This document shows positions 1 through 64,000 of a DNA stretch of 64,000 nucleotides, one piece after another. The position numbers were made by a program, and so were the translations under genes. The stretch comes from Henricia sp. BOLD:AAB3569 (lineage: Eukaryota; Echinodermata; Asteroidea; Spinulosida; Echinasteridae), in NCBI GenBank assembly GCA_037783545.1, contig JBBELK010000013.1, positions 1 through 64,000 on the forward strand, written 5' to 3'. Within the stretch, counting starts at the first letter, position 1. Each line of letters opens with the position of its first letter. The notes below the pieces were generated by a model. The model saw only the letters and a list, made by a program, of their open reading frames with translations. It searched no databases and was not told the origin of the DNA.

Positions 1-214
1 TGCTGAAATTTGCACAACACGTTTGGGATATAGAGTTGTTTTAGCAGACAAAATTGGAAGTTTGTCTACCAATTCCTTCAGTTCCAAAATAGCGACCGTT
101 TCAGACGCAAGGTTTCACGAAAGCGGCGTCTGCTCGTGCGAAAAGGAGTTTTTGCTAGATTCGACGATAACTCTGTCGGTTTTAAACGGGAAATTGCTGA
201 AATTTGCACAACAC

Positions 215-419
215 GTTTGGGATATAGAGTTGTTTTAGCAGGCAAAATTGGAAGTTTGTCTGCCAATTCCTTCAGTTCCAAAATAGCGACCGTTTCAGAC
301 GCAAGGTTTCACGAAAGCGGCATATGCTCGTGCGAAAACTGTGCCGGCAGGGAGTTTTTGCTAGATTCGACGATAACTCTGTCGGTTTAAACGGGAAATT
401 GCTGAAATTTGCACAACAC
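215..419 (+). repeat. Representative long (205-bp) satellite monomer
   Basis: Reference unit carrying the 12-bp module ctgtgccggcag between gcgaaaa and ggagttttt. The module contains the 8-bp palindrome TGCCGGCA, which includes a NaeI-type GCCGGC site. Variants of the module are diagnostic along the array: ctgcgccggcag in sub-domain A, ctgtgcctgcag (creating CCTGCAGG, an SbfI-type site) in C and D, and a one-base-shorter gtgcggcag in D that gives 204-bp units. Confidence 0.95.
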
Positions 420-1091
420 GTTTGGGATATAGAGTTGTTTTAGCAGGCAAAATTGGAAGTTTGTCTGCCAATTCCTTCAGTTCCAAAATAGCGACCGTTT
501 CAGACGCAAGGTTTCACGAAAGCGGCGTCTGCTCGTGCGAAAAGGAGTTTTTGCTAGATTCGACGATAACTCTGTCGGTTTAAACGGGAAATTGCTGAAA
601 TTTGCACAACACGTTTGGGATATAGAGTTGTTTTAGCAGGCGAAATTGGAAGTTTGTCTGCAAATTCCTTCAGTTCCAAAATAGCGACCGTTTCAGACGC
701 AAGGTTTCACGAAAGCGGCGTCTGCTTGTGCGAAAACTGCGCCGGCAGGGAGTTTTTGCTAGATTCGACGATAACTCTGTCGGTTTAAACGGGAAATTGC
801 TGAAATTTGCACAACACGTTTGGGATATAGAGTTGTTTTAGCAGACAAAATTGGAAGTTTGTCTACCAATTCCTTCAGTTCCAAAATAGCGACCGTTTCA
901 GACGCAAGGTTTCACGAAAGCGGCGTCTGCTCGTGCGAAAAGGAGTTTTTGCTAGATTCGACGATAACTCTGTCGGTTTAAACGGGAAATTGCTGAAATT
1001 TGCACAACACGTTTGGGATATAGAGTTGTTTTAGCAGGCAAAATTGGAAGTTTGTCTGCCAATTCCTTCAGTTCCAAAATAGCGACCGTTT

Positions 1092-1122
1092 CAGACGCAA
1101 GGTTTCACGAAAGCGGCGTCTG
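1092..1122. repeat. Nested inverted repeat within the monomer (representative)
   Basis: The outer arms CAGACGC (1,092-1,098) and GCGTCTG (1,116-1,122) are perfect complements. Between them, TTTC-AC-GAAA forms a second small dyad. The structure is present in nearly every unit. Units with ggcatctgc in place of ggcgtctgc (for example near 5,514 and 14,298) break one base pair. It could be a protein-binding dyad or a cruciform or hairpin in a transcript; nothing in the sequence decides between these. Confidence 0.7.
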
Positions 1123-1163
1123 CTCGTGCGAAAAGGAGTTTTTGCTAGATTCGACGATAACTC

Positions 1164-1180
1164 TGTCGGTTTAAACGGGA
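1164..1180 (+). other. CENP-B-box-like 17-mer (one copy per monomer)
   Basis: The 17-mer tgtcggtttaaacggga aligns without gaps to the mammalian CENP-B box NTTCGNNNNANNCGGGN. It matches eight of the nine essential bases; the exception is G instead of T at position 2. It also matches optional bases of the human box at positions 7, 11, 12 and 17. The same 17-mer recurs in most units of the array. Some sub-domain D units carry tgtctgtttaaacggga or end in acagga, which reduces the match. With equal base frequencies, a match of at least 8/9 somewhere on either strand of one 193-bp monomer has a chance probability of roughly 4%. The pattern is therefore suggestive, not proof of protein binding. Confidence 0.5.
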
Positions 1181-4100
1181 AATTGCTGAAATTTGCACAA
1201 CACGTTTGGGATATAGAGTTGTTTTAGCAGGCAAAATTGGAAGTTTGTCTGCCAATTCCTTCAGTTCCAAAATAGCGACCGTTTCAGACGCAAGGTTTCA
1301 CGAAAGCGGCGTCTGCTCGTGCGAAAAGGAGTTTTTGCTAGATTCGACGATAACTCTGTCGGTTTAAACGGGAAATTGCTGAAATTTGCACAACACGTTT
1401 GGGATATAGAGTTGTTTTAGCAGGCAAAATTGGAAGTTTGTGTGCCAATTCCTTCAGTTCCAAAATAGCGACCGTTTCAGACGCAAGGTTTCACGAAAGC
1501 GGCGTCTGCTTGTGCGAAAACTGCGCCGGCAGGGAGTTTTTGCTAGATTCGACGATAACTCTGTCGGTTTAAACGGGAAATTGCTGAAATGTGCACAACA
1601 CGTTTGGGATATAGAGTTGTTTTAGCAGGCAAAATTGGAAGTTTGTCTGCCAATTCCTTCAGTTCCAAAATAGCGACCGTTTCAGACGCAAGGTTTCACG
1701 AAAGCGGCGTCTGCTCGTGCGAAAAGGAGTTTTTGCTAGATTCGACGATAACTCTGTCGGTTTAAACGGGAAATTGCTGAAATTTGCACAACACGTTTGG
1801 GATATAGAGTTGTTTTAGCAGGCAAAATTGGAAGTTTGTGTGCCAATTCCTTCAGTTCCAAAATAGCGACCGTTTCAGACGCAAGGTTTCACGAAAGCGG
1901 CGTCTGCTTGTGCGAAAACTGCGCCGGCAGGGAGTTTTTGCTAGATTCGACGATAACTCTGTCGGTTTAAACGGGAAATTGCTGAAATGTGCACAACACG
2001 TTTGGGATATAGAGTTGTTTTAGCAGGCGAAATTGGAAGTTTGTCTGCAAATTCCTTCAGTTCCAAAATAGCGACCGTTTCAGACGCAAGGTTTCACGAA
2101 AGCGGCGTCTGCTTGTGCGAAAACTGCGCCGGCAGGGAGTTTTTGCTAGATTCGACGATAACTCTGTCGGTTTAAACGGGAAATTGCTGAAATTTGCACA
2201 ACACGTTTGGGATATAGAGTTGTTTTAGCAGGCAGAATTGAAAGTTTGTGTGCCAATTCCTTCAGTTCCAAAATAGCGACCGTTTCAGACGCAAGGTTTC
2301 ACGAAAGCGGCGTCTGCTTGTGCGAAAACTGCGCCGGCAGGGAGTTTTTGCTAGATTCGACGATAACTCTGTCGGTTTAAACGGGAAATTGCTGAAATGT
2401 GCACAACACGTTTGGGATATAGAGTTGTTTTAGCAGGCGAAATTGGAAGTTTGTCTGCAAATTCCTTCAGTTCCAAAATAGCGACCGTTTCAGACGCAAG
2501 GTTTCACGAAAGCGGCGTCTGCTTGTGCGAAAACTGCGCCGGCAGGGAGTTTTTGCTAGATTCGACGATAACTCTGTCGGTTTAAACGGGAAATTGCTGA
2601 AATTTGCACAACACGTTTGGGATATAGAGTTGTTTTAGCAGGCAAAATTGGAAGTTTGTCTGCCAATTCCTTCAGTTCCAAAATAGCGACCGTTTCAGAC
2701 GCAAGGTTTCACGAAAGCGGCGTCTGCTCGTGCGAAAAGGAGTTTTTGCTAGATTCGACGATAACTCTGTCGGTTTTAAACGGGAAATTGCTGAAATTTG
2801 CACAACACGTTTGGGATATAGAGTTGTTTTAGCAGGCAAAATTGGAAGTTTGTCTGCCAATTCCTTCAGTTCCAAAATAGCGACCGTTTCAGACGCAAGG
2901 TTTCACGAAAGCGGCGTCTGCTCGTGCGAAAAGGAGTTTTTGCTAGATTCGACGATAACTCTGTCGGTTTAAACGGGAAATTGCTGAAATTTGCACAACA
3001 CGTTTGGGATATAGAGTTGTTTTAGCAGGCGAAATTGGAAGTTTGTCTGCAAATTCCTTCAGTTCCAAAATAGCGACCGTTTCAGACGCAAGGTTTCACG
3101 AAAGCGGCGTCTGCTTGTGCGAAAACTGCGCCGGCAGGGAGTTTTTGCTAGATTCGACGATAACTCTGTCGGTTTAAACGGGAAATTGCTGAAATTTGCA
3201 CAACACGTTTGGGATATAGAGTTGTTTTAGCAGACAAAATTGGAAGTTTGTCTACCAATTCCTTCAGTTCCAAAATAGCGACCGTTTCAGACGCAAGGTT
3301 TCACGAAAGCGGCGTCTGCTCGTGCGAAAAGGAGTTTTTGCTAGATTCGACGATAACTCTGTCGGTTTAAACGGGAAATTGCTGAAATTTGCACAACACG
3401 TTTGGGATATAGAGTTGTTTTAGCAGGCAAAATTGGAAGTTTGTCTGCCAATTCCTTCAGTTCCAAAATAGCGACCGTTTCAGACGCAAGGTTTCACGAA
3501 AGCGGCGTCTGCTCGTGCGAAAAGGAGTTTTTGCTAGATTCGACGATAACTCTGTCGGTTTAAACGGGAAATTGCTGAAATTTGCACAACACGTTTGGGA
3601 TATAGAGTTGTTTTAGCAGGCAAAATTGGAAGTTTGTCTGCCAATTCCTTCAGTTCCAAAATAGCGACCGTTTCAGACGCAAGGTTTCACGAAAGCGGCA
3701 TCTGCTCGTGCGAAAACTGTGCCGGCAGGGAGTTTTTGCTAGATTCGACGATAACTCTGTCGGTTTAAACGGGAAATTGCTGAAATGTGCACAACACGTT
3801 TGGGATATAGAGTTGTTTTAGCAGGAGAAATTGGAAGTTTGTCTGCAAATTCCTTCAGTTCCAAAATAGCGACCGTTTCAGACGCAAGGTTTCACGAAAG
3901 CGGCGTCTGCTTGTGCGAAAACTGCGCCGGCAGGGAGTTTTTGCTAGATTCGACGATAACTCTGTCGGTTTAAACGGGAAATTGCTGAAATTTGCACAAC
4001 ACGTTTGGGATATAGAGTTGTTTTAGCAGGCAGAATTGAAAGTTTGTGTGCCAATTCCTTCAGTTCCAAAATAGCGACCGTTTCAGACGCAAGGTTTCAC

Positions 4101-4770
4101 GAAAGCGGCGTCTGCTTGTGCGAAAACTGCGCCGGCAGGGAGTTTTTGCTAGATTCGACGATAACTATGTCGGTTTAAACGGGAAATTGCTGAAATGTGC
4201 ACAACACGTTTGGGATATAGAGTTGTTTTAGCAGGCGAAATTGGAAGTTTGTCTGCAAATTCCTTCAGTTCCAAAATAGCGACCGTTTCAGACGCAAGGT
4301 TTCACGAAAGCGGCGTCTGCTTGTGCGAAAACTGCGCCGGCAGGGAGTTTTTGCTAGATTCGACGATTACTCTGTCGGTTTAAACGAGAAATTGCTGAAA
4401 TTTGCACAACACGTTTGGGATATAGAGTTGTTTTAGCAGGCAGAATTGAAAGTTTGTGTGCCAATTCCTTCAGTTCCAAAATAGCGACCGTTTCAGACGC
4501 AAGGTTTCACGAAAGCGGCGTCTGCTCGTGCGAAAACTGTGCCGGCAGGGAGTTTTTGCTAGATTCGACGATAACACTGTCGGTTTAAACGGGAAATTGC
4601 TGAAATTTGCACAACACGTTTGGGATATAGAGTTGTTTTAGCAGGCAAAATTGGAAGTTTGTCTGCCAATTCCTTCAGTTCCAAAATAGCGACCGTTTCA
4701 GACGCAAGGTTTCACGAAAGCGGCGTCTGCTCGTGCGAAAAGGAGTTTTTGCTAGATTCGACGATAACTC

Positions 4771-4778
4771 TCACAGAC
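4771..4778 (+). other. Private 8-bp insertion in a satellite unit
   Basis: The usual aactctgtcgg reads aactctcacagactgtcgg here, an insertion of eight bases (placement ambiguous by one base) that makes this unit 201 bp. I saw no second copy in the window, including at the paralogous position in the duplicated block near 13.4 kb, so it arose after that duplication or was lost from the other copy. Confidence 0.75.
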
Positions 4779-7700
4779 TGTCGGTTTAAACGGGAAATTG
4801 CTGAAATTTGCACAACACGTTTGGGATATAGAGTTGTTTTAGCAGGCGAAATTGGAAGTTTGTCTGCAAATTCCTTCAGTTCCAAAATAGCGACCGTTTC
4901 AGACGCAAGGTTTCACGAAAGCGGCGTCTGCTTGTGCGAAAACTGCGCCGGCAGGGAGTTTTTGCTAGATTCGACGATAACTCTGTCGGTTTAAACGGGA
5001 AATTGCTGAAATTTGCACAACACGTTTGGGATATAGAGTTGTTTTAGCAGACAAAATTGGAAGTTTGTCTACCAATTCCTTCAGTTCCAAAATAGCGACC
5101 GTTTCAGACGCAAGGTTTCACGAAAGCGGCGTCTGCTCGTGCGAAAAGGAGTTTTTGCTAGATTCGACGATAACTCTGTCGGTTTAAACGGGAAATTGCT
5201 GAAATTTGCACAACACGTTTGGGATATAGAGTTGTTTTAGCAGGCAAAATTGGAAGTTTGTCTGCCAATTCCTTCAGTTCCAAAATAGCGACCGTTTCAG
5301 ACGCAAGGTTTCACGAAAGCGGCGTCTGCTCGTGCGAAAAGGAGTTTTTGCTAGATTCGACGATAACTCTGTCGGTTTAAACGGGAAATTGCTGAAATTT
5401 GCACAACACGTTTGGGATATAGAGTTGTTTTAGCAGGCAAAATTGGAAGTTTGTCTGCCAATTCCTTCAGTTCCAAAATAGCGACCGTTTCAGACGCAAG
5501 GTTTCACGAAAGCGGCATCTGCTCGTGCGAAAACTGTGCCGGCAGGGAGTTTTTGCTAGATTCGACGATAACTCTGTCGGTTTAAACGGGAAATTGCTGA
5601 AATGTGCACAACACGTTTGGGATATAGAGTTGTTTTAGCAGGCGAAATTGGAAGTTTGTCTGCAAATTCCTTCAGTTCCAAAATAGCGACCGTTTCAGAC
5701 GCAAGGTTTCACGAAAGCGGCGTCTGCTTGTGCGAAAACTGCGCCGGCAGGGAGTTTTTGCTAGATTCGACGATAACTCTGTCGGTTTTAAACGGGAAAT
5801 TGCTGAAATGTGCACAACACGTTTGGGATATAGAGTTGTTTTAGCAGGCAGAATTGAAAGTTTGTGTGCCAATTCCTTCAGTTCCAAAATAGCGACCGTT
5901 TCAGACGCAAGGTTTCACGAAAGCGGCGTCTGCTTGTGCGAAAACTGCGCCGGCAGGGAGTTTTTGCTAGATTCGACGATTACTCTGTCGGTTTAAACGA
6001 GAAATTGCTGAAATTTGCACAACACGTTTGGGATATAGAGTTGTTTTAGCAGGCAGAATTGAAAGTTTGTGTGCCAATTCCTTCAGTTCCAAAATAGCGA
6101 CCGTTTCAGACGCAAGGTTTCACGAAAGCGGCGTCTGCTCGTGCGAAAACTGTGCCGGCAGGGAGTTTTTGCTAGATTCGACGATAACTCTGTCGGTTTA
6201 AACGGGAAATTGCTGAAATGTGCACAACACGTTTGGGATATAGAGTTGTTTTAGCAGGCAAAATTGGAAGTTTGTCGGCCAATTCCTTCAGTTCCAAAAT
6301 AGCGACCGTTTCAGACGCAAGGTTTCACGAAAGCGGCGTCTGCTCGTGCGAAAACTGTGCCGTCGGGGAGTTTTTGCTAGATTCGACGATAACTCTGTCA
6401 GTTTAAACGGGAAATTGCTGAAATTTGCACAACACGTTTGGGATATAGAGTTATTTTAGCAGGCAAAATTGGAAGTTTGTCTGCCAATTCCTTCAGTTCC
6501 AAAATAGCGACCGTTTCAGACGCAAGGTTTCACGAAAGCGGCGTCTGCTCGTGCGAAAAGGAGTTTTTGCTAGATTCGACGATAACTCTGTCGGTTTTAA
6601 ACGGGAAATTGCTGAAATTTGCACAACACGTTTGGGATATAGAGTTGTTTTAGCAGGCAAAATTGGAAGTTTGTCTGCCAATTCCTTCAGTTCCAAAATA
6701 GCGACCGATTCAGAAGCAATGTTTCACGAAAGCGGCGTCTGCTCGTGCGAAAACTGTGCCGGCAGGGAGTTTTTGCTAGATTCGACGATAACTCTGTCGG
6801 TTTAAACGGGAAATTGCTGAAATTTGCACAACACGTTTGGGATATAGAGTTGTTTTAGCAGGCGAAATTGGAAGTTTGTCTGCCAATTCCTTCAGTTCCA
6901 AAATAGCGACCGTTTCAGACGCAAGGTTTCACGAAAGCGGCGTCTGCTCGTGCGAAAAGGAGTTTTTGCTAGATTCGACGATAACTCTGTCGGTTTAAAC
7001 GGGAAATTGCTGAAATTTGCACAACACGTTTGGGATATAGAGTTGTTTTAGCAGGCAAAATTGGAAGTTTGTCTGCCAATTCCTTCAGTTCCAAAATAGC
7101 GACCGTTTCAGACGCAAGGTTTCACGAAAGCGGCGTCTGCTCGTGCGAAAAGGAGTTTTTGCTAGATTCGACGATAACTCTGTCGGTTTTAAACGGGAAA
7201 TTGCTGAAATTTGCACAACACGTTTGGGATATAGAGTTGTTTTAGCAGGCAAAATTGGAAGTTTGTCTGCCAATTCCTTCAGTTCCAAAATAGCGACCGT
7301 TTCAGACGCAAGGTTTCACGAAAGCGGCGTCTGCTCGTGCGAAAACTGTGCCGGCGGGGAGTTTTTGCTAGATTCGACGATAACTCTGTCGGTTTAAACG
7401 GGAAATTGCTGAAATTTGCACAACACGTTTGGGATATAGAGTTGTTTTAGCAGGCAAAATTGGAAGTTTGTCTGCCAATTCCTTCAGTTCCAAAATAGCG
7501 ACCGTTTCAGACGCAAGGTTTCACGAAAGCGGCGTCTGCTCGTGCGAAAAGGAGTTTTTGCTAGATTCGACGATAACTCTGTCGGTTTAAACGGGAAATT
7601 GCTGAAATTTGCACAACACGTTTGGGATATAGAGTTGTTTTAGCAGGCAAAATTGGAAGTTTGTCTGCCAATTCCTTCAGTTCCAAAATAGCGACCGTTT

Positions 7701-10700
7701 CAGACGCAAGGTTTCACGAAAGCGGCGTCTGCTCGTGCGAAAAGGAGTTTTTGCTAGATTCGACGATAACTCTGTCGGTTTAAACGGGAAATTGCAGAAA
7801 TTTGCACAACACGTTTAGGATATAGAGTTGTTTTAGCAGACAAAATTTGAAGTTTGTCTGCCAATTCCTTCAGTTCCAAAATAGCGACCGTTTCAGACGC
7901 AAGGTTTCACGAAAGCGGCGTCTGCTCGTGCGAAAACTGTGCCGGCAGGGAGTTTTTGCTAGATTCGACGATAACTCTGTCGGTTTAAACGGGAAATTGC
8001 TGAAATTTGCACAACACGTTTGGGATATAGAGTTGTTTTAGCAGGCAAAATTGGAAGTTTGTCTGCCAATTCCTTCAGTTCCAAAATAGCGACCGATTCA
8101 GACGCAATGTTTCACGAAAGCGGCGTCTGCTCGTGCGAAAACTGTGCCGGCAGGGAGTTTTTGCTAGATTCGACGATAACTCTGTCGGTTTAAACGGGAA
8201 ATTGCTGAAATTTGCACAACACGTTTGGGATATAGAGTTGTTTTAGCAGGCGAAATTGGAAGTTTGTCTGCCAATTCCTTCAGTTCCAAAATAGCGACCG
8301 TTTCAGACGCAAGGTTTCACGAAAGCGGCGTCTGCTCGTGCGAAAACTGTGCCGGCAGGGAGTTTTTGCTAGATTCGACGATAACTCTGTCGGTTTAAAC
8401 GGGAAATTGCTGAAATTTGCACAACACGTTTGGGATATAGAGTTGTTTTAGCAGGCAAAATTGGAAGTTTGTCTGCCAATTCCTTCAGTTCCAAAATAGC
8501 GACCGTTTCAGACGCAAGGTTTCACGAAAGCGGCGTCTGCTCGCGCGAAAAGGAGTTTTTGCTAGATTCGACGATAACTCTGTCGGTTTAAACGGGAAAT
8601 TGCTGAAATTTGCACAACACGTTTGGGATATAGAGTTGTTTTAGCAGGCAAAATTGGAAGTTTGTCTGCCAATTCCTTCAGTTCCAAAATAGCGACCGTT
8701 TCAGACGCAAGGTTTCACGAAAGCGGCGTCTGCTCGTGCGAAAAGGAGTTTTTGCTAGATTCGACGATAAATCTGTCGGTTTAAACGGGAAATTGCTGAA
8801 ATTTGCACAACACGTTTGGGATATAGAGTTGTTTTAGCAGGCAAAATTGGAAGTTTGTCTGCCAATTCCTTCAGTTCCAAAATAGCGACCGTTTCAGACG
8901 CAAGGTTTCACGAAAGCGGCGTCTGCTCGTGCGAAAAGGAGTTTTTGCTAGATTCGACGATAACTCTGTCGGTTTAAACGGGAAATTGCTGAAATTTGCA
9001 CAACACGTTTGGGATATAGAGTTGTTTTAGCAGGCAAAATTGGAAGTTTGTCTGCCAATTCCTTCAGTTCCAAAATAGCGACCGTTTCAGACGCAAGGTT
9101 TCACGAAAGCGGCGTCTGCTCGTGCGAAAACTGTGCCGGCGGGGAGTTTTTGCTAGATTCGACGATAACTCTGTCGGTTTAAACGGGAAATTGCTGAAAT
9201 TTGCACAACACGTTTGGGATATAGAGTTGTTTTAGCAGACAAAATTGGAAGTTTGTCTACCAATTCCTTCAGTTCCAAAATAGCGACCGTTTCAGACGCA
9301 AGGTTTCACGAAAGCGGCGTCTGCTCGTGCGAAAAGGAGTTTTTGCTAGATTCGACGATAACTCTGTCGGTTTAAACGGGAAATTGCTGAAATTTGCACA
9401 ACACGTTTGGGATATAGAGTTGTTTTAGCAGGCGAAATTGGAAGTTTGTCTGCCAATTCCTTCAGTTCCAAAATAGCGACCGTTTCAGACGCAAGGTTTC
9501 ACGAAAGCGGCGTCTGCTCGTGCGAAAAGGAGTTTTTGCTAGATTCGACGATAACTCTGTCGGTTTAAACGGGAAATTGCTGAAATTTGCACAACACGTT
9601 TGGGATATAGAGTTGTTTTAGCAGGCAAAATTGGAAGTTTGTGTGCCAATTCCTTCAGTTCCAAAATAGCGACCGTTTCAGACGCAAGGTTTCACGAAAG
9701 CGGCGTCTGCTTGTGCGAAAACTGCGCCGGCAGGGAGTTTTTGCTAGATTCGACGATAACTCTGTCGGTTTAAACGGGAAATTGCTGAAATGTGCACAAC
9801 ACGTTTGGGATATAGAGTTGTTTTAGCAGGCAAAATTGGAAGTTTGTCTGCCAATTCCTTCAGTTCCAAAATAGCGACCGTTTCAGACGCAAGGTTTCAC
9901 GAAAGCGGCGTCTGCTCGTGCGAAAAGGAGTTTTTGCTAGATTCGACGATAACTCTGTCGGTTTAAACGGGAAATTGCTGAAATTTGCACAACACGTTTA
10001 GGATATAGAGTTGTTTTAGCAGGCAAAATTGGAAGTTTGTGTGCCAATTCCTTCAGTTCCAAAATAGCGACCGTTTCAGACGCAAGGTTTCACGAAAGCG
10101 GCGTCTGCTTGTGCGAAAACTGCGCCGGCAGGGAGTTTTTGCTAGATTCGACGATAACTCTGTCGGTTTAAACGGGAAATTGCTGAAATGTGCACAACAC
10201 GTTTGGGATATAGAGTTGTTTTAGCAGGCGAAATTGGAAGTTTGTCTGCAAATTCCTTCAGTTCCAAAATAGCGACCGTTTCAGACGCAAGGTTTCACGA
10301 AAGCGGCGTCTGCTCGTGCGAAAAGGAGTTTTTGCTAGATTCGACGATAACTCTGTCGGTTTAAACGGGAAATTGCTGAAATTTGCACAACACGTTTAGG
10401 ATATAGAGTTGTTTTAGCAGGCAAAATTGGAAGTTTGTGTGCCAATTCCTTCAGTTCCAAAATAGCGACCGTTTCAGACGCAAGGTTTCACGAAAGCGGC
10501 GTCTGCTTGTGCGAAAACTGCGCCGGCAGGGAGTTTTTGCTAGATTCGACGATAACTCTGTCGGTTTAAACGGGAAATTGCTGAAATGTGCACAACACGT
10601 TTGGGATATAGAGTTGTTTTAGCAGGCGAAATTGGAAGTTTGTCTGCAAATTCCTTCAGTTCCAAAATAGCGACCGTTTCAGACGCAAGGTTTCACGAAA

Positions 10701-13700
10701 GCGGCGTCTGCTTGTGCGAAAACTGCGCCGGCAGGGAGTTTTTGCTAGATTCGACGATAACTCTGTCGGTTTAAACGGGAAATTGCTGAAATTTGCACAA
10801 CACGTTTGGGATATAGAGTTGTTTTAGCAGGCAGAATTGAAAGTTTGTGTGCCAATTCCTTCAGTTCCAAAATAGCGACCGTTTCAGACGCAAGGTTTCA
10901 CGAAAGCGGCGTCTGCTTGTGCGAAAACTGCGCCGGCAGGGAGTTTTTGCTAGATTCGACGATAACTCTGTCGGTTTAAACGGGAAATTGCTGAAATGTG
11001 CACAACACGTTTGGGATATAGAGTTGTTTTAGCAGGCGAAATTGGAAGTTTGTCTGCAAATTCCTTCAGTTCCAAAATAGCGACCGTTTCAGACGCAAGG
11101 TTTCACGAAAGCGGCGTCTGCTTGTGCGAAAACTGCGCCGGCAGGGAGTTTTTGCTAGATTCGACGATAACTCTGTCGGTTTAAACGGGAAATTGCTGAA
11201 ATTTGCACAACACGTTTGGGATATAGAGTTGTTTTAGCAGACAAAATTGGAAGTTTGTCTACCAATTCCTTCAGTTCCAAAATAGCGACCGTTTCAGACG
11301 CAAGGTTTCACGAAAGCGGCGTCTGCTCGTGCGAAAAGGAGTTTTTGCTAGATTCGACGATAACTCTGTCGGTTTAAACGGGAAATTGCTGAAATTTGCA
11401 CAACACGTTTGGGATATAGAGTTGTTTTAGCAGGCAAAATTGGAAGTTTGTCTGTCAATTCCTTCAGTTCCAAAATAGCGACCGTTTCAGACGCAAGGTT
11501 TCACGAAAGCGGCGTCTGCTCGTGCGAAAAGGAGTTTTTGCTAGATTCGACGATAACTCTGTCGGTTTAAACGGGAAATTGCTGAAATTTGCACAACACG
11601 TTTGGGATATAGAGTTGTTTTAGCAGGCGAAATTGGAAGTTTGTCTGCAAATTCCTTCAGTTCCAAAATAGCGACCGTTTCAGACGCAAGGTTTCACGAA
11701 AGCGGCGTCTGCTTGTGCAAAAACTGCGCCGGCAGGGAGTTTTTGCTAGATTCGACGATAACTCTGTCGGTTTAAACGGGAAATTGCTGAAATTTGCACA
11801 ACACGTTTGGGATATAGAGTTGTTTTAGCAGACAAAATTGGAAGTTTGTCTACCAATTCCTTCAGTTCCAAAATAGCGACCGTTTCAGACGCAAGGTTTC
11901 ACGAAAGCGGCGTCTGCTCGTGCGAAAAGGAGTTTTTGCTAGATTCGACGATAACTCTGTCGGTTTAAACGGGAAATTGCTGAAATTTGCACAACACGTT
12001 TGGGATATAGAGTTGTTTTAGCAGGCAAAATTGGAAGTTTGTCTGCCAATTCCTTCAGTTCCAAAATAGCGACCGTTTCAGACGCAAGGTTTCACGAAAG
12101 CGGCGTCTGCTCGTGCGAAAAGGAGTTTTTGCTAGATTCGACGATAACTCTGTCGGTTTAAACGGGAAATTGCTGAAATTTGCACAACACGTTTGGGATA
12201 TAGAGTTGTTTTAGCAGGCAAAATTGGAAGTTTGTCTGCCAATTCCTTCAGTTCCAAAATAGCGACCGTTTCAGACGCAAGGTTTCACGAAAGCGGCATC
12301 TGCTCGTGCGAAAACTGTGCCGGCAGGGAGTTTTTGCTAGATTCGACGATAACTCTGTCGGTTTAAACGGGAAATTGCTGAAATGTGCACAACACGTTTG
12401 GGATATAGAGTTGTTTTAGCAGGAGAAATTGGAAGTTTGTCTGCAAATTCCTTCAGTTCCAAAATAGCGACCGTTTCAGACGCAAGGTTTCACGAAAGCG
12501 GCGTCTGCTTGTGCGAAAACTGCGCCGGCAGGGAGTTTTTGCTAGATTCGACGATAACTCTGTCGGTTTAAACGGGAAATTGCTGAAATTTGCACAACAC
12601 GTTTGGGATATAGAGTTGTTTTAGCAGGCAGAATTGAAAGTTTGTGTGCCAATTCCTTCAGTTCCAAAATAGCGACCGTTTCAGACGCAAGGTTTCACGA
12701 AAGCGGCGTCTGCTTGTGCGAAAACTGCGCCGGCAGGGAGTTTTTGCTAGATTCGACGATAACTATGTCGGTTTAAACGGGAAATTGCTGAAATGTGCAC
12801 AACACGTTTGGGATATAGAGTTGTTTTAGCAGGCGAAATTGGAAGTTTGTCTGCAAATTCCTTCAGTTCCAAAATAGCGACCGTTTCAGACGCAAGGTTT
12901 CACGAAAGCGGCGTCTGCTTGTGCGAAAACTGCGCCGGCAGGGAGTTTTTGCTAGATTCGACGATTACTCTGTCGGTTTAAACGAGAAATTGCTGAAATT
13001 TGCACAACACGTTTGGGATATAGAGTTGTTTTAGCAGGCAGAATTGAAAGTTTGTGTGCCAATTCCTTCAGTTCCAAAATAGCGACCGTTTCAGACGCAA
13101 GGTTTCACGAAAGCGGCGTCTGCTCGTGCGAAAACTGTGCCGGCAGGGAGTTTTTGCTAGATTCGACGATAACTCTGTCGGTTTAAACTGGAAATTGCTG
13201 AAATGTGCACAACACGTTTGGGATATAGAGTTGTTTTAGCAGGCAAAATTGGAAGTTTGTCGGCCAATTCCTTCAGTTCCAAAATAGCGACCGTTTCAGA
13301 CGCAAGGTTTCACGAAAGCGGCGTCTGCTCGTGCGAAAAGGAGTTTTTGCTAGATTCGACGATAACTCTGTCGGTTTAAACGGGAAATTGCTGAAATTTG
13401 CACAACACGTTTGGGATATAGAGTTGTTTTAGCAGGCAAAATTGGAAGTTTGTCTGCCAATTCCTTCAGTTCCAAAATAGCGACCGTTTCAGACGCAAGG
13501 TTTCACGAAAGCGGCGTCTGCTCGTGCGAAAAGGAGTTTTTGCTAGATTCGACGATAACTCTGTCGGTTTAAACGGGAAATTGCTGAAATTTGCACAACA
13601 CGTTTGGGATATAGAGTTGTTTTAGCAGGCGAAATTGGAAGTTTGTCTGCAAATTCCTTCAGTTCCAAAATAGCGACCGTTTCAGACGCAAGGTTTCACG

Positions 13701-16700
13701 AAAGCGGCGTCTGCTTGTGCGAAAACTGCGCCGGCAGGGAGTTTTTGCTAGATTCGACGATAACTCTGTCGGTTTAAACGGGAAATTGCTGAAATTTGCA
13801 CAACACGTTTGGGATATAGAGTTGTTTTAGCAGACAAAATTGGAAGTTTGTCTACCAATTCCTTCAGTTCCAAAATAGCGACCGTTTCAGACGCAAGGTT
13901 TCACGAAAGCGGCGTCTGCTCGTGCGAAAAGGAGTTTTTGCTAGATTCGACGATAACTCTGTCGGTTTAAACGGGAAATTGCTGAAATTTGCACAACACG
14001 TTTGGGATATAGAGTTGTTTTAGCAGGCAAAATTGGAAGTTTGTCTGCCAATTCCTTCAGTTCCAAAATAGCGACCGTTTCAGACGCAAGGTTTCACGAA
14101 AGCGGCGTCTGCTCGTGCGAAAAGGAGTTTTTGCTAGATTCGACGATAACTCTGTCGGTTTAAACGGGAAATTGCTGAAATGTGCACAACACGTTTGGGA
14201 TATAGAGTTGTTTTAGCAGGCAAAATTGGAAGTTTGTCTGCCAATTCCTTCAGTTCCAAAATAGCGACCGTTTCAGACGCAAGGTTTCACGAAAGCGGCA
14301 TCTGCTCGTGCGAAAACTGTGCCGGCAGGGAGTTTTTGCTAGATTCGACGATAACTCTGTCGGTTTAAACGGGAAATTGCTGAAATGTGCACAACACGTT
14401 TGGGATATAGAGTTGTTTTAGCAGGCGAAATTGGAAGTTTGTCTGCAAATTCCTTCAGTTCCAAAATAGCGACCGTTTCAGACGCAAGGTTTCACGAAAG
14501 CGGCGTCTGCTTGTGCGAAAACTGCGCCGGCAGGGAGTTTTTGCTAGATTCGACGATAACTCTGTCGGTTTAAACGGGAAATTGCTGAAATTTGCACAAC
14601 ACGTTTGGGATATAGAGTTGTTTTAGCAGGCAGAATTGAAAGTTTGTGTGCCAATTCCTTCAGTTCCAAAATAGCGACCGTTTCAGACGCAAGGTTTCAC
14701 GAAAGCGGCGTCTGCTTGTGCGAAAACTGCGCCGGCAGGGAGTTTTTGCTAGATTCGACGATAACTATGTCGGTTTAAACGGGAAATTGCTGAAATGTGC
14801 ACAACACGTTTGGGATATAGAGTTGTTTTAGCAGGCGAAATTGGAAGTTTGTCTGCAAATTCCTTCAGTTCCAAAATAGCGACCGTTTCAGACGCAAGGT
14901 TTCACGAAAGCGGCGTCTGCTTGTGCGAAAACTGCGCCGGCAGGGAGTTTTTGCTAGATTCGACGATTACTCTGTCGGTTTAAACGAGAAATTGCTGAAA
15001 TTTGCACAACACGTTTGGGATATAGAGTTGTTTTAGCAGGCAGAATTGAAAGTTTGTGTGCCAATTCCTTCAGTTCTAAAATAGCGACCGTTTCAGACGC
15101 AAGGTTTCACGAAAGCGGCGTCTGCTCGTGCGAAAACTGTGCCGGCAGGGAGTTTTTGCTAGATTCGACGATAACTCTGTCGGTTTAAACGGGAAATTGC
15201 TGAAATGTGCACAACACGTTTGGGATATAGAGTTGTTTTAGCAGGCAAAATTGGAAGTTTGTCGGCCAATTCCTTCAGTTCCAAAATAGCGACCGTTTCA
15301 GACGCAAGGTTTCACGAAAGCGGCGTCTGCTCGTGCGAAAACTGTGCCGTCGGGGAGTTTTTGCTAGATTCGACGATAACTCTGTCAGTTTAAACGGGAA
15401 ATTGCTGAAATTTGCACAACACGTTTGGGATATAGAGTTGTTTTAGCAGGCAAAATTGGAAGTTTGTCTGCCAATTCCTTCAGTTCCAAAATAGCGACCG
15501 TTTCAGACGCAAGGTTTCACGAAAGCGGCGTCTGCTCGTGCGAAAAGGAGTTTTTGCTAGATTCGACGATAACTCTGTCGGTTTAAACGGGAAATTGCTG
15601 AAATTTGCACAACACGTTTGGGATATAGAGTTGTTTTAGCAGGCAAAATTGGAAGTTTGTCTGCCAATTCCTTCAGTTCCAAAATAGCGACCGTTTCAGA
15701 CGCAAGGTTTCACGAAAGCGGCGTCTGCTCGTGCGAAAAGGAGTTTTTGCTAGATTCGACGATAACTCTGTCGGTTTAAACGGGAAATTGCAGAAATTTG
15801 CACAACACGTTTAGGATATAGAGTTGTTTTAGCAGACAAAATTTGAAGTTTGTCTGCCAATTCCTTCAGTTCCAAAATAGCGACCGTTTCAGACGCAAGG
15901 TTTCACGAAAGCGGCGTCTGCTCGTGCGAAAACTGTGCCGGCAGGGAGTTTTTGCTAGATTCGACGATAACTCTGTCGGTTTAAACGGGAAATTGCTGAA
16001 ATTTGCACAACACGTTTGGGATATAGAGTTGTTTTAGCAGGCAAAATTGGAAGTTTGTCTGCCAATTCCTTCAGTTCCAAAATAGCGACCGATTCAGACG
16101 CAATGTTTCACGAAAGCGGCGTCTGCTCGTGCGAAAACTGTGCCGGCAGGGAGTTTTTGCTAGATTCGACGATAACTCTGTCGGTTTAAACGGGAAATTG
16201 CTGAAATTTGCACAACACGTTTGGGATATAGAGTTGTTTTAGCAGGCGAAATTGGAAGTTTGTCTGCCAATTCCTTCAGTTCCAAAATAGCGACCGTTTC
16301 AGACGCAAGGTTTCACGAAAGCGGCGTCTGCTCGTGCGAAAACTGTGCCGGCAGGGAGTTTTTGCTAGATTCGACGATAACTCTGTCGGTTTAAACGGGA
16401 AATTGCTGAAATTTGCACAACACGTTTGGGATATAGAGTTGTTTTAGCAGGCAAAATTGGAAGTTTGTCTGCCAATTCCTTCAGTTCCAAAATAGCGACC
16501 GTTTCAGACGCAAGGTTTCACGAAAGCGGCGTCTGCTCGCGCGAAAAGGAGTTTTTGCTAGATTCGACGATAACTCTGTCGGTTTAAACGGGAAATTGCT
16601 GAAATTTGCACAACACGTTTGGGATATATAGTTGTTTTAGCAGGCAAAATTGGAAGTTTGTCTGCCAATTCCTTCAGTTCCAAAATAGCGACCGTTTCAG

Positions 16701-17210
16701 ACGCAAGGTTTCACGAAAGCGGCGTCTGCTCGTGCGAAAAGGAGTTTTTGCTAGATTCGACGATAAATCTGTCGGTTTAAACGGGAAATTGCTGAAATTT
16801 GCACAACACGTTTGGGATATAGAGTTGTTTTAGCAGGCAAAATTGGAAGTTTGTCTGCCAATTCCTTCAGTTCCAAAATAGCGACCGTTTCAGACGCAAG
16901 GTTTCACGAAAGCGGCGTCTGCTCGTGCGAAAAGGAGTTTTTGCTAGATTCGACGATAACTCTGTCGGTTTAAACGGGAAATTGCTGAAATTTGCACAAC
17001 ACGTTTGGGATATAGAGTTGTTTTAGCAGGCAAAATTGGAAGTTTGTCTGCCAATTCCTTCAGTTCCAAAATAGCGACCGTTTCAGACGCAAGGTTTCAC
17101 GAAAGCGGCGTCTGCTCGTGCGAAAACTGTGCCGGCGGGGAGTTTTTGCTAGATTCGACGATAACTCTGTCGGTTTAAACGGGAAATTGCTGAAATTTGC
17201 ACAACACGTT

Positions 17211-20200
17211 TGGGATATAGAGTTGTTTTAGCAGGCAAAATTGGAAGTTTGTCTGCCAATTCCTTCAGTTCCAAAATAGCGACCGTTTCAGACGCAAGGT
17301 TTCACGAAAGCGGCGTCTGCTCGTGCGAAAAGGAGTTTTTGCTAGATTCGACGATAACTCTGTCGGTTTAAACGGGAAATTGCTGAAATTTGCACAACAC
17401 GTTTGGGATATAGAGTTGTTTTAGCAGGCAAAATTGGAAGTTTGTCTGCCAATTCCTTCAGTTCCAAAATAGCGACCGTTTCAGACGCAAGGTTTCACGA
17501 AAGCGGCGTCTGCTCGTGCGAAAAGGAGTTTTTGCTAGATTCGACGATAACTCTGTCGGTTTAAACGGGAAATTGCAGAAATTTGCACAACACGTTTAGG
17601 ATATAGAGTTGTTTTAGCAGACAAAATTTGAAGTTTGTCTGCCAATTTCTTCAGTTCCAAAATAGCGACCGTTTCAGACGCAAGGTTTCACGAAAGCGGC
17701 GTCTGCTCGTGCGAAAAGGAGTTTTTGCTAGATTCGACGATAACTCTGTCGGTTTAAACGGGAAATTGCTGAAATTTGCACAACACGTTTGGGATATAGA
17801 GTTGTTTTAGCAGGCAAAATTGGAAGTTTGTCTGCCAATTCCTTCAGTTCCAAAATAGCGACCGTTTCAGACGCAAGGTTTCACGAAAGCGGCGTCTGCT
17901 CGTGCGAAAAGGAGTTTTTGCTAGATTCGACGATAACTCTGTCGGTTTAAACGGGAAATTGCTGAAATTTGCACAACACGTTTGGGATATAGAGTTGTTT
18001 TAGCAGGCAAAATTGGAAGTTTGTCTGCCAATTCCTTCAGTTCCAAAATAGCGACCGTTTCAGACGCAAGGTTTCACGAAAGCGGCGTCTGCTCGTGCAA
18101 AAACTGTGCCGGCAGGGAGTTTTTGCTAGATTCGACGATAACTCTGTCGGTTTAAACGGGAAATTGCTGAAATTTGCACAACACGTTTGGGATATAGAGT
18201 TGTTTTAGCAGGCAAAATTGGAAGTTTGTCTGCCAATTCCTTCAGTTCCAAAATAGCGACCGTTTCAGACGCAAGGTTTCACGAAAGCGGCGTCTGCTCG
18301 TGCGAAAAGGAGTTTTTGCTAGATTCGACGATAACTCTGTCGGTTTAAACGGGAAATTGCTGAAATTTGCACAACACGTTTGGGATATAGAGTTGTTTTA
18401 GCAGGCAAAATTGGAAGTTTGTCTGCCAATTCCTTCAGTTCCAAAATAGCGACCGTTTCAGACGCAAGGTTTCACGAAAGCGGCGTCTGCTCGTGCGAAA
18501 ACTGTGCCGGCGGGGAGTTTTTGCTAGATTCGACGATAACTCTGTCGGTTTAAACGGGAAATTGCTGAAATTTGCACAACACGTTTGGGATATAGAGTTG
18601 TTTTAGCAGGCAAAATTGGAAGTTTGTCTGCCAATTCCTTCAGTTCCAAAATAGCGACCGTTTCAGACGCAAGGTTTCACGAAAGCGGCGTCTGCTCGTG
18701 CGAAAAGGAGTTTTTGCTAGATTCGACGATAACTCTGTCGGTTTAAACGGGAAATTGCTGAAATTTGCACAACACGTTTGGGATATAGAGTTGTTTTAGC
18801 AGGCAAAATTGGAAGTTTGTCTGCCAATTCCTTCAGTTCCAAAATAGCGACCGTTTCAGACGCAAGGTTTCACGAAAGCGGCGTCTGCTCGTGCGAAAAG
18901 GAGTTTTTGCTAGATTCGACGATAACTCTGTCGGTTTAAACGGGAAATTGCAGAAATTTGCACAACACGTTTAGGATATAGAGTTGTTTTAGCAGACAAA
19001 ATTTGAAGTTTGTCTGCCAATTCCTTCAGTTCCAAAATAGCGACCGTTTCAGACGCAAGGTTTCACGAAAGCGGCGTCTGCTCGTGCGAAAAGGAGTTTT
19101 TGCTAGATTCGACGATAACTCTGTCGGTTTAAACGGGAAATTGCTGAAATTTGCACAACACGTTTGGGATATAGAGTTGTTTTAGCAGGCAAAATTGGAA
19201 GTTTGTCTGCCAATTCCTTCAGTTCCAAAATAGCGACCGTTTCAGACGCAAGGTTTCACGAAAGCGGCGTCTGCTCGTGCGAAAAGGAGTTTTTGCTAGA
19301 TTCGACGATAACTCTGTCGGTTTAAACGGGAAATTGCTGAAATTTGCACAACACGTTTGGGATATAGAGTTGTTTTAGCAGGCAAAATTGGAAGTTTGTC
19401 TGCCAATTCCTTCAGTTCCAAAATAGCGACCGTTTCAGACGCAAGGTTTCACGAAAGCGGCGTCTGCTCGTGCAAAAACTGTGCCGGCAGGGAGTTTTTG
19501 CTAGATTCGACGATAACTCTGTCGGTTTAAACGGGAAATTGCTGAAATTTGCACAACACGTTTGGGATATAGAGTTGTTTTAGCAGGCAAAATTGGAAGT
19601 TTGTCTGCCAATTCCTTCAGTTCCAAAATAGCGACCGTTTCAGACGCAAGGTTTCACGAAAGCGGCGTCTGCTCGTGCGAAAAGGAGTTTTTGCTAGATT
19701 CGACGATAACTCTGTCGGTTTAAACGGGAAATTGCTGAAATTTGCACAACACGTTTGGGATATAGAGTTGTTTTAGCAGGCAAAATTGGAAGTTTGTCTG
19801 CCAATTCCTTCAGTTCCAAAATAGCGACCGTTTCAGACGCAAGGTTTCACGAAAGCGGCGTCTGCTCGTGCGAAAAGGAGTTTTTGCTAGATTCGACGAT
19901 AACTCTGTCGGTTTAAACGGGAAATTGCAGAAATTTGCACAACACGTTTAGGATATAGAGTTGTTTTAGCAGACAAAATTTGAAGTTTGTCTGCCAATTC
20001 CTTCAGTTCCAAAATAGCGACCGTTTCAGACGCAAGGTTTCACGAAAGCGGCGTCTGCTCGTGCGAAAAGGAGTTTTTGCTAGATTCGACGATAACTCTG
20101 TCGGTTTAAACGGGAAATTGCTGAAATTTGCACAACACGTTTGGGATATAGAGTTGTTTTAGCAGGCAAAATTGGAAGTTTGTCTGCCAATTCCTTCAGT

Positions 20201-22650
20201 TCCAAAATAGCGACCGTTTCAGACGCAAGGTTTCACGAAAGCGGCGTCTGCTCGTGCGAAAAGGAGTTTTTGCTAGATTCGACGATAACTCTGTCGGTTT
20301 AAACGGGAAATTGCTGAAATTTGCACAACACGTTTGGGATATAGAGTTGTTTTAGCAGGCAAAATTGGAAGTTTGTCTGCCAATTCCTTCAGTTCCAAAA
20401 TAGCGACCGTTTCAGACGCAAGGTTTCACGAAAGCGGCGTCTGCTCGTGCGAAAAGGAGTTTTTGCTAGATTCGACGATAACTCTGTCGGTTTAAACGGG
20501 AAATTGCTGAAATTTGCACAACACGTTTGGGATATAGAGTTGTTTTAGCAGGCAAAATTGGAAGTTTGTCTGCCAATTCCTTCAGTTCCAAAATAGCGAC
20601 CGTTTCAGACGCAAGGTTTCACGAAAGCGGCGTCTGCTCGTGCGAAAAGGAGTTTTTGCTAGATTCGACGATAACTCTGTCGGTTTAAACGGGAAATTGC
20701 TGAAATTTGCACAACACGTTTGGGATATAGAGTTGTTTTAGCAGACAAAATTGGAAGTTTGTCTGCCAATTCCTTCAGTTCCAAAATAGCGACCGTTTCA
20801 GACGCAAGGTTTCACGAAAGCGGCGTCTGCTCGTGCGAAAAGGAGTTTTTGCTAGATTCGACGATAACTCTGTCGGTTTAAACGGGAAATTGCTGAAATT
20901 TGCACAACACGTTTGGGATATAGAGTTGTTTTAGCAGGCAAAATTGGAAGTTTGACTGCCAATTCCTTCAGTTCCAAAATAGCGACCGTTTCAGACGCAA
21001 GGTTTCACGAAAGCGGCGTCTGCTCGTGCGAAAAGGAGTTTTTGCTAGATTCGACGATAACTCTGTCGGTTTAAACGGGAAATTGCTGAAATTTGCACAA
21101 CACGTTTGGGATATAGAGTTGTTTTAGCAGGCAAAATTGGAAGTTTGTCTGCCAACTCCTTCAGTTCCAAAATAGCGACCGTTTCAGACGCAAGGTTTCA
21201 CGAAAGCGGCGTCTGCTCGTGCGAAAACTGTGCCGGCAGGGAGTTTTTGCTAGATTCGACGATAACTCTGTCGGTTTTAAACGGGAAATTGCTGAAATTT
21301 GCACAACACGTTTGGGATATAGAGTTGTTTTAGCAGGCAAAATTGGAAGTTTGTCTGCCAATTCCATCAGTTCCAAAATAGCGACCGTTTCAGACGCAAG
21401 GTTTCACGAAAGCGGCGTCTGCTCGTGCGAAAAGGAGTTTTTGCTAGATTCGACGATAACTCTGTCGGTTTAAACGGGAAATTGCTGAAATTTGCACAAC
21501 ACGTTTGGGATATAGGGTTGTTTTAGCAGGCAAAATTGGAAGTTTGTCTGCCAATTCCTTCAGTTCCAAAATAGCGACCGTTTCAGACGCAAGGTTTCAC
21601 GAAAGCGGCGTCTGCTCGTGCAAAAACTGTGCCGGCAGGGAGTTTTTGCTAGATTCGACGATAACTCTGTCGGTTTAAACGGGAAATTGCTGAAATTTGC
21701 ACAACACGTTTGGGATATAGAGTTGTTTTAGCAGGCAAAATGGAAGTTTGTCTGCCAATTCCTTCAGTTCCAAAATAGCGACCGTTTCAGACGCAAGGTT
21801 TCACGAAAGCGGCGTCTGCTCGTGCGAAAAGGAGTTTTTGCTAGATTCGACGATAACTCTGTCGGTTTAAACGGGAAATTGCTGAAATTTGCACAACACG
21901 TTTGGGATATAGAGTTGTTTTAGCAGGCAAAATTGGAAGTTTGTCTGCCAATTCCTTCAGTTCCAAAATAGCGACCGTTTCAGACGCAAGGTTTCACGAA
22001 AGCGGCGTCTGCTCGTGCGAAAAGGAGTTTTTGCTAGATTCGACGATAACTCTGTCGGTTTAAACGGGAAATTGCTGAAATTTGCACAACACGTTTGGGA
22101 TATAGAGTTGTTTTAGCAGGCAAAATTGGAAGTTTGTCTGCCAATTCCTTCAGTTCCAAAATAGCGACCGTTTCAGACGCAAGGTTTCACGAAATCGGCG
22201 TCTGCTCGTGCGAAAAGGAGTTTTTGCTAGATTCGACGATAACTCTGTCGGTTAAACGGGAAATTGCTGAAATTTGCACAACACGTTTGGGATATAGAGT
22301 TGTTTTAGCAGGCAAAATTGGAAGTTTGTCTGCCAATTCCTTCAGTTCCAAAATAGCGACCGTTTCAGACGCAAGGTTTCACGAAAGCGGCGTCTGCTCG
22401 TGCGAAAAGGAGTTTTTGCTAGATTCGACGATAACTCTGTCGGTTTAAACGGGAAATTGCTGAAATTTGCACAACACGTTTGGGATATAGAGTTGTTTTA
22501 GCAGGCAAAATTGGAAGTTTGTCTGCCAATTCCTTCAGTTCCAAAATAGCGACCGTTTCAGACGCAAGGTTTCACGAAAGCGGCGTCTGCTCGTGCGAAA
22601 AGGAGTTTTTGCTAGATTCGACGATAACTCTGTCGGTTTAAACGGGAAAT
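17211..22650 (+). repeat. Satellite sub-domain B (977/1,375-bp blocks)
   Basis: Mostly 193-bp units. A tagged unit (gcagaaatttgcac, then gtttaggata and aaaatttgaagttt) recurs near 17,63x, 19,00x and 19,98x, giving block spacings of 1,375 bp (five short plus two long units) and 977 bp (four short plus one long). The same tagged unit occurs in sub-domain A near 7,847 and 15,843, so B is probably derived from the end of the A block. Units with gtgcaaaaactg in place of gtgcgaaaactg begin to appear here (near 18,097, 19,472 and 21,620) and continue into sub-domain C. Confidence 0.8.
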
Positions 22651-25600
22651 TGCTGAAATGTGCACAACACGTTTGGGATATAGAGTTGTTTTAGCAGGCA
22701 AAATTGGAAGTTTGTCTGCAAATTCTCTCAGTTCCAAAATAGCGACCGTTTCAGACGCAAGGTTTCACGAAAGCGGCGTCTGCTCGTGCGAAAACTGTGC
22801 CGGCAGGGAGTTTTTGCTAGATTCGACGATAACTCTGTCAGTTTTAAACGGGAAATTGCTGAAATTTGCACAACACTTTGGGATATAGAGTTGTTTTAGC
22901 AGGCAAAATTGGAAGTTTGTCGGCTAATTCCTTCAGTTCCAAAATAGCGACCGTTTCAGACGCAAGGTTTCACGAAAGCGGCGTCTGCTCGTGCGAAAAC
23001 TGTGCCGGCAGGGAGTTTTTGCTAGATTCGACGATAACTCTGTCAGTTTAGACGGGAAATTGCTGAAATTTGCACAACACGTTTGGGATATAGAGTTGTT
23101 TTAGCAGGAAAAATTGGAAGTTTGTCTGCCAATTCCTTCAGTTCCAAAATAGCGACCGTTTCAGACGCAAGGTTTCACGAAAGCGGCGTCTGCTCGTGCG
23201 AAAAGGAGTTTTTGCTAGATTCGACGATAACTCTGTCGGTTTAAACGGGAAATTGCTGAAATTTGCACAACACGTTTGGGATATAGAGTTGTTTTAGCAG
23301 GCAAAATTGGAAGTTTGTCTGCCAATTCCTTCAGTTCCAAAATAGCGACCGTTTCAGACGCAAGGTTTCACGAAAGCGGCGTCTGCTCGTGCGAAAAGGA
23401 GTTTTTGCTAGATTCGACGATAACTCTGTCGGTTTAAACGGGAAATTGCTGAAATTTGCACAACACGTTTGGGATATAGAGTTGTTTTAGCAGGCAAAAT
23501 TGGAAGTTTGTCTGCCAATTCCTTCAGTTCCAAAATAGCGACCGTTTCAGACGCAAGGTTTCACGAAAGCGGCGTCTGCTCGTGCAAAAACTGTGCCGGC
23601 AGGGAGTTTTTGCTAGATTCGACGATAACTCTGTCGGTTTAAACGGGAAATTGCTGAAATTTGCACAACACGTTTGGGATATAGAGTTGTTTTAGCAGAC
23701 AAAATTGGAAGTTTGTCTGCCAATTCCTCCCTTTCCAAAATAGCGACCGTTTCAGACGCAAGGTTTCACGAAAGCGGCGTCTGCTCGTGCGAAAAGGAGT
23801 TTTTGCTAGATTCGACGATAACTCTGTCGGTTTAAACGGGAAATTGCTGAAATTTGCACAACACGTTTGGGATATAGAGTTGTTTTAGCAGGCAAAATTG
23901 GAAGTTTGTCTGCCAATTACTTCAGTTCCAAAATAGCGACCGTTTCAGACGCAAGGTTTCACGAAAGCGGCGTCTGCTCGTGCGAAAAGGAGTTTTTGCT
24001 AGATTCGACGATAACTCTGTCGGTTTAAACGGGAAATTGCTGAAATTTGCACAACACGTTTGGGATATAGAGTTGTTTTAGCAGGCAAAATTGGAAGTTT
24101 GTCTGCCAATTCCTTCAGTTCCAAAATAGCGACCGTTTCAGACGCAAGGTTTCACGAAAGCGGCGTCTGCTCGTGCGAAAAGGAGTTTTTGCTAGATTCG
24201 ACGATAACTCTGTCGGTTTAAACGGGAAATTGCTGAAATTTGCACAACACGTTTGGGATATAGAGTTGTTTTAGCAGGCAAAATTGGAAGTTTGTCTGCC
24301 AATTCCTTCAGTTCCAAAATAGCGACCGTTTCAGACGCAAGGTTTCACGAAAGCGGCGTCTGCTCGTGCGAAAACTGTGCCGGCAGGGAGTTTTTGCTAG
24401 ATTCGACGATAACTCTGTCGGTTTAAACGGGAAATTGCTGAAATGTGCACAACACGTTTGGGATATAGAGTTGTTTTAGCAGGCAAAATTGGAAGTTTGT
24501 CTGCAAATTCTCTCAGTTCCAAAATAGCGACCGTTTCAGACGCAAGGTTTCACGAAAGCGGCGTCTGCTCGTGCGAAAACTGTGCCGGCAGGGAGTTTTT
24601 GCTAGATTCGACGATAACTCTGTCAGTTTAAACGGGAAATTGCTGAAATTTGCACAACACTTTGGGATATAGAGTTGTTTTAGCAGGCAAAAATTGGAAG
24701 TTTGTCGGCCAATTCCTTCAGTTCCAAAATAGCGACCGTTTCAGACGCAAGGTTTCACGAAAGCGGCGTCTGCTCGTGCGAAAACTGTGCCGGCAGGGAG
24801 TTTTTGCTAGATTCGACGATAACTCTGTCGGTTTAAACGGGAAATTGCTGAAATTTGCACAACACGTTTGGGATATAGAGTTGTTTTAGCAGGAAAAATT
24901 GGAAGTTTGTCTGCCAATTCCTTCAGTTCCAAAATAGCGACCGTTTCAGACGCAAGGTTTCACGAAAGCGGCGTCTGCTCGTGCGAAAACTGTGCCTGCA
25001 GGGAGTTTTTGCTAGATTCGACGATAACTCTGTCGGTTTAAACGGGAAATTGCTGAAATTTGCACAACACGTTTGGGATATAGGGTTGTTTTAGCAGGCA
25101 AAATTGGAAGTTTGTCTGCCAATTCCTTCAGTTCCAAAATAGCGACCGTTTCAGACGCAAGGTTTCACGAAAGCGGCGTCTGCTCGTGCAAAAACTGTGC
25201 CGGCAGGGAGTTTTTGCTAGATTCGACGATAACTCTGTCGGTTTAAACGGGAAATTGCTGAAATTTGCACAACACGTTTGGGATATAGAGTTGTTTTAGC
25301 AGGCAAAATTGGAAGTTTGTCTGCCAATTCCTTCAGTTCCAAAATAGCGACCGTTTCAGACGCAAGGTTTCACGAAAGCGGCGTCTGCTCGTGCGAAAAG
25401 GAGTTTTTGCTAGATTCGACGATAACTCTGTCGGTTTAAACGGGAAATTGCTGAAATTTGCACAACACGTTTGGGATATAGAGTTGTTTTAGCAGGCAAA
25501 ATTGGAAGTTTGTCTGCCAATTCCTTCAGTTCCAAAATAGCGACCGTTTCAGACGCAAGGTTTCACGAAAGCGGCGTCTGCTCGTGCGAAAAGGAGTTTT

Positions 25601-28600
25601 TGCTAGATTCGACGATAACTCTGTCGGTTTTAACGGGAAATTGCTGAAATTTGCACAACACGTTTGGGATATAGAGTTGCTTTAGCAGGCAAAATTGGAA
25701 GTTTGTCGGCCAATTCCTTCAGTTCCAAAATAGCGACCGTTTCAGACGCAAGGTTTCACGAAAGCGGCGTCTGCTCGTGCGAAAACTGTGCCGGCAGGGA
25801 GTTTTTACTAGATTCGACGATAACTCTGTCGGTTTAAACGGGAAATTGCTGAAATTTGCACAACACGTTTGGGATATAGAGTTGTTTTAGCAGGCAAAAT
25901 TGGAAGTTTGTCTGCCAATTCCTTCAGTTCCAAAATAGCGACCGTTTCAGACGCAAGGTTTCACGAAAGCGGCGTCTGCTCGTGCGAAAACTGTGCCGGC
26001 AGGGAGTTTTTGCTAGATTCGACGATAACTCTGTCGGTTTAAACGGGAAATTGCTGAAATGTGCACAACACGTTTGGGATATAGAGTTGTTTTAGCAGGC
26101 AAAATTGGAAGTTTGTCTGCAAATTCTCTAAGTTCCAAAATAGCGACCGTTTCAGACGCAAGGTTTCACGAAAGCGGCGTCTGCTCGTGCGAAAACTGTG
26201 CCGGCAGGGAGTTTTTGCTAGATTCGACGATAACTCTGTCAGTTTAAACGGGAAATTGCTGAAATTTGCACAACACTTTGGGATATAGAGTTGTTTTAGC
26301 AGGCAAAATTGGAAGTTTGTCTGCAAATTCTCTAAGTTCCAAAATAGCGACCGTTTCAGACGCAAGGTTTCACGAAAGCGGCGTCTGCTCGTACGAAAAC
26401 TGTGCCGGCAGGGAGTTTTTGCTAGATTCGACGATAACTCTGTCAGTTTAAACGGGAAATTGCTGAAATTTGCACAACACTTTGGGATATAGAGTTGTTT
26501 TAGCAGGCAAAATTGGAAGTTTGTCGGCCAATTCCTTCAGTTCCAAAATAGCGACCGTTTCAGACGCAAGGTTTCACGAAAGCGGCGTCTGCTCGTGCGA
26601 AAAGGAGTTTTTGCTAGATTCGACGATAACTCTGTCGGTTTAAACGGGAAATTGCTGAAATTTGCACAACACGTTTGGGATATAGAGTTGTTTTAGCAGG
26701 CAAAATTGGAAGTTTGTCTGCCAATTCCTTCAGTTCCAAAATAGCGACCGTTTCAGACGCAAGGTTTCACGAAAGCGGCGTCTGCTCGTGCGAAAAGGAG
26801 TTTTTGCTAGATTCGACGATAACTCTGTCGGTTTAAACGGGAAATTGCTGAAATTTGCACAACACGTTTGGGATATAGAGTTGTTTTAGCAGGCAAAATT
26901 GGAAGTTTGTCTGCCAATTCCTTCAGTTCCAAAATAGCGACCGTTTCAGACGCAAGGTTTCACGAAAGCGGCGTCTGCTCGTGCGAAAAGGAGTTTTTGC
27001 TAGATTCGACGATAACTCTGTCGGTTTAAACGGGAAATTGCTGAAATTTGCACAACACGTTTGGGATATAGGGTTGTTTTAGCAGGCAAAATTGGAAGTT
27101 TGTCTGCCAATTCCTTCAGTTCCAAAATAGCGACCGTTTCAGACGCAAGGTTTCACGAAAGCGGCGTCTGCTCGTGCAAAAACTGTGCCGGCAGGGAGTT
27201 TTTGCTAGATTCGACGATAACTCTGTCGGTTTAAACGGGAAATTGCTGAAATTTGCACAACACGTTTGGGATATAGAGTTGTTTTAGCAGGCAAAATTGG
27301 AAGTTTGTCTGCCAATTCCTTCAGTTCCAAAATAGCGACCGTTTCAGACGCAAGGTTTCACGAAAGCGGCGTCTGCTCGTGCGAAAAGGAGTTTTTGCTA
27401 GATTCGACGATAACTCTGTCGGTTTAAACGGGAAATTGCTGAAATTTGCACAACACGTTTGGGATATAGAGTTGTTTTAGCAGGCAAAATTGGAAGTTTG
27501 TCTGCCAATTCCTTCAGTTCCAAAATAGCGACCGTTTCAGACGCAAGGTTTCACGAAAGCGGCGTCTGCTCGTGCGAAAAGGAGTTTTTGCTAGATTCGA
27601 CGATAACTCTGTCGGTTTGAACGGGAAATTGCTGAAATTTGCACAACACGTTTGGGATATAGAGTTGTTTTAGCAGGCAAAATTGGAAGTTTGTCTGCCA
27701 ATTCCTTCAGTTCCAAAATAGCGACCGTTTTAGACGCAAGGTTTCACGAAAGCGGCGTCTGCTCGTGCGAAAACTGTGCCGGCAGGGAGTTTTTGCTAGA
27801 TTCGACGATAACTCTGTCGGTTTAAACGGGAAATTCCTGAAATTTGCACAACACTTTGGGATATAGAGTTGTTTTAGCAGGCAAAATTGGAAGTTTGTCG
27901 GCCAATTCCTTCAGTTCCAAAATAGCGACCGTTTCAGACGCAAGGTTTCACGAAAGCGGCGTCTGCTCGTGCGAAAACTGTGCCGGCAGGGAGTTTTTGC
28001 TAGATTCGACGATAACTCTGTCAGTTTAAACGGGAAATTGCTGAAATTTGCACAAGACGTTTGGGATATAGAGTTGTTTTAGCAGGAAAAATTGGAAGTT
28101 TGTCTGCCAATTCCTTCAGTTCCAAAATAGCGACCGTTTCAGACGCAAGGTTTCACGAAAGCGGCGTCTGCTCGTGCGAAAACTGTGCCTGCAGGGAGTT
28201 TTTCCTAGATTCGACGATAACTCTGTCGGTTTAAACGGGAAATTGCTGAAATTTACACAACACGTTTGGGATATAGAGTTGTTTTAGCAGGCAAAATTGG
28301 AAGTTTGTCTGCCAATTCCTTCAGTTCCAAAATAGCGACCGTTTCAAATGCAAGGTTTCACGAAAGCGGCGTCTGCTCGTGCGAAAAGGAGTTTTTGCTA
28401 GATTCGACGATAACTCTGTCGGTTTAAACGGGAAATTGCTGAAATTTGCACAACACGTTTGGGATATAGAGTTGTTTTAGCAGGCAAAATTGGAAGTTTG
28501 TCTGCCAATTCCTTCAGTTCCAAAATAGCGACCGTTTCAGACGCAAGGTTTCACGAAAGCGGCGTCTGCTCGTGCGAAAAGGAGTTTTTGCTAGATTCGA

Positions 28601-31600
28601 CGATAACTCTGTCGGTTTTAACGGGAAATTGCTGAAATTTGCACAACACGTTTGGGATATAGAGTTGCTTTAGCAGGCAAAATTGGAAGTTTGTCGGCCA
28701 ATTCCTTCAGTTCCAAAATAGCGACCGTTTCAGACGCAAGGTTTCACGAAAGCGGCGTCTACTCGTGCGAAAACTGTGCCGGCAGGGAGTTTTTACTAGA
28801 TTCGACGATAACTCTGTCGGTTTAAACGGGAAATTGCTGAAATTTGCACAACACGTTTGGGATATAGAGTTGTTTTAGCAGGCAAAATTGGAAGTTTGTC
28901 TGCCAATTCCTTCAGTTCCAAAATAGCGACCGTTTCAGACGCAAGGTTTCACGAAAGCGGCGTCTGCTCGTGCGAAAACTGTGCCGGCAGGGAGTTTTTG
29001 CTAGATTCGACGATAACTCTGTCGGTTTAAACGGGAAATTGCTGAAATGTGCACAACACGTTTGGGATATAGAGTTGTTTTAGCAGGCAAAATTGGAAGT
29101 TTGTCTGCAAATTCTCTAAGTTCCAAAATAGCGACCGTTTCAGACGCAAGGTTTCACGAAAGCGGCGTCTGCTCGTGCGAAAACTGTGCCGGCAGGGAGT
29201 TTTTGCTAGATTCGACGATAACTCTGTCAGTTTAAACGGGAAATTGCTGAAATTTGCACAACACTTTGGGATATAGAGTTGTTTTAGCAGGCAAAATTGG
29301 AAGTTTGTCTGCAAATTCTCTAAGTTCCAAAATAGCGACCGTTTCAGACGCAAGGTTTCACGAAAGCGGCGTCTGCTCGTGCGAAAACTGTGCCGGCAGG
29401 GAGTTTTTGCTAGATTCGACGATAACTCTGTCAGTTTAAACGGGAAATTGCTGAAATTTGCACAACACTTTGGGATATAGAGTTGTTTTAGCAGGCAAAA
29501 TTGGAAGTTTGTCGGCCAATTCCTTCAGTTCCAAAATAGCGACCGTTTCAGACGCAAGGTTTCACGAAAGCGGCGTCTGCTCGTGCGAAAAGGAGTTTTT
29601 GCTAGATTCGACGATAACTCTGTCGGTTTAAACGGGAAATTGCTGAAATTTGCACAACACGTTTGGGATATAGAGTTGTTTTAGCAGGCAAAATTGGAAG
29701 TTTGTCTGCCAATTCCTTCAGTTCCAAAATAGCGACCGTTTCAGACGCAAGGTTTCACGAAAGCGGCGTCTGCTCGTGCGAAAAGGAGTTTTTGCTAGAT
29801 TCGACGATAACTCTGTCGGTTTAAACGGGAAATTGCTGAAATTTGCACAACACGTTTGGGATATAAAGTTGTTTTAGCAGGCAAAATTTGAAGTTTGTCG
29901 GCCAATTCCTTCAGTTCCAAAATAGCGACCGTTTCAGACGCAAGGTTTCACGAAAGCGGCGTCTGCTCGTGCGAAAAGGAGTTTTTGCTAGATTCGACGA
30001 TAACTCTGTCGGTTTAAACGGGAAATTGCTGAAATTTGCACAACACGTTTGGGATATAGAGTTGTTTTAGCAGGCAAAATTGGAAGTTTGTCTGCCAATT
30101 CCTTCAGTTCCAAAATAGCGACCGTTTCAGACGCAAGGTTTCACGAAAGCGGCGTCTGCTCGTGCGAAAACTGTGCCGGCAGGGAGTTTTTACTAGATTC
30201 GACGATAACTCTGTCGGTTTAAACGGGAAATTGCTGAAATTTGCACAACACGTTTGGGATATAGAGTTGTTTTAGCAGGCAAAATTGGAAGTTTGTCTGC
30301 CAATTCCTTCAGTTCCAAAATAGCGACCGTTTCAGACGCAAGGTTTCTCGAAAGCGGCGTCTGCTCGTGCGAAAACTGTGCCGGCAGGGAGTTTTTGCTA
30401 GATTCGACGATAACTCTGTCGGTTTAAACGGGAAATTGCTGAAATGTGCACAACACGTTTGGGATATAGAGTTGTTTTAGCAGGCAAAATTGGAAGTTTG
30501 TCTGCCAATTCCTTCAGTTCCAAAATAGCGACCGTTTCAGACGCAAGGTTTCACGAAAGCGGCGTCTGCTCGTGCGAAAAGGAGTTTTTGCTAGATTCGA
30601 CGATAACTCTGTCGGTTTAAACGGGAAATTGCTGAAATTTGCACAACACGTTCGGGATATAGAGTTGTTTTAGCAGGCAAAATTGGAAGTTTGTCTGCCA
30701 ATTCCTTCAGTTCCAAAATAGCGACCGTTTCAGACGCAAGGTTTCACGAAAGCGGCGTCTGCTCGTGCGAAAAGGAGTTTTTGCTAGATTCGACGATAAC
30801 TCTGTCGGTTTAAACGGGAAATTGCTGAAATTTGCACAACACGTTTGGGATATAGAGTTGTTTTAGCAGGCAAAATTGGAAGTTTGTCTGCCAATTCCTT
30901 CAGTTCCAAAATAGCGACCGTTTCAGACGCAAGGTTTCACGAAAGCGGCGTCTGCTCGTGCGAAAACTGTGCCGGCAGGGAGTTTTTGCTAGATTCGACG
31001 ATAACTCTGTCGGTTTAAACGGGAAATTGCTGAAATTTGCACAACACTTTGGGATATAGAGTTGTTTTAGCAGGCAAAATTGGAAGTTTGTCGGCCAATT
31101 CCTTCAGTTCCAAAATAGCGACCGTTTCAGACGCAAGGTTTCACGAAAGCGGCGTCTGCTCGTGCGAAAACTGTGCCGGCAGGGAGTTTTTGCTAGATTC
31201 GACGATAACTCTGTCAGTTTAAACGGGAAATTGCTGAAATTTGCACAACACGTTTGGGATATAGAGTTGTTTTAGCAGGAAAAATTGGAAGTTTGTCTGC
31301 CAATTCCTTCAGTTCCAAAATAGCGACCGTTTCAGACGCAAGGTTTCACGAAAGCGGCGTCTGCTCGTGCGAAAACTGTGCCTGCAGGGAGTTTTTCCTA
31401 GATTCGACGATAACTCTGTCGGTTTAAACGGGAAATTGCTGAAATTTGCACAACACGTTTGGGATATAGAGTTGTTTTAGCAGGCAAAATTGGAAGTTTG
31501 TCTGCCAATTCCTTCAGTTCCAAAATAGCGACCGTTTCAGACGCAAGGTTTCACGAAAGCGGCGTCTGCTCGTGCGAAAAGGAGTTTTTGCTAGATTCGA

Positions 31601-34600
31601 CGATAACTCTGTCGGTTTAAACGGGAAATTGCTGAAATTTGCACAACACGTTTGGGATATAGAGTTGTTTTAGCAGGCAAAATTGGAAGTTTGTCTGCCA
31701 ATTCCTTCAGTTCCAAAATAGCGACCGTTTCAGACGCAAGGTTTCACGAAAGCGGCGTCTGCTCGTGCGAAAAGGAGTTTTTGCTAGATTCGACGATAAC
31801 TCTGTCGGTTTAAACGGGAAATTGCTGAAATTTGCACAACACGTTTGGGATATAGAGTTGTTTTAGCAGGCAAAATTGGAAGTTTGTCTGCCAATTCCTT
31901 CAGTTCCAAAATAGCGACCGTTTCAGACGCAAGGTTTCACGAAAGCGGCGTCTGCTCGTGCGAAAAGGAGTTTTTGCTAGATTCGACGATAACTCTGTCG
32001 GTTTAAACGGGAAATTGCTGAAATTTGCACAACACGTTTGGGATATAGGGTTGTTTTAGCAGGCAAAATTGGAAGTTTGTCTGCCAATTCCTTCAGTTCC
32101 AAAATAGCGACCGTTTCAGACGCAAGGTTTCACGAAAGCGGCGTCTGCTCGTGCAAAAACTGTGCCGGCAGGGAGTTTTTGCTAGATTCGACGATAACTC
32201 TGTCGGTTTAAACGGGAAATTGCTGAAATTTGCACAACACGTTTGGGATATAGAGTTGTTTTAGCAGGCAAAATTGGAAGTTTGTCTGCCAATTCCTTCA
32301 GTTCCAAAATAGCGACCGTTTAAGACGCAAGGTTTCACGAAAGCGGCGTCTGCTCGTGCGAAAAGGAGTTTTTGCTAGATTCGACGATAACTCTGTCGGT
32401 TTAAACGGGAAATTGCTGAAATTTGCACAACACGTTTGGGATATAGAGTTGTTTTAGCAGGTAAAATTGGAAGTTTGTCTGCCAATTCCTTCAGTTCCAA
32501 AATAGCGACCGTTTCAGACGCAAGGTTTCACGAAAGCGGCGTCTGCTCGTGCGAAAAGGAGTTTTTGCTAGATTCGACGATAACTCTGTCGGTTTAAACG
32601 GGAAATTGCTGAAATTTGCACAACACGTTTGGGATATAGAGTTGTTTTAGCAGGCAAAATTGGAAGTTTGTCTGCCAATTCCTTCAGTTCCAAAATAGCG
32701 ACCGTTTCAGACGCAAGGTTTCACGAAAGCGGCGTCTGCTCGTGCGAAAAGGAGTTTTTGCTAGATTCGACGATAACTCTGTCGGTTTAAACGGGAAATT
32801 GCTGAAATTTGCACAACACGTTTGGGATATAGAGTTGTTTTAGCAGGAAAAATTGGAAGTTTGTCTGCCAATTCCTTCAGTTCCAAAATAGCGACCGTTT
32901 CAGACGCAAGGTTTCACGAAAGCGGCGTCTGCTCGTGCGAAAACTGTGCCTGCAGGGAGTTTTTCCTAGATTCGACGATAACTCTGTCGGTTTAAACGGG
33001 AAATTGCTGAAATTTGCACAACACGTTTGGGATATAGAGTTGTTTTAGCAGGCAAAATTGGAAGTTTGTCTGCCAATTCCTTCAGTTCCAAAATAGCGAC
33101 CGTTTCAGACGCAAGGTTTCACGAAAGCGGCGTCTGCTCGTGCGAAAAGGAGTTTTTGCTAGATTCGACGATAACTCTGTCGGTTTAAACGGGAAATTGC
33201 TGAAATTTGCACAACACGTTTGGGATATAGAGTTGTTTTAGCAGGCAAAATTGGAAGTTTGTCTGCCAATTCCTTCAGTTCCAAAATAGCGACCGTTTCA
33301 GACGCAAGGTTTCACGAAAGCGGCGTCTGCTCGTGCGAAAAGGAGTTTTTGCTAGATTCGACGATAACTCTGTCGGTTTAAACGGGAAATTGCTGAAATT
33401 TGCACAACACGTTTGGGATATAGAGTTGTTTTAGCAGGCAAAATTGGAAGTTTGTCTGCCAATTCCTTCAGTTCCAAAATAGCGACCGTTTCAGACGCAA
33501 GGTTTCACGAAAGCGGCGTCTGCTCGTGCGAAAAGGAGTTTTTGCTAGATTCGACGATAACTCTGTCGGTTTAAACGGGAAATTGCTGAAATTTGCACAA
33601 CACGTTTGGGATATAGGGTTGTTTTAGCAGGCAAAATTGGAAGTTTGTCTGCCAATTCCTTCAGTTCCAAAATAGCGACCGTTTCAGACGCAAGGTTTCA
33701 CGAAAGCGGCGTCTGCTCGTGCAAAAACTATGCCGGCAGGGAGTTTTTGCTAGATTCGACGATAACTCTGTCGGTTTAAACGGGAAATTGCTGAAATTTG
33801 CACAACACGTTTGGGATATAGAGTTGTTTTAGCAGGCAAAATTGGAAGTTTGTCTGCCAATTCCTTCAGTTCCAAAATAGCGACCGTTTCAGACGCAAGG
33901 TTTCACGAAAGCGGCGTCTGCTCGTGCGAAAAGGAGTTTTTGCTAGATTCGACGATAACTCTGTCGGTTTAAACGGGAAATTGCTGAAATTTGCACAACA
34001 CGTTTGGGATATAGAGTTGTTTTAGCAGGTAAAATTGGAAGTTTGTCTGCCAATTCCTTCAGTTCCAAAATAGCGACCGTTTCAGACGCAAGGTTTCACG
34101 AAAGCGGCGTCTGCTCGTGCGAAAAGGAGTTTTTGCTAGATTCGACGATAACTCTGTCGGTTTAAACGGGAAATTGCTGAAATTTGCACAACACGTTTGG
34201 GATATAGAGTTGTTTTAGCAGGCAAAATTGGAAGTTTGTCTGCCAATTCCTTCAGTTCCAAAATAGCGACCGTTTCAGACGCAAGGTTTCACGAAAGCGG
34301 CGTCTGCTCGTGCGAAAACTGTGCCGGCAGGGAGTTTTTGCTAGATTCGACGATAACTCTGTCGGTTTAAACGGGAAATTGCTGAAATGTGCACAACACG
34401 TTTGGGATATAGAGTTGTTTTAGCAGGCAAAATTGGAAGTTTGTCTGCAAATTCTCTCAGTTCCAAAATAGCGACCGTTTCAGACGCAAGGTTTCACGAA
34501 AGCGGCGTCTGCTCGTGCGAAAAGGAGTTTTTGCTAGATTCGACGATAACTCTGTCGGTTTAAACGGGAAATTGCTGAAATTTGCACAACACGTTTGGGA

Positions 34601-37600
34601 TATAGAGTTGTTTTAGCAGGTAAAATTGGAAGTTTGTCTGCCAATTCCTTCAGTTCCAAAATAGCGACCGTTTCAGACGCAAGGTTTCACGAAAGCGGCG
34701 TCTGCTCGTGCGAAAAGGAGTTTTTGCTAGATTCGACGATAACTCTGTCGGTTTAAACGGGAAATTGCTGAAATTTGCACAACACGTTTGGGATATAGAG
34801 TTGTTTTAGCAGGCAAAATTGGAAGTTTGTCTGCCAATTCCTTCAGTTCCAAAATAGCGACCGTTTCAGACGCAAGGTTTCACGAAAGCGGCGTCTGCTC
34901 GTGCGAAAACTGTGCCGGCAGGGAGTTTTTGCTAGATTCGACGATAACTCTGTCGGTTTAAACGGGAAATTGCTGAAATGTGCACAACACGTTTGGGATA
35001 TAGAGTTGTTTTAGCAGGCAAAATTGGAAGTTTGTCTGCAAATTCTCTTCAGTTCCAAAATAGCGACCGTTTCAGACGCAAGGTTTCACGAAAGCGGCGT
35101 CTGCTCGTGCGAAAACTGTGCCTGCAGGAGTTTTTCCTAGATTCGACGATAACTCTGTCGGTTTAAACGGGAAATTGCTGAAATTTGCACAACACGTTTG
35201 GGATATAGAGTTGTTTTAGCAGGCAAAATTGGAAGTTTGTCTGCCAATTCCTTCAGTTCCAAAATAGCGACCGTTTCAGACGCAAGGTTTCACGAAAGCG
35301 GCGTCTGCTCGTGCGAAAAGGAGTTTTTGCTAGATTCGACGATAACTCTGTCGGTTTAAACGGGAAATTGCTGAAATTTGCACAACACGTTTGGGATATA
35401 GAGTTGTTTTAGCAGGCAAAATTGGAAGTTTGTCTGCCAATTCCTTCAGTTCCAAAATAGCGACCGTTTCAGACGCAAGGTTTCACGAAAGCGGCGTCTG
35501 CTCGTGCGAAAAGGAGTTTTTGCTAGATTCGACGATAACTCTGTCGGTTTAAACGGGAAATTGCTGAAATTTGCACAACACGTTTGGGATATAGAGTTGT
35601 TTTAGCAGGCAAAATTGGAAGTTTGTCTGCCAATTCCTTCAGTTCCAAAATAGCGACCGTTTCAGACGCAAGGTTTCACGAAAGCGGCGTCTGCTCGTGC
35701 GAAAAGGAGTTTTTGCTAGATTCGACGATAACTCTGTCGGTTTAAACGGGAAATTGCTGAAATTTGCACAACACGTTTGGGATATAGAGTTGTTTTAGCA
35801 GGCAAAATTGGAAGTTTGTCTGCCAATTCCTTCAGTTCCAAAATAGCGACCGTTTCAGACGCAAGGTTTCACGAAAGCGGCGTCTGCTCGTGCGAAAAGG
35901 AGTTTTTGCTAGATTCGACGATAACTCTGTCGGTTTAAACGGGAAATTGCTGAAATTTGCACAACACGTTTGGGATATAGAGTTGTTTTAGCAGGCAAAA
36001 TTGGAAGTTTGTCTGCCAATTCCTTCAGTTCCAAAATAGCGACCGTTTCAGACGCAAGGTTTCACGAAAGCGGCGTCTGCTCGTGCGAAAAGGAGTTTTT
36101 GCTAGATTCGACGATAACTCTGTCGGTTTAAACGGGAAATTGCTGAAATTTGCACAACACGTTTGGGATATAGAGTTGTTTTAGCAGGCAAAATTGGAAG
36201 TTTGTCTGCCAATTCCTTCAGTTCCAAAATAGCGACCGTTTCAGACGCAAGGTTTCACGAAAGCGGCGTCTGCTCGTGCGAAAACTGTACCGGCAGGGAG
36301 TTTTTGCTAGATTCGACGATAACTCTGTCGGTTTAAACGGGAAATTGCTGAAATTTGCACAACACGTTTGGGATATAGAGTTGTTTTAGCAGGCAAAATT
36401 GGAAGTTTGTCTGCCAATTCCTTCAGTTCCAAAATAGCGACCGTTTCAGACGCAAGGTTTCACGAAAGCGGCGTCTGCTCGTGCGAAAAGGAGTTTTTGC
36501 TAGATTCGACGATAACTCTGTCGGTTTAAACGGGAAATTGCTGAAATTTGCACAACACGTTTGGGATATAGAGTTGTTTTAGCAGGCAAAATTGGAAGTT
36601 TGTCTGCCAATTCCTTCAGTTCCAAAATAGCGACCGTTTCAGACGCAAGGTTTCACGAAAGCGGCGTCTGCTCGTGCGAAAACTATGCCGGCAGGGAGTT
36701 TTTGCTAGATTCGACGATAACTCTGTCGGTTTAAACGGGAAATTGCTGAAATTTGCACAACACGTTTGGGATATAGAGTTGTTTTAGCAGGCAAAATTGG
36801 AAGTTTGTCTGCCAATTCCTTCAGTTCCAAAATAGCGACCGTTTCAGACGCAAGGTTTCACGAAAGCGGCGTCTGCTCGTGCGAAAAGGAGTTTTTGCTA
36901 GATTCGACGATAACTCTGTCGGTTTAAACGGGAAATTGCTGAAATTTGCACAACACGTTTGGGATATAGAGTTGTTTTAGCAGGCAAAATTGGAAGTTTG
37001 TCTGCCAATTCCTTCAGTTCCAAAATAGCGACCGTTTCAGACGCAAGGTTTCACGAAAGCGGCGTCTGCTCGTGCGAAAAGGAGTTTTTGCTAGATTCGA
37101 CGATAACTCTGTCGGTTTAAACGGGAAATTGCTGAAATTTGCACAACACGTTTGGGATATAGAGTTGTTTTAGCAGGCAAAATTGGAAGTTTGTCTGCCA
37201 ATTCCTTCAGTTCCAAAATAGCGACCGTTTCAGACGCAAGGTTTCACGAAAGCGGCGTCTGCTCGTGCGAAAACTGTGCCGGCAGGGAGTTTTTGCTAGA
37301 TTCGACGATAACTCTGTCGGTTTAAACGGGAAATTGCTGAAATTTGCACAACACGTTTGGGATATAGAGTTGTTTTAGCAGGCAAAATTGGAAGTTTGTC
37401 TGCCAATTCTCTCAGTTCCAAAATAGCGACCGTTTCAGACGCAAGGTTTCACGAAAGCGGCGTCTGCTCGTGCGAAAAGGAGTTTTTGCTAGATTCGACG
37501 ATAACTCTGTCGGTTTAAACGGGAAATTGCTGAAATTTGCACAACACGTTTGGGATATAGAGTTGTTTTAGCAGGTAAAATTGGAAGTTTGTCTGCCAAT

Positions 37601-38100
37601 TCCTTCAGTTCCAAAATAGCGACCGTTTCAGACGCAAGGTTTCACGAAAGCGGCGTCTGCTCGTGCGAAAAGGAGTTTTTGCTAGATTCGACGATAACTC
37701 TGTCGGTTTAAACGGGAAATTGCTGAAATTTGCACAACACGTTTGGGATATAGAGTTGTTTTAGCAGGCAAAATTGGAAGTTTGTCTGCCAATTCCTTCA
37801 GTTCCAAAATAGCGACCGTTTCAGACGCAAGGTTTCACGAAAGCGGCGTCTGCTCGTGCGAAAACTGTGCCGGCAGGGAGTTTTTGCTAGATTCGACGAT
37901 AACTCTGTCGGTTTAAACGGGAAATTGCTGAAATTTGCACAAACACGTTTGGGATATAGAGTTGTTTTAGCAGGCAAAATTGGAAGTTTGTCTGCCAATT
38001 CCTTCAGTTCCAAAATAGCGACCGTTTCAGACGCAAGGTTTCACGAAAGCGGCGTCTGCTCGTGCGAAAAGGAGTTTTTGCTAGATTCGACGATAACTCT
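22651..38100 (+). repeat. Satellite sub-domain C (1,568/2,988/3,193-bp blocks)
   Basis: Diagnostic variants are cacaacactttggg (one C and one G lost), aattctctcag or aattctctaag, gcaggaaaaattgg, the cctgcaggg module and tttttcctag. Block periods are visible from paired private variants. The gttttaacggg variant at about 25,626 and 28,614 is 2,988 bp apart. The aggaaaaatt variant at 28,084 and 31,277 is 3,193 bp apart, and at 31,277 and 32,845 is 1,568 bp apart. The atataggg variant at 32,043 and 33,611 is again 1,568 bp apart, which equals six short plus two long units. The domain grades into the next one rather than ending at a sharp boundary. Confidence 0.8.
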
Positions 38101-41100
38101 GTCGGTTTAAACGGGAAATTGCTGAAATTTGCACAACACGTTTGGGATATAGAGTTGTTTTAGCAGGCAAAATTGAAAGTTTGTCTGCCAATTCCTTCAG
38201 TTCCAAAATAGCGACCGTTTCAGACGCAAGGTTTCACGAAAGCGGCGTCTGCTCGTGCGAAAAGGAGTTTTTGCTAGATTCGACGATAACTCTGTCGGTT
38301 TAAACGGGAAATTGCTGAAATTTGCACAACACGTTTGGGATATAGAGTTGTTTTAGCAGGCAAAATTGGAAGTTTGTCTGCCAATTCCTTCAGTTCCAAA
38401 ATAGCGACCGTTTCAGACGCAAGGTTTCACGAAAGCGGCGTCTGCTCGTGCGAAAAGGAGTTTTTGCTAGATTCGACGATAACTCTGTCGGTTTAAACGG
38501 GAAATTGCTGAAATTTGCACAACACGTTTGGGATATAGAGTTGTTTTAGCAGGCAAAATTGGAAGTTTGTCTGCCAATTCCTTCAGTTCCAAAATAGCAA
38601 CCGTTTCAGACGCAAGGTTTCACGAAAGCGGCGTCTGCTCGTGCGAAAACTGTGCGGCAGGGAGTTTTTGCTAGATTCGACGATAACTCTGTCGGTTTAA
38701 ACGGGAAATTGCTGAAATTTGCACAACACGTTTGGGATATAGAGTTGTTTTAGCAGGCAAAATTGGAAGTTTGTCTGCCAATTCCTTCAGTTCCAAAATA
38801 GCGACCGTTTCAGACGCAAGGTTTCACGAAAGCGGCGTCTGCTCGTGCGAAAAGGAGTTTTTGCTAGATTCGACGATAACTCTGTCGGTTTAAACGGGAA
38901 ATTGCTGAAATTTGCACAACACGTTTGGGATATAGAGTTGTTTTAGCAGGCAAAATTGGAAGTTTGTCTGCCAATTCCTTCAGTTCCAAAATAGCGACCG
39001 TTTCAGACGCAAGGTTTCACGAAAGCGGCGTCTGCTCGTGCGAAAAGGAGTTTTTGCTAGATTCGACGATAACTCTGTCGGTTTAAACGGGAAATTGCTG
39101 AAATTTGCACAACACGTTTGGGATATAAAGTTGTTTTAGCAGGCAAAATTGAAAGTTTGTCTGCCAATTCCTTCAGTTCCAAAATAGCGACCGTTTCAGA
39201 CGCAAGGTTTCACGAAAGCGGCGTCTGCTCGTGCGAAAAGGAGTTTTTGCTAGATTCGACGATAACTCTGTCGGTTTAAACGGGAAATTGCTGAAATTTG
39301 CACAACACGTTTGGGATATAGAGTTGTTTTAGCAGGCAAAATTGGAAGTTTGTCTGCCAATTCCTTCAGTTCCAAAATAGCGACCGTTTCAGACGCAAGG
39401 TTTCACGAAAGCGGCGTCTGCTCGTGCGAAAAGGAGTTTTTGCTAGATTCGACGATAACTCTGTCGGTTTAAACGGGAAGTTGCTGAAATTTGCACAACA
39501 CGTTTGGGATATAGAGTTGTTTTAGCAGGCAAAATTGAAAGTTTGTCTGCCAATTCCTTCAGTTCCAAAATAGCGACCGTTTCAGACGCAAGGTTTCACG
39601 AAAGCGGCGTCTGCTCGTGCGAAAAGGAGTTTTTGCTAGATTCGACGATAACTCTGTCGGTTTAAACGGGAAATTGCTGAAATTTGCACAACACGTTTGG
39701 GATATAGAGTTGTTTTAGCAGGCAAAATTGGAAGTTTGTCTGCCAATTCCTTCAGTTCCAAAATAGCGACCGTTTCAGACGCAAGGTTTCACGAAAGCGG
39801 CGTCTGCTCGTGCGAAAACTGTGCGGCAGGGAGTTTTTGCTAGATTCGACGATAACTCTGTCGGTTTAAACGGGAAATTGCTGAAATTTGCACAACACGT
39901 TTGGGATATAGAGTTGTTTTAGCAGGCAAAATTGGAAGTTTGTCTGCCAATTCCTTCAGTTCCAAAATAGCGACCGTTTCAGACGCAAGGTTTCACGAAA
40001 GCGGCGTCTGCTCGTGCGAAAAGGAGTTTTTGCTAGATTCGACGATAACTCTGTCTGTTTAAACGGGAAATTGCTGAAATTTGCACAACACGTTTGGGAT
40101 ATACAGTTGTTTTAGCAGGCAAAATTGGAAGTTTGTCTGCCAATTCCTTCAGTTCCAAAATAGCGACCGTTTCAGACGCAAGGTTTCACGAAAGCGGCGT
40201 CTGCTCGTGCGAAAAGGAGTTTTTGCTAGATTTGACGATAACTATGTCGGTTTAAACAGGAAATTGCTGAAATTTGCACAACACGTTTGGGATATTGAGT
40301 TGTTTTAGCAGGCAAAATTGGAAGTTTGTCTGCCAATTCCTTCAGTTCCAAAATAGCGACCGTTTCAGACGCAAGGTTTCACGAAAGCGGCGTCTGCTCG
40401 TGCGAAAAGGAGTTTTTGCTAGATTCGACGATAACTCTGTCGGTTTAAACGGGAAATTGCTGAAATTTGCACAACACGTTTGGGATATAGAGTTGTTTTA
40501 GCAGGCAAAATTGGAAGTTTGTCTGCCAATTCCTTCAGTTCCAAAATAGCAACCGTTTCAGACGCAAGGTTTCACGAAAGCGGCGTCTGCTCGTGCGAAA
40601 ACTGTGCGGCAGGGAGTTTTTGCTAGATTCGACGATAACTCTGTCGGTTTAAACGGGAAATTGCTGAAATTTGCACAACACGTTTGGGATATAGAGTTGT
40701 TTTAGCAGGCAAAATTGGAAGTTTGTCTGCCAATTCCTTCAGTTCCAAAATAGCGACCGTTTCAGACGCAAGGTTTCACGAAAGCGGCGTCTGCTCGTGC
40801 GAAAAGGAGTTTTTGCTAGATTCGACGATAACTCTGTCGGTTTAAACGGGAAATTGCTGAAATTTGCACAACACGTTTGGGATATAGAGTTGTTTTAGCA
40901 GGCAAAATTGGAAGTTTGTCTGCCAATTCCTTCAGTTCCAAAATAGCGACCGTTTCAGACGCAAGGTTTCACGAAAGCGGCGTCTGCTCGTGCGAAAAGG
41001 AGTTTTTGCTAGATTCGACGATAACTCTGTCGGTTTAAACGGGAAATTGCTGAAATTTGCACAACACGTTTGGGATATAGAGTTGTTTTAGCAGGCAAAA

Positions 41101-44100
41101 TTGAAAGTTTGTCTGCCAATTCCTTCAGTTCCAAAATAGCGACCGTTTCAGACGCAAGGTTTCACGAAAGCGGCGTCTGCTCGTGCGAAAAGGAGTTTTT
41201 GCTAGATTCGACGATAACTCTGTCGGTTTAAACGGGAAATTGCTGAAATTTGCACAACACGTTTGGGATATAGAGTTGTTTTAGCAGGCAAAATTGGAAG
41301 TTTGTCTGCCAATTCCTTCAGTTCCAAAATAGCGACCGTTTCAGACGCAAGGTTTCACGAAAGCGGCGTCTGCTCGTGCGAAAAGGAGTTTTTGCTAGAT
41401 TCGACGATAACTCTGTCGGTTTAAACGGGAAATTGCTGAAATTTGCACAACACGTTTGGGATATAGAGTTGTTTTAGCAGGCAAAATTGGAAGTTTGTCT
41501 GCCAATTCCTTCAGTTCCAAAATAGCAACCGTTTTCAGACGCAAGGTTTCACGAAAGCGGCGTCTGCTCGTGCGAAAACTGTGCGGCAGGGAGTTTTTGC
41601 TAGATTCGACGATAACTCTGTCGGTTTAAACGGGAAATTGCTGAAATTTGCACAACACGTTTGGGATATAGAGTTGTTTTAGCAGGCAAAATTGGAAGTT
41701 TGTCTGCCAATTCCTTCAGTTCCAAAATAGCGACCGTTTCAGACGCAAGGTTTCACGAAAGCGGCGTCTGCTCGTGCGAAAAGGAGTTTTTGCTAGATTC
41801 GACGATAACTCTGTCGGTTTAAACGGGAAATTGCTGAAATTTGCACAACACGTTTGGGATATAGAGTTGTTTTAGCAGGCAAAATTGGAAGTTTGTCTGC
41901 CAATTCCTTCAGTTCCAAAATAGCGACCGTTTCAGACGCAAGGTTTCACGAAAGCGGCGTCTGCTCGTGCGAAAAGGAGTTTTTGCTAGATTCGACGATA
42001 ACTCTGTCGGTTTAAACGGGAAATTGCTGAAATTTGCACAACACGTTTGGGATATAGAGTTGTTTTAGCAGGCAAAATTGAAAGCTTGTCTGCCAATTCC
42101 TTCAGTTCCAAAATAGCGACCGTTTCAGACGCAAGGTTTCACGAAAGCGGCGTCTGCTCGTGCGAAAAGGAGTTTTTGCTAGATTCGACGATAACTCTGT
42201 CGGTTTAAACGGGAAATTGCTGAAATTTGCACAACACGTTTGGGATATAGAGTTGTTTTAGCAGGCAAAATTGGAAGTTTGTCTGCCAATTCCTTCAGTT
42301 CCAAAATAGCGACCGTTTCAGACGCAAGGTTTCACGAAAGCGGCGTCTGCTCGTGCGAAAAGGAGTTTTTGCTAGATTCGACGATAACTCTGTCGGTTTA
42401 AACGGGAAGTTGCTGAAATTTGCACAACACGTTTGGGATATAGAGTTGTTTTAGCAGGCAAAATTGAAAGTTTGTCTGCCAATTCCTTCAGTTCCAAAAT
42501 AGCGACCGTTTCAGACGCAAGGTTTCACGAAAGCGGCGTCTGCTCGTGCGAAAAGGAGTTTTTGCTAGATTCGACGATAACTCTGTCGGTTTAAACGGGA
42601 AATTGCTGAAATTTGCACAACACGTTTGGGATATAGAGTTGTTTTAGCAGGCAAAATTGGAAGTTTGTCTGCCAATTCCTTCAGTTCCAAAATAGCGACC
42701 GTTTCAGACGCAAGGTTTCACGAAAGCGGCGTCTGCTCGTGCGAAAACTGTGCGGCAGGGAGTTTTTGCTAGATTCGACGATAACTCTGTCGGTTTAAAC
42801 GGGAAATTGCTGAAATTTGCACAACACGTTTGGGATATAGAGTTGTTTTAGCAGGCAAAATTGGAAGTTTGTCTGCCAATTCCTTCAGTTCCAAAATAGC
42901 GACCGTTTCAGACGCAAGGTTTCACGAAAGCGGCGTCTGCTCGTGCGAAAACTGTGCCTGCAGGGAGTTTTTGCTAGATTCGACGATAACTCTGTCTGTT
43001 TAAACGGGAAATTGCTGAAATTTGCACAACACGTTTGGGATATACAGTTGTTTTAGCAGGCAAAATTGGAAGTTTGTCTGCCAATTCCTTCAGTTCCAAA
43101 ATAGCGACCGTTTCAGACGCAAGGTTTCACGAAAGCGGCGTCTGCTCGTGCGAAAAGGAATTTTTGCTAGATTTGACGATAACTATGTCGGTTTAAACAG
43201 GAAATTGCTGAAATTTGCACAACACGTTTGGGATATTGAGTTGTTTTAGCAGGCAAAATTGGAAGTTTGTCTGCCAATTCCTTCAGTTCCAAAATAGCGA
43301 CCGTTTCAGACGCAAGGTTTCACGAAAGCGGCGTCTGCTCGTGCGAAAAGGAGTTTTTGCTAGATTCGACGATAACTCTGTCGGTTTAAACGGGAAATTG
43401 CTGAAATTTGCACAACACGTTTGGGATATAGAGTTGTTTTAGCAGGCAAAATTGGAAGTTTGTCTGCCAATTCCTTCAGTTCCAAAATAGCAACCGTTTC
43501 AGACGCAAGGTTTCACGAAAGCGGCGTCTGCTCGTGCGAAAACTGTGCCTGCAGGGAGTTTTTGCTAGATTCGACGATAACTCTGTCGGTTTAAACGGGA
43601 AATTGCTGAAATTTGCACAACACGTTTGGGATATAGAGTTGTTTTAGCAGGCAAAATTGGAAGTTTGTCTGCCAATTCCTTCAGTTCCAAAATAGCGACC
43701 GTTTCAGACGCAAGGTTTCACGAAAGCGGCGTCTGCTCGTGCGAAAAGGAGTTTTTGCTAGATTCGACGATAACTCTGTCTGTTTAAACGGGAAATTGCT
43801 GAAATTTGCACAACACGTTTGGGATATACAGTTGTTTTAGCAGGCAAAATTGGAAGTTTGTCTGCCAATTCCTTCAGTTCCAAAATAGCGACCGTTTCAG
43901 ACGCAAGGTTTCACGAAAGCGGCGTCTGCTCGTGCGAAAAGGAGTTTTTGCTAGATTCGACGATAACTCTGTCGGTTTAAACGGGAAATTGCTGAAATTT
44001 GCACAACACGTTTGGGATATAGAGTTGTTTTAGCAGGCAAAATTGGAAGTTTGTCTGCCAATTCCTTCAGTTCCAAAATAGCGACCGTTTCAGACGCAAG

Positions 44101-47100
44101 GTTTCACGAAAGCGGCGTCTGCTCGTGCGAAAACTGTGCGGCAGGGAGTTTTTGCTAGATTCGACGATAACTCTGTCGGTTTAAACGGGAAATTGCTGAA
44201 ATTTGCACAACACGTTTGGGATATAGAGTTGTTTTAGCAGGCAAAATTGGAAGTTTGTCTGCCAATTCCTTCAGTTCCAAAATAGCGACCGTTTCAGACG
44301 CAAGGTTTCACGAAAGCGGCGTCTGCTCGTGCGAAAACTGTGCCTGCAGGGAGTTTTTGCTAGATTCGACGATAACTCTGTCTGTTTAAACGGGAAATTG
44401 CTGAAATTTGCACAACACGTTTGGGATATACAGTTGTTTTAGCAGGCAAAATTGGAAGTTTGTCTGCCAATTCCTTCAGTTCCAAAATAGCGACCGTTTC
44501 AGACGCAAGGTTTCACGAAAGCGGCGTCTGCTCGTGCGAAAAGGAATTTTTGCTAGATTTGACGATAACTATGTCGGTTTAAACAGGAAATTGCTGAAAT
44601 TTGCACAACACGTTTGGGATATTGAGTTGTTTTAGCAGGCAAAATTGGAAGTTTGTCTGCCAATTCCTTCAGTTCCAAAATAGCGACCGTTTCAGACGCA
44701 AGGTTTCACGAAAGCGGCGTCTGCTCGTGCGAAAAGGAGTTTTTGCTAGATTCGACGATAACTCTGTCGGTTTAAACGGGAAATTGCTGAAATTTGCACA
44801 ACACGTTTGGGATATAGAGTTGTTTTAGCAGGCAAAATTGGAAGTTTGTCTGCCAATTCCTTCAGTTCCAAAATAGCAACCGTTTCAGACGCAAGGTTTC
44901 ACGAAAGCGGCGTCTGCTCGTGCGAAAACTGTGCCTGCAGGGAGTTTTTGCTAGATTCGACGATAACTCTGTCGGTTTAAACGGGAAATTGCTGAAATTT
45001 GCACAACACGTTTGGGATATAGAGTTGTTTTAGCAGGCAAAATTGGAAGTTTGTCTGCCAATTCCTTCAGTTCCAAAATAGCGACCGTTTCAGACGCAAG
45101 GTTTCACGAAAGCGGCGTCTGCTCGTGCGAAAAGGAGTTTTTGCTAGATTCGACGATAACTCTGTCTGTTTAAACGGGAAATTGCTGAAATTTGCACAAC
45201 ACGTTTGGGATATACAGTTGTTTTAGCAGGCAAAATTGGAAGTTTGTCTGCCAATTCCTTCAGTTCCAAAATAGCGACCGTTTCAGACGCAAGGTTTCAC
45301 GAAAGCGGCGTCTGCTCGTGCGAAAAGGAGTTTTTGCTAGATTTGACGATAACTATGTCGGTTTAAACAGGAAATTGCTGAAATTTGCACAACACGTTTG
45401 GGATATTGAGTTGTTTTAGCAGGCAAAATTGGAAGTTTGTCTGCCAATTCCTTCAGTTCCAAAATAGCGACCGTTTCAGACGCAAGGTTTCACGAAAGCG
45501 GCGTCTGCTCGTGCAAAAAGGAGTTTTTGCTAGATTCGACGATAACTCTGTCGGTTTAAACGGGAAATTGCTGAAATTTGCACAACACGTTTGGGATATA
45601 GAGTTGTTTTAGCAGGCAAAATTGGAAGTTTGTCTGCCAATTCCTTCAGTTCCAAAATAGCAACCGTTTCAGACGCAAGGTTTCACGAAAGCGGCGTCTG
45701 CTCGTGCGAAAACTGTGCGGCAGGGAGTTTTTGCTAGATTCGACGATAACTCTGTCGGTTTAAACGGGAAATTGCTGAAATTTGCACAACACGTTTGGGA
45801 TATAGAGTTGTTTTAGCAGGCAAAATTGGAAGTTTGTCTGCCAATTCCTTCAGTTCCAAAATAGCGACCGTTTCAGACGCAAGGTTTCGCGAAAGCGGCG
45901 TCTGCTCGTGCGAAAAGGAGTTTTTGCTAGATTCGACGATAACTCTGTCGGTTTAAACGGGAAATTGCTGAAATTTGCACAACACGTTTGGGATATAGAG
46001 TTGTTTTAGCAGGCAAAATTGGAAGTTTGTCTGCCAATTCCTTCAGTTCCAAAATAGCGACCGTTTCAGACGCAAGGTTTCACGAAAGCGGCGTCTGCTC
46101 GTGCGAAAAGGAGTTTTTGCTAGATTCGACGATAACTCTGTCGGTTTAAACGGGAAATTGCTGAAATTTGCACAACACGTTTGGGATATAGAGTTGTTTT
46201 AGCAGGCAAAATTGAAAGTTTGTCTGCCAATTCCTTCAGTTCCAAAATAGCGACCGTTTCAGACGCAAGGTTTCACGAAAGCGGCGTCTGCTCGTGCGAA
46301 AAGGAGTTTTTGCTAGATTCGACGATAACTCTGTCGGTTTAAACGGGAAATTGCTGAAATTTGCACAACACGTTTGGGATATAGAGTTGTTTTAGCAGGC
46401 AAAATTGGAAGTTTGTCTGCCAATTCCTTCAGTTCCAAAATAGCGACCGTTTCAGACGCAAGGTTTCACGAAAGCGGCGTCTGCTCGTGCGAAAACTGTG
46501 CGGCAGGGAGTTTTTGCTAGATTCGACGATAACTCTGTCGGTTTAAACGGGAAATTGCTGAAATTTGCACAACACGTTTGGGATATAGAGTTGTTTTAGC
46601 AGGCAAAATTGGAAGTTTGTCGGCCAATTCCTTCAGTTCCAAAATAGCGACCGTTTCAGACGCAAGGTTTCACGAAAGCGGCGTCTGCTCGTGCGAAAAG
46701 GAGTTTTTGCTAGATTCGACGATAACTCTGTCGGTTTAAACGGGAAATTGCTGAAATTTGCACAACACGTTTGGGATATAGAGTTGTTTTAGCAGGCAAA
46801 ATTGGAAGTTTGTCTGCCAATTCCTTCAGTTCCAAAATAGCGACCGTTTCAGACGCAAGGTTTCACGAAAGCGGCGTCTGCTCGTGCGAAAACTGTGCCT
46901 GCAGGGAGTTTTTGCTAGATTCGACGATAACTCTGTCTGTTTAAACGGGAAATTGCTGAAATTTGCACAACACGTTTGGGATATACAGTTGTTTTAGCAG
47001 GCAAAATTGGAAGTTTGTCTGCCAATTCCTTCAGTTCCAAAATAGCGACCGTTTCAGACGCAAGGTTTCACGAAAGCGGCGTCTGCTCGTGCGAAAAGGA

Positions 47101-50100
47101 GTTTTTGCTAGATTTGACGATAACTATGTCGGTTTAAACAGGAAATTGCTGAAATTTGCACAACACGTTTGGGATATTGAGTTGTTTTAGCAGGCAAAAT
47201 TGGAAGTTTGTCTGCCAATTCCTTCAGTTCCAAAATAGCGACCGTTTCAGACGCAAGGTTTCACGAAAGCGGCGTCTGCTCGTGCGAAAAGGAGTTTTTG
47301 CTAGATTCGACGATAACTCTGTCGGTTTAAACGGGAAATTGCTGAAATTTGCACAACACGTTTGGGATATAGAGTTGTTTTAGCAGGCAAAATTGGAAGT
47401 TTGTCTGCCAATTCCTTCAGTTCCAAAATAGCGACCGTTTCAGACGCAAGGTTTCACGAAAGCGGCGTCTGCTCGTGCGAAAAGGAGTTTTTGCTAGATT
47501 CGACGATAACTCTGTCGGTTTAAACGGGAAATTGCTGAAATTTGCACAACACGTTTGGGATATAGAGTTGTTTTAGCAGGCAAAATTGGAAGTTTGTCTG
47601 CCAATTCCTTCAGTTCCAAAATAGCAACCGTTTCAGACGCAAGGTTTCACGAAAGCGGCGTCTGCTCGTGCGAAAAGGAGTTTTTGCTAGATTCGACGAT
47701 AACTCTGTCTGTTTAAACGGGAAATTGCTGAAATTTGCACAACACGTTTGGGATATAGAGTTGTTTTAGCAGGCAAAATTGGAAGTTTGTCTGCCAATTC
47801 CTTCAGTTCCAAAATAGCGACCGTTTCAGACGCAAGGTTTCACGAAAGCGGCGTCTGCTCGTGCGAAAAGGAGTTTTTGCTAGATTCGACGATAACTATG
47901 TCGGTTTAAACAGGAAATTGCTGAAATTTGCACAACACGTTTGGGATATAGAGTTGTTTTAGCAGGCAAAATTGGAAGTTTGTCTGCCAATTCCTTCAGT
48001 TCCAAAATAGCGACCGTTTCAGACGCAAGGTTTCACGAAAGCGGCGTCTGCTCGTGCGAAAAGGAGTTTTTGCTAGATTCGACGATAACTCTGTCGGTTT
48101 AAACGGGAAATTGCTGAAATTTGCACAACACGTTTGGGATATAGAGTTGTTTTAGCAGGCAAAATTAGAAGTTTGTCTGCCAATTCCTTCAGTTCCAAAA
48201 TAGCGACCGTTTCAGACGCAAGGTTTCACGAAAGCGGCGTCTGCTCGTGCGAAAAGGAGTTTTTGCTAGATTCGACGATAACTATGTCGGTTTAAACAGG
48301 AAATTGCTGAAATTTGCACAACACGTTTGGGATATAGAGTTGTTTTAGCAGGCAAAATTGGAAGTTTGTCTGCCAATTCCTTCAGTTCCAAAATAGCGAC
48401 CGTTTCAGACGCAAGGTTTCACGAAAGCGGCGTCTGCTCGTGCGAAAAGGAGTTTTTGCTAGATTCGACGATAACTATGTCGGTTTAAACAGGAAATTGC
48501 TGAAATTTGCACAACACGTTTGGGATAATGAGTTGTTTTAGCAGGCAAAATTGGAAGTTTGTCTGCCAATTCCTTCAGTTCCAAAATAGCGACCGTTTCA
48601 GACGCAAGGTTTCACGAAAGCGGCGTCTGCTCGTGCGAAAAGGAGTTTTTGCTAGATTCGACGATAACTCTGTCGGTTTAAACGGGAAATTGCTGAAATT
48701 TGCACAACACGTTTGGGATATAGAGTTGTTTTAGCAGGCAAAATTGGAAGTTTGTCTGCCAATTCCTTCAGTTCCAAAATAGCAACCGTTTCAGACGCAA
48801 GGTTTCACGAAAGCGGCGTCTGCTCGTGCGAAAAGGAGTTTTTGCTAGATTCGACGATAACTCTGTCGGTTTAAACGGGAAATTGCTGAAATTTGCACAA
48901 CACGTTTGGGATATAGAGTTGTTTTAGCAGGCAAAATTGGAAGTTTGTCTGCCAATTCCTTCAATTCCAAAATAGCGACCGTTTCAGACGCAAGGTTTCA
49001 CGAAAGCGGCGTCTGCTCGTGCGAAAAAGGAGTTTTTGCTAGATTCGACGATAACTCTGTCTGTTTAAACGGGAAATTGCTGAAATTTGCACAACACGTT
49101 TGGGATATACAGTTGTTTTAGCAGGCAAAATTGGAAGTTTGTCTGCCAATTCCTTCAGTTCCAAAATAGCGACCGTTTCAGACGCAAGGTTTCACGAAAG
49201 CGGCGTCTGCTCGTGCGAAAAGGAGTTTTTGCTAGATTTGACGATAACTATGTCGGTTTAAACAGGAAATTGCTGAAATTTGCACAACACGTTTGGGATA
49301 TTGAGTTGTTTTAGCAGGCAAAATTGGAAGTTTGTCTGCCAATTCCTTCAGTTCCAAAATAGCGACCGTTTCAGACGCAAGGTTTCACGAAAGCGGCGTC
49401 TGCTCGTGCGAAAAGGAGTTTTTGCTAGATTCGACGATAACTCTGTCGGTTTAAACGGGAAATTGCTGAAATTTGCACAACACGTTTGGGATATAGAGTT
49501 GTTTTAGCAGGCAAAATTGGAAGTTTGTCTGCCAATTCCTTCAGTTCCAAAATAGCAACCGTTTCAGACGCAAGGTTTCACGAAAGCGGCGTCTGCTCGT
49601 GCGAAAACTGTGCGGCAGGGAGTTTTTGCTAGATTCGACGATAACTCTGTCGGTTTAAACGGGAAATTGCTGAAATTTGCACAACACGTTTGGGATATAG
49701 AGTTGTTTTAGCAGGCAAAATTGGAAGTTTGTCTGCCAATTCCTTCAGTTCCAAAATAGCGACCGTTTCAGACGCAAGGTTTCACGAAAGCGGCGTCTGC
49801 TCGTGCGAAAAGGAGTTTTTGCTAGATTCGACGATAACTCTGTCGGTTTAAACGGGAAATTGCTGAAATTTGCACAACACGTTTGGGATATAGAGTTGTT
49901 TTAGCAGGCAAAATTGGAAGTTTGTCTGCCAATTCCTTCAGTTCCAAAATAGCGACCGTTTCAGACGCAAGGTTTCACGAAAGCGGCGTCTGCTCGTGCG
50001 AAAAGGAGTTTTTGCTAGATTCGACGATAACTCTGTCGGTTTAAACGGGAAATTGCTGAAATTTGCACAACACGTTTGGGATATAGAGTTGTTTTAGCAG

Positions 50101-53100
50101 GCAAAATTGAAAGTTTGTCTGCCAATTCCTTCAGTTCCAAAATAGCGACTGTTTCAGACGCAAGGTTTCACGAAAGCGGCGTCTGCTCGTGCGAAAAGGA
50201 GTTTTTGCTAGATTCGACGATAACTCTGTCGGTTTAAACGGGAAATTGCTGAAATTTGCACAACACGTTTGGGATATAGAGTTGTTTTAGCAGGCAAAAT
50301 TGGAAGTTTGTCTGCCAATTCCTTCAGTTCCAAAATAGCGACCGTTTCAGACGCAAGGTTTCACGAAAGCGGCGTCTGCTCGTGCGAAAACTGTGCGGCA
50401 GGGAGTTTTTGCTAGATTCGACGATAACTCTGTCGGTTTAAACGGGAAATTGCTGAAATTTGCACAACACGTTTGGGATATAGAGTTGTTTTAGCAGGCA
50501 AAAATGGAAGTTTGTCGGCCAATTCCTTCAGTTCCAAAATAGCGACCGTTTCAGACGCAAGGTTTCACGAAAGCGGCGTCTGCTCGTGCGAAAAGGAGTT
50601 TTTGCTAGATTCGACGATAACTCTGTCGGTTTAAACGGGAAATTGCTGAAATTTGCACAACACGTTTGGGATATAGAGTTGTTTTAGCAGGCAAAATTGG
50701 AAGTTTGTCTGCCAATTCCTTCAGTTCCAAAATAGCGACCGTTTCAGACGCAAGGTTTCACGAAAGCGGCGTCTGCTCGTGCGAAAACTGTGCCTGCAGG
50801 GAGTTTTTGCTAGATTCGACGATAACTCTGTCTGTTTAAACGGGAAATTGCTGAAATTTGCACAACACGTTTGGGATATACAGTTGTTTTAGCAGGCAAA
50901 ATTGGAAGTTTGTCTGCCAATTCCTTCAGTTCCAAAATAGCGACCGTTTCAGACGCAAGGTTTCACGAAAGCGGCGTCTGCTCGTGCGAAAAGGAGTTTT
51001 TGCTAGATTTGACGATAACTATGTCGGTTTAAACAGGAAATTGCTGAAATTTGCACAACACGTTTGGGATATTGAGTTGTTTTAGCAGGCAAAATTGGAA
51101 GTTTGTCTGCCAATTCCTTCAGTTCCAAAATAGCGACCGTTTCAGACGCAAGGTTTCACGAAAGCGGCGTCTGCTCGTGCGAAAAGGAGTTTTTGCTAGA
51201 TTCGACGATAACTCTGTCGGTTTAAACGGGAAATTGCTGAAATTTGCACAACACGTTTGGGATATAGAGTTGTTTTAGCAGGCAAAATTGGAAGTTTGTC
51301 TGCCAATTCCTTCAGTTCCAAAATAGCAACCGTTTCAGACGCAAGGTTTCACGAAAGCGGCGTCTGCTCGTGCGAAAAGGAGTTTTTGCTAGATTCGACG
51401 ATAACTCTGTCTGTTTAAACGGGAAATTGCTGAAATTTGCACAACACGTTTGGGATATAGAGTTGTTTTAGCAGGCAAAATTGGAAGTTTGTCTGCCAAT
51501 TCCTTCAGTTCCAAAATAGCGACCGTTTCAGACGCAAGGTTTCACGAAAGCGGCGTCTGCTCGTGCGAAAAGGAGTTTTTGCTAGATTCGACGATAACTA
51601 TGTCGGTTTAAACAGGAAATTGCTGAAATTTGCACAACACGTTTGGGATATAGAGTTGTTTTAGCAGGCAAAATTGGAAGTTTGTCTGCCAATTCCTTCA
51701 GTTCCAAAATAGCGACCGTTTCAGACGCAAGGTTTCACGAAAGCGGCGTCTGCTCGTGCGAAAAGGAGTTTTTGCTAGATTCGACGATAACTCTGTCGGT
51801 TTAAACGGGAAATTGCTGAAATTTGCACAACACGTTTGGGATATAGAGTTGTTTTAGCAGGCAAAATTGGAAGTTTGTCTGCCAATTCCTTCAGTTCCAA
51901 AATAGCAACCGTTTCAGACGCAAGGTTTCACGAAAGCGGCGTCTGCTCGTGCGAAAAGGAGTTTTTGCTAGATTCGACGATAACTCTGTCTGTTTAAACG
52001 GGAAATTGCTGAAATTTGCACAACACGTTTGGGATATAGAGTTGTTTTAGCAGGCAAAATTGGAAGTTTGTCTGCCAATTCCTTCAGTTCCAAAATAGCG
52101 ACCGTTTCAGACGCAAGGTTTCACGAAAGCGGCGTCTGCTCGTGCGAAAAGGAGTTTTTGCTAGATTCGACGATAACTATGTCGGTTTAAACAGGAAATT
52201 GCTGAAATTTGCACAACACGTTTGGGATATAGAGTTGTTTTAGCAGGCAAAATTGGAAGTTTGTCTGCCAATTCCTTCAGTTCCAAAATAGCGACCGTTT
52301 CAGACGCAAGGTTTCACGAAAGCGGCGTCTGCTCGTGCGAAAAGGAGTTTTTGCTAGATTCGACGATAACTATGTCGGTTTAAACAGGAAATTGCTGAAA
52401 TTTGCACAACACGTTTGGGATATAGAGTTGTTTTAGCAGGCAAAATTGGAAGTTTGTCTGCCAATTCCTTCAGTTCCAAAATAGCGACCGTTTCAGACGC
52501 AAGGTTTCACGAAAGCGGCGTCTGCTCGTGCGAAAAGGAGTTTTTGCTAGATTCGACGATAACTCTGTCGGTTTAAACGGGAAATTGCTGAAATTTGCAC
52601 AACACGTTTGGGATATAGAGTTGTTTTAGCAGGCAAAATTAGAAGTTTGTTTGCCAATTCCTTCAGTTCCAAAATAGCGACCGTTTCAGACGCAAGGTTT
52701 CACGAAAGCGGCGTCTGCTCGTGCGAAAAGGAGTTTTTGCTAGATTCGACGATAACTATGTCGGTTTAAACAGGAAATTGCTGAAATTTGCACAACACGT
52801 TTGGGATATAGAGTTGTTTTAGCAGGCAAAATTGGAAGTTTGTCTGCCAATTCCTTCAGTTCCAAAATAGCGACCGTTTCAGACGCAAGGTTTCACGAAA
52901 GCGGCGTCTGCTCGTGCGAAAAGGAGTTTTTGCTAGATTCGACGATAACTATGTCGGTTTAAACAGGAAATTGCTGAAATTTGCACAACACGTTTGGGAT
53001 ATTGAGTTGTTTTAGCAGGCAAAATTGGAAGTTTGTCTGCCAATTCCTTCAGTTCCAAAATAGCGACCGTTTCAGACGCAAGGTTTCACGAAAGCGGCGT

Positions 53101-53526
53101 CTGCTCGTGCGAAAAGGAGTTTTTGCTAGATTCGACGATAACTCTGTCGGTTTAAACGGGAAATTGCTGAAATTTGCACAACACGTTTGGGATATAGAGT
53201 TGTTTTAGCAGGCAAAATTGGAAGTTTGTCTGCCAATTCCTTCAGTTCCAAAATAGCAACCGTTTCAGACGCAAGGTTTCACGAAAGCGGCGTCTGCTCG
53301 TGCGAAAAGGAGTTTTTGCTAGATTCGACGATAACTCTGTCGGTTTAAACGGGAAATTGCTGAAATTTGCACAACACGTTTGGGATATAGAGTTGTTTTA
53401 GCAGGCAAAATTGGAAGTTTGTCTGCCAATTCCTTCAGTTCCAAAATAGCGACCGTTTCAGACGCAAGGTTTCACGAAAGCGGCGTCTGCTCGTGCGAAA
53501 AGGAGTTTTTGCTAGATTCGACGATA
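38101..53526 (+). repeat. Satellite sub-domain D (1,386/1,771/3,895-bp blocks)
   Basis: Diagnostic variants are aattgaaag, tagcaaccg, the 204-bp gtgcggcaggg module, tctgtttaaacggg, gatatacag, gatattgag and actatgtcggtttaaacagg. The gatatacag/gatattgag unit pair recurs at 43.0, 44.4, 45.2, 47.0, 49.1 and 50.9 kb with spacings of 1,386, 1,771 and 2,124 bp. A 3,895-bp block of about 20 units is clear: 45,192 matches 49,087, 46,210 matches 50,105, 46,619 matches 50,514 and 46,963 matches 50,858. From 51.3 kb to the insertion almost all units are 193 bp. Confidence 0.82.
53524..53526. repeat. Left target-site duplication ATA
   Basis: The ATA in the satellite word cgacgATAactctg is present on both sides of the insertion, here and at 63,102-63,104. 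An uninterrupted monomer has it only once. Reading the duplication as TA instead would leave an unpaired base at one terminus, so the 3-bp reading is preferred. Confidence 0.8.
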
Positions 53527-53640
53527 TAGTCTACACCCTTATGGCGTAAAAATATCATTTGTGTGCAACTTCGGGTACAATCTTTGATTTTTTCACGGAT
53601 TACTCTTTGGTTAGTGGGAAACCCAAATCCGCTTGTTGCC
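53527..53640 (+). repeat. Left terminal inverted repeat of the composite element
   Basis: The reverse complement of the right end matches in three separated blocks: the outermost 9 bp (53,527-53,535), a perfect 15-mer ttcgggtacaatctt (53,570-53,584), and caaatccgcttgttgcc (53,624-53,640; 16 of 17 matched). The DNA between the blocks has diverged and differs in length. The inward order is the same at both ends, which rules out chance similarity. Confidence 0.85.
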
Positions 53641-53984
53641 TAATTTTGCTGACCCCGAAAAGGTGCTTTTTCGAGGTTTTTTGGAAATAAAAATGCAGAC
53701 GACGCGACGTGGAATTTAGCGCACGAAGCAATATTACCCAATCACGAAGATGCCCAACTAGGAACCCTTCTGTATTAAGAACTGTACACACTGCGTTCGA
53801 ATTTGGGTTCAATTCGCAAAGTGATCAGGTGATGGTATCGCACACTACAGACAAGGCTAGCTTCTACTAACAGTTTATGCAGTCACAAGATACGTGTTAA
53901 TTTTGGCCGTGCCGTATCGCCATATGTGAAACACGTCTGTGAAGTTGTCAGCACATCAGGTTTGTTTATGCATGCTTGTATAAT
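53641..53984. other. Unrecognised single-copy segment inside the element
   Basis: About 340 bp between the left terminal repeat and the hairpin at 53,985. A 70-codon open frame on the minus strand (53,600-53,812) overlaps the terminal repeat and shows no motif I recognise. No promoter, RNA gene or repeat was identified. Confidence 0.5.
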
Positions 53985-54019
53985 CATGGAGGTAGGAATT
54001 TTCTTTTCCTACCTCCATG
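53985..54019. repeat. Perfect 14-bp stem, 7-nt loop inverted repeat
   Basis: CATGGAGGTAGGAA (53,985-53,998) and TTCCTACCTCCATG (54,006-54,019) are perfect complements around the loop ttttctt. It lies 15 bp outside the start of the large inverted repeat and has no counterpart at the other side (59,344 onward). It could be a fossil of a short palindromic insertion or a recombination-prone hairpin. Confidence 0.85.
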
Positions 54020-54034
54020 GTCCTACCAGGATGG

Positions 54035-56200
54035 GTGTAAAACGCGGAACGACGGAATGACGGAACGACTAAAAAATGGGTGTTACAACAGATATTGTCC
54101 CCCGGCCCCATATACCGATATACACAATAAGCACTGTTCATACGTCTGCATAGAATTAAATGTTTTCGTATCAAGAACGCTTTGTTCCAGGATAACCTTT
54201 CCGGTTTTGAATTCCACAGTCCTCGGACTATCTGTACATCATCTGAAAATTCTGGAACAACCCGTCCCAAGGGGCCTAAAACGGCCATTCCTTAACGGTT
54301 ATTCTCAATGCACGCAATTAGTGCGGTAACTGCATTTTATTAGCCTACATTTTACGTCTGCATAGAATTAAATGTTTTCGTATCAAGAACGCTTTGTTCC
54401 AGGATAACCTTTCCGGTTTTGTATTCTACAGTCCTCGGACTATCTGTACATCATCTGAAAATTCTGGAACAACCCGTCCCAAGGGGCCTGAAACGGCCAT
54501 TCCTTAACGGTCATTCTCAATGCACGCAATTAGCGGTAACTGCATTTTATTAGCCTACATTTTACGTCTGCATAGAATTAAATGTTTTCGTATCAAGAAC
54601 GCTTTGTTCCAGGATAACTTTTACTGTTTTGTTTTCCACAGTCCTCGGACTATCTTTACATCATCAGGAAATTCTGGAACAACCTGTCCCAAGGGGCCAA
54701 AAACGGCCATTCCATAACGGTCATTCTCAATGCACGCAATTAGTGCGGTATATAGGTCTACATTTTACGTCTTCATAGGAATTCATTTTTTCGTATCAAG
54801 AACGCTTTGTTCCAGGATAACCTTTACGGTTTTGTATTCCACAGTCCTCGGACTATCTTTACGTCATCAGGAAATTATGGAACAACCCGTCCCAAGGGTC
54901 CTAAAATGGCCATTCCGTAACGGTAATTCTCATTGCACGCAATTAGTGCGGTAACTGCATTATATAGGCCTACATTTTACGTCTGCATAGAAATTCATTT
55001 TTCTGTATCAAGAACGCTTTGTTCCAGGATAACTTTTACTGTTTTGTTTTCCACAGTCCTCGGACTATCTTTATATCATCGGGAAATTCTGGAACAACCC
55101 GTCCCAAGGGGCCAAAAACGGCCATTCCATAACGGTCATTCTCAATGCACGCAATTAGTGCGGTATATGTCTACATTTTACGTCTTCATAGAAATTCAAT
55201 TTTCCGTATCAAGAACGCTTTGTTCCAGGATAACTTTTACGGTTTTGTATTCCACAGTCCTCGGACTATCTTTACGTCATCGGGAAATTCTGGAACAACC
55301 CGTCCCAAGGGTCCTAAAATGGCCATTCCGTAACGGTAATTCTCATTGCACGCAATTAGTGCGGTAACTGCATTATATAGGCCTACATTTTACGTCTGCA
55401 TAGAAATTCATTTTTCTGTATCAAGAACGCTTTGTTCCAGGATAACTTTTACTGTTTTGTTTTCCACAGTCCTCGGACTATCTTTATATCATCGGGAAAT
55501 TCTGGAACAACTCGTCCCAAGGGTCCTAAAATGGCCATTTCGTAACGGTAATTCTCATTGCACGCAATTAGTGCGGTAACTGCATTATATAGGCCTACAT
55601 TTTACGTCTGCATAGAAATTCATTTTTCTGTATCAAGAACGCTTTGTTCCAGGATAACTTTTACTGTTTTGTTTTCCACAGTCCTCGGACTATCTTTATA
55701 TCATCGGGAAATTCTGGAACAACCCGTCCCAAGGGTCCTAAAATGGCCATTCCGTAACGGTAATTCTCATTGCACGCAATTAGTGCGGTAACTGCATTAT
55801 ATAGGCCTACATTTTACGTCTGCATAGAAATTCATTTTTCTGTATCAAGAACGCTTTGTTCCAGGATAACTTTTACTGTTTTGTTTTCCACAGTCCTCGG
55901 ACTATCTTTATATCATCGGGAAATTCTGGAACAACTCGTCCCAAGGGTCCTAAAATGGCCATTCCGTAACGGTAATTCGCATTGCACGCAATTAGTGCGG
56001 TAACTGCATTATATAGGCCTACATTTTACGTCTGCATAGAAATTCATTTTTCTGTATCAAGAACGCTTTGTTCCAGGATAACTTTTACTGTTTTGTATTC
56101 CACAGTCCTCGGACTATCTTTATATCATCGGTAAATTCTGGAACAACTCGTCCCATGGGTCCCAAAATGGCCATTCCATTACGGTCATTCTCAATGCTCG
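54035..56200 (+). repeat. Left arm: ten tandem 201-212-bp sub-repeats
   Basis: Unit starts, taken at tacgtct, fall at 54,141, 54,353, 54,563, 54,766, 54,978, 55,179, 55,391, 55,603, 55,815 and 56,027. Two unit types are seen: about 212 bp with tctgcatag, and about 201-203 bp with tcttcatag (units 4 and 6). Each unit contains atcaagaacgctttgttcc, a cagtcctcggactatct word, ctggaacaacccgtccc and a tgcacgcaattagtgcggta junction. Open frames of 65-144 codons in several phases run through the units because unit lengths shift the frame; they look like by-products. Confidence 0.92.
54046..54069 (+). repeat. Three tandem octamers GGAAYGAC, left end
   Basis: ggaacgac, ggaatgac and ggaacgac lie in tandem 11 bp from the outer end of the inverted repeat. 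The mirror copy is at 59,309-59,332. Symmetric short direct repeats near the ends of a mobile element can be transposase binding sites; that role is an inference. Confidence 0.7.
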
Positions 56201-56283
56201 TGGAATAGATTGTCGTTGGATGACCTCGAACATTGTTAAACTCCCCATCACTCTCCACTTCTAGTGGTTGTCTGGATACATTG
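56201..56283. other. Short spacer before the LINE fragment
   Basis: Follows the end of the left arm (tcaatgctcg). It is probably more of the LINE body, but no conserved block is readable. Separately, a run of twelve A sits inside the decayed LINE region at 56,501-56,512. Confidence 0.4.
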
Positions 56284-57025
56284 AATGATTATAGAAAAAC
56301 CATAGATCACGTTACTTTATTAATTATAAAAGCTAAACGTGAATATTTTGATCATGTGTCAGCTAAGTATAAGCTTATACAGTAAGAATCCTAAAAAGTT
56401 ATGGCATGAGGTTCACAAAGTCACGGGAAATAATAAATTTATTAACAGTACGTATCCAGATCTTGTTCTGAAATGAATGATTTTTTGTACTTGCATTGGT
56501 AAAAAAAAAAAATAGCTCACTCATTTAAAAAGGCTTCTTCAATTTGCAAGAATCCTGAGTGTATTTATACTCTTCGTTTTGACCCTATCCCTGAGGAGTC
56601 TATATTGAAGTCCTTACGTCATCCGAGTGCAGATAGTAATCTTGATGTTTGGGACTTTGATACTAGACTCCTCAGGCTATAGGTGCATAATTTACAGATC
56701 ACTCTGCTACATTTTTAATCGGTCTCTTATAAGAGTGGATTTATTCCAGATGATTGGAGATTTTCCCGACTCCGATTTACAAGGGAAAGGTTGTAAAAAG
56801 GATAAAGGTAATTACAGACCAATCTCTGTTGTTTGTCATGTTGCTAAAATTAAGTTTAGGTTCAACTTCTGGATTATCTTAATACCCATGATATATGTTT
56901 ACAGCTGATCAATTTGCATTTCTTAAAAAATTAACCACTCTACAAAGTCATGTTTACATCGAGTTATTTATGACTTTTATAATGCCTTTAATGAACATAA
57001 AGCTATTTTCTGTTTTCTTGACAGG
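56284..57025 (+). pseudogene. LINE (non-LTR) reverse-transcriptase fragment, decayed
   Basis: Short conserved blocks in changing frames and correct order match the linker and early reverse-transcriptase domain of LINE ORF2. These are AKREYF near 56,329; NPKKLW near 56,397; a block with FDPIPEES from 56,575 to 56,679; IPDDW near 56,743; GNYRPISV at 56,807-56,830 followed by AKI; DQFAFLK at 56,907-56,927; and YDFYNAFNEH ending in FCFLDR at 57,025. NYRPIS and the final F.D, the first catalytic aspartate region (motif A), are hallmarks of non-LTR reverse transcriptases. At least four frameshifts or stops separate the blocks. The catalytic YADD-type motif is absent because the fragment stops where the right arm begins. 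The clade is not assigned. It lies wholly in the spacer of the inverted repeat. Confidence 0.85.
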
Positions 57026-59343
57026 TTGTTCCAGAATTTCCTGATGATGCAAAGATAGTCCGAGGACTGTGGAATACAAAACCGTAAAAGTTATCCTGGA
57101 ACAAAGCGTTCTTGAAATGGAACATTGAATTTCTATGAAGACGTAAAATGTAGACCTATATACCGCACTATTTCGTGCAATGAGAATGACCGTTACGGAA
57201 TGGCCGTTTTTGGCCCCTTGGGACGGGTTGTTCCATAATTTCCTGATGACGTAAAGATAGTCCGAGGACTGTGGAATACAAAACCGTAAAGGTTATCCTG
57301 GAACAAAGCGTTCTTGATACAGAAAAATCAATTTCTATGCAGACGTAAAATGTAGGCCTATAATGCAGTTACCGCACTAATTGCGTGCAATGAGAATGAC
57401 CGTTACGGAATGGCCATTTTAGGACCCTTGGGACGGGTTGTTCCAGAATTTCCCGATGACGTAAAGATAGTCCGAGGACTGTGGAATACAAAACCGTAAA
57501 AGTTATCCTGGAACAAAGCGTTCTTGAACCGGAACATTGAATTTCTATGAAGACGTAAAATGTAGACCTTATATACCGCACTAATTGCGTGCATTGAGAA
57601 TGATCGTTATGAAATGGCCGTTTTTGGCCCCTTGGGACGGGTTGTTCCAGAATTTCCCGATGATATAAAGATAGTCCGAGGACTGTGGAAAACAAAACAG
57701 TAAAAGTTATCCTGGAACAAAGCGTTCTTGATACAGAAAAATGAATTTCTATATGCAGACGTAAAATGTAGGCCTATATAATGCAGTTACCGCACTAATT
57801 GCGTGCAATGAGAATTACCGTTACGGAATGGCCATTTTAGGACCCTTGGGACGGGTTGTTCCAGAATTTCCCGATGATATAAAGATAGTCCGAGGACTGT
57901 GGAAAACAAAACAGTAAAAGTTATCCTGGAACAAAGCGTTCTTGATACAGAAAAATAAATTTCTATGCAGACGTAAAATGTAGGCCTATATAATGCAGTT
58001 ACCGCACTAATTGCGTGCAATGAGAATTACCGTTACGGAATGGCCATTTTAGGACCCTTGGGACGGGTTGTTCCAGAATTTCCCGATGACGTAAAGATAG
58101 TCCGAGGACTGTGGAATACAAAACCGTAAAAGTTATCCTGGAACAAAGCGTTCTTGATACGGAAAATTGAATTTCTATGAAGACGTAAAATGTAGACCTA
58201 TATACCGCACTAATTGCGTGCATTGAGAATGACCGTTATGGAATGGCCGTTTTTGGCCCCTTGGGACGGGTTGTTTCAGAATTTCCCGATGATATAAAGA
58301 TAGTCCGAGGACTGTGGAAAACAAAACAGTAAAAGTTATCCTGGAACAAAGCGTTCTTGATACAGAAAAATGAATTTCTATGCAGACGTAAAATGTAGGC
58401 CTATATAATGCAGTTACCGCACTAATTGCGTGCAATGAGAATTACCGTTACGGAATGGCCATTTTAGGACCCTTGGGACGGGTTGTTCCAGAATTTCCCG
58501 ATGATATAAAGATAGTCCGAGGACTGTGGAAAACAAAACAGTAAAAGTTATCCTGGAACAAAGCGTTCTTGATACAGAAAAATGAATTTCTATATGCAGA
58601 CGTAAAATGTAGGCCTATATAATGCAGTTACCGCACTAATTGCGTGCAATGAGAATTACCGTTACGGAATGGCCATTTTAGGACCCTTGGGACGGGTTGT
58701 TCCAGAATTTCCCGATGATATAAAGATAGTCCGAGGACTGTGGAAAACAAAACAGTAAAAGTTATCCTGGAACAAAGCGTTCTTGATACAGAAAAATGAA
58801 TTTCTATGCAGACGTAAAATGTAGGCCTATATAATGCAGTTACCGCACTAATTGCGTGCAATGAGAATTACCGTTACGGAATGGCCATTTTAGGACCCTT
58901 GGGACGGGTTGTTCCAGAATTTCCCGATGACGTAAAGATAGTCCGAGGACTGTGGAATACAAAACCGTAAAAGTTATCCTGGAACAAAGCGTTCTTGATA
59001 CGGAAAATTGAATTTTTATGAAGACGTAAAATGTAGACCTATATACCGCACTAATTGCGTGCATTGAGAATGACCGTTATGGAATGGCCGTTTTAGGACC
59101 CTTGGGACGGGTTGTTCCATAATTTCCTGATGATGTAAGGATAGTCCGAGGACTGTGGAATACGAAACAGTAAAAGTTATCCTGGAACAAAGCGTTGTTG
59201 ATACGAAAAAATGAATTTCTATACAGACGTATATCATTATGTATGAACAGTGCAAATTGTGTATATCGATGTATGGGGGACAATATCTGTTGTAACACCC
59301 AGTTTTTAGTCGTTCCGTCATTCCGTCGTTCCGCGTTTTACAC
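57020..59343 (-). repeat. Right arm: eleven inverted sub-repeats
   Basis: Reverse-complement units are marked by agatagtccgaggactgtgg near 57,055, 57,255, 57,465, 57,675, 57,887, 58,099, 58,301, 58,513, 58,725, 58,937 and 59,143. The innermost unit is cut, starting at caggttgttccag. The order of the two unit types (gcagacg and gaagacg forms) is not the mirror image of the left arm, so the arms have expanded or been homogenised separately since they became inverted. Confidence 0.92.
59309..59332 (-). repeat. Three tandem octamers GGAAYGAC, right end
   Basis: Reverse-complement copy of the left triplet (gtcgttcc, gtcattcc, gtcgttcc), 11 bp from the right outer end. All three octamers are conserved, whereas the sequence between positions 59,215 and 59,280 has drifted from the left arm. 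Confidence 0.7.
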
Positions 59344-60424
59344 GGGTCCATAAGGATGCCCTAGAGTTTGACATTGAATCGAGTCATTTTTTGTGAAAGA
59401 AAGTTTGCAATAATCGGGTTTTGATATCGTTTTATGCTCAATGTTTCCCACACTTAACAACATTGCGACAACCATCGCTGTCCATTTCGTGGGGCAGTTT
59501 CTTCAGTTTGTTCCTTGCGCTTTGCACATATCGTGCTTCCATTGTTAAACGGTTTAAGTTACAAAAGGTGTCCCACGAAATACGGCTAATCGATACGGTA
59601 TATACAGGATAAAGCTGGGGTTACTTTGGGGGAGGTGGGTGGTTTTCATACATGGGAATAAAGTTGTCTGGAGAGACGAGATGTTTTGGACGCGTTGTAC
59701 ATGTCGAGCTGTCTTAATGTAGCTATAGGCCTACAGTATATGTTTATATTTCGCTGATCATTTGTGGCGAATTTGTAGTTGTACCCTTTGCTTAATTCAA
59801 GCGAATAAGTACCTGATGAGGGTATCATTTTCAGTGACTCCATTTTTTTCTGAGTTTACAAGAAAAACCGGAACGAACACTCAACTGTACTCAGACGTTA
59901 TTAATTTTCCTTCAAACGATCTTTTAAACATGAATAAGTGTAAATCTAATGAAACAAATTGGAAGATTTCACTAGGAAAAAAATAAGAATTCTCCCGAGT
60001 TGCCTCATCTATGTTTCGTGCAAGAGGCCTATGTGACGACGCCCTACCAATTCAGCTATGAAGCCAACTGGTGGTCTCGAATCACGGTAGTACAGTTGTT
60101 CCTCACTGATTGGGATTTGCTATTACGTGAGCTTAGCAAGGCATACAGAGAAATAACCACCCCTCCCAGAGATTAAGTTTTGTTAGTTTTGTTTTCATAA
60201 TAATCGTCTATAAAACACTAATTTATTACAGAAAAACAACTCTAACAAGCCTGAAATTATTAATATCCTTACCATATTTTGAATCGTGTAAATTTTGAGG
60301 AATGGGAGTCTTTTGGCTTAAGTTACAAGAGTGTGAGAGGCAGCTGAAGGAATGACTGCAAAGAGACATTTCAAGAAATACATGTACATCATTTCGGGGG
60401 TATTTTATTGACAGATTTGCAGAA
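59344..60424. other. Unrecognised segment, about 1.1 kb
   Basis: AT-rich DNA between the giant inverted repeat and the Tc1-like remnant. Open frames are at most 74 codons with no recognisable motif. The only hint of structure is a tRNA A-box-like word on the minus strand at 60,040-60,058, described separately. No tandem repeat was found. Confidence 0.5.
60040..60058 (-). other. tRNA A-box-like word (possible SINE relic)
   Basis: The minus strand reads tagctgaattggtagggcg, close to the D-arm/A-box sequence of tRNAs (typically TAGCTCAGTTGGTAGAGCG). A TTCGAGACC-like B-box word lies at about 60,073-60,083, but upstream of the A box on that strand, the reverse of the order in a tRNA or tRNA-derived SINE. 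I could not fold a cloverleaf, so this is a weak relic at best. Confidence 0.25.
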
Positions 60425-60760
60425 AATATGTCTAGCCTCCTTAGATCAGTTCAAAGTCCTTTTTACAATCAATGGAAAATGCCTTGTGGTACTGGCTCAC
60501 AACGTATCTGCGTGGAATTTGGCCAACTCCGCTTTGAGGTTGAAAGGCTCTCCTCCATCTCGATTGAGTTGAGGTCCGGACTTTGGCCTGGCCACTCTAC
60601 GCCTGCAACATTATACCGGAACCATTTCGTGACTGACTTGGCAGTGTGTTTTGGATCGTTGTCCTGCTGATATGTCAAAATGCTCCCCGAGTTTCTCTGC
60701 GGACTGCTTGATGTTTTTCTCCATGATCTTCATGTACTCAGTCACACACTTTGGCGGGCT
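60425..60760 (-). pseudogene. Tc1/mariner-like transposase fragment, frameshifted
   Basis: The central part (minus strand, 60,678 down to about 60,545) reads YQQDNDPKHTAKSVTKWF and then WPGQSPDLNSIE, the second catalytic Asp and the catalytic Glu region of the DDE transposases of Tc1-like elements. Upstream in another frame (60,760-60,690) it reads EKNIKQSAEKLG, the usual preceding segment. Downstream another frame reads LKAELAKFHADTL near 60,541-60,501. At least two frameshifts are therefore present. Only 33 residues separate the Asp of QQD from the Glu of SIE, against 34 in typical Tc1 elements, suggesting a one-codon loss. The N-terminal DNA-binding domain and both terminal repeats are missing. 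It is antisense to the LINE fragment and cannot be functional. Confidence 0.9.
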
Positions 60761-61160
60761 TTAATGTTAAATATCTTCATTACGAGTTAATTGAAAAACT
60801 CATTACAAGTTCTGCTAGACAGTTGTCCTTATATGCGTTAGCCGGCATAGTTATGAAGAATAGTTTTCGAAGTTCCACGTATATTGTTAATATTGATCAC
60901 ATGAATCTAAAATGTATTCATCTTAAGACTTTCAAAAATAAATCAACTTGGCATCCTCAGAACCTTGAAAGAACCTCTCCCCTCCCATCAAACATTCTGC
61001 TATGGAGCCCAGTACGATCTAAGATAACCTTGACCTTATTCACACGACCCTGACTTGTCTTTAGATATTCACTTGGCATTCTCAAAATCCGAGAAAGAAA
61101 TCACCAAAATTACCCAAATTGTGCCAGCGAAACCCAAAAAATGCAATACACAATTTCCAT
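60761..61160. other. Unrecognised segment before the minisatellite
   Basis: About 400 bp with no readable conserved block beyond the Tc1-like fragment. A 100-codon plus-strand open frame (60,751-61,053) begins inside that remnant and has no motif; it is probably fortuitous. TGACCTT-type words begin to appear from about 61,025, so the right part may be a highly diverged edge of the minisatellite. Confidence 0.45.
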
Positions 61161-62997
61161 CGACCTCAGCCAGGTAAGTCGGATGTCTAAATTGACCTTG
61201 ACCACTGACCTTAAATTAATACATACCATTTCCATCACTCCGATCCATGGGGAGCCAGGGGTCCTATTAAAGTGGCCTTGACCCTGGCCCTAGTTAAATG
61301 AACGTAGCATCCTGTAAATAGTAGTACAGACAACATGATTGTTGAAATTGACCAAACAGGGACCGACAAAATACATTTTTGTTATGATTAGTGACCCCTG
61401 TAACCTTTAAATTAACCTTTGACCTTGAAGATGTCCTTAAAAATCTTGGAGACTTTAATAAATAAACTCAGCATCCTGTAAATCCTACAACGGACACCAC
61501 GATTCTTAAAATTGACCAAAGAGGGCCCGCCAAAGTGCAATTTTAAGATTGTTTACCCTAGTTGTGACCTTTAAATTGACCTTTAAATTGACCTTTGACC
61601 TTGCAGATGACCATACAAATCTTAAAGACTTTAATAAATGAACTCAGCATCCTGTAAATCCTAGAATGGGCGCCACGATTGTTGAAATTGACCAACGAGG
61701 GGCCGCCAAAGTGCAATTTTAAGATTTTTGACACTAGTTATGGCCTTTAAATTTACCTTTAAATTGACTTTTGACCTTGAAGATGACCATAAAAATCTTA
61801 AAGACTTTAATAAATGAACTCAGCATCCTGTAAATCCTAGAATGGGCGCCACGATTGTTGAAATTGACCAACGAGGGGCCGCCAAAGTGCAATTTTAAAA
61901 TTGTTGACCCTAGTTATGGCCTTTAAATTGACCTTTAAATTGACTTTTGACCTTGAAGATGACCATAAAAATCTTAAAGACTTTAATAAATTAACTCAGC
62001 ATCCTGTAAATCCTAGAATGGGCGCCACGATTGTTGAAATTGACCAACGAGGGGCCGCCGAGGTGCAATTTTAAGATTTTTGACCCTAGTTATGGCCTTT
62101 AAATTGACCTTTAAATTGGCTTTTGACCTTGAAGATGACCATAAAAATATTAAAGACTTTAATAAATTAACTCAGCATCCTGTAAATCATAGAATGGGCG
62201 CCACGATTGTTGAAATTGACCAACGAGGGGCCGCCGAGGTGCAATTTTAAGATTTTTGACCCTAGTTATGGCCTTTAAATTGACCTTTAAATTGGCTTTT
62301 GACCTTGAAGATGACCATAAAAATATTAAAGACTTTAATAAATTAACTCAGCATCCTGTAAATCATAGAATGGGCGCCACGATTGTTGAAATTGACCAAC
62401 GAGGGGCCGCCAAAGTGCAATTTTAAGATTTTTGACCCTAGTTATGGCCTTTAAATTGACCTTTAAATTGACTTTTGACCTTGAAGATGACCATACAAAT
62501 CTTAAAGACTTTAATAAATGAACTCAGCATCCTGTAAATCATAGAATGGGCGCCACGATTGTTGAAATTGACCAACGAGGGGCCGCTAAAGTGCAATTTT
62601 AAGATTGTTAGTTATGGCCTTTAAATTGACCTTTAAATTGACTTTTGACCTTGAAGATGACCATAAACATCTTAAATACTTTAATAAATGAACTCAGCAT
62701 CCTGTAAATCATAGAATGGACACCACGATTGTTAAAATTGACCAGGGAAAGGGCCGTCAGAGTGCAATTTTGTGATTTTTGACCCTATGTGACCTTTAAA
62801 TTGACTTTTGACCTTGAAGATGACCTTAACAATCTTGGAGACTATAAAAAATTAACTTAGCATCCTGTCAATCCTCGAATGGGTGCCACGATTGTTAAAA
62901 TTTACCAACGAGGGGCCGCCAAAGTGCAATTGCATGGTTTTGACCCTTTATGACCTTTAAATTGACCTTTGACCTTGAAGATGACCTCTTAAAAATT
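61161..62997 (+). repeat. 176-bp minisatellite rich in TGACCT words
   Basis: The word gcatcctgtaaat or a close variant occurs at 61,307, 61,471, 61,647, 61,823, 61,999, 62,175, 62,351, 62,527, 62,697 and 62,860. The central spacings are exactly 176 bp and the outer ones are 163-170 bp. Units include gggcgccacgattgttgaaa, gaccaacgaggggccgcc and runs of ttgacctttaaa. The central units are nearly identical and the outer ones diverged, the usual pattern of a locally expanding array. Most units have TGACCTTGA (reverse TCAAGGTCA). Edge units have TGACCTTTGACCT, two half-sites one base apart. The array ends directly at the right terminal inverted repeat. Confidence 0.93.
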
Positions 62998-63101
62998 GGC
63001 AACAACCGGATTTGAATTCCTTGATATGAAATTAACATATCCTCAAATTTGCCAAGATTGTACCCGAAAATGCATATGGGACCCCTTAGTGCTGTAGACT
63101 A
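62998..63101 (-). repeat. Right terminal inverted repeat of the composite element
   Basis: Counterpart of the left terminus: tgtagacta at 63,093-63,101, aagattgtacccgaa at 63,054-63,068, and ggcaacaaccggatttg at 62,998-63,014. It is about 10 bp shorter than the left end. It abuts the 176-bp minisatellite directly. Confidence 0.85.
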
Positions 63102-63104
63102 ATA
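63102..63104. repeat. Right target-site duplication ATA
   Basis: Second copy of the ATA duplicated by the insertion. It is followed directly by actctgtcgg of the interrupted satellite unit. Confidence 0.8.
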
Positions 63105-64000
63105 ACTCTGTCGGTTTAAACGGGAAATTGCTGATATTTGCACAACACGTTTGGGATATAGAGTTGTTTTAGCAGGCAAAATTAGAAGTTTGTCTGCCAA
63201 TTCCTTCAGTTCCAAAATAGCGACCGTTTCAGACGCAAGGTTTCACGAAAGCGGCGTCTGCTCGTGCGAAAAGGAGTTTTTGCTAGATTCGACGATAACT
63301 CTGTCGGTTTAAACGGGAAATTGCTGAAATTTGCACAACACGTTTGGGATATAGAGTTGTTTTAGCAGGCAAAATTGAAAGTTTGTCTGCCAATTCCTTC
63401 AGTTCCAAAATAGCGACCGTTTCAGACGCAAGGTTTCACGAAAGCGGCGTCTGCTCGTGCGAAAAGGAGTTTTTGCTAGATTCGACGATAACTCTGTCGG
63501 TTTAAACGGGAAATTGCTGAAATTTGCACAACACGTTTGGGATATAGAGTTGTTTTAGCAGGCAAAATTGGAAGTTTGTCTGCCAATTCCTTCAGTTCCA
63601 AAATAGCGACCGTTTCAGACGCAAGGTTTCACGAAAGCGGCGTCTGCTCGTGCGAAAACTGTGCGGCAGGGAGTTTTTGCTAGATTCGACGATAACTCTG
63701 TCGGTTTAAACGGGAAATTGCTGAAATTTGCACAACACGTTTGGGATATAGAGTTGTTTTAGCAGGCAAAATTGGAAGTTTGTCTGCCAATTCCTTCAGT
63801 TCCAAAATAGCGACCGTTTCAGACGCAAGGTTTCACGAAAGCGGCGTCTGCTCGTGCGAAAACTGTGCCTGCAGGGAGTTTTTGCTAGATTCGACGATAA
63901 CTCTGTCTGTTTAAACGGGAAATTGCTGAAATTTGCACAACACGTTTGGGATATAGAGTTGTTTTAGCAGGCAAAATTGGAAGTTTGTCTGCCAATTCCT
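63102..64000 (+). repeat. Satellite array resumes after the insertion
   Basis: About 4.5 monomers of the same 193/205-bp family in the same orientation, running off the window. In order they carry aattagaag, aattgaaag, the 204-bp gtgcggcag module, the cctgcaggg module and tctgtttaaacggg. The part from aattgaaag onward repeats the order seen at about 42,460-43,000, so the right flank belongs to sub-domain D. Confidence 0.97.

Follow-up and report, generated by a model that had tools for sequence, protein, structure and literature searches.

Several known transposon superfamilies were compared with the element of this study by description. Academ elements produce target-site duplications of 3-4 bp, PIF/Harbinger elements duplicate 3 bp of the form TWA, the termini of EnSpm/CACTA elements begin with CACT, and Helitrons leave no target-site duplication. 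According to the sections of PMC10045372 that deal with these groups, Zator makes 3-bp duplications, the PIF-Harbinger/ISL2EU group none or 1-4 bp, and IS3EU elements have TA...TA termini and usually 6-bp duplications. In molluscs, Academ and Zator were reported as nearly confined to bivalves in a part of PMC10294476. Non-autonomous elements that cannot be assigned to a superfamily receive a general name in Repbase practice, as set out in one passage of PMC4455052. What is described here appears to be a new family within an established kind, and not a new type of element. Like the unassigned non-autonomous TIR transposons that Repbase files as 'DNA', it has inverted termini, a duplication of fixed length and many near-identical copies, with no transposase and no visible autonomous partner. 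It differs from them in that its typical copies are 3-6 kb long and not miniature, and in that a variable tandem array stands beside one end only. Unless its ends match an existing entry, the family would be filed under the general name.

The window, that is, the whole stretch of DNA that was analysed, is 64,000 bp long (C13:1-64000) and belongs to a genome of 740.7 Mb in 2104 contigs. A 193-bp satellite fills window positions 1-53526 and picks up again at 63102; the array is split by the element at 53527-63101, with ATA duplicated on either side. When the flanks were joined minus one ATA, they matched uninterrupted satellite gap-free over 282/282 bp at 99.6% identity, a comparison made for the window copy. 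An earlier reading of the sequence alone (the sequence-only reading) had described a satellite that breaks off and resumes with a 3-bp ATA duplication, and the joined flanks bore it out. The insert is, we consider, very probably a single member of a young family of non-autonomous TIR DNA transposons that is mobilised in trans. Its features are listed below; counts out of 25 refer to the inspected copies including that of the window, counts out of 24 to the other copies (per bin, at least half covered, for the arms of the core).

53524..53526, no strand: left copy of the target-site duplication ATA, placed by the gap-free satellite match of the joined flanks
53527..63101, + strand: the element as a whole (9575 bp), interrupting the 193-bp satellite array
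53527..53535, + strand: left terminal 9 bp, TAGTCTACA; same termini in 25/25 copies
53527..54034, + strand: left arm of the core, common to 21-23/24 other copies; its border with the nested element (near 54034) is placed to about 15 bp only
53570..53584, + strand: left inner block 1, TTCGGGTACAATCTT; at the left end in 24/25 copies
53624..53640, + strand: left inner block 2, CAAATCCGCTTGTTGCC; at the left end in 23/25 copies
54035..59343, no strand: nested foldback-like element with inverted ends GTGTAAAACGCGGAACGACGG..., absent from 24/24 other copies
54141-56197 and 57020-59231: 212-bp tandem arrays of opposite orientation within the nested element
59344..61402, + strand: middle of the core, common to 20-22/24 other copies
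60469..60729, - strand: remnant of a Tc1/mariner-like transposase; its DDE_3 match (E = 0.0043) scores 17.4 bits, under the curated cut-off of 28.6
61403..62970, + strand: tandem array of 9 units of 176 bp, adjoining the right end
62998..63014, - strand: right inner block 2, CAAATCCGGTTGTTGCC read inward; 25/25 copies
63054..63068, - strand: right inner block 1, TTCGGGTACAATCTT read inward; 24/25 copies
63093..63101, - strand: terminal 9 bp of the right end, TGTAGACTA as read on the + strand; same termini in 25/25 copies
63102..63104, no strand: right copy of the target-site duplication ATA, placed by the same match

The perfect 9-bp inverted termini and the two further inverted blocks that the sequence-only reading had pointed out were both confirmed. 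TAGTCTACA and TGTAGACTA occur once each in the window, and within the outer 115 bp of the window copy the two ends have in common, in inverted orientation, TTCGGGTACAATCTT (15/15) and CAAATCCG[C/G]TTGTTGCC (16/17). The longest word that the two ends share in inverted orientation within their outer 160 bp was 15, a length reached in 0 of 1000 mononucleotide shuffles (maximum 12). The exceptions among the inspected copies were an 874-bp copy that had neither left block, a 524-bp copy that lacked left block 2, and L056, in which right block 1 was changed.

Searches of the genome revealed that the ends are repeated many times. The pattern of the two inner terminal blocks gave 192 matches (93+99), the exact left end 95 and the exact 30-bp right end 64, whereas the reversed control gave 0 in each case. 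The possibility that no other copy with these termini exists, by which the first interpretation could have failed, was thus disproved by the exact left ends. BLAST returned 130 candidates with the left end as query (40 of them scored, 96-100%) and 116 with the right end (40 of them scored, 98-100%). Among the matches listed, merging left at least 102 left ends, at least 87 right ends and at least 75 left-right pairs, at least one of these pairs being a mispair (C1598, 14.2 kb, whose right end is used by a left end lying closer to it); 27 left and 13 right ends were unpaired among these matches, and two of the 27 (on C420 and C469) do have right ends. The median end-pair length was 4454 bp and 65 of the 75 listed pairs spanned 2.9-6.1 kb, so that the proposed length of 9.6 kb holds for the window copy and not as a trait of the family. 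The 25 inspected copies comprised that of the window, 20 standard copies, two long ones and two short ones; the standard copies were picked for having both ends detected, a choice that under-represents copies whose ends are damaged or missing. Mean pairwise divergence was 1.8% in the left end (outer 280 bp) and 2.2% in the right end (outer 320 bp), figures that omit the two short copies and one member of the duplicate pair L045/L051. The terminal regions thus differ by about 2%, and the family is therefore young. Two facing right ends with palindromic flanks were seen at C120:509540-514410 (L073 and L074), representing an inverted duplication or an assembly foldback; this locus was dropped as a copy with two right ends, the inverted duplication taking in its flanks.

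All 25 inspected copies were flanked by an exact 3-bp duplication, and a fourth base matched in 0/25; the short copies of 524 and 874 bp retained both termini and exact duplications as well. The 12-base flanks of these copies defined 24 different insertion sites with 16 different triplets, which counts against spread only within larger segmental duplications. L045 (C363) and L051 (C122) were counted as one site because their flanks are identical; this single insertion on two contigs represents uncollapsed haplotypes or a segmental duplication. The duplicated triplet was A/T-rich and directly followed by a purine at 19/24 sites. The sequence-only reading had proposed that a family would show itself by many copies sharing these termini with 3-bp duplications and by a longer copy encoding a transposase; the former was observed, supporting a non-autonomous DNA transposon family, while the latter was not found in what was read of the long copies. 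Compared with the superfamilies named above, the triplet was TAA or TTA at just 2/24 independent sites, unlike the TWA of PIF/Harbinger; all termini were TAGTCTACA and not CACT as in EnSpm/CACTA; and the constant presence of a duplication differs from Helitron. The ends TAG...CTA resemble the TA...TA termini of IS3EU/GingerRoot as given in PMC10045372, whereas the duplications of that group in the same section, usually 6 bp, differ from the 3 bp of the family. With Zator the family has in common the 3-bp duplication described there.

The interior had been said to carry no plausible cognate transposase, and our analysis agreed with this. No open frame reached 200 aa in the 20 standard copies (longest 197 aa) and none exceeded 146 aa in the window copy. 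In a Pfam scan of 9 peptides the only match was the weak DDE_3 remnant; 5 peptides from the two long copies gave one chance-level match (LAGLIDADG_2, E = 0.099). Tc1/mariner makes TA duplications, as stated in a section of PMC10045372, and the remnant is for this reason not the source of the 3-bp duplications; it was not taken for a cognate transposase. Six end pairs longer than 6.1 kb showed no evident mispairing: the window copy and those on C46 and C366 were read fully, those on C412 and C423 partly, and that on C201 (about 340853-350950, some 10 kb) was left out. No cognate transposase was found in the parts read, where the extra length consisted of nested repeats and LINE-like or LTR-element-like sequence. 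As candidates for an autonomous copy, four of these were rejected: C46 (12.3 kb) contained inverted duplications in its interior and frames of at most 137 aa; C366 (11.9 kb) was a standard copy in which a CAG...CTG element of 3.58 kb is nested, with a frame of 1249 aa, LINE-like by eye, in addition; C412 (19.4 kb read out of 23.1 kb, if this is a single element) was C46-like with LTR-retroelement-like frames by eye; and C423 (14.8 kb; 9.9 kb read) held a 173-aa frame, reverse-transcriptase-like by eye. Patterns built on the inner blocks, excluding their usual neighbour bases, yielded 1, 1, 2 and 2 matches, all of them base or length variants of the family's own ends, one of the two-match patterns being loose (its reversed control gave 6); a pattern for related outer ends gave 1 match, again the family itself. 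Each exclusion pattern keeps a fraction of conceivable relatives, and divergent ends can be missed.

The mosaic of other repeats that had been noticed in the interior was also recovered, as the nested foldback-like element, the weak Tc1/mariner-like remnant and the 176-bp array. Over at least 272 aligned bases the inverted ends of the nested element were 85% identical. Among the retrieved loci, only the window's own (L001) matched the first 326 bp of this element. In anatomy the nested element resembles Tetris of Drosophila virilis, for which a part of PMC4079207 describes long inverted ends holding tandem repeats of about 212-220 bp and no transposase; it differs in that Tetris makes 8-10-bp duplications according to the same part. 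All 24 other copies had the right array and right end in common (at least half of each bin covered). The window copy reaches 9.6 kb because this foldback-like element of 5.3 kb is nested inside it and because its internal tandem array is long. We also considered that the whole 9.6-kb unit, foldback-like interior included, is a composite that moves as one piece, as the nested element of the window copy is enclosed by both termini and by a perfect duplication. However, no other inspected copy carries the nested element, the core without it is about 4.27 kb and thus close to the family median, and the copies on C366 and C46 are likewise the core with different additions, all of which makes this very improbable. 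Nor did the suggestion of a 'composite' find support in the sense of two flanking transposons, the mosaic being the product of nesting and internal repeats.

In the reading that we prefer, a non-autonomous family mobilised in trans, each end carries an imperfect inverted repeat of some 105-115 bp, made up of TAGTCTACA and the two inner blocks, that would be the recognition region of a transposase. Encoded elsewhere, this transposase would move the element by its ends, the element would be joined to its target with a 3-bp stagger, and gap repair would then leave the 3-bp duplication. Observed directly were the ends with their duplications, a clean empty site, many copies that diverge little and, as far as the copies were read, no gene for a cognate transposase. 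The supply of the transposase in trans, movement by cut and paste, and the function of the blocks as binding sites we infer from static sequence. As a refinement compatible with this reading, the family probably belongs to a named 3-bp superfamily (Zator, Academ or a relative of PIF-Harbinger/ISL2EU) whose divergent-ended transposase was missed. The duplication lengths given at the outset for Academ and for the other two agree with such an origin. The Zator-like transposase model PF07592 (ISAzo13-like) gave 0 matches here, but likewise 0 in 14 control genomes. It is unlikely that the family is the trace of an unrecognised cut-and-paste superfamily with a transposase of its own, characterised by a 3-bp stagger, A/T-rich targets, TAGTCTACA termini, inner blocks and an array that may hold binding sites. 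The combination of these termini with an unspecific 3-bp duplication and spaced inner blocks matches no family that we can name, and the pattern searches found no partner element with the family's ends, both of which favour that idea; however, the passage of PMC4455052 accepts non-autonomous families without a superfamily assignment as a category, and no novel transposase was found.

Apart from the array beside its right end, what we have described for the non-autonomous family is ordinary transposon biology. An array with units of 161-176 bp adjoined the right end in 25/25 copies, with 1.9 to about 9 units, and the 874- and 524-bp copies consisted of little beyond about 40 and 100 bp of left end, respectively, the right-side array and the right end. 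That every inspected copy, even the one of 524 bp, has the array suggests that movement requires or tolerates it, or else its junction with the end. In Galileo, which is foldback-like, repeats within the inverted ends hold extra transposase binding sites, as reported in a part of PMC4079207; by analogy, one might guess that the array of this family provides such sites too. The exact borders now available for a recently active family are useful for repeat annotation and as bait for its transposase.

Several other repeats were met at the loci read. Within L061 (C366:541650-551600), the nested 3.58-kb element occupies element positions 603-4185; it has the inverted ends CAGTAGGGGCGCACGCGCC and is flanked on each side by ATGTT. 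Its inverted ends were 83.8% alike over 68 bp (L063 compared on C366). An 'RSGVRKNN' fragment on C366 was rejected as a transposase of the family, as it sits in this nested element, which has copies elsewhere (L063, 98.6%). A broken protein is encoded in the 3.58-kb element, and relatives of it occur in the genome (36 matches); one of them, at C870 (L066:858-3332, minus strand), has a frame of 824 aa, open at the edge of the retrieved stretch (965 aa in the search that gave the 36 matches), with no Pfam match; the broken protein and its relatives are possibly an unclassified transposase family. The 1249-aa open frame, LINE-like by eye, lies at element positions 4513-8259 of L061, nested in the family copy. 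On a 193-bp satellite we found no literature. Beside ordinary 193-bp monomers, window positions 63466-64000 hold longer satellite monomers, about 204 bp in length, into which 11-12 bp are inserted (CTGTGCGGCAG or similar).
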